Source: an uncultured Sulfitobacter sp.
Lineage (GTDB): Bacteria; Pseudomonadota; Alphaproteobacteria; Rhodobacterales; Rhodobacteraceae
Assembly: GCA_938003685.1 (NCBI GenBank)
Contig: CALKXT010000185.1
Coordinates: 1 to 41,819 of the forward strand
Length of the DNA stretch: 41,819 nucleotides
Direction: 5' to 3'
Both the position numbers and the translations under genes were made by a program. Positions 1 to 41,819 of this stretch are shown here, in pieces; positions within the stretch are counted from its first letter, which is position 1; every line of letters begins with the position of its first letter. Under the pieces are notes generated by a model. It searched no databases. It was not told where the DNA came from and was given only the letters and a program-made list of their open reading frames with translations.

Positions 1-468
1 GGTGCCAGCCAGTTTGATCGACTTTGTCCCTTTTAGGATTTGGCGACCACCTAAATTATCATAGAGGAAAAGGCCAAATCGAATAAGCCACGCAGGGCGG
101 CGGCCCTTCATCCATGGCATCAAAACGCCCAGCACTTTTGAGGTTGGCGTGTCACCCTCAAAACGCATGTCTTTATGATAGGGCAGCACAAACCGCATCG
201 GCCAAGAAATATGCGGCATCGCCTTAAGAAGTGTCTCGCGTTCGATCAATGCCTCACGCACAAGGCGGATTTCCCAATATTCAAGATAGCGCAGACCACC
301 GTGAAACAGCTTGGTAGAGGCCGACGAGGTTGCAGAGGCGAGGTCATTCATTTCAGCCAGTTCAACACTCAGACCACGGCCAACTGCGTCACGCGCAATG
401 CCGCATCCATTGATGCCGCCACCGATGACAAAAAGGTCAACACTGTCATGATTTTCGTGCTGATCCAA
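1..468 (-). CDS. glpD: Aerobic glycerol-3-phosphate dehydrogenase, N-terminal part
   Basis: The enzyme oxidises sn-glycerol 3-phosphate to dihydroxyacetone phosphate with FAD at the cytoplasmic membrane and passes electrons to quinone. Reading the minus strand from 468 gives an N-terminal FAD-binding Rossmann motif (VIGGGINGCGIARDA). It is followed by the GlpD signature stretch ATSSASTKLFHGGLRYLEY and an LVREALIERE segment. The gene runs off the left edge, so only about 156 residues are visible. I chose a TTG start at 468 because a GGGAGG Shine-Dalgarno lies 5-6 bases upstream and no in-frame ATG is nearby. It is divergent from a DeoR-family regulator of GlpR type, which supports the assignment. 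Family identity is clear; the TTG start is inferred. Confidence 0.9.
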   Translation of the reverse strand, partial: MDQHENHDSVDLFVIGGGINGCGIARDAVGRGLSVELAEMNDLASATSSASTKLFHGGLRYLEYWEIRLVREALIERETLLKAMPHISWPMRFVLPYHKDMRFEGDTPTSKVLGVLMPWMKGRRPAWLIRFGLFLYDNLGGRQILKGTKSIKLAGT

Positions 469-554
469 CGACGCCTCCCCGCGTTCATTTTGGGTCGCAA
501 TCCAACATTTTGCGACGTTACGTTAAACAACACCATGCCTTGCAACAAATCAAT

Positions 555-580
555 AACGAATGTTCGTTTTCTTTCGTTTT
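555..580. promoter_or_regulatory. Candidate GlpR operator between glpD and glpR
   Basis: A perfect inverted repeat AACGAA-TG-TTCGTT lies at 555-568, followed by a further TTTCGTTTT half-site at 572-580. The half-site AATGTTCG resembles the operator half-sites known for E. coli GlpR. The position about 90 bp upstream of the glpD start fits repression of glpD. Binding is inferred, not shown. Confidence 0.45.
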
Positions 581-764
581 AACCTAACACTCTGAAATGT
601 CGTGCCTTATTATGCGCATCGACGCCATTTTCTTCGAATAGACGTGTATCAATCGCCTCAAGCCCTTGACCCAGTCACAGTTGTGTTGATTCTATTTTCT
701 CACGCGGCAACGGCTATTTTGACTGCCCCCGCAGGTGATCGGCACAGATTTACATGGGGGCAGC

Positions 765-1535
765 ATGGTCTCAAATTTTAGACAAAAAGAGATCCTCGAA
801 CTGGCCCGTAAAGATGGCAAGGTCACGGTTGATGGCCTTGCGGAACTTTACGATGTGACCGTTCAAACAATCCGGCGCGACCTGTCTGACTTGGCGGACA
901 GCGGAAGATTGGACCGCGTGCATGGCGGTGCTGTGGTGCCCTCCGGTGTTGTGAATATCGTCTATGAAGAACGTCGCCGCCTCAATGAGGCTGGTAAAAA
1001 GGCAATTGCAACAAGATGCGCCCAGACCATCCCTGATGGGGCATCTGTGTTTATGAACATCGGCACAACAACCGAAGCGGTTGCACATGCTTTGCTAGAT
1101 CACGAAAACCTGTTGGTTGTGACCAATAACCTCAATATCGCGAACATACTCGCCGCCAATCACAGCTGCGAAATTATTCTGGCGGGTGGTGTCTTGCGAC
1201 GCTCCGACAATGGCATCGTTGGCGGATTGACGGTCGAAATGGTCAAGCAGTTCAAATTCGACTACTCTGTCCTTGGGTGTTCAGCCATTGATGCGGATGG
1301 TGACCTACTCGATTTTGACGGTCAAGAAGTGATGGTCAGCGGCACCGCCATTCAACGGTCCCGCCAGGTCATGATTGTTGCCGATCATCTAAAGTTCCAG
1401 CGCAAGGCTCCATTGACGATTTGCTCACTAGCAGACGCCAAAGTTCTGTTCACTGATTGCACCCTACCGGCCGATTTAATGGAGCGCTGTGACACGTGGG
1501 GCACTGAAGTCGTTACAGCATCTCCCGAATGTTAA
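765..1535 (+). CDS. glpR: DeoR-family repressor of glycerol metabolism (GlpR-like)
   Basis: A 256-residue cytoplasmic transcription regulator. Residues about 5-60 form the DeoR winged helix-turn-helix (core VTVQTIRRDLSDLADSGRLD followed by RVHGGA). The rest is the DeoR C-terminal sugar-phosphate sensor domain (DeoRC), with the typical NIGTTTEAVA and VTNNLNIA stretches. In glycerol systems this family binds glycerol 3-phosphate and releases DNA. I start it at ATG 765, preceded by a GGGGG stretch at 755-760; an in-frame GTG at 735 would add ten residues that do not look like the family. It is divergent from glpD, as is common for this regulator. Function as the glp repressor is inferred from this pairing. 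Confidence 0.85.
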   Translation: MVSNFRQKEILELARKDGKVTVDGLAELYDVTVQTIRRDLSDLADSGRLDRVHGGAVVPSGVVNIVYEERRRLNEAGKKAIATRCAQTIPDGASVFMNIGTTTEAVAHALLDHENLLVVTNNLNIANILAANHSCEIILAGGVLRRSDNGIVGGLTVEMVKQFKFDYSVLGCSAIDADGDLLDFDGQEVMVSGTAIQRSRQVMIVADHLKFQRKAPLTICSLADAKVLFTDCTLPADLMERCDTWGTEVVTASPEC

Positions 1536-1566
1536 ACCAGTGTAAGCATCTTTTGATTGCGCCTAT

Positions 1567-2230
1567 TCATCGCCGTTTTTTCAGCAACAGATCAGCGAGG
1601 CCGCGCACCCGTTGTTCGGCGTCTGCTTAGGCTTTCTCAAGCTCACGAATTCGGGCTTGGGCTGCGACATCATCCACTTTATGACATTCTGCCCCCCGCA
1701 TCGCGTGTTCATACAGCGTTGCAAAGGCATCGGTTGTCGGGCCAATTGTGGGACAACTGGGATCACAGCACAACCACAGGCAGCCTGCCCATAAAGGACC
1801 GCGCGCGTCGGGCGATCAGTGTCTGGCGAATACGTGAAAACCGTTCCAAATCGACAAAGTTAGGGATCGTCACAACCCGATCTTCGGGCATACCGGTTTC
1901 AGTCACAAGCCTAGGCCCTATGCGTTCGGACGTTACCACAAGAATCCGAATGGGGGGATGTTCGATCCAGGGGCGCGCGCCATGCCAGCAGTAGATTGCG
2001 GGCATACTCGGAAACTGTGCAATCGCCGCCATGGTTGGCAAATCGTGTTGGCCGCAGGCATAATCACATCAATCGCATTTTCATCGCGCCGCTAATTGGC
2101 AATTGAACGCATCGCGCGTGCTGCGAACTTGGGCAGAACCACACATTCCTCGCTTCCCCAATATGAAGCATGGGCATCCAGAAACGCCAAATAGGCAGCA
2201 TTAAATCGTGTTTCGGGCTAGCGCGTGTTT
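1567..2230 (-). pseudogene. Decayed glycosyltransferase-like gene (frameshifts and stops)
   Basis: No intact frame exists, but pieces in different minus-strand frames read in order as one protein. One frame (about 2230-2060) gives FNAAYLAFLDAHASYWG, then a TAG stop. A shifted frame (2041-1766) gives MAAIAQFPSMPAIYCWHGAR and then RILVVTSERIG and TIPNFVDLERF, which look like a GT4-type glycosyltransferase acceptor-domain end. Further shifts give GCAVIPVVP, IGPTTDAFATLYEH and a charged tail (VDDVAAQARIRELEKA, stop, ADAEQRVRGLADLLLKK) ending at a TGA at 1567. That makes at least three frameshifts and two stops, and the middle is shorter than a full enzyme. The piece upstream of 2060 is not recognised with confidence, and the 5' end is arbitrary. 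The glycosyltransferase label is moderate. Confidence 0.6.
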
Positions 2231-2482
2231 GGCAGCGATGGTCCCAGCGGTAAGTTCCCGTTTTCAAATCGCATCTCAACCCATCCCACTGGCTTTGGAA
2301 CAAAACCGCACAAAAATATTGCGCCTTCAATCATCGCTAAACCTAGGCGAGAAAAAAGTTGACAAAACCAACCTAAAAAATTGATCCTCTGAATATATTG
2401 GTGACGCTGGTTTGCAGATTTATCCGTGGCTGGCATTTTTAAGTTTCGAATTTAACATATAGCATTAGAGAGACATTTATTT
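2231..2482. other. Intergenic region upstream of the ferritin-like/MNIO cassette
   Basis: This AT-rich stretch between the pseudogene and the cassette must carry the cassette promoter. A TTGACA at 2359-2364 is visible, but no good -10 box lies 16-18 bases downstream, so I do not call a promoter. The ribosome-binding site before the ATG at 2483 is weak (AGAGAGA, ending about 9 bases upstream). No convincing inverted repeat was found. Confidence 0.3.
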
Positions 2483-4324
2483 ATGGATCCGCAGGAAAAC
2501 TTGCGTCATGTGCGCAAGGCCAAGTCGAATTTCAATCTTAATCCAGCCGAAAGCCTGATGGTCTATGCGATGAATGCGGGCTGCTATGGCACGCGCGCAA
2601 AGCTACTTAAAAGGTTAGAAGGCGATTTGCAGGCGGCCATCGCCGTCGAATTGGCAACGATCCCAATCTATCTATACACTTATTATTCAATCAACCGCAC
2701 CGTGGCGTCTGGTCGTGAACTTACAGATACTGCCGGTTTTGCAAATGAGGCAGGTGCGGTCATCATGTCGGTCGCTGTCGAAGAAATGCTGCACATGTCC
2801 TTGTCCAGCAACATTTATTTTGCGCTGACCGGCACACCACCACAGCTTTATATGAATGCGCCCGCTACATACCCGACAATGCTGCCGCATCATAATCCGG
2901 TTGGCCCCCCCGGCCCCAAAGGTGGCGTTGATACGCATATTCCGCTCAAAGGTCTTAGCTTTGAACAGCTGTGGCACTTCCTTCAGATTGAATACCCACA
3001 AGGTCCCATTGCTGGGATCATGGACGCGATTGAACCGTTCATCCCGGATTTCAACTGGATCGAAGAAAACGCCCCCGGGTTACTGCCAGAGGAATTGGGC
3101 AAAATCCTGCATGGTGTTGGTTGGCCATCGGATGACAATTGGAATTCGATTGGTCAGTTCTATTCATTCATTCGCTGTATGATCGCCTCAGAACTCATCA
3201 CCGAAGCTGACTTTCAAACGGGAGCTGCTGCGCAGCAAATCCAGCCTTACAACTACTCACCCAATAACGTCGATACGATCTATCCCAATGCGCCGTTCAA
3301 CAAAAAGGCACCTGCCCCTGATCCAGACGCAAAATCCAGCGGATGCCCGACGTTACCACACGCGGCAGAGGTTGCCGTCTATACCAATGAACCCGACAGC
3401 CATTCAGGCGACCAAAAGGATGATTGGAAAGACGACGAAGAATTGATCACCGTATCCTCCAAGAAAGGCGCGATGATGGCGCTGCTGACCATCTGCGAAC
3501 AAGGGGAAGGGTATAAGGACGCGATGGGCGCAGAAAACAACGACACTGACCCTGTTGAAAACGGCGGTGACGGTCCTGCAGGAACGCGCAATTACGAACC
3601 CGAAGAAAGCCATTTCTTTAAGTTCCTACGCCTGCAAGCACAGTTCAAAGACTACGATAAACATGTCGAGCAATTGCCCGTTTGGATGGCAGGTGAAATT
3701 GCCGAGATGGAGATCGAAGAAGTCCTAGAGGGGCAATACGCCAAACGCACGGCGGTGGACTTGATCAAGGGCGGTTATGTCTATGACTTCCCGGACAGCC
3801 CCACCAGCACGCAATATCCTGCGGCCTATGCGGCGATCAACGATTTCAACAGTGGTCTGTTCCAATACATGTTGGTGCTGTCTGAAACCATCTATCTCGT
3901 CAAACCCGGCATGACAGGACCGGGTGGCAAAGTTCATAATCAGCAGCAGTTCTTTAATGCTGCCCTGCATCGGTCGATGATTTGGGTAATGGATAAATGG
4001 ATTCTAATGATGCGTGGGCTGCCTGTGGCAACCGATGGACCGTTCAAAGGGAAAACACTTGCGCCGACGTTCGAAAACCTAAGCCTTGGCACCCGCGAAG
4101 AGTCTTTTGAAAAACTCAAAGTTCTGGGCAAACGTGCGGTGGCCGCCGCCAATACGATTGGACAGGGTAAAGCCGCAGGCGAATTGGTCGACAAGGCCAT
4201 CAGCCTGATGAGCCCGGATGGGCTGCACGAAATGCACCTGCCCAATGTAAAAGACCACTGGAGCGGTAATGCCCCCATTGACCCGAGCACGTCTGCTCAT
4301 CCAAAATCCGTTGCGGCAGAGTGA
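2483..4324 (+). CDS. Ferritin-like domain protein (VioB/RebD iminophenyl-pyruvate dimer synthase-like family)
   Basis: A 613-residue soluble protein with no signal peptide. Residues about 41-260 resemble the ferritin-like domain of the VioB/RebD type. A first helix carries VELATIPIYLYTYYSI (E56) and a later helix carries AVEEMLHM (E101, H104), the pattern expected for carboxylate/histidine metal ligands. A central acidic linker (about 295-330, DSHSGDQKDDWKDDEE) leads to a second helical half with EESHFFKFLRLQ and AEMEIEEVLEG. Related proteins include oxidative enzymes acting on indole-imine substrates, but many family members have no known reaction. It is the first gene of a cassette: the next start is 12 bases after its stop. 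In this context a role as an accessory oxidase or iron supply for the Cys-rich protein is inference only. Domain call good, function unknown. Confidence 0.75.
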   Translation: MDPQENLRHVRKAKSNFNLNPAESLMVYAMNAGCYGTRAKLLKRLEGDLQAAIAVELATIPIYLYTYYSINRTVASGRELTDTAGFANEAGAVIMSVAVEEMLHMSLSSNIYFALTGTPPQLYMNAPATYPTMLPHHNPVGPPGPKGGVDTHIPLKGLSFEQLWHFLQIEYPQGPIAGIMDAIEPFIPDFNWIEENAPGLLPEELGKILHGVGWPSDDNWNSIGQFYSFIRCMIASELITEADFQTGAAAQQIQPYNYSPNNVDTIYPNAPFNKKAPAPDPDAKSSGCPTLPHAAEVAVYTNEPDSHSGDQKDDWKDDEELITVSSKKGAMMALLTICEQGEGYKDAMGAENNDTDPVENGGDGPAGTRNYEPEESHFFKFLRLQAQFKDYDKHVEQLPVWMAGEIAEMEIEEVLEGQYAKRTAVDLIKGGYVYDFPDSPTSTQYPAAYAAINDFNSGLFQYMLVLSETIYLVKPGMTGPGGKVHNQQQFFNAALHRSMIWVMDKWILMMRGLPVATDGPFKGKTLAPTFENLSLGTREESFEKLKVLGKRAVAAANTIGQGKAAGELVDKAISLMSPDGLHEMHLPNVKDHWSGNAPIDPSTSAHPKSVAAE

Positions 4325-4336
4325 AGGGAAAAAGCT

Positions 4337-4906
4337 ATGAGCACTCAAAATACATCACCGAAAAAAGCCATTGTTCCCTCTTTTAATCCAGCAGGTTTCA
4401 CACGTGTGGCGGTTGCGGGCGAGGAACTTCATGCATGCCTCGGACTGAACAATTGCGCAGGTCAGGATCGTTATGGCAAAGATGGCGCGCCGGGATTTGA
4501 ACCAAATTCCTGCGCCGGACAGGGTTATTGTGCAACCACGCAGATGCACAGCTGTCACACCAACAACAACTGCGCCAATCAGGGTGGTTGTGGGCTTTAT
4601 GGATCAGAGGACGAATTGGGTCGACCGGGCCAAAACGCCTGCCGATCTATGGGGTCCTGTGCGACACCCATCAACGCAGAACGCTTTATCACCACTGGCG
4701 GCTTGCGCGGCACCAGCGTTTGGGCGCGGGCACGTAAAGTGTTCAAAGAGGCCTATGAAAACGGAGGCGGCACTGTCAAAGCCCAGCCAGATAGCTTTCC
4801 CCACGGCCCCACAGCTGAATGGATCAACGACGTCCCATCCGGCAGTTGCACAACCTATGCGGCCTGCGGGTCTAGCGGCATGTCCGGTGGGGGTAGCTGT
4901 GGATGA
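4337..4906 (+). CDS. Cys-rich protein with repeated C-x5-C motifs, putative MNIO substrate/precursor
   Basis: A 189-residue protein with 12 cysteines. Eleven fall in six C-x5-C units: C34/C40, C59/C65, C73/C79, C79/C85, C102/C108 and C171/C177. The last, C188, sits in a Gly/Ser-rich tail one residue from the end. Several units share a look (CLGLNNC, CAGQGYC, CANQGGC, CRSMGSC), like the Cys-rich repeats of bufferin/HvfA-type peptides encoded beside MNIO enzymes. A Cys-free middle (109-170) holds the ATPINAERF and SVWARARKVFKEAYE stretches. There is no Sec signal peptide, unlike classical bufferins, so it is predicted to be cytosolic. The ribosome-binding site AAGGGA is well placed, and the stop overlaps the MNIO gene's start (ATGA). 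I infer it is the ribosomally made substrate of the neighbouring enzymes; the modification and any bound metal are unknown. Confidence 0.75.
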   Translation: MSTQNTSPKKAIVPSFNPAGFTRVAVAGEELHACLGLNNCAGQDRYGKDGAPGFEPNSCAGQGYCATTQMHSCHTNNNCANQGGCGLYGSEDELGRPGQNACRSMGSCATPINAERFITTGGLRGTSVWARARKVFKEAYENGGGTVKAQPDSFPHGPTAEWINDVPSGSCTTYAACGSSGMSGGGSCG

Positions 4907-5850
4907 TGCCAACTGACATCGCCGCGCTGCCTAAGCTTGGTCTGGGGCTTGGGCTGCGCAACACGCATTTTGAACACATCTTGCAGGCGTGGCCAAAGGT
5001 CGATTGGTTCGAAGCGATTTCAGAAAACTTCATGGATTCCGGGGGCCGTCCCCGCGATGTGATCCGCAAGGTCGCTGATCGCTATCCTGTTGTATTGCAT
5101 GGTGTCTCGATGTCCATCGGCAGCACAGATCCGCTAGACATGTCGTATCTGGCGCGGCTCAAGGCGTTGGCGGCTGAGGTACAGCCGCAGTGGGTTAGTG
5201 ATCATCTGTGTTGGACCGGGGTCATGGGGTTAAATTCCCATGACCTGTTACCCGTTCCGTTGAACGAAGAAACGCTGGCCCATATCGTGGCGCGAATACA
5301 CAAAGTTCAGGAATTTCTGGGCCGCCCGCTGATCCTTGAAAACCCATCAACCTATTTGGAGTTTCAAGACAGCACCATGTCGGAACCTGATTTCCTGCGC
5401 GCGATGTCTGAACAGACGGGGTGTGGGTTACTGCTTGATGTCAACAATGTCTATGTGACCTGCTATAATGCGTCGAGTGACCCGGTTGCCTACCTTGATG
5501 CCTTCCCTTGGGATCGCGTTGTGCAGATGCATCTGGCGGGTCATACGGATTGCGGCACACATATCATTGACACGCATGATCAACCTGTGCGTCCAGAAGT
5601 TTGGGAACTATACGCTACCGCATGGAAACACAGCAATGGTGCCTCAACCTTGTTAGAATGGGATGGCAATATTCCGTCATTCGATGATTGCCACGCTGAA
5701 CTTCTCAAGGCGCGCGCCTATATGGATGGGGGTGAATTCAAACGATCGACAGGTCGACCATTCGCCGCCGTACGCTCAGGTGTATCAAACCCTGTCAGCT
5801 TCCTTGTGCCAAGCGTTATGGATGCGGCAATCGCGTCTGAGCAAAGTTGA
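4903..5850 (+). CDS. MNIO-family (DUF692) multinuclear iron-dependent oxidase
   Basis: A 315-residue TIM-barrel enzyme of the MbnB/TglH/ChrH/BufB family, which uses two or three iron ions and O2 to modify cysteine or other residues in peptides. Family motifs appear in order: LHGVSMSIG (H66), SDHLCW (D100, H101), LENPSTYLEF (E146), LLLDVNNVYV (D179, N181), MHLAGHT (H210, H214), IDTHDQPV (D223, H225) and LLEWDGNIP (E252). All expected metal-binding positions therefore seem present and the enzyme should be active. It overlaps the Cys-rich gene upstream and the DUF2063 gene downstream, so translational coupling is likely. The start could be either of two adjacent ATGs (4903 or 4906). Family assignment is firm; the substrate is inferred to be the 4337-4906 product. 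Confidence 0.9.
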   Translation: MMPTDIAALPKLGLGLGLRNTHFEHILQAWPKVDWFEAISENFMDSGGRPRDVIRKVADRYPVVLHGVSMSIGSTDPLDMSYLARLKALAAEVQPQWVSDHLCWTGVMGLNSHDLLPVPLNEETLAHIVARIHKVQEFLGRPLILENPSTYLEFQDSTMSEPDFLRAMSEQTGCGLLLDVNNVYVTCYNASSDPVAYLDAFPWDRVVQMHLAGHTDCGTHIIDTHDQPVRPEVWELYATAWKHSNGASTLLEWDGNIPSFDDCHAELLKARAYMDGGEFKRSTGRPFAAVRSGVSNPVSFLVPSVMDAAIASEQS

Positions 5851-5852
5851 AC

Positions 5853-6668
5853 ATGGCCGAACCGCTATCTGACTTGCAAAAATGGATGCACAGCGCACTT
5901 TTGCGTCCCGGCACAGCCCGCGCAAAAGACACCGCAGCGCGGCTTGTGCCAAATCCACGGCTATCCGCAGAGGACGCATTGGCTATCTATCAACGTAGCT
6001 ATAGCCTGCGCATTGCAGCCTGCATGCGCGAACAGTTCCCTGCGCTGTGCCACGCGCTGGGTGAAGAATTGTTCAATGATTTCGTTGCTGATTACGTGCG
6101 TGACGCCCCACCCGAGAGTTATACTCTTTATGATCTGGGTCGACGCTTTGCAGGTTTTCTTGAGGCTAACCGACCGGACCGCGATGAGGAGGTCAAAGAA
6201 AGCTGGATTGATTTCATAGTTGATATGGCGCGATTTGAGCGCAACGTGTTCTCAACCTTTGACTGCCCCGGCGCTGAGGGTTTGACCCTCGCACCCCTCG
6301 ATACTCCGGATCATCAGTTAAAAGCGCAACCCAGCCTGTCAATCGGCGCGTATCGCTTTCCAGTTGCATGGTACTACCACCAAGTCCGCGAGAACAACGC
6401 GCCTCAACCGCCATTAGAACAACCAACCTATGTCGCCATTGTGCGTAAAGAGTTTCAAACAACCACAGCAATGGTCACACATCCACATTTTGAATTTTTA
6501 AGCGCGATGTGCGCAGGTTCTAGCGTAGGCCACGCTTTATCCACCACCGCACAAAGCCTAGGGCGCGATATATCGCAGGTTACTGCAGCATGGCAGGAAA
6601 CCGATGGCGTTCGCTCAAATTGGATACAAGCGGGTTTCTTTGTGGTTGATCATACAGCGACGAAGTGA
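5853..6668 (+). CDS. DUF2063 protein (BufC/HvfC/MbnC-like MNIO partner)
   Basis: A 271-residue partner protein. Residues about 5-100 match the DUF2063 (HvfC/BufC N-terminal) pattern: LQKWMHSALL, then AIYQRSYSLRIAACMREQFP, ALGEELFNDFVADYV, and SYTLYDLGRRFAGFLEA. In related systems this protein forms a complex with the MNIO enzyme and recognises the peptide leader. The C-terminal part (about 110-271) fits the usual size of the second domain. I use ATG 5853; a TTG at 5847 would give a 4-base overlap with the upstream stop and is possible. It ends three bases before the convergent LysR gene, closing the cassette. No transporter or export gene is present in the cassette. Family call firm, exact role inferred. 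Confidence 0.85.
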   Translation: MAEPLSDLQKWMHSALLRPGTARAKDTAARLVPNPRLSAEDALAIYQRSYSLRIAACMREQFPALCHALGEELFNDFVADYVRDAPPESYTLYDLGRRFAGFLEANRPDRDEEVKESWIDFIVDMARFERNVFSTFDCPGAEGLTLAPLDTPDHQLKAQPSLSIGAYRFPVAWYYHQVRENNAPQPPLEQPTYVAIVRKEFQTTTAMVTHPHFEFLSAMCAGSSVGHALSTTAQSLGRDISQVTAAWQETDGVRSNWIQAGFFVVDHTATK

Positions 6669-6671
6669 CCC

Positions 6672-7550
6672 TCAAAATTGAGTGGCCAAATGGTCAATTA
6701 ACGCCCGAATACGTGCTGTCAGGTGCCGACTCGGCGGATACACCGCATACAAGCCAATGACTTTTGCTTCTTCTTTTTCGAATAATAATTGCAATCGCCC
6801 ATCATCCAAAAACGGCTGAACGATGTACAACGGCACGCGCCCTATCCCCAAACCATCCGCCGCCATGTTTGCAACAGCAAGTGGGGAGTTTGCATGAAAG
6901 TTTCCAGAAACGCTGATCGTCATATGCCCTTGTGGTCCTTTAAAGTCCCACTGATCGGGGTTGCCTGCAATAATATGCAACAGACAATTATGCGTCGAGA
7001 GCGCTGACACATCGCGCGGCTCCCCATAAGTGTTAAGATAGGCAGGCGAGACACAGCACACGATCCGCATATCCATCAACTTGCGCGCGACAAGACTGGA
7101 ATCCTTTAACGCACCAAAGCGGATTGCCAGATCAAAGCCCTCATCAACCAGCGATACGTGATGATCTGACAGGTGTAATTCCACCGACACTTTTGGATGC
7201 GCTGTTTGGAACGGCTTAAGCATTTGCACCAACCGCAGTGCGCCGAACCCCGTTGGGGCCGTAATGCGAATTCGTCCGGCAAGTTCTGATTGCTTTTCCT
7301 GAACCAACCCTTCGAGTTCATCAAATTGTTCCAACAACGGCAGGCAGCGTTCGTAATAAGCGGCCCCGGTTTCCGTCAGCGTGACACTACGGGTTGTTCG
7401 GTGAAACAATTGCGCATCAAGGCGCTCTTCCAATTGGCCAACATACTTGCTGGCCAGTTTCGTACTGATCCCCACGCGCCGCGCCCCTTCGGTAAAAGAA
7501 GTATGCGCGGCCACAGCCACAAAAGTACGCATGCCGATAATGGTGTCCAT
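6672..7550 (-). CDS. LysR-family transcriptional regulator
   Basis: A 292-residue LysR-type regulator. The N-terminal helix-turn-helix is at about 5-60 (MRTFVAVAAHTSFTEGARRVGI, then KLASKYVGQLEERL), followed by an effector-binding domain with the typical RIRITAPTGFGALRL start. I chose ATG 7550 over ATG 7568: it gives the usual LysR N-terminus and has AAAGG about 6 bases upstream. The ATG at 7568 also lies inside a palindrome that is more likely an operator. It is divergent from a glutathione S-transferase gene, so it probably controls that gene and the fusion protein downstream as well as itself. The inducer is unknown; detoxification of an electrophile or quinone is a guess. Confidence 0.85.
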   Translation of the reverse strand: MDTIIGMRTFVAVAAHTSFTEGARRVGISTKLASKYVGQLEERLDAQLFHRTTRSVTLTETGAAYYERCLPLLEQFDELEGLVQEKQSELAGRIRITAPTGFGALRLVQMLKPFQTAHPKVSVELHLSDHHVSLVDEGFDLAIRFGALKDSSLVARKLMDMRIVCCVSPAYLNTYGEPRDVSALSTHNCLLHIIAGNPDQWDFKGPQGHMTISVSGNFHANSPLAVANMAADGLGIGRVPLYIVQPFLDDGRLQLLFEKEEAKVIGLYAVYPPSRHLTARIRALIDHLATQF

Positions 7551-7555
7551 TGTCG

Positions 7556-7586
7556 CCTTTATGTTCATAATTAATGAACATAAAGG
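7556..7586. promoter_or_regulatory. 31-bp near-perfect palindrome, candidate LysR operator
   Basis: CCTTTATGTTCAT at 7556-7568 is exactly complementary to ATGAACATAAAGG at 7574-7586, around a 5-base centre (AATTA). It contains a LysR-type T-N11-A box (TCATAATTAATGA). It covers the 5' end of the LysR gene's transcript and lies about 84 bp upstream of the GST start, as expected for a divergent autoregulatory site. Confidence 0.65.
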
Positions 7587-7669
7587 TATATTATCACCAA
7601 TCTCGCCTCAAGCTATTCCTTGTCCATCGCCAGAGATACTCATCTGGCGCAATCACAAGGATCATCACA

Positions 7670-8293
7670 ATGTCTAACGCAATTCGCATTCACAGCTTTC
7701 CCCTTTCCGGTCATGCCCACCGGGTTGTTCTGTTTGCCAGCCTCGCTGGGATCAACCACGAGGTTATCAATGTTGACCTCGCCAATGGCGCGCATAAGCA
7801 ACCCGATTTTCTAGCGATCAATCCTTTAGGTCAGGTGCCAGTTATCCAAGACGGTGATATCGCAATCAGCGACAGTAACGCCATTCTGGTTTATTTGGCG
7901 CGCACCTATGCACCCAGCTACATCCCAAGTGATGCTCGCGACGAAGCCGAGGTTCAGAAATTCCTTACCCTCGCCGCAGGTGAGATCGCCTTTGGCCCCG
8001 CTGCGGCCCGGCTGATCAACGTGTTCAATGCGCCACTGGATATGGACACCTGCCGCACTATTGCCGCCAAGGGTTTGCATAAACTCGACGCACATATGGA
8101 AGGCCGTGATTTCTTGGTTGGTGATGCCCCAACAATCGCAGATGTCGCAATCTATAGCTATACAGCACATGCGCCAGAGGGAGGTATTTCTCTTAAGGAG
8201 TATCCAAACGTGCGTCGATTGCTTTCAAATATCGAAGCCCTTGATGGATTTGTGCCCATGCCCGCAACTCCAGTTGGCCTAAACGCTGCATAA
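7670..8293 (+). CDS. Glutathione S-transferase
   Basis: A 207-residue cytosolic GST. The N-terminal thioredoxin-like domain (about 1-80) has the glutathione-binding stretch NPLGQVPVIQDGD-IAISDSNAILVYLA with the cis-Pro and Ser-Asn residues. The C-terminal all-helical domain (about 90-200) has the DFLVGDAPTIADVAIYSY motif typical of GST folding. The start at 7670 has AAGGA upstream; a longer frame to 7574 would begin inside the palindrome and adds non-family residues. It is divergent from a LysR regulator and is followed after 70 bases by the flavo-iron-sulfur fusion gene. It likely conjugates or reduces an electrophile; the substrate is not evident. Confidence 0.85.
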   Translation: MSNAIRIHSFPLSGHAHRVVLFASLAGINHEVINVDLANGAHKQPDFLAINPLGQVPVIQDGDIAISDSNAILVYLARTYAPSYIPSDARDEAEVQKFLTLAAGEIAFGPAAARLINVFNAPLDMDTCRTIAAKGLHKLDAHMEGRDFLVGDAPTIADVAIYSYTAHAPEGGISLKEYPNVRRLLSNIEALDGFVPMPATPVGLNAA

Positions 8294-8306
8294 GTATCTC
8301 GTCCCT

Positions 8307-8334
8307 GCCGCCCGGTGCGTTATCGCCGGGCGGC
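8307..8334 (+). terminator. Intercistronic GC-rich hairpin without T-run
   Basis: GCCGCCCGG (8307-8315) pairs perfectly with CCGGGCGGC (8326-8334) across a 10-base loop. No T-run follows. It could attenuate transcription or stabilise the GST mRNA before the next gene starts at 8364. Confidence 0.4.
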
Positions 8335-8363
8335 ACCCAAAACTCAATCAAACGAGGTTCGCC

Positions 8364-10433
8364 ATGAACGCCCAAGCACCCAGCCCAAACTCCCCCTTTC
8401 ACAAAGGTGAGCAAGAGGCCCAAACCCGCGCTGGCAAACGTGAACAGGCAGAAGTGATGGGTCAACGGATGATACGGCCCTTTATGCCCGATCAGCATCG
8501 CGCATTCTTTGAACAAATTCCGTTCATTGTCGCAGGCAGTGTCGATGATCAAGGTTGGCCCTGGGCGTCGATCCTGACTGGTGGAGCAGGCTTTATCACC
8601 TCCCCAGATGATCGCGAACTTCATTTTAACGCACGACCATTGGCGGATGATCCATTGTTTAGCGCGATGGTGCCAGGCGCACCTCTAGGGTTGCTCGGGA
8701 TTGAAATAGCCACGCGCCGGCGAAATCGGGTGAATGCCACAGTTACCGACACTTCAAGTCAAGGTACGTCTCTGACTGTCACACAATCCTTTGGCAATTG
8801 CCCACAATATATTCAAACCCGTGAAATTCGCTTTGTGCGTGCGCCCAATTCGCCAGCGGATTGCGGCGGGACGGACCACTTCACTACGCTGGATGACGCG
8901 GCCCAGACCTTTATTGCACAGGCCGATACGTTCTTTGTGTCGAGCTATGTGAACACAGCGACCAATCCCGTGGCCGAAGGTGTCGATGTCTCGCACCGTG
9001 GTGGGCGCGCTGGTTTTGTGCAGGTCAAAGGCAACACCCTAACCATACCTGATTTCGCAGGAAACAACGCCTTTAACACCATTGGCAATTTCATAGTGAA
9101 CCCAAAGGCTGGCTTGATTTTTCCTGATTTCACCACGGGCGATGTGCTGATGCTGACCGGCAGGGTCGAAATGTTGTGGGAAGACGATCCAGATGTGATC
9201 GCCTTCAAAGGGGCTGAACGCGCATGGCGCTTTACGCTAGATCACGGCATCCGTATGTATGACGCCCTGCCTTTTCGCGCTGATTTCCGGGAATGGTCCC
9301 CCAATAGCTTGATGGCAGACGATTGGGACACGGCACAGGCGCGTCAACAGGGTGAACAGCAACGCACTATTTGGCGGCCTCTGCGCGTTACAGCGATCGA
9401 TGATGAAAGCAGCGTGATCCGGTCTTTTAGTTTTGAGGCAACAGATGACGCACCTTTGCACAGCTTTGAGGCTGGGCAATTTTTGACCATCCGGGTCGCA
9501 CCTAAAGGGGCCGCGCCCAGAACCCGCACCTACACGTTGTCTTCAGCACCGGGGGACGCAGGGTATCGTATTTCAGTAAAACGCGAACCGGGTGGCATCG
9601 TTTCCAACCACCTGCACGATACACTCGAAATCGGTGACATGATTGAAGCAAAGGCCCCAATTGGTGCGTTTCATCTTGATGCTTTAGAAAAACGCCCCGC
9701 TGTTTTGTTTGCTGCTGGGGTTGGGATAACCCCCATGATGTCTATGACCCGACATGTCCTGAACGAAGGTATCCGCAAACGCTATACCCGGCCTCTAACG
9801 GTCTTTCATTCAGCGCGAACCACCGATGAGCGCGCGTTTTACAATGAGTTTCGCACAGCCGAACGAGTGAGCGATGGCAAAATTCGCTACGTCTCATTGA
9901 TAGGGATCCCACAAGAAAAAGATGCTCTCGGCAAGGATTTTGACGCCCAAGGATATATCACCGCTGACCTACTACGCAGCACCTTGCCCTTTGACGATTA
10001 CGATTTTTTTCTCTGTGGGCCAGCAAAATTCATGCAGTCCGTCTATAATGTATTGCGCGACCTTGGCGCAGCAGATGCACGGATTTTTGCCGAAAGCTTT
10101 GGTCCTGCCGCTTTAAAGCGGCGAGCGGATGCAAAGGCTGCATTGATAGAACCTGAACCAGAGGCGGACAGCGCCGCGATTAATTTCGTGGCTTCAGGTT
10201 TCGAGCAGCATTGGCAACATGGCGATGGTACATTGCTAGAAACAGCCGAAGCGCACGGACTTACACCTTCATTCTCTTGTCGCAGTGGCACCTGCGGTAG
10301 CTGCATCACCAAAAAACTGTCCGGCGACGTTGCCTATCGCACGCCTGTCACGGCCAATCATGGGGCCGATGAGGTTTTAATCTGCTGCGCTGTTCCTGCC
10401 AAAGGGACCGACACGTTGGTTCTTGACCTGTGA
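8364..10433 (+). CDS. Pyridoxamine-phosphate-oxidase-like / ferredoxin reductase / [2Fe-2S] ferredoxin fusion protein
   Basis: A 689-residue three-part protein. Residues about 40-310 form a PNPOx-like split-barrel flavin domain (PFIVAGSVDDQGWPWASILTG). Residues about 340-580 are an FAD/NAD(P)H ferredoxin-reductase module: RTRTYTLSS for FAD and VLFAAGVGITPMMSM for nucleotide, ending near FLCGPAKFMQSV. Residues about 600-689 are a plant-type [2Fe-2S] domain with C639-x4-C644-x2-C647 and a distal C674/C675. The order suggests electron flow from NAD(P)H through FAD and FeS to a flavin or substrate bound in the first domain. It lies 70 bases after the GST gene and probably shares its LysR control. 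The substrate is unknown; nitro-compound or quinone reduction is only speculation. Confidence 0.85.
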   Translation: MNAQAPSPNSPFHKGEQEAQTRAGKREQAEVMGQRMIRPFMPDQHRAFFEQIPFIVAGSVDDQGWPWASILTGGAGFITSPDDRELHFNARPLADDPLFSAMVPGAPLGLLGIEIATRRRNRVNATVTDTSSQGTSLTVTQSFGNCPQYIQTREIRFVRAPNSPADCGGTDHFTTLDDAAQTFIAQADTFFVSSYVNTATNPVAEGVDVSHRGGRAGFVQVKGNTLTIPDFAGNNAFNTIGNFIVNPKAGLIFPDFTTGDVLMLTGRVEMLWEDDPDVIAFKGAERAWRFTLDHGIRMYDALPFRADFREWSPNSLMADDWDTAQARQQGEQQRTIWRPLRVTAIDDESSVIRSFSFEATDDAPLHSFEAGQFLTIRVAPKGAAPRTRTYTLSSAPGDAGYRISVKREPGGIVSNHLHDTLEIGDMIEAKAPIGAFHLDALEKRPAVLFAAGVGITPMMSMTRHVLNEGIRKRYTRPLTVFHSARTTDERAFYNEFRTAERVSDGKIRYVSLIGIPQEKDALGKDFDAQGYITADLLRSTLPFDDYDFFLCGPAKFMQSVYNVLRDLGAADARIFAESFGPAALKRRADAKAALIEPEPEADSAAINFVASGFEQHWQHGDGTLLETAEAHGLTPSFSCRSGTCGSCITKKLSGDVAYRTPVTANHGADEVLICCAVPAKGTDTLVLDL

Positions 10434-10442
10434 AAACTATAA

Positions 10443-10473
10443 TCGCACCACCTTTTGCGTGACGGTGGTGCGA
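10443..10473 (+). terminator. Hairpin after the fusion gene
   Basis: TCGCACCACC (10443-10452) pairs perfectly with GGTGGTGCGA (10464-10473) across an 11-base loop, starting 10 bases after the stop codon. Only a short T-rich stretch follows (TTTG), so terminator strength is uncertain. Confidence 0.5.
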
Positions 10474-10545
10474 CGATTTGAATGTTTGCGTTATGTTGGG
10501 GCTGGCAAAACAATCGGAAATACCCCAAATACAGTCGAAATGCTT

Positions 10546-10574
10546 GTACACCGTTGTGTACCGTGATTGATCAC
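10546..10574. promoter_or_regulatory. Two adjacent inverted repeats upstream of malate synthase
   Basis: GTACAC-CGTT-GTGTAC (10546-10561) and GTGAT-TG-ATCAC (10563-10574) are both perfect and lie 33-61 bp before the glcB start. They are candidate regulator sites; the regulator is not identified. Confidence 0.4.
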
Positions 10575-10606
10575 ACCAAGCACGATCGTATCGATAGGAG
10601 AGACCA

Positions 10607-12775
10607 ATGACATCCAGCCCAACGCACTCGGAGCGCGGCGACCGCGCAGACCTCAGCGTTTCTACTGAACTGCTCGCGTTTATTGAGCAAGAAGCGCTGG
10701 CTGGAACTGAGATCGAAGCAGATGCATTTTGGGCTGGGCTTGCTGATCTCATACATGATTTTGGCCCCAAAAATCGCGATCTTCTTGATAAACGCGCAGC
10801 ATTACAGACGGCGATTGACACGTGGCACAAAGACCGTCGCGGTCAAGCTCATGATCCTGTCGCCTATAAATCATTTCTATCTGAAATCGGCTATTTGCTG
10901 CCTGAAGGGGGCGATTTTGAGATCGATACCACAAATGTCGATCCAGAAATCGCAACTATCGCTGGCCCACAGCTTGTTGTGCCCAGCACCAATGCCCGCT
11001 TTGTTCTGAACGCGGCGAATGCACGTTGGGGCAGCTTATATGACGGGTTCTATGGCACTGACGCAATGGGTACGCCAGCACCAGCTGGGCCTTTTGATGC
11101 AGGACGCGGTTCTCGCGTTGTGGCCCGTGCAGCCGTATTTCTGGACGAAGCTTTTGCGCTTGAAGGCACAAGCCATGGCAAGGCGACACACTACAGCGTC
11201 AAAGATGGCATTCTGGTCGTTGATGGATCTGGCTTGATCCAGCCTGAGAAATTCATCGCCTATCGCGGTGATGCAGATAGCCCAGACGCAATCCTACTGC
11301 GCAACAATGGTCTGCATGCTGAATTGGTTTTCAACCGCAATCATCCGATTGGCAAAACAACACCATCCGGGTTGGCAGATGTCTTGCTTGAATCCGCAGT
11401 GTCCGCCATCGTCGATCTGGAAGATTCCGTTGCCTGTGTGGATGCAGAGGACAAAGTCACAGCCTATCGCAATTGGCTGGGTCTGATGAAAAGCGACCTG
11501 TCAGAGACCTTTGAAAAGGGTGGTAAGTCGATGACCCGCGCCCTTAACCCGGATCGCGCGTACATCTCGGCAAATGGCGATGATATGTCCATAAAGGGTC
11601 GCGCGTTGTTGTTGGTGCGCAATGTTGGGCATTTGATGACCAACCCGGCGATCTTGGATCGTGACGGCAATGAAGCCCCCGAAGGCTTAATGGACGCAAT
11701 GATCACGGCAATGATCGCCATACATGATCTGAAAAAGACAGATGGCATGCGCAATTCGGTCAATGGGTCGGTTTACGTGGTAAAACCAAAGATGCACGGC
11801 CCAGAAGAAGTCGCCTTTTCTGACGCCATATTTACCCATGTTGAAAAGGTATTGGGACTGCCTGCCAACACAGTCAAACTGGGGATTATGGACGAAGAGC
11901 GCCGCACTTCGGTGAACCTCAAGGAATGTATCCGCGCAGCCAAAAGCCGGGTTTGTTTCATCAACACTGGCTTTCTGGATCGCACGGGTGATGAAATCCA
12001 CACCTCGATGGAGGCGGGTCCGTTTAGCCGCAAAGATTTCATCAAACGCAAAGGCTGGATTACAGCCTACGAAAACCAGAACGTCGATATCGGGTTGGAA
12101 TGTGGCCTGTCAGGCAAGGCTCAAATCGGCAAAGGCATGTGGGCGATTCCGGACCGTATGGGTGCGATGATTGATACCAAGATTGAGCATCCAAAAGCTG
12201 GTGCAAATTGTGCTTGGGTCCCTAGCCCAACGGCCGCCACGCTGCACGCCTTGCACTATCACAAGGTTGATGTCTTTGCAGTTCAACAGCAAATCGCCAA
12301 GGGTGGCCGGCGCGCCTATGTTGAGGCACTGCTCGATATTCCTGTCGCAGAATACCGTCGCTGGGACAAAGGCCAGATCCGGCGCGAGGTCGAAAACAAC
12401 GCACAAGGTATCCTTGGTTATGTGGTACGCTGGATTGACCAAGGTGTTGGCTGTTCCAAGGTGCCGGACGTGAACGATGTGGGGTTGATGGAAGACCGCG
12501 CCACATGCCGGATTTCTGCACAACACGTTGCGAACTGGTTGCACCATAACATCGTCAGCAAAGATGAGGTCGTCGCAATTATGCGCCAAATGGCTGAAGT
12601 TGTTGACCGCCAAAACGTGTCAGACCCGGCGTATCAACCAATGGCACCGGATTTTGACGGCATCGCCTATAAAGCGGCCTGTGATTTGGTGTTTAATGGC
12701 ACCAAAGATCCCTCTGGCTATACAGAACCAACGCTTCACGCACGACGCTTGGAACTCAAGGCGCTTCAGCACTGA
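10607..12775 (+). CDS. glcB: Malate synthase G
   Basis: A 722-residue cytosolic enzyme that condenses glyoxylate with acetyl-CoA to give malate. The length matches the monomeric G isoform (about 720) rather than the shorter A isoform. Characteristic stretches include [21 protein letters not shown] near residue 130, a central barrel with [16 protein letters not shown], and [14 protein letters not shown] with its acid/arginine active-site residues. [33 protein letters not shown] follows near 520-555 (quoted in pieces: [32 protein letters not shown]). The start at 10607 has a clear GGAGAG site. It stands alone with a terminator behind it. The nearby allE and bhc genes make or use glyoxylate, which places this gene as one of two glyoxylate sinks. 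Confidence 0.95.
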
Positions 12776-12810
12776 ACCCACAGATATTGATCAAAGACTA
12801 CCATAGAGTG

Positions 12811-12840
12811 AGCCCCGCCTTCAAAGGCGGGGCTTTTCTT
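12811..12840 (+). terminator. Rho-independent terminator of glcB
   Basis: AGCCCCGCC (12811-12819) pairs with GGCGGGGCT (12826-12834) around a 6-base loop and is followed by a T-run (TTTTCTT). It starts 36 bases after the glcB stop. Confidence 0.85.
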
Positions 12841-12933
12841 AAATAAAACCAATAGCATCCTGCCTCATTATCAAAAAAAGACGAAGGCTTTTGTTCGCTT
12901 GATCACAGTGGCATTTTGTCATTGGCCTGCGCA

Positions 12934-12947
12934 TATTGGTACCAATA
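12934..12947. promoter_or_regulatory. Perfect palindrome upstream of allE
   Basis: TATTGGTACCAATA is a perfect 14-bp palindrome that ends 21 bases before the allE start. The TTGGTACCAA core resembles sites used by FadR-type GntR regulators (TGGT...ACCA). No GntR gene is in the window. Operator function is inferred. Confidence 0.5.
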
Positions 12948-12968
12948 CAGATCAGGTTAGGAACGCTT

Positions 12969-13799
12969 ATGTCTGCCAGCTATTACGCCCCAACAGGTGG
13001 CCACCCGGGTCAGGACCAACTGCTAACAGACCGCGCCGTGTTTACGGATTCTTATGCAGTGATCCCCAAGGGCACCATGCGCGATATCGTAACGAGTTTC
13101 CTACCGTTCTGGGACAAGACGCGCCTGTGGGTCATTGCGCGCCCAATGAGTGGCTTTGCCGAAACATTTTCGCAATACATCATGGAAGTTGCCCCCGGTG
13201 GTGGGTCAGAGCGCACCGAAACCGATCCAGCAGCGCAGGGCGTACTGTTCGTAGTAGAAGGCACAGCGACACTGAACGTAAACGGTGAAACCCATGAATT
13301 GATCCCCGGCGGTTATGCCTATTTACCACCAAATTCGGGGTGGACCCTACACAACAAGTCCGACGAAATGCTCCGCTTTCATTGGATAAGAAAAGCCTAT
13401 CAGGCCGTTGAGGGCCTTGATGTCCCAGATGTCCTGATCCTAAACGAAAAGGACATTGCGCCCACATTGATGCCCGGCACGCAAGGTAAGTGGGGCACAA
13501 CGCGCTTTGTTGATCCTGACGACTTGCGCCATGACATGCATGTCACGATTGTGACGTTCGAACCTGGCGGGGTGATCCCCTTTCTGGAAACCCATGTGAT
13601 GGAACACGGGTTGTATGTTTTGGAAGGCAAAGCCGCCTACCGCCTCAATCAAGATTGGGTTGAAGTCGAGGCCGGCGACTATATGTGGCTGCGCGCGTTT
13701 TGCCCGCAAGCATGTTACGCAGGTGGCCCCGGAAAATTCCGCTATTTGCTGTACAAAGACGTGAACCGCCACATGCCACTGCGCCCGCTTGGCGCTTAG
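12969..13799 (+). CDS. allE: (S)-ureidoglycine aminohydrolase, bicupin
   Basis: A 276-residue enzyme that removes ammonia from (S)-ureidoglycine to give (S)-ureidoglycolate, late in purine-ring degradation. Two cupin domains are visible: the first with VEGTATLNVNGETHELIPGG, the second with ETHVMEHGLYVLEGKA. In the second, E207, H209, H213 and Q247 reproduce the E-x-H-x3-H...Q spacing of the Mn ligands of the E. coli enzyme (40 residues from Glu to Gln). I start at ATG 12969, preceded by AGGTTAGGA; an upstream in-frame GTG at 12936 would begin inside the palindrome. It ends 4 bases inside the convergent bhcR gene. It sits 17 kb from the other purine genes but beside the glyoxylate-using genes, matching its place just before glyoxylate release. 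Confidence 0.92.
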   Translation: MSASYYAPTGGHPGQDQLLTDRAVFTDSYAVIPKGTMRDIVTSFLPFWDKTRLWVIARPMSGFAETFSQYIMEVAPGGGSERTETDPAAQGVLFVVEGTATLNVNGETHELIPGGYAYLPPNSGWTLHNKSDEMLRFHWIRKAYQAVEGLDVPDVLILNEKDIAPTLMPGTQGKWGTTRFVDPDDLRHDMHVTIVTFEPGGVIPFLETHVMEHGLYVLEGKAAYRLNQDWVEVEAGDYMWLRAFCPQACYAGGPGKFRYLLYKDVNRHMPLRPLGA

Positions 13800-14644
13800 C
13801 GCGCGACGGATTTTGGTGCGCCACCAATGGCGGATGTGAGGTCATTGGCGGCTGCGACCACTGATTTACTGAACTGTTCGATCTGATCTGTTCCAACACG
13901 CGATGTTGGGCCAGAAACCGAAATACCTGCAACGGCCTCTGCGTTGATGTCGAACACTGGGGCCGCAATGCAGCGCATCCCGATATTGCGCTCTTCACCA
14001 TCAATCGCATAGCCCCGCGTGCGGGTGGTAGATAAATCAGCCTTTAACGCGCCTTGGCTGGTCAGCGTGAATTCGGTGAATTCCTCTAATGTTGCATCTG
14101 ACAGCAGCCTCTCAATCCGCACCTCATCCATTTCGGCCAGCAGTGCTTTGCCGATACCAGATGCATGCATCTGCGACAGCGTGCCGGGTGGAAAAAACGC
14201 ACGTATGCTAGAATTGGTTTCAACCTGACTGACAAACAAAACATGACCGTTCTGTTCGATGCCAAGGTTTGCGGTTTCGCCCGTATCCTCCATCAATCGG
14301 CGCAGAATTGGACGCGCGCGCTCGACCAGACTTGTGCGTTTTAGAAAGCGCGCACCGATGATAAAAGCGCGTGGACCAACATGCCAAACCTGATCAAACT
14401 GGTCAAACTCGACCAAGCCGCGCCCCTCAAGAGTCACGAGAATACGATAGATCGTTGCGGGTGACTGGTCCAATTCGGACGCCAAGGTGGAAAGTGTCTT
14501 ACCTTGCCCCTCGCTCAAGAATTCAAAAACCGCCATCGCACGGTCCAGCGATTTGATGGTATTTTGTGCGGTTTTGTCGTTCCAATCACGTGGCCTACCA
14601 CGTGATTTTCGCGTGCTTTGATTCGGATTGTTTTGAGAATTCAT
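13796..14644 (-). CDS. bhcR: IclR-family regulator of the beta-hydroxyaspartate cycle
   Basis: A 282-residue IclR-type regulator. A basic, Arg/Ser-rich N-terminus (RKSRGRPRDW) precedes the winged helix at about 30-90 (LSTLASELDQSPATIYRIL). The effector domain follows, with FPPGTLSQMHASGIGKALLA and GYAIDGEERNIGMRCIAAPV. It is divergent from bhcA, the arrangement described for Paracoccus denitrificans, where BhcR senses glyoxylate. The start is uncertain: ATG 14644 and ATG 14653 both lack a clear Shine-Dalgarno, and a TTG at 14695 is in frame. I chose 14644 because the longer options run through the likely operator. Family certain, bhcR assignment strong from context. Confidence 0.9.
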   Translation of the reverse strand: MNSQNNPNQSTRKSRGRPRDWNDKTAQNTIKSLDRAMAVFEFLSEGQGKTLSTLASELDQSPATIYRILVTLEGRGLVEFDQFDQVWHVGPRAFIIGARFLKRTSLVERARPILRRLMEDTGETANLGIEQNGHVLFVSQVETNSSIRAFFPPGTLSQMHASGIGKALLAEMDEVRIERLLSDATLEEFTEFTLTSQGALKADLSTTRTRGYAIDGEERNIGMRCIAAPVFDINAEAVAGISVSGPTSRVGTDQIEQFSKSVVAAANDLTSAIGGAPKSVAR

Positions 14645-14662
14645 AATATGCATTTCATTTAT

Positions 14663-14679
14663 GTGAAAGACGATTTCAC
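14663..14679. promoter_or_regulatory. Candidate BhcR operator 1
   Basis: GTGAAA-GACGA-TTTCAC is a perfect 17-bp interrupted palindrome, 19 bp upstream of the bhcR start. It lies inside a longer imperfect repeat that begins and ends with TGCATTT/AAATGCA (14649-14694). This size and half-site style suit an IclR-family dimer. Confidence 0.5.
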
Positions 14680-14734
14680 CATATGAAAAATGCAACTCTT
14701 TGACAACAATTGATTTTTATCCCGCCATCAAAAA

Positions 14735-14749
14735 TGAAAAATGTTTTCA
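14735..14749. promoter_or_regulatory. Candidate BhcR operator 2 in the bhcA promoter
   Basis: TGAAAA-ATG-TTTTCA is a perfect inverted repeat sharing the TGAAA/TTTCA half-site with operator 1. A TATACT at 14756-14761 could be the bhcA -10 box, which would put this repeat over the -35 region. Inference only. Confidence 0.4.
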
Positions 14750-14811
14750 AAAAAATATACTGGAATGATTTGAATATCTAGATTGGCCTTAACTTCTTCA
14801 AGGAGATCGCC

Positions 14812-15987
14812 ATGAGCTTTCAAAACCCCGTATTCATTCCCGGCCCCACAAATATGCCAGAGGCGGTGCGTCTTGCTTGTCACATGCCTACTATTGATCA
14901 CCGTTCCCCGACTTTTGGCAAGATTTTGCACCCATGCCTTGATGGGGTAAGACAGGTTCTGAAATCAAACAGCGCCCATATCTTTATCTTTCCCTCCACG
15001 GGTACTGGCGGTTGGGAAACAACGCTGACCAATACTCTGTCAAAAGGTGACAAGGTTCTTGCAGCACGTAATGGCATGTTCAGTCACCGTTGGATCGACA
15101 TGTGTCAACGCCATGGTTTAGACGTTCACATCATCGAAACGCCTTGGGGGCAAGGTCTGCCTGCGGACCAGTACCAAGACGTGTTGAAGGCAGACACCAA
15201 CCACGAGATAAAAGCGGTTTTGGCCACCCATAACGAAACCGCAACGGGCGTGAAATCCGATATCGCTGCGGTGCGCGCCGCATTGGACGCGGCAGATCAC
15301 CCTGCCCTGCTGTTTGTAGATGGGGTCAGTTCCATCGCATCAATGGATTTTCGGTTTGATGAATGGGGCGTAGATGTTGCTGTGACGGGCAGCCAAAAGG
15401 GTTTCATGTTGCCTGCTGGCCTTGCCATCGTTGGCTTTTCGGACAAGGCCGTTGCCGCAACCGAAACCGCTGATCTGCCGCGCACGTTCTTTGACATCCG
15501 CGACATGCAAAAGGGCTACGCGGCCAACGCGTTCCCCTACACCCCACCTGTAGGGTTGATGAATGGCCTGAAAACGTCGTTGGAAATGTTGCTAGACGAA
15601 GGCATCGACAACGTCATTGCCCGCCATACCCGCATCGCAACAGGCGTGCGTTTGGCTGTCAAAGCATGGGGGCTCGACCTGTGTGCCGCCTCGCCGGATG
15701 TTTATTCAGACACTGTTTCCGCAATCTGCACACCCGATGGGTTCAACGCCACCGACATCGTGACGCATGCAGATGAGGTTTACGGCGTCGCCTTTGGTGT
15801 GGGCCTTGGGGAGGTTGCAGGCAAAGTGTTTCGCATTGGACACCTCGGCAGTCTGACAGACGTGATGATGCTAAGCGGTTTGGCGACGGCGGAAATGTGT
15901 ATGGTAGATTTGGGTATGGGTGTAAAACTGGGCTCGGGTGTTGCCGCCGCCCAAGAATACTACCGCACCAATCCAGCGACGAAATAA
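14812..15987 (+). CDS. bhcA: L-aspartate--glyoxylate aminotransferase
   Basis: A 391-residue PLP enzyme (class V, alanine-glyoxylate aminotransferase fold). It transfers the amino group of aspartate to glyoxylate, giving glycine and oxaloacetate, and so starts each turn of the beta-hydroxyaspartate cycle. Visible motifs are the N-terminal FIPGPTNMPEAVR, FPSTGTGGWETTLTN, LATHNETATGV, VDGVSSIASMDFRFDEWGVD and VTGSQKGFMLPAG, whose lysine should bind PLP. A GGAG site lies 6 bases before the ATG. It opens a plus-strand run of eight tightly spaced genes and is divergent from bhcR, so transcription is expected to respond to glyoxylate. The neighbours bhcB, C and D in canonical order make the call firm. 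Confidence 0.95.
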   Translation: MSFQNPVFIPGPTNMPEAVRLACHMPTIDHRSPTFGKILHPCLDGVRQVLKSNSAHIFIFPSTGTGGWETTLTNTLSKGDKVLAARNGMFSHRWIDMCQRHGLDVHIIETPWGQGLPADQYQDVLKADTNHEIKAVLATHNETATGVKSDIAAVRAALDAADHPALLFVDGVSSIASMDFRFDEWGVDVAVTGSQKGFMLPAGLAIVGFSDKAVAATETADLPRTFFDIRDMQKGYAANAFPYTPPVGLMNGLKTSLEMLLDEGIDNVIARHTRIATGVRLAVKAWGLDLCAASPDVYSDTVSAICTPDGFNATDIVTHADEVYGVAFGVGLGEVAGKVFRIGHLGSLTDVMMLSGLATAEMCMVDLGMGVKLGSGVAAAQEYYRTNPATK

Positions 15988-15997
15988 GGGGTACGAC

Positions 15998-16963
15998 ATG
16001 TATATACCAACGTATCAAGACATGCTGGACGCACACGCGCGCATTGAGCCTCATATCATTCGCACCCCAGTACGCACGTCCGATTACCTGAACGAGTTAA
16101 CGGGTGCTGAGCTATTCTTTAAGTGTGAGAATTTTCAGACACCCGGCGCCTTTAAAGTGCGCGGTGCCAGCAATGCGGTGTTTGGGTTAAGCGATGAACA
16201 GGCCAAGCTAGGCGTGGCGACACATTCATCGGGCAATCACGCCTCTTGCCTCAGTTACGCCGCCAACCTGCGCGGCATTCCGTGTAACGTAGTGATGCCA
16301 ACGACTGCCCCTCAGGCAAAGAAAGATACTGTGGCGCGCTATGGTGGTGTGATCACCGAATGTGAACCCTCTACGACATCACGCGAAGAAACATTCGCCA
16401 AAGTACAGGCCGCAACGGGGGGTGATTTTGTACATCCCTACAATGATCCGCGTGTTATCGCCGGGCAAGGCACTTGCGCGCGTGAATTCATGGAACAGAC
16501 TGACGGTTTGGATGTTGTAATGGCTCCTATCGGCGGTGGTGGCATGATTTCAGGCACGTGTTTGACCCTTTCAAATCAAGCACCTGAAACGCAGATCATT
16601 GCAGCAGAGCCAGAACAAGCAGATGACGCCTATCGTAGCTTTAAGGCCGGCTACATCATCGCAGATGATGCCCCCAAGACCATTGCAGATGGTCTGCTTG
16701 TGCCGCTCAAAGATCTGACATGGCATTTCGTGTCCAACCACGTAAGCGATATCCTCACCGCGTCCGAAGATGAGATCATCAACGCGATGAAACTGACGTG
16801 GAAGCACCTTCGCGTGGTGATGGAGGCAAGTTCATCCGTCCCCCTCGCGACAATTTTGAAAAACAAAGAACGGTTCGCTGGCAAACGTGTCGGCATCATC
16901 ATCACAGGCGGCAATGTCGATCTTGACCAACTGCCATGGCTCACACAAAGGGAAGCACAATGA
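15998..16963 (+). CDS. bhcB: erythro-beta-hydroxyaspartate dehydratase
   Basis: A 321-residue PLP enzyme of the threonine/serine dehydratase family. In this pathway it converts (2R,3S)-beta-hydroxyaspartate to iminosuccinate. The motif FQTPGAFKVRGASNAV holds the PLP lysine, HSSGNHASCLSYAA binds substrate, and APIGGGGMISGTCL is the phosphate-binding glycine loop; IITGGNVDL closes the fold. I start at ATG 15998, preceded by AAGGGG at 15985-15990; the longer in-frame extension overlaps bhcA and is not family-like. Its stop overlaps the bhcC start by four bases (ATGA). By sequence alone it could be a threonine or serine dehydratase or a racemase; position between bhcA and bhcC decides. Confidence 0.93.
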   Translation: MYIPTYQDMLDAHARIEPHIIRTPVRTSDYLNELTGAELFFKCENFQTPGAFKVRGASNAVFGLSDEQAKLGVATHSSGNHASCLSYAANLRGIPCNVVMPTTAPQAKKDTVARYGGVITECEPSTTSREETFAKVQAATGGDFVHPYNDPRVIAGQGTCAREFMEQTDGLDVVMAPIGGGGMISGTCLTLSNQAPETQIIAAEPEQADDAYRSFKAGYIIADDAPKTIADGLLVPLKDLTWHFVSNHVSDILTASEDEIINAMKLTWKHLRVVMEASSSVPLATILKNKERFAGKRVGIIITGGNVDLDQLPWLTQREAQ

Positions 16964-18123
16964 ACACGCACGTAAACCTCGATGACTTTGACGTTGGTTT
17001 TGACATTCCTGCCAAGCCCGGCATGGATGAGGCAGACATTCAGACACCTTGCCTGATCCTTGATCTGGACGCGCTTGAGCGTAACGTCAAGAAAATGGGC
17101 GACTATGCAAAAGCCAATGGGATGCGTCACCGCGCCCACGGCAAAATGCATAAATCCGTTGATGTGTTGAAGCTCCAGCAGGACATGGGTGCCGCGATTG
17201 GGGTCTGTTGTCAGAAAGTTTCTGAGGCCGAAGTATTCGCGCGCGGCGGCATCAAAGATGTGATGGTATCCAACCAAGTAACCGAACCAGCCAAGATCAA
17301 ACGCCTTGCAGAAATGCCAAAATTTGGCTGTCGGGTTCTGGTTTGTGTGGACGATCCTGAAAACGTCAAAGCACTTTCAGAGGCGGCTGTAGCGGCGGGC
17401 ACACAGATCGAAGCCTTGGTCGAGATCGACTGTGGCGCGGGACGTTGTGGCGTGAACACCACGCAGGATGTCGTGAACATTGCCAAGTTGATTGACGCCG
17501 CTGATGGCCTGAAGTTCGCAGGCATCCAAGCCTATCAAGGCGCGATGCAGCACATGGACCTTTATGCAGACCGCAAGGTCAAACTAGACGCGGCAATCGC
17601 GCAGGTGGGCGATGCGGTTACTGGTCTAAAAAGCAATGGTTTGGACTGTGACATCGTCGGCGGCGGCGGCACCGGCTCTTATTACTTTGAGACAGCGTCA
17701 GGTGTTTATAACGAACTACAATGTGGATCTTATGCTTTCATGGACGCGGATTATGGTCGTATCTTGGATGAAAATGGCAAACGTATTGATGATGGTGAAT
17801 GGGAGAACGCGTTGTTCCTGCTCACCACTGTGATGAGCCATTCCAAGGCAGATAAAGCCATCGTTGATGCAGGCCTCAAAGCACAATCTGTCGATAGTGG
17901 TTTGCCGTTTATCTATGGCCGTAATGACGTTGAATACCTCAAATGTTCGGACGAACACGGTGTGGTTGGCGATCCAGATGGCGTTCTAAAAGTGAACGAC
18001 AAACTCAAGCTTGTACCGGGTCACTGCGATCCAACTTGCAATGTACACGACTGGTATGTCGGTGTTCGCAACGGCAAGGTCGAAACAGTTTGGCCGGTAT
18101 CGGCACGCGGCAAAGCCTACTAA
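16960..18123 (+). CDS. bhcC: beta-hydroxyaspartate aldolase
   Basis: A 387-residue PLP- and metal-dependent aldolase of the D-threonine aldolase/DSD1 family (fold type III barrel). It joins glycine and glyoxylate to (2R,3S)-beta-hydroxyaspartate. The N-terminal DIQTPCLILDLDALERNVKK and RHRAHGKMHKS hold the PLP lysine. The central IDCGAGRCGVN and IVGGGGTGSYYF stretches bind the phosphate, and the C-terminal PGHCDPTCNVHDWYVGVRNG carries the likely metal-binding His and Cys. I use ATG 16960, which overlaps the bhcB stop and has GGGAAG upstream; a start at 16936 would add nine residues. Canonical third gene of the Bhc set. Confidence 0.94.
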   Translation: MNTHVNLDDFDVGFDIPAKPGMDEADIQTPCLILDLDALERNVKKMGDYAKANGMRHRAHGKMHKSVDVLKLQQDMGAAIGVCCQKVSEAEVFARGGIKDVMVSNQVTEPAKIKRLAEMPKFGCRVLVCVDDPENVKALSEAAVAAGTQIEALVEIDCGAGRCGVNTTQDVVNIAKLIDAADGLKFAGIQAYQGAMQHMDLYADRKVKLDAAIAQVGDAVTGLKSNGLDCDIVGGGGTGSYYFETASGVYNELQCGSYAFMDADYGRILDENGKRIDDGEWENALFLLTTVMSHSKADKAIVDAGLKAQSVDSGLPFIYGRNDVEYLKCSDEHGVVGDPDGVLKVNDKLKLVPGHCDPTCNVHDWYVGVRNGKVETVWPVSARGKAY

Positions 18124-18130
18124 TGCCTCT

Positions 18131-18165
18131 GCCCATACCCGCCTCTTTGAAGCGTGGGTATGGGC
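18131..18165 (+). other. Intercistronic hairpin between bhcC and bhcD
   Basis: GCCCATACCC (18131-18140) pairs perfectly with GGGTATGGGC (18156-18165) around a 15-base loop. It lies in the only sizeable gap of the operon (67 bases), 7 bases after the bhcC stop. There is no T-run, so it is more likely an mRNA-stability or attenuation element than a full terminator. Confidence 0.6.
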
Positions 18166-18190
18166 ACCTAATATCCAAAGGAATTCCCCC

Positions 18191-19156
18191 ATGTTGATCG
18201 TCCCAGAACGCGAAATTGCCGCCCTCATGACACGCGAAGCCGCCTTTGATGCCGTCGAAAGCGTCTTTGCCGCAATGGCATCAAAAGACGCGTACAACTT
18301 TCCAGTCATCCGCGAAGCGATTGGCCATGAAGACGCTCTATATGGGTTTAAGGGTGGGTTTGATCAGACAGGCATGACACTGGGCCTCAAGGCCGGTGGT
18401 TATTGGCCAAACAACCTTGAAAAACACGGACATATCAATCACCAGTCCACAATTTTCCTGTTTGATCCAGACACAGGTATGGTCAGCGCCATGGTGGGAG
18501 GTAACCTTTTGACCGCCCTGCGCACAGCGGCTGCATCCTCCGTTTCAATCAAACACCTGGCCCGCAAAGACGCCAAAGTCATGGGCATGGTAGGTGCTGG
18601 CCATCAGGCGACTTTCCAATTGCGCGCCGCCCTTGAACAGCGCCAGTTCGAGAAAGTTATTGGCTGGAATTACCACCCCGAAATGCTGCCCAATATCGAA
18701 AAGATTGCCAATGAAGCAGGCTTGCCGTTCGAAGCCGTTGAGCTTGAGGGTATGGGTGAGGCGGATGTCGTCATCTCGATCACCTCAACATTTTCCCCCA
18801 CCATCATGGCCGATCACATTGCGCCGGGTACCCACATCGCTTGCATGGGCACGGACACCAAAGGCAAACAAGAGGTCGAGGCCGCTTTGCTAGCAAAATC
18901 CACCGTTTTCACTGACGAAGTTGCCCAGTCCATCAGCATCGGTGAGGCACAACATGCGGTCGGTTCTGGCTTGATTCAGGAAAGCGACGTGCATCAACTG
19001 GGTTCTGTGATCAATGGCATGCACAAAGGCCGCACGTCAGATGCCGAGATCACATTGTTTGATGGCACTGGCGTTGGCCTCCAAGACCTTGCTGTCGCCG
19101 CAAGCGTTGTTGAGCTGGCGGTCAAAAATGGCGTTGCGATTGAGGTCGACTTTTAA
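18191..19156 (+). CDS. bhcD: Iminosuccinate reductase
   Basis: A 321-residue member of the ornithine cyclodeaminase/mu-crystallin family. In the cycle it reduces iminosuccinate to L-aspartate with NAD(P)H, regenerating the amino donor for BhcA. The N-terminal half has YGFKGGFDQTGMTLGLKAGGYW and GGNLLTALRTAAASSVS. The Rossmann core is MGMVGAGHQATFQLRAAL, followed by GEADVVISITSTFSP and ACMGTDTKGKQEVEA. The chosen start (ATG 18191) has AAAGGAATT upstream and gives the family N-terminus; the longer open frame back to 18011 runs through the hairpin and bhcC and is rejected. Its stop shares one base with the next gene's start. Confidence 0.93.
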   Translation: MLIVPEREIAALMTREAAFDAVESVFAAMASKDAYNFPVIREAIGHEDALYGFKGGFDQTGMTLGLKAGGYWPNNLEKHGHINHQSTIFLFDPDTGMVSAMVGGNLLTALRTAAASSVSIKHLARKDAKVMGMVGAGHQATFQLRAALEQRQFEKVIGWNYHPEMLPNIEKIANEAGLPFEAVELEGMGEADVVISITSTFSPTIMADHIAPGTHIACMGTDTKGKQEVEAALLAKSTVFTDEVAQSISIGEAQHAVGSGLIQESDVHQLGSVINGMHKGRTSDAEITLFDGTGVGLQDLAVAASVVELAVKNGVAIEVDF

Positions 19157-19659
19157 TGACGCACCATCTGATTGGCCGCAGCCTGCCTGACATTGCGCTG
19201 GCTGCGACCGATGGAACAGATGTGCCTTTGGCCGACCTTAATGGGCAAACGGTCATCTATGTCTACCCGCGCACCAGCCCACCAAATGGCGGCGTAATTC
19301 CCGGTTGGTCTGATATTGTTGGTGCCAAAGGATGCACTCCGCAGTCTTGTGGGTTCCGCGATCACTACCATGATTTAATGAACGCAGGCGCGTGCCATGT
19401 ATTTGGCGTATCCACGCAGACGCCCCATTACCAAAGTGAGGTTGTTGACCGGCTTAACCTGCCCTATGCCCTGTTATCAGACGCGGACCTCAAACTGCAA
19501 AAGGCACTTGGTCTTTGTGTCTTTCATGCAGGTGGTATGACCTTGTTGCACCGCCTGACAATCATCGCCAATGATGGCCTGATTGAACATGTGTTTGATG
19601 CCATCAAAGACCCGGCTGCCAACGCTGCTGCGGTACTAGAATATATAAAAGGCCGCTGA
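19156..19659 (+). CDS. Peroxiredoxin (AhpC/TSA, BCP-like)
   Basis: A 167-residue thioredoxin-fold protein that should reduce peroxides using thiols. A likely peroxidatic cysteine C60 and resolving cysteine C65 sit in GCTPQSCGFRD, the BCP/PrxQ pattern. Compared with ordinary BCP proteins there is an insertion of roughly a dozen residues between the YPR strand end and this motif (TSPPNGGVIPGWSDIVGAK). The start overlaps the bhcD stop (TAATG), so it is translated with the Bhc enzymes. Why a peroxidase belongs here is unclear; protection of the PLP or metal enzymes is one possibility. Fold and family confident, role unknown. Confidence 0.85.
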   Translation: MTHHLIGRSLPDIALAATDGTDVPLADLNGQTVIYVYPRTSPPNGGVIPGWSDIVGAKGCTPQSCGFRDHYHDLMNAGACHVFGVSTQTPHYQSEVVDRLNLPYALLSDADLKLQKALGLCVFHAGGMTLLHRLTIIANDGLIEHVFDAIKDPAANAAAVLEYIKGR

Positions 19660-19692
19660 CATCAGTCTTGAGGCGGTCATTGGAGAAGAAAA

Positions 19693-20685
19693 ATGCGGAT
19701 CGTCATAAATGGGTTTGGGCGGATCGGGCGCACTATTTTGCGACAGGTATTGACGATGCCGGGCCATGAAGACATCGAAGTGGTGCAGATCAACGACATC
19801 GCCCCGCTTGAGACATGTGCTTATTTGTTTAAATACGACAGCACATTTGGGCCGCTGCCTGATCCGGTCACAACTCAAAACAGCACCCTCACGGTCGGTG
19901 ACACACATATCCCCTTCACCGATCTGAATGATATTTCGACCTGCGATTTTTCAGACGTGGATATAATCCTTGAATGCACCGGCAAAGTGAATTCCCGCGA
20001 AATTGCTGACCGTGGATTGCAGTCAGGCGCGCAGGCTGTTTTGATCTCTGGTCCATCTGAACACGCGGATGTCACAGCAGTGTTAGGTGCCAATGAACAA
20101 GACGTGAAAGATGCACGGATCGTTTCAAATTCGTCGTGTACCACCAACGCCATTGCGCCATTGCTGCGGGCCCTTGATGCAGAGTTAAGCATCGAACGCG
20201 CGCATGTGACCACAATCCATTGCTACACCAGCAGCCAGCCTATGGTCGACGCCCCACGCGGTGATCTGGCACGCAGCCGTGCAGGTGCCGAATCGATGGT
20301 CCCAACGACAACAAGTGCCGCGAAAGAGTTACAAAAACTGTTGCCCGACATTGGCGCACGCACCAGTGTATCCGCGGTCCGCGTGCCGTCACTTAGCGTT
20401 TCAGCAATTGATGCGATCGTGCAGTTCAACAAACCCATTCCCGCTTCAATCAACGACTTGCTACGCAAGCTTGCAGAACAATCAGACGTGATTGGCGCAA
20501 CCGATGACGCCTGTGTGTCACGTGATCTGCGCGCGCGTTCTGAATCACTGATCCTTGCCTTGCCCGAAACCATAGCAATGGATGAAAAACAACTACGGGT
20601 CTTTGGCTGGTACGATAACGAATGGGGGTTTTCAGCCCGCATGATTGACATTGCACGCATGCTGACCGCACGATCAGACACATAA
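19693..20685 (+). CDS. Glyceraldehyde-3-phosphate dehydrogenase family protein
   Basis: A 330-residue GAPDH-type enzyme. The NAD-binding start INGFGRIGRTILRQ and the nicotinamide-side INDI are present. The catalytic cysteine lies in SNSSCTTNAIAP and the catalytic histidine in TTIHCYTSSQP. The C-terminal GWYDNEWGFSARMID is typical. The region after the histidine (VDAPRGDLARSRAGAESMVP) differs from housekeeping GAPDH and is closer in style to divergent or erythrose-4-phosphate-type paralogues, so the true substrate is open. A GGAG site precedes the ATG. It lies 33 bases after the redoxin gene and 12 before the malic enzyme gene, inside the Bhc run, where a glycolytic gene is unexpected. Confidence 0.85.
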   Translation: MRIVINGFGRIGRTILRQVLTMPGHEDIEVVQINDIAPLETCAYLFKYDSTFGPLPDPVTTQNSTLTVGDTHIPFTDLNDISTCDFSDVDIILECTGKVNSREIADRGLQSGAQAVLISGPSEHADVTAVLGANEQDVKDARIVSNSSCTTNAIAPLLRALDAELSIERAHVTTIHCYTSSQPMVDAPRGDLARSRAGAESMVPTTTSAAKELQKLLPDIGARTSVSAVRVPSLSVSAIDAIVQFNKPIPASINDLLRKLAEQSDVIGATDDACVSRDLRARSESLILALPETIAMDEKQLRVFGWYDNEWGFSARMIDIARMLTARSDT

Positions 20686-20697
20686 GGGAGACACTCA

Positions 20698-22977
20698 TTG
20701 GCACAAGATGAAACAAAGACCGCCACGGAACGGCAGGCTGCACTGGATTACCACGAGTTTCCCCGCCCCGGAAAATTAGAAATCCGCCCAACCAAACCGA
20801 TGGCGACAGGGCGCGATCTGGCCCGTGCCTATTCACCCGGCGTGGCCGAGGCCTGCACAGAAATCGCAGCCAACCCAATGGATGCGGCGCGCTATACTGC
20901 CAAAGGCAATCTGGTGGCCGTGATCACCAATGGCTCTGCTGTTCTGGGTCTTGGGAATATCGGCGCACAAGCCAGCAAGCCAGTGATGGAAGGCAAGGCC
21001 GTCCTGTTCAAAAAGTTCGCAGGCGTTGATTGTTTTGACATCGAAGTGAACGAATCTGATCCAGAAGCATTGGCAGATATCGTCTGCAAGCTTGAGCCAA
21101 CCTTTGGTGCCGTGAACCTCGAAGACATCAAAGCCCCAGAGTGTTTCATCGTAGAGCGGATTTGCCGCGAGCGCATGAACATACCTGTGTTTCACGATGA
21201 CCAACACGGCACCGCGATTGTCGTTGCTGCAGCGGCAACCAACGCGCTGCACCTTGCAGGCAAAAAGGCCAAAGATATCCGCGTCGTGGGTTTGGGTGCA
21301 GGTGCCGCTGGCATCGCGTGCCACACAATGCTGCGCAAGATGGGTGTGCCCGTTGCCAATACCACATTGTTTGACAAAGACGGCGTGCTGCATCCCGGAC
21401 GCACCGACCTGAGCCCCGAGCAAATGGATTTCGCCAATGCCGACGTTGATCAAACGCTTGAAGACGCCCTCAAGGGCGCTGACCTGTTTCTAGGTCTTTC
21501 TGGTCCGGGCCTACTGCCCGCTGATTTGGTTGGTGCGATGGCCCCAAATCCAATTATCTTTGCTCTTGCCAACCCCACACCCGAGATCATGCCAAGCGAG
21601 GCGCGCACCGCATCCCCCGGTGCAATGATCGCCACAGGTCGTTCTGACTTCCCAAATCAGGTCAACAACGTCTTGTGCTTTCCCTTCATCTTTCGCGGTG
21701 CGCTCGATGTTGCAGCAAGTGACATCAACGACGAGATGAAGCTGGCTTGCGTGGACGCTATCGCCTCCATCGCGCGGGCCACCACCTCGGCCGAGGTCGG
21801 TGCAGCCTATCAAGGTGAAAAGCTGACGTTTGGACCTGAATATCTGATCCCAAAACCCTTTGATCCACGCCTGCTGCCAACAATTGCACTTGCCGTGGCA
21901 AAAGCGGCAATCGACTCTGGTGTGGCGCAAAAAGAAATTGATCTGGATGCTTACAAACGCTCTCTTGAGGCTCAGGTTTTCCGCTCATCACTCCTTATGC
22001 GCGAAGTCTTTTCAGCGGCACGCCAATCAGAACGCAAGATTGTCTTTGCCGAAGGCGAAGACGACCGTGTGATCCGCGCCGCCCAAGCCATGATCGAAGA
22101 TGCCGTGGATACACCGATCTTGATTGGACGCCCTGAGATCATCGAAGCGCGGATTGAACGTGCAGGCCTCAAGATCAAACCGGGTCGTGACTTTGATATC
22201 GTGAACCCCGAAAGTGATGCGCGTTATCGTGACTATTGGCAGACCTATCAGGAAAAGATGGAACGCCGTGGCGTGTCCCCTGATTTGGCCAAGGCCGTGA
22301 TGCGTACCAACACAACTGCAATTGCTGCCGTGATGGTGGCGCGCGGTGATGCAGACAGCATGATCTGCGGAACTTTTGGTCAGTACCTTTGGCATCTCAA
22401 CTACATCGAGCAAATGTTAGGCAGTAAAGATGCACATCCAGTGGCGGCTTTGTCGCTGATGATTTTGGATGATGGGCCGCTGTTTATCACGGACACGCAC
22501 ATCAATACCGAACAGACGCCAGAAACTTTGGTAGAGACCACCATCGCTGCGGCGCGCCATGTGCGTCGTTTTGGGATTGAACCGCAGATTGCACTTTGCT
22601 CAGGCTCTCAGTTTGGCAACCGCGATTGTGCATCTGGCCGGGCTATGCGCACGGCGATGGGTATGCTTGATGCGCAGAATTTGGATTTCACATATGAGGG
22701 TGAAATGCACACCGATGCCGCCCTTGATCCAGAACTGCGCAACCGTTTGTTCCCCCGTAACCGTTTGTCAGGCAAAGCGAATGTATTGATCTATGGCAAT
22801 ACTGATGCCGCTGGTGCCGCACGCAACCTCTTGCGCTCTGTGGCGGGTGGGATCGAAGTTGGCCCCATTTTGATGGGTATGGGCAACCGCGCGCATATCG
22901 TGACACCGGGTGTTACGGCCCGCGGCTTGTTGAACATCGCGGCACTTGCAGGTGCAGATGTCTCCAGCTACGGCTAG
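20698..22977 (+). CDS. maeB: NADP-dependent malic enzyme with phosphotransacetylase-like domain
   Basis: A 759-residue cytosolic enzyme. Residues about 1-430 are the malic enzyme: [31 protein letters not shown], a Rossmann core [14 protein letters not shown], and [12 protein letters not shown]. Residues about 435-759 form a phosphotransacetylase-like domain ([46 protein letters not shown]), usual in the large MaeB type and probably regulatory. It decarboxylates malate to pyruvate with NADP. The start is TTG at 20698 with AAGGGAGA upstream. Twelve bases separate it from the GAPDH-like gene. In this setting it drains malate made from glyoxylate towards pyruvate dehydrogenase, encoded just beyond. 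Confidence 0.94.
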
Positions 22978-22986
22978 AGGCGCGAC

Positions 22987-23499
22987 ATGTTGCTTGGACT
23001 AGCATTGCTCTATGTTGGGGCCGTTTTATCATTGAACGGCCTCTGGCTGGCAGAGCGTATTGCAGATCGTGAAATCACGCTGATCAATCTGGTTGTCGCG
23101 GGGATTTCATTTCTGATTGCGCTGCATGCTGCTGTGCTTGCCGATTCAATTGATGGTGTCCGCACTGCCGCCATGACGTTGTTGTTCGCCATCACCTATC
23201 TTTGGGTTGCCTATAACCGGATCACAGGCTGCGATGGTCGTGGTTTAGGCTGGTTCAGCCTCTTTGTCGCAGTGACCGTAACGCCCATGGCAATACTGTC
23301 CTTTGCGCAAGCCAACAGCGTGATGACCTATTGGCTTGGATTTTCATGGGCCAGTTGGGCGGTGTTGTGGTTGCTGTATTTTTGCTTGCTCACCCTCAAC
23401 AAACCCATCTTGAAACTCACCGCAGGTTTTACAGTATTCTGCGGTATTTTCACCGCGTGGATGCCGGGCATGTTGCTGTTGTTCGACGTCGCAAACTAA
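22987..23499 (+). CDS. AmiS/UreI-family channel (urea/amide permeation)
   Basis: A 170-residue very hydrophobic protein with six predicted membrane helices, the size and layout of the AmiS/UreI family. Members conduct urea or short amides across the cytoplasmic membrane; H. pylori UreI is acid gated. Visible family-like stretches are LLYVGAVLSLNGLWLAERI at the N-terminus, TYLWVAYNRITGCDGRGLGWFSLFV in the middle (two pieces: TYLWVAYNRITGCDGRG, LGWFSLFV) and SWASWAVLWLLYFCLLTL. It starts 9 bases after maeB with a GAGG site and ends the plus-strand run before a strong terminator. Urea is released from ureidoglycolate by AllA, so a urea role fits. The exact solute is not proven. Confidence 0.8.
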   Translation: MLLGLALLYVGAVLSLNGLWLAERIADREITLINLVVAGISFLIALHAAVLADSIDGVRTAAMTLLFAITYLWVAYNRITGCDGRGLGWFSLFVAVTVTPMAILSFAQANSVMTYWLGFSWASWAVLWLLYFCLLTLNKPILKLTAGFTVFCGIFTAWMPGMLLLFDVAN

Positions 23500-23511
23500 G
23501 CCACAGTAACG

Positions 23512-23545
23512 AAAAAGCGCGCCCAATTTGGACGCGCCTTTTTTG
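23512..23545. terminator. Bidirectional terminator between the Bhc run and the pdh operon
   Basis: AAAAAGCGCG... pairs with ...CGCGCCTTTTTT around an AATTT-type loop (one internal mismatch). It has A-runs on one side and T-runs on the other, so it can act for both convergent gene sets. Confidence 0.75.
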
Positions 23546-23560
23546 TTTTAGGTACTCGGT

Positions 23561-25303
23561 TCAGCCGCGTTTTTTGGGCGGCATCAGGTCAGTGATTGTG
23601 CCTTCGAACATTTCTGCTGCGAAGTTGACGGTTTCTGACAATGTCGGGTGTGGGTGGATGGTATGGCCCAGATCAGTTGCATCACAGCCCATTTCGATGG
23701 CCAGCGCGACCTCAGCAATCAGATCACCTGCATTGGTGCCAACAATGGCAGCACCAACAACGCGGTCATCTGCGGGATCAAACAACACCTTGGTCATGCC
23801 TTCGGAACGCGCGTTTGACAGCGCACGACCAGAGGCCGCCCATGGGAAGACACCTTTGCCGACTTTCAACCCTTTGGCTTTCGCCTCAGTCTCGGTGATG
23901 CCAACCCACGCAACCTCGGGGTCTGTATACGCCACTGAGGGGATCACCAGCGCATCAAAGGCGCGTTTGTGTCCGGCGCAAACCTCAGCTGCGACCTTAC
24001 CTTCATGCACAGCTTTGTGCGCGAGCATCGGTTGCCCCACCACATCACCAATCGCAAAGATATGCGGCACGCCGGTGCGTTGCTGATTATCAACAGCGAT
24101 AAAACCACGCTCATCCACCGCCACGCCAGCGGCCTCTGCATTGATCAGCTTGCCGTTTGGACGACGCCCAACAGATACCAAAACCTTGTCAAACGTATCA
24201 GTGGTTTCTTCGCCCTTGTCGTTCTCAAACGTGACTTTCAGCCCCTTTTTCTGAGCCTCCATCGCGGTGACTTTGGTTTTCAGCATGATGTTTTCATAGC
24301 GTTTGGCAATCCGCGTTTGCAGCGGTTTGACCATGTCCTTGTCCGCACCCGGCATCAGTTGATCCATGAACTCAACAACTGTAATCTTGGACCCAAGTGC
24401 GTCATAAACGCAGGCCATCTCCAATCCGATGATACCCCCGCCAAGGATCAACATGCGCTTTGGCACGTCCGCCAGTTCCAGCGCGCCTGTGCTGTCCAGA
24501 ACACGTGGGTCGTCATGCGGAATGAACGGCAACTCAACAGGTTCAGAGCCTGCCGCGATGATGCATTGATCAAAGCTGACAGTCTGACTGCCATCCTCGC
24601 CTGAAACCTCAATCATGTTTGGTCCGGTGAATTTGCCCGTCCCGCGCACTGTCGTGACTTTGCGTCCCTTCGCCAGCCCGGTCAGGCCGCCAGTGAGTTG
24701 CCCAACAACGCTATCTTTCCAACCACGCAGCGCGTCCAAATCAATCTTGGGCTTGGCGAATGTCACACCATGCGCGGCCATATCTTCGGCCTCGGTCAGT
24801 ACCTTAGCGACGTGCAGCAGTGCCTTGGACGGGATACAACCCACATTCAGGCAAACACCACCCAGCGTTGGGTTTTTCTCGATCAACACAACACTCTTGC
24901 CCAGATCAGCAGCACGAAACGCCGCAGTATAGCCACCGGGGCCTGAACCCAGAACAACCACTTCGGCGTGGATATCGCCGGGGCCAGTTGCCGTGCCAGT
25001 CGCCGCAGTTGCCACCGGAGCAGCCGCCGCTGGGGCAGATGCAGGGGCCGCTTCGGCAGGCGCGTCAGATGCATCAGCACCTTCCAGCACGATAATCACC
25101 GTGCCTTCGGATACTTTGTCATCCATCGCGACTTTGATTTCTTTCACCACACCCGCTGCCGGGGATGGGACTTCCATTGTGGCCTTGTCGCTTTCCAACT
25201 CGACCAGCGGGTCTTCAACGGCGACGGTGTCCCCAACGCTGACCAGAATACCAACCACCGGAACGCTGTCGAAATCACCAATATCGGGTACTTTGATGTC
25301 CAT
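23561..25303 (-). CDS. lpdA: Dihydrolipoyl dehydrogenase (E3) with N-terminal lipoyl domain
   Basis: A 580-residue flavoprotein that reoxidises dihydrolipoyl groups of the pyruvate dehydrogenase complex with NAD. Residues about 1-80 are a lipoyl domain with the modified lysine in [18 protein letters not shown]. An Ala/Pro linker follows (about 85-110). The E3 body has [20 protein letters not shown] for FAD, the redox disulfide [35 protein letters not shown] for NAD, and the C-terminal HPHPTLSE. Its lipoyl domain is nearly the same as that of the E2 gene upstream. I start at ATG 25303, 8 bases from an AGGGGG site; ATG 25309 is also possible. It is last in the operon aceE-aceF-lpdA. Confidence 0.95.
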
Positions 25304-25316
25304 GATCATCGCCCCC

Positions 25317-26567
25317 TTACAACATCAACCGGCGTACATCGCCGAGCAGATGTTTGAGTGTCGCACAGAACCGCGCGGCCAGTGCGCCGTCGATGGCACG
25401 GTGATCATAGGACAGTGACAGTGGCTGCATGTTGCGCGGCTGGAACGCCTCGCCGTCCCAAACTGGGGCCATTTTCGAACGTGTCAGCCCAAGGATCGCA
25501 ACCTCAGGCGCATTCACGATGGGGGTGAACGACGTGCCACCAATCCCACCAAGCGAAGAAATCGTGAAGGTTGCGCCCTGCATATCGGGGCCTTTTAGTT
25601 TACCGTCACGCGCCTGTGCTGACAGGTCGCCAAGTTCCTTGCTGATCTGCACCAGTCCTTTGCGGTCCGCGTCTTTGATCACCGGAACCATCAACCCGTT
25701 TGGCGTGTCTGCGGCAAAACCGATGTTGTAAAAGTCCTTTTTGATCAGCTTGTCACCGTCAGGATGCACTGACGAATTCACTTCCCAATGGGTCTTGAGC
25801 GCTGACACCGATGCCTTGATCACAAAAGACAGCAAGGTCACGCGGTAGCCCTCAAGCTTGGCCGCCGTGTCCAACTCCTTGCGATACTTATCAAGATCCG
25901 TAATGTCCGCTTCTTCGTTATGCGTCACATGCGGGATGTTCAGCCACGAGCGGTGCAGCGCGGGGCCGGACAGCTTTTTGATGCGGGCCATTTCGACGTT
26001 TTCGACAGGGCCAAATTTTGAGAAGTCCACAACCGGGATCGGCGGGATACCCATACCACCAGATGCAGCAGCGCCGCCGCCAACCGGACCAGATGACGCT
26101 TTGAGGAACTTGGTTACGTCCTCGCGCAGGATACGGCCCTTGCGGCCCGTACCGTTCACTTTGCTGATGTCGATATCCAACGTCCGGGCAAAAGCGCGGA
26201 TAGATGGTGATGCATGCGCCTTGCCAAATCCGGCGTCTGTGACCGGTGCAGACGCCGCTGGTGCTGGTGCTGTAACCGGGGCTGGTGCAGCTGCGGCAGG
26301 GGCCGCAGCGGGTGCCGGGGCGTCTGCGGCTTCAGCGCCCTCAAGGATCAAAATTAGTGACCCCTTTGAAACGCTATCACCTTCCGCAACTTTGATGTCT
26401 TTAACCACACCCGCTGCAGGGCTGGGCACCTCCATCGTCGCTTTGTCGCTTTCTAGTTCAACCAGCGGATCCTCGGCGGCAACAGTGTCGCCAACGCTTA
26501 CCAAAATGCCAACAACAGGCACGTTATCAAAATCGCCGATGTCTGGAACTGTGACTTCAATTGTCAT
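25317..26567 (-). CDS. aceF: Pyruvate dehydrogenase E2, dihydrolipoyllysine acetyltransferase
   Basis: A 416-residue core subunit that takes the acetyl group from E1 and passes it to CoA. There is one lipoyl domain at about 1-80 (lysine in [15 protein letters not shown]) and an Ala/Pro linker at 85-110. The E1/E3-binding domain is at about 115-155 ([20 protein letters not shown]). The catalytic domain runs from about 190 to the end, with [20 protein letters not shown] and the active-site [13 protein letters not shown]. One lipoyl domain instead of the three in E. coli is normal for this group. It lies 24 bases after aceE and 13 bases before lpdA, so the three genes are one operon. Confidence 0.95.
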
Positions 26568-26591
26568 GTATATTCTCCTATCCCGGCTTGC

Positions 26592-29249
26592 TTACACAAG
26601 CCGTGGGTTCGGCTTATCGCCGTCAATGTCATATTTGGTGAGTGCGGATTGCATGTCAGCTTTGGTGATCGCACCCGCTTCAAACAGTTGCGCCATAGCT
26701 GCCGCAGCGATGTGATTTGCATCCACTTCAAAGAAGCGGCGCAGGTTCACACGGCTATCAGAACGTCCAAAACCATCGGTGCCAAGAACCGTGTAGTCAT
26801 TCGGTACAAAGGCGCGAATTTGCTCTGCATAGTTCTTCATGTAATCCGTCGCGGCGATGATCGGGCCTTTGGCTCGGCTCAACGTCGTGGTCACATAGGG
26901 CACTTGCTTGTCAGCCAGCGGGTTCAGACGGTTGTGACGCGCAGCATCCTGACCATCGCGGGCCAGCTCGTTAAAGCTGGTGGCCGACCAGATGTCAGAG
27001 GTGACGCCAAAGTCTTCTTTCAGCATCTTGGCCGCCTCAATCGCTTGCACTAGAATCGTACCAGAGCCCATCAGATTGACGTGTTTCTTGCCCGGCTTTT
27101 TGGTTTCCTGCAAACGGTACAGACCCTTGATGATGCCGTCCTCAGCACCCATCGGCATGTCGGGATGCGTGTAATTTTCGTTCATCAAGGTCAGGTAGAA
27201 CGTAATGTCTTCTTGATCGACAAACATCCGTTGCAAACCATTATGCATGATCACGGCCAGTTCATAGCTGAACGTCGGATCATAGGTGATGCAGTTAGGG
27301 ATTGTGCCCGCAAGGATATGGCTGTGGCCATCTTCGTGCTGCAAGCCTTCACCGTTCAGGGTTGTCCGGCCTGCTGTTGCGCCGAGCAAGAAACCACGTG
27401 CACGGCTATCGCCTGCGGCCCACGCCAAATCACCCACCCGCTGATGTCCGAACATCGAATAGTAGATATAGAACGGGATCATCGGCACGCCGTGGTTAGA
27501 GTAAGACGTTGCCGCCGCGATCCAATCGGCCATTGCACCGGCTTCGTTGATGCCTTCTTGTAGGACCTGACCGTCGATGGTTTCCTTGTAGTACATCATC
27601 TGGTCAGCATCTTCAGGCGTATAGTTCTGGCCCAGCGGGTTATAAATCCCTGCCGAACGGAACAACCCTTCCATCCCGAATGTACGGCTTTCATCCGGGA
27701 CAATCGGCACCACAAATTTGCCAATCGTCTTGTCCCGCAACAGGGTCGTAAGAATACGCACATAGGCCATCGTGGTCGATATTTCGCGATCCCCGGTGCC
27801 TTTTAGCTGCGCCTCAAACTTGGTCAGTGGTGGGATTTCCAACTTTGGTGCATCACGCCATGTCCGTTTTGGGAACTCTCCACCCAACGCCGTGCGACGA
27901 TCCGCGAGATATGCTTTCTGCGCATTGTTCAATGACACCAATGGCGCGTCCAACAGGTCTTCGTCTGAGACTGGAATTTTAAAGCGATCACGGAATTCAC
28001 GCAACTGGTTGTCCGCAAATTTCTTGGCAGAGTGGGTAATGTTTTGCCCCTCACCCGCTGTGCCCATGCCATACCCTTTGACTGTTTTGATCAACAGACA
28101 GGTGGGTTGGCCTTTGGTATCCGTCGCCTTCTTAAACGCGGTGTACACTTTCTTGGGATCGTGCCCACCACGCCGTAGCGCCCAGATTTGATCATCTGAC
28201 CAATCAGCAACCAAGGCGGCAGTTTCAGGGTATTTGCCAAAGAAATGCTTGCGGATGTAAGCCCCATCCTTGGATTTGAACGTCTGATAGTCCCCATCAA
28301 CGGTTTCATCCATCAACTGCTTAAGACGTCCCGTGTGATCATTTTCCAGCAGGTCATCCCAACCTTTGCCCCACAGCAGCTTGATCACATTCCAACCCGC
28401 ACCGCGGAAATCGCCCTCAAGTTCCTGCACGATCTTGCCGTTGCCGCGTACCGGCCCGTCCAGACGTTGCAGGTTGCAGTTCACGACAAAGATCAGATTA
28501 TCCAGACCTTCGCGCGCAGCCAAATCAATGGCACCACGTGATTCCGGTTCATCCATTTCACCATCCCCCAGGAAGGCCCAGACCTTGCGGTCCCCCATGT
28601 CGATGTGACCCCGGTTGTGCATGTATTTCATGAACCGCGCCTGATAGATCGCCATCAGTGGGCCAAGGCCCATGGACACGGTTGGAAACTGCCAATAATC
28701 GGGCATCAACCATGGATGCGGATAGGACGACAGACCGCCACCATTCACCTCAGAACGAAAGTTCTCCATTTGCTCAGGCGTGATGCGTCCCTCCATAAAG
28801 GACCGCGCGTAAATGCCGGGAATGACGTGACCTTGGAAAAACACCAGATCACCCCCGTGGATCGCAGATTTCGAGCGCCAAAAGTGGTTGAGGCCAATAT
28901 CATACATGACCGCAGACGACGCAAAGGAGGCAATATGCCCACCATATTCGCTGCTTTCTTTATTGCGCCGGACCACTGTCGCCATGGCGTTCCAGCGGTT
29001 GATCGTGCGGATACGCCACTCCATCTCCAAATCACCGGGGATATCAATCTCGTCGTCAGCAGGAATTGTGTTTTGATAGGGGGTTGTCGCGGAGAACGGC
29101 AGTGTCGCTCCCGCCGCCCGCGCCTGTTGAACGGCCTTGTCCAATAAATAATGCGCCCTGTTGGCGCCGTCTTTTTCAATCACATCTGCAATGGCTTCTT
29201 GCCATTCCTGAGACTCAATCGGGTCAATGTCCGGTGTCTGGTCTTTCAC
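26592..29249 (-). CDS. aceE: Pyruvate dehydrogenase E1, homodimeric type
   Basis: An 885-residue thiamine-diphosphate enzyme that decarboxylates pyruvate and acetylates the lipoyl group of E2. The TPP/Mg motif is GDGEMDEPESRGA with NCNLQRLDGPVRGNGKIVQE behind it. GHDPKKVYTAFKKA and the C-terminal YTVLGTDGFGRSDSR are characteristic of the AceE type. I start at GTG 29249 because AAAGGATC lies 8 bases upstream and the N-terminus (VKDQTPDIDPIESQEWQEA) then matches the family; the open frame continues to a TTG at 29297 without family similarity. First gene of aceE-aceF-lpdA. The plus-strand malic enzyme gene, which would supply pyruvate, is about 3.6 kb from the 3' end of this gene. Confidence 0.95.
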   Translation of the reverse strand: MKDQTPDIDPIESQEWQEAIADVIEKDGANRAHYLLDKAVQQARAAGATLPFSATTPYQNTIPADDEIDIPGDLEMEWRIRTINRWNAMATVVRRNKESSEYGGHIASFASSAVMYDIGLNHFWRSKSAIHGGDLVFFQGHVIPGIYARSFMEGRITPEQMENFRSEVNGGGLSSYPHPWLMPDYWQFPTVSMGLGPLMAIYQARFMKYMHNRGHIDMGDRKVWAFLGDGEMDEPESRGAIDLAAREGLDNLIFVVNCNLQRLDGPVRGNGKIVQELEGDFRGAGWNVIKLLWGKGWDDLLENDHTGRLKQLMDETVDGDYQTFKSKDGAYIRKHFFGKYPETAALVADWSDDQIWALRRGGHDPKKVYTAFKKATDTKGQPTCLLIKTVKGYGMGTAGEGQNITHSAKKFADNQLREFRDRFKIPVSDEDLLDAPLVSLNNAQKAYLADRRTALGGEFPKRTWRDAPKLEIPPLTKFEAQLKGTGDREISTTMAYVRILTTLLRDKTIGKFVVPIVPDESRTFGMEGLFRSAGIYNPLGQNYTPEDADQMMYYKETIDGQVLQEGINEAGAMADWIAAATSYSNHGVPMIPFYIYYSMFGHQRVGDLAWAAGDSRARGFLLGATAGRTTLNGEGLQHEDGHSHILAGTIPNCITYDPTFSYELAVIMHNGLQRMFVDQEDITFYLTLMNENYTHPDMPMGAEDGIIKGLYRLQETKKPGKKHVNLMGSGTILVQAIEAAKMLKEDFGVTSDIWSATSFNELARDGQDAARHNRLNPLADKQVPYVTTTLSRAKGPIIAATDYMKNYAEQIRAFVPNDYTVLGTDGFGRSDSRVNLRRFFEVDANHIAAAAMAQLFEAGAITKADMQSALTKYDIDGDKPNPRLV

Positions 29250-29391
29250 GTAGGAGATCCTTTCATGCGGCACACCCGCCGGTAGGTCTGACAACAAAAC
29301 AAACTGGCCCCATTAACGCAAGGTAACTTACAAAGAATTCAGATTATTTGCGCAAACGACCCGCTCAATGTTGGGCGGTTTTTAAAATGAT

Positions 29392-29421
29392 CGCCCCGCC
29401 ATATATCTCAATGGCGGGGCG
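29392..29421 (-). terminator. Terminator of the urate/xanthine permease operon
   Basis: CGCCCCGCCAT (29392-29402) pairs perfectly with ATGGCGGGGCG (29411-29421) around an 8-base loop. Read on the minus strand it lies 21 bases after the permease stop and is followed by ATCATTTT. Confidence 0.75.
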
Positions 29422-29442
29422 CGTTATTGAACGTCGCCTTTG

Positions 29443-30888
29443 TTATTTATTCGACGCGTTGTCTTTGTGACCTTTCACAGCGCCGGCCAATTCGGCTTCG
29501 GCTTCTTCGCCCAATGCTGCTGGCAGCACGAGGTTCAGCACGATGGCAATGAAGGCTGTTGGCAAAAGGCCAGAGGTCATCAAGATACCAAGTGTGTTGA
29601 TCTTTTTCGATCCATCTTCCAGCACGTTGAAGAACGCGTTAAACGCATCTGGAACTTGCTGAAGGCCAAGGCCCACAGACAGCGCAACAGCAAAGATTAC
29701 CATGTTACGGCTGTTCCATTTGACGTCTGACAACATCGAAATACCCGCAGAAGCAACCATGCCGAACATCACAATCACGCCGCCACCCAAAACTTGGATT
29801 GGGATAGTATTGATGATCGCGCCGACCTTTGGGACCAAACCACACGCGATCAGGAAAAGCGCGCCGATGGTCACGACATGGCGTGACATCACACCCGTCA
29901 TCGCGATCAGACCGACGTTCTGGCTGAAGGATGTGTTTGGCAAAGAACCGAACACACCGGCCAGCGCCGAACCCAGACCGTCCGCGTATGTGGCACCTGT
30001 GACCTCTTCATCGGTTGCTTCGCGACCAGCACCACCTTTGGTAATACCAGACACATCGCCGACGGTTTCGATTGCGGAAATGAAGGCCATCAAACACATG
30101 CCGATGATGATCGCCCAGTTCAGATCAAACCCGAACTTGAAAGGCTGAGGCAAAGCAAACCATGCCGCATCTGCCATCCCACCGAGGTTCACGTCACCCA
30201 TCATGAAGGCCACAATGTAGCCCACGATCAAACCCACCAGAACCGCCGAAACAGACAACATGCCACGTGCAAAGAATTTGAGGCCCAAGGTCACAAACAG
30301 CACAACACCAGCTTGGAACCAGTTGGACAATCCGCCCCATGTGTCCTTGCTGCGGTTAAAGTCACCTGCACCACCAGCGGCATATTCAATACCAACTTTG
30401 ATCAGCGCGAGACCGATCATCAGGACGATCAAACCGGTGACTAGCGGTGGCAAAGCAAAACGAATGCGACCCACGAACAGGCCGAGGCACGCATGGAACA
30501 GCCCACCGATGACAACACCTGTCATCAAACCGGCAAGGCCAGCTGTACCCGCACCAATCATCGCAGGGATCATAACAGGCAGAAACGCAAAGCTGGTGCC
30601 TTGAACGATTGGCAAACGTGCGCCGACTTTGCCGATACCGATGGTTTGGATCAGTGTCGCAATACCGGCAAACATCATCGCCATCTGGATCAGGTACACT
30701 TTGGTTCCCGGATCAGCATTTGGACCAAAGGCAATGCCTGCAACGCTGGAAATGATGATCGCTGGTGTTACGTTTGACACGAACATCGCCAACACGTGCT
30801 GGATGCCCAGCGGTACCGCCTTGGCTAAAGGTGGTGTATAGTTTGGATCGCGGAGCTGTTCCGGCGTTCCGATTGAAGCATCTGACAT
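29443..30888 (-). CDS. NCS2-family nucleobase:cation symporter (urate/xanthine permease)
   Basis: A 481-residue inner-membrane transporter with 12-14 hydrophobic helices, of the nucleobase-ascorbate (NCS2/NAT) family. It starts with the PLGIQHVLAMFVSNVTPAII segment. A middle helix reads FGFDLNWAIIIGMCLMAFIS followed by AIETVGDVSGIT, the substrate-binding region with the conserved acidic residue. GLGSALAGVFGSLPNTSFSQNVGLI and ALFLIACGLVPKVGAII are the NAT signature region (quoted in parts: GSALAGVFGSLPNTSFSQNV). It is the last gene of the minus-strand set allantoinase fusion, allA, permease, so it probably imports urate or xanthine for degradation. Family firm; substrate inferred from neighbours. 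Confidence 0.9.
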   Translation of the reverse strand: MSDASIGTPEQLRDPNYTPPLAKAVPLGIQHVLAMFVSNVTPAIIISSVAGIAFGPNADPGTKVYLIQMAMMFAGIATLIQTIGIGKVGARLPIVQGTSFAFLPVMIPAMIGAGTAGLAGLMTGVVIGGLFHACLGLFVGRIRFALPPLVTGLIVLMIGLALIKVGIEYAAGGAGDFNRSKDTWGGLSNWFQAGVVLFVTLGLKFFARGMLSVSAVLVGLIVGYIVAFMMGDVNLGGMADAAWFALPQPFKFGFDLNWAIIIGMCLMAFISAIETVGDVSGITKGGAGREATDEEVTGATYADGLGSALAGVFGSLPNTSFSQNVGLIAMTGVMSRHVVTIGALFLIACGLVPKVGAIINTIPIQVLGGGVIVMFGMVASAGISMLSDVKWNSRNMVIFAVALSVGLGLQQVPDAFNAFFNVLEDGSKKINTLGILMTSGLLPTAFIAIVLNLVLPAALGEEAEAELAGAVKGHKDNASNK

Positions 30889-30942
30889 GGTGATTGTCCC
30901 TCCTAATTGATGCGTATTTCTGGCTTCTTTTGGCCAGTCTGG

Positions 30943-31428
30943 TTAATTTTCGATGACGTAGGGTTGTTCGAACCAATGCTCTTCTAGGTTCGCGCCGTCG
31001 CCAATACGGTCGACAACGGCAAAAAGTCCCGGATCTGATAAAGGCGTCAGCACACCGTGCCATGTGTTCTTGTGAAAATTGATCGCTTGCCCGCTTTCCG
31101 TGACAAAGGCGCGTGGATTAACCGGCGTGCCATCATCATCTGTCGCAACAACAACCAAGAATGGATCAGCAGACATCGGAATGAAAGCTTGGCTGCCCGC
31201 AGGGTGGCGTTCGACCAAATCCAATGTCAGGGGCAGCACTCGTTTTTCACTTTTGAAGATACTAACGCCCGCCTGACCATCTGAAAAATCCAAGTTGGCA
31301 CGATCATGAAAACGACCACATTTACCTTGGTTGATTACTTTGTCAGCGCTGCCAGATGTGTCCATCACGTCGCCGAAGGGCGCGAATTTTTCTGCTGTCA
31401 GGGGTTCAATTTTGATCGAGCGACTCAT
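30943..31428 (-). CDS. allA: Ureidoglycolate lyase
   Basis: A 161-residue enzyme that splits (S)-ureidoglycolate into glyoxylate and urea, the last step of the purine-ring pathway. The length and the motifs fit AllA: KIEPLTAEKFAPFGDV at the N-terminus, FKSEKRVLPLTLDLVERHP, SQAFIPMSADPFLVVVA, and GQAINFHKNTWHGVLTPL with the conserved His and Trp-His pair. The ATG overlaps the stop of the allantoinase/decarboxylase gene by four bases (31425-31428), so the two are translationally coupled. A 54-base gap separates it from the permease. The product glyoxylate links directly to malate synthase and to the Bhc genes in this window. Confidence 0.94.
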   Translation of the reverse strand: MSRSIKIEPLTAEKFAPFGDVMDTSGSADKVINQGKCGRFHDRANLDFSDGQAGVSIFKSEKRVLPLTLDLVERHPAGSQAFIPMSADPFLVVVATDDDGTPVNPRAFVTESGQAINFHKNTWHGVLTPLSDPGLFAVVDRIGDGANLEEHWFEQPYVIEN

Positions 31429-32837
31429 GTGGAAAACTTCTCCAACAGGCGCAGTTCAGCAATCCGTTCAACCTGCTTACAGGCCTCGGCAAATTCAGTA
31501 TCGCGATCCTGATCGATACGGCGTTGGAATGCTTCAATGATGGATGCCTTGGTGTTGTCCCGCACTGCGATGATAAAAGGAAAACCAAATTTTGACGTAT
31601 AAGCTGTGTTCAGTTCAGTCAGTGTTGCACGTTCGTGATCGGTTAGTTCGTTCAATCCAACCGATGCTTGTTCTGCGGTCGACTCAGCGGTCAGTTGTTT
31701 GGCCTCGGCCAGTTTTCCCGCCAAATCCGGGTGCGCGGTCAGGACGCCAAGACGCTTCGCCTCATTGGCACTGCGAAACACACGGGCTAGAGCGCTGTGC
31801 ACACCTATCGCGGTATCATGGGTGTGCCCCAACTCAAGCGCATGCGCGCCTTCGGCTATCCATGCACTGTGTTCAAAGATACCACCGAATTCAGCAACAA
31901 AGGTGTCGTGATCCATTTCAGACGGGCGGTTTTGTGATTTGTATGGGTGTTCCTTGGCCCAGTGTTCTGCGATCTCTAGGCGGGTGGCAAACCAAACGCC
32001 TTCATGGGATTTGAAATGATCAATCGCCCTTTTTAGCGCAGCAGCGCGGCCCGGGCGGCCGATCAGACGGCAATGCAGACCAATAGACAGCATCTTCGGC
32101 GCACCTGCCGCGCCCTCAGCATAGAGATAGTCAAAGCTGTCTTTGAGGTAGTTCTCAAACTGCTCACCATTCGTATAGCCCGCCTGAATGGCAAAGCGCA
32201 TGTCGTTGCAATCCATCGTGTAGGGCACAATCAACTGCCCCTCACCATCAAATTCCATCCAATAAGGCAGATCATCAGCGTAACTGTCAGCGACATAGGC
32301 CAGTTGCCCAGTTTCTGCCGCCAAACGCACGGTGTTGTTTGAACAACGCCCTGTGTACCAGCCGCGCGGCGGCGTCCCGGTCACTTCGGTGTGCAAGCGG
32401 ATTGCCTCAGCAATCTGCGCACGTTCTTCATCCTCGTGCATGTCTTTGTGTTCGACCCACTTCAACCCGTGACTGGCAATTTCCCAACCCGATGCGATCA
32501 TTGCAGCAACGTGTTCAGGTGCCCGCGCCAATGCGGTGGCGACGCCGTAGACAGTGATTGGCAAGTCGCCCAGCATCCGGTGTACCCGCCAGAAACCAGC
32601 GCGCGATCCATATTCATAGATCGATTCCATGTTCCAATGCCGTTGACCTGGCCACGGGGAAGCGCCTGTGATCTCGGACAAGAATGCCTCTGATGCGGCA
32701 TCCCCATGCAGAATGTTATTCTCGCCACCCTCTTCATAATTCAAGACAATTTGCACAGCAATCTTGGCCCCGTTTGGCCAATTAGCTGCAGGTGGAATGG
32801 GGCCGTAGCCTGTCATATCGCGTGGGTATCTGTTCAC
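31425..32837 (-). CDS. Bifunctional allantoinase (PuuE type) / OHCU decarboxylase (UraD) fusion
   Basis: A 470-residue two-domain protein. Residues about 1-300 are a polysaccharide-deacetylase-like allantoinase of the PuuE type (YPRDMTGYGPIPP, VQIVLNYEEGGENN, WEIASHGLKWVEH, GWYTGRCSNNTVRL). They hydrolyse allantoin to allantoate. Residues about 310-470 are 2-oxo-4-hydroxy-4-carboxy-5-ureidoimidazoline decarboxylase (FVAEFGGIFEHSAWIAEGAH, LTAHPDLAGKL, KFGFPFIIAVRD). They make S-allantoin, so two consecutive steps are in one chain. The start is GTG 32837, with GGAGAG 6-7 bases upstream; the open frame continues to 32960 without family similarity. It is divergent from hiuH, whose product is the UraD substrate. 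Confidence 0.93.
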   Translation of the reverse strand: MNRYPRDMTGYGPIPPAANWPNGAKIAVQIVLNYEEGGENNILHGDAASEAFLSEITGASPWPGQRHWNMESIYEYGSRAGFWRVHRMLGDLPITVYGVATALARAPEHVAAMIASGWEIASHGLKWVEHKDMHEDEERAQIAEAIRLHTEVTGTPPRGWYTGRCSNNTVRLAAETGQLAYVADSYADDLPYWMEFDGEGQLIVPYTMDCNDMRFAIQAGYTNGEQFENYLKDSFDYLYAEGAAGAPKMLSIGLHCRLIGRPGRAAALKRAIDHFKSHEGVWFATRLEIAEHWAKEHPYKSQNRPSEMDHDTFVAEFGGIFEHSAWIAEGAHALELGHTHDTAIGVHSALARVFRSANEAKRLGVLTAHPDLAGKLAEAKQLTAESTAEQASVGLNELTDHERATLTELNTAYTSKFGFPFIIAVRDNTKASIIEAFQRRIDQDRDTEFAEACKQVERIAELRLLEKFST

Positions 32838-32861
32838 GTGTCGCTCTCCTTGGTGACATGC

Positions 32862-32897
32862 TTGTATTTCAAAATAATAGATTTGTTTTTCAAAAAA
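32862..32897. promoter_or_regulatory. Tandem direct repeats, 21-bp period, in the divergent purine promoter
   Basis: TTGTATTTCAAAATA (32862-32876) and TTGTTTTTCAAAAAA (32883-32897) match at 13 of 15 positions and start 21 bp apart, two helical turns. Each has a TTT-C-AAA core. They lie between the allantoinase fusion and hiuH genes and could bind one regulator for both sides, for example the nearby LysR protein. Inference. Confidence 0.4.
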
Positions 32898-33016
32898 GAT
32901 GCGAAAGAGCCTCTTGTCAGCAATACTTTGATGAATTGTGCGTGCGGCGTCTATATGCAACGCAACAGATCGCCAAAGAAAAGGCCAATCAAGAGGCCCA
33001 TAAAAAGGAACGTGCT

Positions 33017-33370
33017 ATGACCGGATATTTGACAACACATGTGCTGGACACCGCGCGCGGCTGCCCCGCTGAGGGCCTCAAAATTGAGCTTTTCAAGATT
33101 GATGGCGAGAACCGCACCCACCTCAAGACATTAGCGACTAATAGTGATGGCCGTACTGACGAACAAATCCTACCCGCCACTGCATTTGAGACGGGTGTTT
33201 ATGAGTTGATTTTTCACGCAGGCGATTATCTAGATGCGATCGGCACACCACCAGAAACACCCCGTTTCCTTGACGTGATCCCTTTGCGCTTTGGCATGTC
33301 AGAGGCATCACATTACCATGTGCCCCTTTTGCTTTCGCCTTTCGGATATTCGACCTATCGCGGCAGTTGA
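33017..33370 (+). CDS. hiuH: 5-hydroxyisourate hydrolase (transthyretin-like)
   Basis: A 117-residue enzyme that hydrolyses 5-hydroxyisourate, the urate oxidase product, to OHCU. The family hallmarks are all present: LTTHVLDTARGCPAEGL near the N-terminus with the catalytic His, a central ATNSDGRTDEQIL, and the exact C-terminal YRGS tetrapeptide. I start at ATG 33017, with AAAAGGAA upstream; the open frame extends back to 32792 but that part covers the divergent promoter. No signal peptide, so it acts in the cytosol. Its 3' end overlaps the convergent LysR gene by 16 bases. Confidence 0.94.
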   Translation: MTGYLTTHVLDTARGCPAEGLKIELFKIDGENRTHLKTLATNSDGRTDEQILPATAFETGVYELIFHAGDYLDAIGTPPETPRFLDVIPLRFGMSEASHYHVPLLLSPFGYSTYRGS

Positions 33371-34287
33371 GCCTGAAGTGAACTATCGCGTACCGCTTCG
33401 GTGATGCGCGAAATCACGTATTCCATAAACAAGCGTGTTTTGGGGTCTTGCCGTCTGCGGTGTGTAAAAAGGCATGCCATCTGTATCGGTACAGGTGGGG
33501 TCTGTGTGGCAACCGGGATTAATCGCCCTGCCTTTACATGTTCAGCCACCTCAAAGATTGGTTTCATCGCGATTCCATTTCCTGACAAAGCCCAATCAGT
33601 CAGCACATCCCCATCATCAGATTCATAGCGCCCCCCAACCCGGAACCTTTTTGGGCCCGCTGCCGTTTGTAATTGCCATTGAAATTCTGTCGCACCGGGA
33701 AAACGCAAATTCAGACACTCATGCTTTTGCTGTATTAATGCATCACCATCTGCTGGGTTACCGTGTGCCGTAACATAAGAGGGGCTGGCACATAAAATCC
33801 GCTCAATATCAGCAATTTTGCGGATACGCAGGTTGCTATCCTCGGGCTGACCCAGAAAAAATGCCAGATCAAGGCCCTCTGTGGTCAAATCAACATTGCG
33901 ATCTGTTAACCTTAGCCTGACCTTCACCTCTGGATATTCGGCCAAAAAACCCGGCACCAAAGGCGCAATCAATCTGCGGCCAACACCCAGAGGTGCCGCC
34001 ACATACAATGAACCCTTGGGATTATCGGTAATGTTCACGACCTGCGCTTCGGCATTATCGACGGCCTCTAAAATCTCGCTCGCGCCGCCATAAAACGCCT
34101 TGCCCTGTTCGGTTGGGGCCAAACTGCGCGTCGTGCGTTGGAACAATCGCACACTTAGATGCTCTTCAAGTTGTGAAATCCGCGACGAGGTCACAGCAGG
34201 AGAGATACGCATATCACGCCCTGCGGCAGACATACTGCCCAACTCGTAGACACGGACAAAGGTGCGGATATTATCGAGATATGACAT
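33355..34287 (-). CDS. LysR-family transcriptional regulator beside puuD
   Basis: A 310-residue LysR-type regulator. The DNA-binding helix-turn-helix is at about 1-60 (YLDNIRTFVRVYELGSMSAA, then SPAVTSSRISQLEEHL and RLFQRTTRSLAPTEQG). The effector domain begins at about 90 (KGSLYVAAPLGVGRRLIAPL). It is divergent from the urate oxidase gene puuD and converges on hiuH, so it sits in the centre of the purine genes and most likely controls them; the inducer could be urate or a later intermediate. Family firm, target inferred. Confidence 0.88.
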   Translation of the reverse strand: MSYLDNIRTFVRVYELGSMSAAGRDMRISPAVTSSRISQLEEHLSVRLFQRTTRSLAPTEQGKAFYGGASEILEAVDNAEAQVVNITDNPKGSLYVAAPLGVGRRLIAPLVPGFLAEYPEVKVRLRLTDRNVDLTTEGLDLAFFLGQPEDSNLRIRKIADIERILCASPSYVTAHGNPADGDALIQQKHECLNLRFPGATEFQWQLQTAAGPKRFRVGGRYESDDGDVLTDWALSGNGIAMKPIFEVAEHVKAGRLIPVATQTPPVPIQMACLFTHRRRQDPKTRLFMEYVISRITEAVRDSSLQAQLPR

Positions 34288-34386
34288 TATTTTGCTTTTT
34301 TTGATGCTGCTTGGTCATTTGTGACAATACCAGAGTAATCGCTGCGCGCATAGTGTAGGTCTAAATTCGAATCTTTGGGGGTGTCC

Positions 34387-35619
34387 ATGTACGACTTAGC
34401 TATCATCTGGGATTGGATCGCATTTGCGGTACGCTGGCTGCATGTCATCACCGCCATGGCGTGGATTGGCGCGTCATTCTTTTTCATCGCATTGGACCTT
34501 GGGTTGCGCAAAGCTGCGAACATGCCTGCCGGGGTGCACGGTGAAGAATGGCAGGTACACGGCGGTGGATTCTATCACATCCAAAAATATCTGGTCGCGC
34601 CCGAAAATATGCCTGAACACCTGATCTGGCACAAATGGCAAAGCTATATCACTTGGGTGTCAGGTGCGGCGTTGTTGATGATTGTCTACTGGGTGGGCGG
34701 TGAATTGTTCTTGTTGGATCCGACCAAGGCTGACCTGTCACTGTTTCAAGGTGTTTTAATCTCTGGTGGCTCTCTTACCATCGGTTGGCTGGCCTATGAT
34801 TTCATGTGCAAATCGAAACTGGGCGAACATTCAACATTATTGATGGTGCTGTTGTTTGTGATCCTTGTGGTCATGGCATGGGGCTATAACCAGATTTTCA
34901 CAGGGCGCGCAGCACTACTGCATCTGGGGGCCTTTACTGCCACTATCATGACAGGCAACGTGTTTTTCCAGATCATGCCAAACCAGCGCATCGTGGTGAA
35001 CGACCTAAAAGCAGGCCGCACACCTGACGCCAAATACGGCAAGATTGCCAAGCTGCGGTCGACCCACAACAACTACCTGACGCTGCCCGTTGTGTTCCTG
35101 ATGCTGTCCAACCATTACCCGCTGTCATTCGGCACGGAATATGCGTGGATCATCGCCAGCTTGATCTTCCTCACTGGCGTTACCATCCGCCACTACTTTA
35201 ACACCATGCACGCCACCGGGTCCGGCCCGCATTGGACGTGGGCGGTGACGATATTGTTGATGATCTTCATTGCGTGGCTGTCCACCATGTCGGGCACCGA
35301 AACGCTAGAAGAAGCAGAGGCGCGTGATCTAACACCGTATGAACAGCAATATGCCTCTGCCGCCGGATTTGAAGATGCCTATGATACGGTGACGGGCAAT
35401 TGTTCGATGTGCCACGCGCGTGAACCCGTGTGGGAAGGTATCAGGTGGGCACCCAAAGGCGTCGTGTTAGAAACCCAAAGCGATGTGGCGCGTTATGCCG
35501 AACAAATCTATCTGCATGCGGGGGTAAGCAATGCCATGCCGCCACCAAACGCAGTGCAAATGGATGATGACGCTCGCGCAACAATCGTTGCTTGGGTCCG
35601 CGCGGCCAAATCAGAGTAA
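34387..35619 (+). CDS. puuD: Membrane-bound urate oxidase, cytochrome c type
   Basis: A 410-residue integral membrane protein. Residues about 1-300 hold about eight helices of the urate-oxidase N-terminal family (IWDWIAFAVRWLHVITAMAW, HGGGFYHIQKYLVAPENMPE, SGGSLTIGWLAYDFM, RHYFNTMHATGSGPHWTWA). Residues about 325-410 are a cytochrome c domain with one CSMCH haem site and a likely Met ligand in AMPPPNAV. It oxidises urate to 5-hydroxyisourate and passes electrons to the respiratory chain, avoiding the hydrogen peroxide made by soluble uricase. I start at ATG 34387 behind GGGGG; the TTG at 34375 would add four residues. Divergent from the LysR gene. Confidence 0.93.
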   Translation: MYDLAIIWDWIAFAVRWLHVITAMAWIGASFFFIALDLGLRKAANMPAGVHGEEWQVHGGGFYHIQKYLVAPENMPEHLIWHKWQSYITWVSGAALLMIVYWVGGELFLLDPTKADLSLFQGVLISGGSLTIGWLAYDFMCKSKLGEHSTLLMVLLFVILVVMAWGYNQIFTGRAALLHLGAFTATIMTGNVFFQIMPNQRIVVNDLKAGRTPDAKYGKIAKLRSTHNNYLTLPVVFLMLSNHYPLSFGTEYAWIIASLIFLTGVTIRHYFNTMHATGSGPHWTWAVTILLMIFIAWLSTMSGTETLEEAEARDLTPYEQQYASAAGFEDAYDTVTGNCSMCHAREPVWEGIRWAPKGVVLETQSDVARYAEQIYLHAGVSNAMPPPNAVQMDDDARATIVAWVRAAKSE

Positions 35620-35800
35620 ACTGACCATACCGTCCCACGCGAGACCAATTTTAGGTCTTCTCAAACTCTGATTTTTCTATAAACTCATACATGGAAACGC
35701 GGCGATAATCGGCAGCCTCCACTGCCAGACATCCCGTTTTCAGCATCCTGAAATGCGTATCTGGCAGAAACCAAACACAGACTGCATAAAGGATATGATG

Positions 35801-36604
35801 ATGACACATCCACTTTTGACCCCAAAACACATCGCTGATTATCAAAAAGACGGCGTCGTTCTGGTACGCGGCTTGTTCAAGGATCAGGTCGAAGAATTGC
35901 GCGCAGGCGTTGAACGCAACATGGCAGAGCCCGGCCCCTATGCCGCTGAGAACCTGAAAGAGGGCGAAGGTGGGCGGTTCTTTGATGATTATTGCAACTG
36001 GACACGTATCCCTGAATTCAGTGCAGCCATTCATGCCTCACCCGCAGCGGCGGTTGCGGCGGAATTAATGGAATCGAAAAGCGTACAGATGTTCCACGAC
36101 CACGTGTTGGTCAAAGAACCCGGCACCTCCAAGCCAACACCGTGGCATCAGGACAGCCCGTATTATTTTGTTGAGGGTGAACAAACCGTCAGCTTTTGGT
36201 CGCCACTTGACCCAGTGCGTCAAGCATCCCTGCGTTGTGTCGCTGGATCACACCATTGGGAAAAGCCGGTGCTTCCAACGCGCTGGCTGGCTGAAACCAG
36301 TTTCTATCCCAATGATGAGGATTACATGCAGGTGCCCGACCCGGACGCCGAAGGTATGGACATCCGCGAATGGGAGATGGAGCCGGGTGATGCGGTGGCA
36401 TTCAACTACAAAACCCTGCACGGCGCGCGTGGCAATGACAGTGGCACCCGCAGACGCGCGTTTTCACTGCGCCTTGTTGGGGATGATGCCCGTTATGTGG
36501 AACGCCCCGGCCCGACATCACCACCGTTTCCGGGCCACGATATGCAAGCGGGCCAACGCCTGCGGACAGATTGGTTCCCTATGCTGTTGAACCCAGAGGC
36601 ATAA
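35801..36604 (+). CDS. Phytanoyl-CoA dioxygenase (PhyH) family oxygenase
   Basis: A 267-residue non-haem Fe(II)/2-oxoglutarate-dependent oxygenase. The iron-binding H-x-D is in TPWHQDSPYYF, the distal histidine in LHGARGN, and the 2-oxoglutarate-binding arginine probably in the RRRAFSLRLVGDD stretch; FHDHVLVKEPG is another family motif. Three consecutive in-frame ATGs (35795, 35798, 35801) follow AAGGA; I chose the last for spacing. It lies 20 bases before a GlxA-type regulator, so the two form a pair. The substrate cannot be read from sequence. The gene lies between purine and histidine degradation genes, so a nitrogen compound is a reasonable guess, no more. Confidence 0.85.
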   Translation: MTHPLLTPKHIADYQKDGVVLVRGLFKDQVEELRAGVERNMAEPGPYAAENLKEGEGGRFFDDYCNWTRIPEFSAAIHASPAAAVAAELMESKSVQMFHDHVLVKEPGTSKPTPWHQDSPYYFVEGEQTVSFWSPLDPVRQASLRCVAGSHHWEKPVLPTRWLAETSFYPNDEDYMQVPDPDAEGMDIREWEMEPGDAVAFNYKTLHGARGNDSGTRRRAFSLRLVGDDARYVERPGPTSPPFPGHDMQAGQRLRTDWFPMLLNPEA

Positions 36605-36624
36605 CGTCAAGGGGGCGGCCACAA

Positions 36625-37677
36625 ATGAGCAAAATCAACCTGAACGATCCACAACGGCCAGACCTCGTGCCGTCTGGTGCGTTCAGCTACCCTGTGACCG
36701 CCCCCAACCCGACCCGTTGGTTCGGTTTTTTGCTGCTGCCAGAATTCACCTTGCTGGCCTTTAGTGCGGCCCTTGATCCTTTGCGCATCGCCAATCAATT
36801 GGCGCAAAAACCGCTGTATGGCTGGATTGTTTTATCAGAGGATGGCAACGCTGTTTCGTCGTCCTCTGGTGTGGATGTTGGTGTACACGGCATGTTGCGT
36901 GATCTGAACACAAACACGTACCTGTTTGCGTGTTCGGGTAATAACGGCACCAAGGTTGCGAGCGAGGCTGTACTTGCAAACTTGCGCCATCATGCCCGTT
37001 TTGGTGGCAAGGTTGGTGGCATTTGTACGGGTGCCGCGACACTGGCACGTGCAGGGCTGATCGGTGACAAACACTTTACCCTGCACTGGGAAAACCAGCC
37101 CGGATTTAGCGAAGCCTTCCCTGATTTGGCCCCAACCAAACGCCGTTTTGAGGCGGATGGTGATCTTTTGACCTGCGGTGGGGGGGCCGCTGCAACCGAG
37201 ATGATGATCGCGTTGATTGCACAAGATTACGGCGATGATTTTGCGGTCGCCGTTTCGGACATGTGCCTGAATGGCACAGACCTTGCACCGCACCGTGAAC
37301 AACGATCTTCAATTGCCAAGGCGATCAATTCGCGCAACCCCAAGGTGCTTGATGTATTGCGCGCGATGTATGAAAATATCGAAGAGCCGCTGTTGCTTGA
37401 AGATTTGGCCAGCCGTGCCGGCATCTCGCGACGTCAAATGGAACGCCAGTTTAAACAACTTCTCGACGAAGCCCCTGCTCAGACGTATCGTAATATTCGC
37501 CTTGATCGGGCGCGCAGCTTGCTGATGGAAACCGACCTAAGCGTAATGCAGGTCGCAATCGCCTGTGGTTTTACATCCAGCGTGTTGTTCTCACGTCATT
37601 TCAAAGCGCGCTACGGAGAGACACCCTATGGCCATCGTGGCCGGGCGAGTATGAAAAACACCTCAAGCGACAGTTAG
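36625..37677 (+). CDS. GlxA-type transcriptional regulator (DJ-1/PfpI domain plus AraC helix-turn-helix)
   Basis: A 350-residue regulator. Residues about 20-200 are a DJ-1/PfpI amidotransferase-like sensor (FGFLLLPEFTLLAFSAALDP, VGGICTGAATLARAGLIGD, FTLHWEN). Residues about 245-345 are an AraC-type DNA-binding domain with two helix-turn-helices (LEDLASRAGISRRQMERQF and VMQVAIACGFTSSVLFSRHF). The cysteine in GGICTGAA corresponds to the elbow position of the fold. I start at ATG 36625 with AAGGGGGCGG upstream; the open frame extends back into the PhyH gene. Relatives in Pseudomonas control catabolism of amines such as choline, carnitine and arginine. Likely targets are the PhyH gene or the following hut operon; undecided. 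Confidence 0.88.
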   Translation: MSKINLNDPQRPDLVPSGAFSYPVTAPNPTRWFGFLLLPEFTLLAFSAALDPLRIANQLAQKPLYGWIVLSEDGNAVSSSSGVDVGVHGMLRDLNTNTYLFACSGNNGTKVASEAVLANLRHHARFGGKVGGICTGAATLARAGLIGDKHFTLHWENQPGFSEAFPDLAPTKRRFEADGDLLTCGGGAAATEMMIALIAQDYGDDFAVAVSDMCLNGTDLAPHREQRSSIAKAINSRNPKVLDVLRAMYENIEEPLLLEDLASRAGISRRQMERQFKQLLDEAPAQTYRNIRLDRARSLLMETDLSVMQVAIACGFTSSVLFSRHFKARYGETPYGHRGRASMKNTSSDS

Positions 37678-37712
37678 TACACCTCAAAGCAGCAGTTTCT
37701 CACGTCTAATGA

Positions 37713-37732
37713 TATTATGTATAGACATAATA
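37713..37732. promoter_or_regulatory. Perfect palindrome upstream of hutI
   Basis: TATTATGT-ATAG-ACATAATA is a perfect inverted repeat 47 bp upstream of the hutI start. A TGTATAGACA core is in the style of GntR/HutC operators, which control hut genes in many proteobacteria. No HutC gene is in the window. Operator function inferred. Confidence 0.5.
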
Positions 37733-37779
37733 AGAACTCATTTATACAAGAAATGCAGAATCACGACGAGGGACAAGAC

Positions 37780-38985
37780 ATGGCACTGCACCTACTGACC
37801 AACCTAACGGCCGCCACGCTTACTGACACCGGCGCTCCCTATGGGATGATCGAAGACGCGGCGATTGTGATTGAAGGATCGCAAATCGCTTGGGTCGGAG
37901 CCAAAGCTGACCTGCCTTCACAGTATCAAACCGCCCAGCGCCATGACTTGGGTGGTCGTCTGGTGTCACCAGCATTGATTGATTGCCACACCCACGTTGT
38001 CCATGGCGGCAACCGTGCGATTGAGTTTGAGATGCGCCTAAATGGCGCCTCTTACGAAGAGGTCGCGCGCGCGGGTGGCGGCATTGTCTCAACCGTGACG
38101 GCAACCCGCGCTGCCAACGAAGATGAGTTGCTGCAAGACGCCTTACTGCGCATCGATACGTTGATGGGCGAAGGCGTCGCCACGATTGAGATTAAATCAG
38201 GTTACGGTCTGGATACGGATACAGAACTGCGCATGTTGCGTGTTGCGCGCATGATTGCGGATCACCGCCCTATTCGCGTGAAAACCACATTCCTAGGCGC
38301 GCACGCCACACCTGCTGAATACAAAGACCGCGATGACGTCTATATCGACGAGGTTTGCATCCCGACACTGCGTGCCGCCCATGCTGAGGGATTGGTAGAT
38401 GCGGTTGACGGGTTCTGTGAAGGCATTGCCTTTTCCCCCGATCAAATCGCCCGCGTGTTTAACGTGGCCCAGGAATTGGGGTTGCCTGTAAAGCTGCACG
38501 CAGAACAATTGTCCAATCTTGGTGGTGCAAAGCTTGCCGCGCGGTATGGCGCTTTGTCTGCGGACCATATCGAATATCTGGATGAAGACGGCGTAAAAGC
38601 CATCGCAGATGCAGGAACAATTGCCGTCATCCTTCCCGGTGCGTTTTATACGTTGCGCGAAACGCAGGCCCCACCGATCCAGCACCTACGCGATCACGGT
38701 GTGCCAATGGCACTTGCCACGGATGTGAACCCCGGCTCATCACCGCTATCGTCCTTGTTGATGTCAATGAACATGGGCTGCACTCTGTTTCGTATGACAC
38801 CCGAAGAAGCCTTGCGCGGTGTGACCGTGAATGCCGCACGCGCCTTGGGGCTTTCTGACGTGGGTGTGCTTGCACCTGACCACATTGCAGACCTTGCCGT
38901 CTGGGATATCAAACACCCTGCTGAACTCAGCTATCGCATGGGTTTCAACCCACTACATTCTCGCATTTTTGGAGGTCAGCTATGA
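37780..38985 (+). CDS. hutI: Imidazolonepropionase
   Basis: A 401-residue amidohydrolase that opens 4-imidazolone-5-propionate to N-formimino-L-glutamate, third step of histidine degradation. Metal-binding [10 protein letters not shown] is near residue 68, with [42 protein letters not shown] and [11 protein letters not shown] in the family order. I use ATG 37780, with GAGGGAC 7 bases before; the open frame begins at 37717 inside the palindrome. First of four overlapping hut genes: its stop overlaps hutH by four bases. Histidine breakdown here goes on through HutF and HutG, since a deformylase follows; hutF itself is outside the window. Confidence 0.95.
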
Positions 38986-40520
38986 CAACCCTCACATTGA
39001 CTCCGGGCCATGTTACGCTCGCTGATTTAGCAGTGGTCTATCGCGATCAAGCTTCCGTACAGCTTGACCCGATCTGCCACGCGGCCATTCAACAAGCCCA
39101 AGCCAAAATTGAAGCCGCCGCAAATGGCGAGGCTGCCGTGTACGGTGTGAATACCGGATTTGGCAAACTCGCCAGCGTCAAGATCGCGGCAAAAGACACC
39201 GCAACACTACAGCGCAATCTGATCCTGTCCCATTGCTGTGGCGTGGGTGATGCGATTTCCCGCCCCCATGCGCGCTTGATGATGGCGTTAAAATTGCTGT
39301 CCCTTGGGCGCGGTGCATCCGGCGTTCGGATGCAGATCATCCAATTGCTTGAGGGTATGTTGGCGCGTGGCGTCACCCCGCAAATTCCGGTGCAAGGGTC
39401 CGTTGGTGCATCCGGTGATCTGGCCCCCTTGGCGCATATGGCTGCCGCGATGATGGGTCATGGTGAAGCTGAATTTGAAGGCACGGTTTTAAGCGGCGCA
39501 GAGGCGCTCAAACGCGCAGGGTTAACCCCGGTTGAACTGGGTGCAAAAGAAGGCCTCGCCCTGATCAACGGCACGCAGTTTTCGACGGCCTTTGCATTGG
39601 CTGGTCTCTTTGATGCGTGGCGTTCTATGCAGTCTGCGTTGGTGACTTCAGCGCTGTCCACCGATGCCATCATGGGGTCCACCGCGCCGTTGCAACCTGA
39701 AATCCACACCTTGCGTGGCCATGCCGGCCAGATTGAAGCGGCCAGTTCCATGCGCGACTTGCTTGAGGGTTCCGAAATCCGCGAAAGCCATCGTGACGAT
39801 GACACCCGCGTGCAAGACCCTTATTGCATCCGCTGCCAACCGCAGGTGACTGGTGCGGCGATGGATATATTGCGCATGGCCGCGCGCACGCTAGAGATTG
39901 AGGCGAATGCTGCTACGGATAATCCACTGGTGCTGGTGGATGCCGATTTGATTGTCTCAGGCGGTAATTTTCACGCTGAACCCGTTGGTTTTGCCGCAGA
40001 CATGATTGCATTGGCCGTGGCCGAGATTGGGGCAATTGCCCAGCGCAGGATCGCCTTGATCGTGGACCCTGTGTTGAGCCACGATTTGCCACCTTTCCTA
40101 ACCCCAAACCCCGGCCTCAACTCTGGACTGATGATTGCCGAAGTCACCACTGCCGCCTTGATGAGCGAAAACAAACATCTGGCAAACCCATGTGTGACAG
40201 ACAGCACACCAACCTCTGCCAACCAAGAGGACCACGTCAGCATGGCCGCTCATGGTGCAGTGCGTCTGGGTCGGATGGTCGCGAACCTTGATCGCATCTT
40301 GGGGGTTGAGGCAATTTGTGCAGCGCAAGGCATCGAGTTTCGCACGCCACTAAAGACCAGTGGGCCGCTGAGCAAGGTTGTTCAGACACTACGCACTACT
40401 GTACCGACGTTGACCGATGACCGGTATATGGCACCTGATCTTGAAGCAGCTGCAACCTTGGTGCGTGATGGTGCGCTTGTGGCATGTACAGGCACTCAAA
40501 TGCCGGAACTTGCATCATGA
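38982..40520 (+). CDS. hutH: Histidine ammonia-lyase
   Basis: A 512-residue enzyme that deaminates L-histidine to trans-urocanate. The self-made MIO cofactor comes from the Ala-Ser-Gly triad in [16 protein letters not shown] near residue 145. [63 protein letters not shown] (residues 307-326) and [11 protein letters not shown] are all diagnostic. Length matches the family. It overlaps hutI upstream and hutG downstream, each by four bases, so the four genes are strongly coupled. No truncation or missing active-site residue is seen. Confidence 0.96.
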
Positions 40521-41317
40521 ACGCTGTTGAGATCACCCAAGGGAACAGCCCGATTGTATTGGGTTTTCCGCACACTGGAACACATGTGCCAAGCGATATT
40601 GAAGCGCGGTTGAACGCACGCGGGCGCGGATTGGACGATACCGATTGGCATATTCATCAGCTTTATGATGGCTTGCTGGACGGGGCGACCAGTGTGCGCG
40701 CCACCTTTCATCGCTATGTCATTGATGCCAACCGCGACCCATCCGGCGTCAGCCTGTATCCCGGTCAAAACACCACGGGGCTGGTGCCGCTGACGGATTT
40801 TGATGGGAATGATATTTGGGACTTACCCCCAACTGAGGCTGAGATCGAAACGCGGCGTGCGACGTTTCACGCGCCTTACCATGCAGCACTGCGCGCCGAA
40901 CTAGAGCGCGTACATGCGTTGCACGGTGTCGCGATCCTGTATGATTGTCATTCGATCCGCTCCAACATCCCGTTTCTATTCGACGGCACCCTGCCCGACT
41001 TTAACATTGGCACCAATTTAGGCGCGACATGTGACGCCAGCCTATCAGATGCCGTAGAAGACATCTGCACGCAGGCACAAGGGTATAGCAGCGTCACCAA
41101 CGGACGTTTCAAAGGTGGCTGGACCACCCGCGCCTATGGACAACCAGAAACTGGTTTTCACGCAATCCAGATGGAATTGGCGCAATCAACCCACCTCAAC
41201 ACAGAAGCCGCCCCTTGGTCCTATGACCAAGCCAAAGCTGACAAACTTAGACCCCATCTCGCGAACATCCTGACAACGCTGGCCGCACTGGCCCCTACTT
41301 TGAGAGGCACATCATGA
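40517..41317 (+). CDS. hutG: N-formylglutamate deformylase
   Basis: A 266-residue hydrolase that cleaves N-formyl-L-glutamate to glutamate and formate, the last step in the five-enzyme form of the histidine pathway. Motifs: [17 protein letters not shown] at the N-terminus, [38 protein letters not shown], and [16 protein letters not shown] with [10 protein letters not shown] near the end. These separate it from the unrelated arginase-type HutG that acts on formiminoglutamate. The chosen ATG overlaps the hutH stop (ATGA); a start in frame at 40484 would lie inside hutH. Its own stop overlaps hutU. Confidence 0.95.
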
Positions 41318-41819
41318 CCAACACCAACGATAATCCCCGCAAGAACACCCGCGACGTTTTCCCCGCCACTGGCACTGAAATCACCGCCAAAAGCTGGTTG
41401 ACAGAAGCACCGATGCGGATGTTGATGAACAACCTGCACCCAGACGTGGCCGAGAACCCGCATGAATTGGTTGTCTATGGCGGCATCGGTCGTGCAGCGC
41501 GGACGTGGAAAGACTTTGATATGATCGTCGCCAGCCTGAAAGAGCTGGAAGAAGATCAGACTTTGCTGGTGCAGTCGGGCAAACCTGTTGGCGTGTTCCA
41601 AACCCACAAAGATGCGCCACGTGTGTTGATCGCAAACTCAAACCTTGTCCCACATTGGGCGAATTGGGACCACTTTAACGAACTCGATAAAAAGGGTCTG
41701 GCGATGTACGGCCAGATGACCGCAGGGTCGTGGATCTACATCGGCTCGCAAGGCATTGTGCAGGGCACTTACGAGACTTTCGTTGAGGCAGGTCGCCAGC
41801 ATTATGATGGTGATTTGAC
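41314..41819 (+). CDS. hutU: Urocanate hydratase, N-terminal part
   Basis: The start of an enzyme that hydrates urocanate to imidazolonepropionate using tightly bound NAD. About 168 residues are visible before the window ends; full-length members have about 555. [68 protein letters not shown] and [19 protein letters not shown] are all family signatures. The ATG overlaps the hutG stop. The reading frame is open to the edge, so it looks intact. It is the fourth gene of hutI-H-G-U. Confidence 0.95.

Follow-up and report, generated by a model that had tools for sequence, protein, structure and literature searches.

The window, that is, the whole stretch of 41,819 nucleotides analysed here, carries on its forward strand four genes encoding a ferritin-like protein, a Cys-rich protein, an MNIO enzyme and a DUF2063 partner. 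These genes and their order, with the MNIO-DUF2063 pair beside the Cys-rich and ferritin-like proteins, had been proposed in a first-pass annotation and are borne out by the open reading frames and by Pfam and NCBIfam matches. The first gene (2483..4324, +) encodes a 613-residue protein matching the Pfam family PF12902, Ferritin-like (105.4 bits, cut-off 22.3), a domain that is also carried by VioB. The earlier label of a VioB/RebD-type protein thus holds for PF12902 membership but not beyond it, since no NCBIfam match was obtained at E ≤ 1, in a library that may be without a VioB model. The second gene (4337..4906, +) encodes a Cys-rich protein of 189 residues with 12 Cys, the presumed MNIO substrate, for which no Pfam match at E ≤ 1 and no NCBIfam match was found. 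Its conserved core (4415..4747, +) contains a BufA2-like stretch, SCAGQGYCATT..HSCHTNNNCANQG. A PHROGs search matched neither the ferritin-like nor the Cys-rich protein, and the two predicted structures, both with a mean pLDDT of 31, were too poor to be of use.

The third gene (4903..5850, +) encodes a 315-residue MNIO enzyme of the bufferin-maturase type, recognised by PF05114 (360.1 bits, cut-off 25) and by MNIO_BufB of NCBIfam (356.4 bits, cut-off 310), and matched by the PDB entry 3bww (E 2.3e-44). The last gene (5847..6668, +) encodes a partner of PME type 1, with 273 residues from TTG 5847 or 271 from ATG 5853, which matches PF09836 DUF2063 (65.2 bits, cut-off 27.2) and has no PDB match at E ≤ 0.1. 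When this partner was checked for an RRE-type domain, NGO1945_C scored 19.7 bits against a required 27. The overlapping starts and stops described previously are present between the Cys-rich and MNIO genes, which overlap at ATGA, but not between the ferritin-like and Cys-rich genes, which lie 12 nt apart. These two genes are in the same frame and are separated by a single in-frame TGA and a 12-nt spacer (4322..4336, + up to the second ATG) with AGGGA (4325-4329) located 7 nt before that ATG. A scan for promoters and terminators gave 6 matches against 4.0 expected and 9 against 7.0 expected, too close to expectation to be informative.

Fused and split forms of the cassette across genomes

A search for the gene order in Rhodobacterales and beyond, advised by the first-pass annotation, found it conserved: the genes of the MNIO and then of the DUF2063 partner follow 3' of the ferritin-like/Cys-rich part in 14 of 14 cassette loci. 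In 11 of these, the ferritin-like and Cys-rich parts form one polypeptide, of 658-775 aa as called, and this fusion with the two genes 3' of it is new. The split version is confined to three loci of close similarity, that of the window and the Rhodobacterales loci L003 and L004, and in the MNIO tree the split loci are nested among the fused ones. The four-gene set, first taken as the form of the system, is a minority and probably derived arrangement; the common form has three genes, and the fused body and tail, the commonest state, is probably also the ancestral one. PF12902 scores above the Pfam cut-off in the window, in L003 and in all 10 fused proteins scanned, and besides the window and L003, DUF2063 was recovered in 10 of 10 partners scanned, directly after the MNIO. 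The latter exceeds the BufB cut-off in each of the six cassettes scanned, and the Cys-rich precursor part is encoded before the MNIO gene in the window and the related loci. The cassette is rare, with 1/60, 3/394 and 5/385 genomes in three draws; its carriers include a culturable bacterium, Pseudoalteromonas sp. NC201.

In a tree from which the near-copies L004, L020 and L064 were left out, the 12 non-redundant cassette MNIOs form a single supported clade (100/94) that spans several families and three classes. Distances between the ferritin parts and between the MNIOs are strongly correlated (r 0.925), a value reached in 0 of 2000 permutations. Comparison of 12 cassette and 28 control MNIOs, in a residue count that additionally left out L018 (a copy of L054) and L063 (a long branch), revealed 21 invariant H/D/E/N/Q positions. 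Among 29 other alphaproteobacterial MNIO loci, a ferritin-like gene was present in one, itself an already counted cassette locus, and none of the 28 non-cassette loci has a ferritin-like match within flanks of at most 1.5 kb, beyond which a more distant gene would escape. Since the order is the same in every cassette locus, the MNIOs form one clade and the non-cassette loci have no such gene nearby, the association goes beyond chance.

No relative of the Cys-rich core was found in viral contigs, and the window's Cys-rich protein, used as query, had no match among plasmids. Several weak matches to the Cys motif were rejected: a 91-aa frame for which inspection by eye of the listed ORFs gave no MNIO (G105), a small BufA2 peptide that has a separate MNIO of its own (G482), a 120-aa bufferin-like ORF with the other three genes absent from the 12 kb around it and an MNIO on a different contig (G892), and a partial match that contains a stop and whose surrounding 6.9 kb lack all four genes (G1006).

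Likely ligand residues of the body and bufferin likeness of the tail

Residues E56, E101, H104, E170 and E342 are identical in 12 of 12 ferritin-like sequences, all of which also carry [DST]H[FY]xxF after QGEG. In the window this motif is SHFFKF (376-381), whose His is a likely metal ligand together with the five residues above. The motif is situated 18-77 residues past QGEG, and MAFFT did not align it across the two types. The body appears to have a complete set of ligands, carboxylates and His, probably for two irons. PDB entry 3hl1, a protein of the PF12902 kind, shows the same arrangement of E, ExxH and E where the two align, though the match is weak (E 0.0014) and includes the QGEG and His part in a non-significant segment only. 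Unlike the cassette proteins, its 317-aa chain has no MNIO tail in the match.

Judged by profile comparison, the tail is a distant relative of the BufA2 bufferins and scores far below the cut-off of that family. Indeed, HHalign gave 93.8% over 25 columns for the tail core, whereas with the BufA2 model three of the six tails scored only 16-19 bits (best 18.9, NCBIfam cut-off 60) and there was no match for the other three, including that of the window, so that 0/6 tails exceed the cut-off. The residue after Cys is Ala in the window's protein and Lys in BufA2; the BufA2-type comparison set includes L039, itself found with the Cys-rich profile. Like Buf2/BufA2 operons (bufABC, among the 'captophorins'), the cassette combines an MNIO above the BufB cut-off with a DUF2063 partner in the order substrate-MNIO-DUF2063, and its tail core resembles BufA2. 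It differs from them in its substrate, a ferritin-like fusion of several hundred residues or the split form thereof, which has no apparent Sec signal and falls under the BufA2 cut-off.

Bufferin fusions with cytochrome c, FGE-sulfatase, MerC and EF-hand have been reported (PMC12452194, sections 14 and 15). There too, a bufferin-type domain is joined to another metal-related domain, but the partners listed are not ferritin-like, and a text search found no 'ferritin' in the main text of that survey. The view that the ferritin-like protein lies outside described sets is in line with the literature searched, this main text included, where no account of such a set was found. Adjamnio-I proteins have 122-293 residues, 8 to 21 Cys, precursors without signal peptide and a PME of type 2 (PMC12452194, section 17). 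The window's Cys-rich protein is within their range for length and Cys number, but its partner is a true DUF2063, a distinction drawn from the description rather than from sequence comparison.

The highest 11-residue hydropathy within the first 60 residues is 1.50 for the ferritin-like and 0.91 for the Cys-rich protein, against 1.89-2.48 for six small bufferin controls. By this measure alone, neither of these two proteins of the window has an apparent Sec-like start, as had been noted before. The fused proteins of L015 and L033 reach 1.86 and 1.92 at their first residues as called, and later Met starts are available that would remove both segments. DUF2063 partners have been reported with signal-bearing precursors (PMC12452194); the cassette precursors, as read from their sequences, depart from this association, which counts against the explanation favoured below. 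A cytosolic metal or redox role, as first suggested, would fit.

Substrate body or modifying enzyme

Because most loci encode the ferritin-like protein and the Cys-rich part as one chain, the former more likely forms the body of the substrate than the extra peptide-modification enzyme for which it was first taken; the Cys-rich part is probably its tail. On balance, we lean towards a single MNIO-matured cytosolic metalloprotein with a ferritin-like body and a modified Cys tail. The tail is very likely the MNIO substrate. The DUF2063 protein would present it to the MNIO, and some tail cysteines would be converted, most likely to 5-thiooxazoles, the product of all characterised MNIO-PME1 cases according to PMC12668002. 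Close to the iron site, these groups could then hold a soft metal such as Cu(I). In the window, body and tail would be two co-translated chains, which presumably reassociate. More tentatively, the mature protein may have a cytosolic role in the handling of metals and in redox homeostasis.

Most of what is known of MNIO enzymes concerns peptides, though proteins have been proposed as substrates too (PMC12452194, abstract and section 21). The natural fusions in distant bacteria link a motif resembling MNIO substrates to a ferritin-like protein, and suggest that an enzyme pair normally acting on cysteines of copper-binding peptides also finishes a large intracellular protein. The cassette lends itself to a direct test of whether MNIO chemistry works on a large metalloprotein, and would depart from the reported association of DUF2063 partners with signal-bearing substrates.

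It is possible, though rather unlikely, that the MNIO acts as an enzyme maturase. The body would in that case be an oxidase or synthase with a diiron centre, and the modified tail would provide a built-in metal site or electron relay instead of a metal store. The MNIO would then build a thiooxazole site in the tail of a large cytosolic ferritin-like diiron enzyme, giving, with similarly limited probability, a mixed iron/copper protein whose second metal centre is made post-translationally, and not a secreted metal-binding peptide. PF12902 with its conserved ligands and the joint inheritance of fused body and tail with the MNIO are consistent with this, as is the location, in fungi, of a PF12902 gene close to genes for lodA-like quinoprotein oxidases (PMC4417212), but the body is without NCBIfam match and consistent pathway genes are missing, 10 neighbours at six loci belonging to unrelated families or none. 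A role of the ferritin-like protein as a separate helper, which as an oxidase or a donor of iron would act on either the Cys-rich substrate or the MNIO, as the first-pass annotation proposed, would suit the separate genes of the window, L003 and L004; the prevailing fusion and the lack of a ferritin-like gene at the control loci make it distinctly improbable. As for neighbours by chance, the rarity of the cassette would be compatible with them, but the fusions, the one MNIO clade over three classes and the control loci refute this as far as sequence allows.

A hybrid with lanthionine chemistry, in which the APH, HopA1 and LanC-like genes beside the L003 and L004 cassettes also modify the Cys-rich protein, has very little probability. 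This set lies directly upstream on the same strand, with 122 nt between its LanC-like gene and the ferritin-like gene, but it has its own small repeat-bearing ORF upstream. LanC-like and HopA1 genes are absent from the window's assembly (84.6% complete) and from the 10 neighbouring proteins scanned at six other loci, and the set was taken to be a cluster that adjoins the cassette at L003 and L004. No empty site for the cassette was found among 40 genomes of the genus. In these genomes (own included, E ≤ 1e-80), the DeoR neighbour of the window occurs in 27 and the LysR neighbour in 3; G013 is the only other genome with both, and the two genes are far apart there.

Fused and split forms of the MNIO cassette

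ORF reading places four genes on one strand at 2483-6668 of the window. They encode, in order, a ferritin-like protein of 613 aa (PF12902), a Cys-rich protein of 189 aa with 12 Cys, for which the Pfam search gave no family match, an MNIO enzyme of 315 aa (PF05114) and a DUF2063 protein (PF09836) of 273 aa from TTG or 271 aa from ATG, the three domains all scoring over the Pfam cut-off. The MNIO also scores above the bufferin-maturase cut-off of NCBIfam, and no other MNIO was found in the window assembly (84.6% complete). The ferritin-like and Cys-rich genes share one reading frame and lie 12 nt apart, separated by a single TGA and an AGGGA; this layout agrees with two coupled proteins, each having its own translation start. 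Upstream of the cassette, about 950 bases (1536-2482) hold no evident intact gene; a glycosyltransferase-4 remnant is found there on the minus strand (1763-2041, E 1.2e-4, below cut-off).

Profiles built from the cassette proteins were run against every ORF of 60 aa or longer in 18 loci. Cassettes are present in 14 of them, always in the order ferritin-like and Cys-rich parts, MNIO, DUF2063. In 11 of these 14, the ferritin-like body and the Cys-rich tail form one ORF of 658-775 aa (genomes G184, G544, G694, G1068, G835, G1252, G1179, G1218 and G1157, and the near-copy loci L019 and L020 from Pseudoalteromonas). The split form is restricted to the window and two closely similar loci, from Paenihalocynthiibacter styelae (L003) and Thalassobius sp. 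I31.1 (L004), which a scan of one genome collection with the ferritin-like query returned as two further loci with the same four genes. Some cassette loci seeded the profiles; in the non-seed loci L033-L038, the ferritin-like part was matched at E 4.7e-61 or better. Pfam detected PF12902 in 10/10 fused proteins scanned (L020 left out) and DUF2063 in 10/10 partner proteins, and the MNIO was above the BufB maturase cut-off in 6/6 cassettes scanned. Among the non-cassette loci, L018 and L021 have MNIO and DUF2063 matches and no ferritin-like match, L039 has only a small bufferin-like ORF, and L040 has none of the four genes. The four-gene cassette proposed in the first-pass annotation is upheld, and the fusions, together with the clade described below, make the case stronger than one sequence could. 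The ferritin-like gene, taken there for an extra enzyme, changes its role, since its fusion to the tail points to the body of the substrate.

In a Pfam search, 54 of 142 genomes of the class carried MNIO genes; in the 29 control loci (the 30 loci supplied minus the window), a ferritin-like match within 1.5 kb of the MNIO occurred once, in G835, already in the fused set. The small ORFs upstream of control MNIOs were, among those listed, mostly bufferin-like; of four compared with the NCBIfam bufferin precursor family BufA2, two scored over the cut-off (79, 93) and two more distant ones below it (37, 41). Within the literature collection searched, nothing joined ferritin-like with DUF692 and MNIO, and a search on bufferin, ferritin-like and RiPP gave, among the matches listed, papers with at most one of bufferin and ferritin-like. 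The main text of the MNIO survey PMC12452194 has no word starting with "ferritin". A Caulobacter copper transcriptome paper possibly mentions DUF692 and ferritin jointly, as may a Haemophilus sigma-factor paper for DUF2063 and ferritin-like; a passage of PMC4417212 places PF12902 close to lodA-like genes in fungi.

Inheritance and distribution

In an unrooted MNIO tree of 42 rows, all 12 non-redundant MNIOs from cassettes fall into a single starred clade (100/94), divided into two starred sub-clades. Type A comprises the window, L003, G184 and G544, with the window and L003 nested as sisters (100/97); type B comprises Pseudoalteromonas together with seven loci from the same class as the window. 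Because the fused form is seen in every one of the eight B rows and in two A rows, a single split from it would be the simplest history, by parsimony on an unrooted tree and not as proof. Distances measured on the ferritin part correlate strongly with those on the MNIO (r 0.925; 0/2000 permutations as high), as expected if the two were inherited jointly.

The cassette system is rare and scattered. With the own genome counted where drawn, four weak non-cassette matches (G105, G482, G892, G1006) included and G356 of the family search, identical in sequence to L003, counted once, the Cys-rich query matched 1/60 relatives (own genome only; 0/35 same-genus genomes within this set), 3/394 genomes of the family, 5/385 of the class and 5/398 of the phylum. 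Similar searches gave 1/78 in the class of G544 (G544 itself) and 5/149 in the family of G694, and the tail of the G184 protein matched 2/72,556 plasmid records, both Pseudoalteromonas. These are records of 1.2-1.3 Mb, placing the Gammaproteobacterial cassette on very large second replicons; the protein encoded after it is transmembrane-regulator-like and has a Trans_reg_C domain. In the G184 locus (L009, 10186-19142), the fused cassette is flanked by transposase genes of IS110, DDE and DUF772 types, which agrees with horizontal spread.

Body, tail and enzyme pair

Residues E56, E101, H104, E170 and E342 of the window body are identical in 12/12 sequences, and a [DST]H[FY]xxF motif lies C-terminal to QGEG in all 12, at a varying spacing left unaligned between the two types by MAFFT. 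The first four residues are readable in the HMMER alignment to the solved ferritin-like protein 3hl1 (E 0.0014), where the segment with QGEG and the His motif is not significant. The conserved residues would probably hold a dinuclear iron site.

Six tails of both types have in common H-x-C, C-x-x-x-N-x-C-x-x-x-G-G-C-G and N-x-C-x-x-x-G-x-C-A-x-P-I-x-A. In a profile comparison, the stretch SCAGQGYCATT..HSCHTNNNCANQG aligns with the core of ten small BufA2-type ORFs (93.8% probability, 25 columns). By the NCBIfam test the tail is not a BufA2 member, because it scores far under the 60-bit cut-off: 16-19 bits in 3/6 tails, with no match in those of the window, L016 and L019. The tail resembles a BufA2 domain and may descend from one. 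All eight type B fused proteins (L016, L019, L033-L038) have the C-terminus R[LV]xxPPST, a long way from any Cys, and type A tails finish with CGxSGxSGxGxC plus one residue; these ends are possibly recognition or assembly signals.

Across 12 cassette and 28 control MNIOs, 21 H/D/E/N/Q positions are invariant. Given this conservation, the window enzyme is probably active. Its D223-T-H225 is among these positions and fits, by pattern and not by alignment, the D242/H244 pair of HvfB named in PMC13419390. By a hydropathy measure, the window ferritin-like and Cys-rich proteins have no Sec-like start. Two of ten fused proteins measured (L015, L033) reach 1.86 and 1.92 at the first residues as called, near the lowest value among six bufferin controls, 1.89; starting at a later Met would remove this stretch. 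Signal-less precursors are tied to type-2 partners in the survey PMC12452194, whereas here they are paired with true DUF2063 partners.

Proposed role and neighbouring genes

Characterised MNIO-DUF2063 systems, as described in PMC12668002 and PMC12452194, form 5-thiooxazoles on Cys and generally bind copper. The enzyme pair would most likely act on a ferritin-like protein in the cytosol, modifying its Cys-rich tail. Ten neighbour proteins scanned from six loci have no common pathway: RTX/cadherin proteins (two loci), MurJ, a tRNA synthetase, an amidohydrolase, a formyl transferase, a pyridine-nucleotide oxidoreductase, a response-regulator-type DNA-binding protein and two without family. This suggests a self-contained function, and for this reason we lean towards a role in metal and redox homeostasis for the mature protein, which may store metal or be an oxidase.

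Elsewhere in the window, 13796-19156 carries in a row an IclR regulator, a class-V aminotransferase, a PALP enzyme, a D-serine-dehydratase-like aldolase and an ornithine-cyclodeaminase-like enzyme, resembling the beta-hydroxyaspartate cycle operon bhcRABCD. In L003 (2172-5842), and at the corresponding position in L004, the cassette has a class V-type lanthipeptide set beside it. Its ORF of 80 aa, which carries three repeats of the C-x-x-V-x-F-T-A-x-C type and which we read as a candidate precursor, precedes APH (LxmK-like, with a score below cut-off), HopA1 and LanC-like genes.
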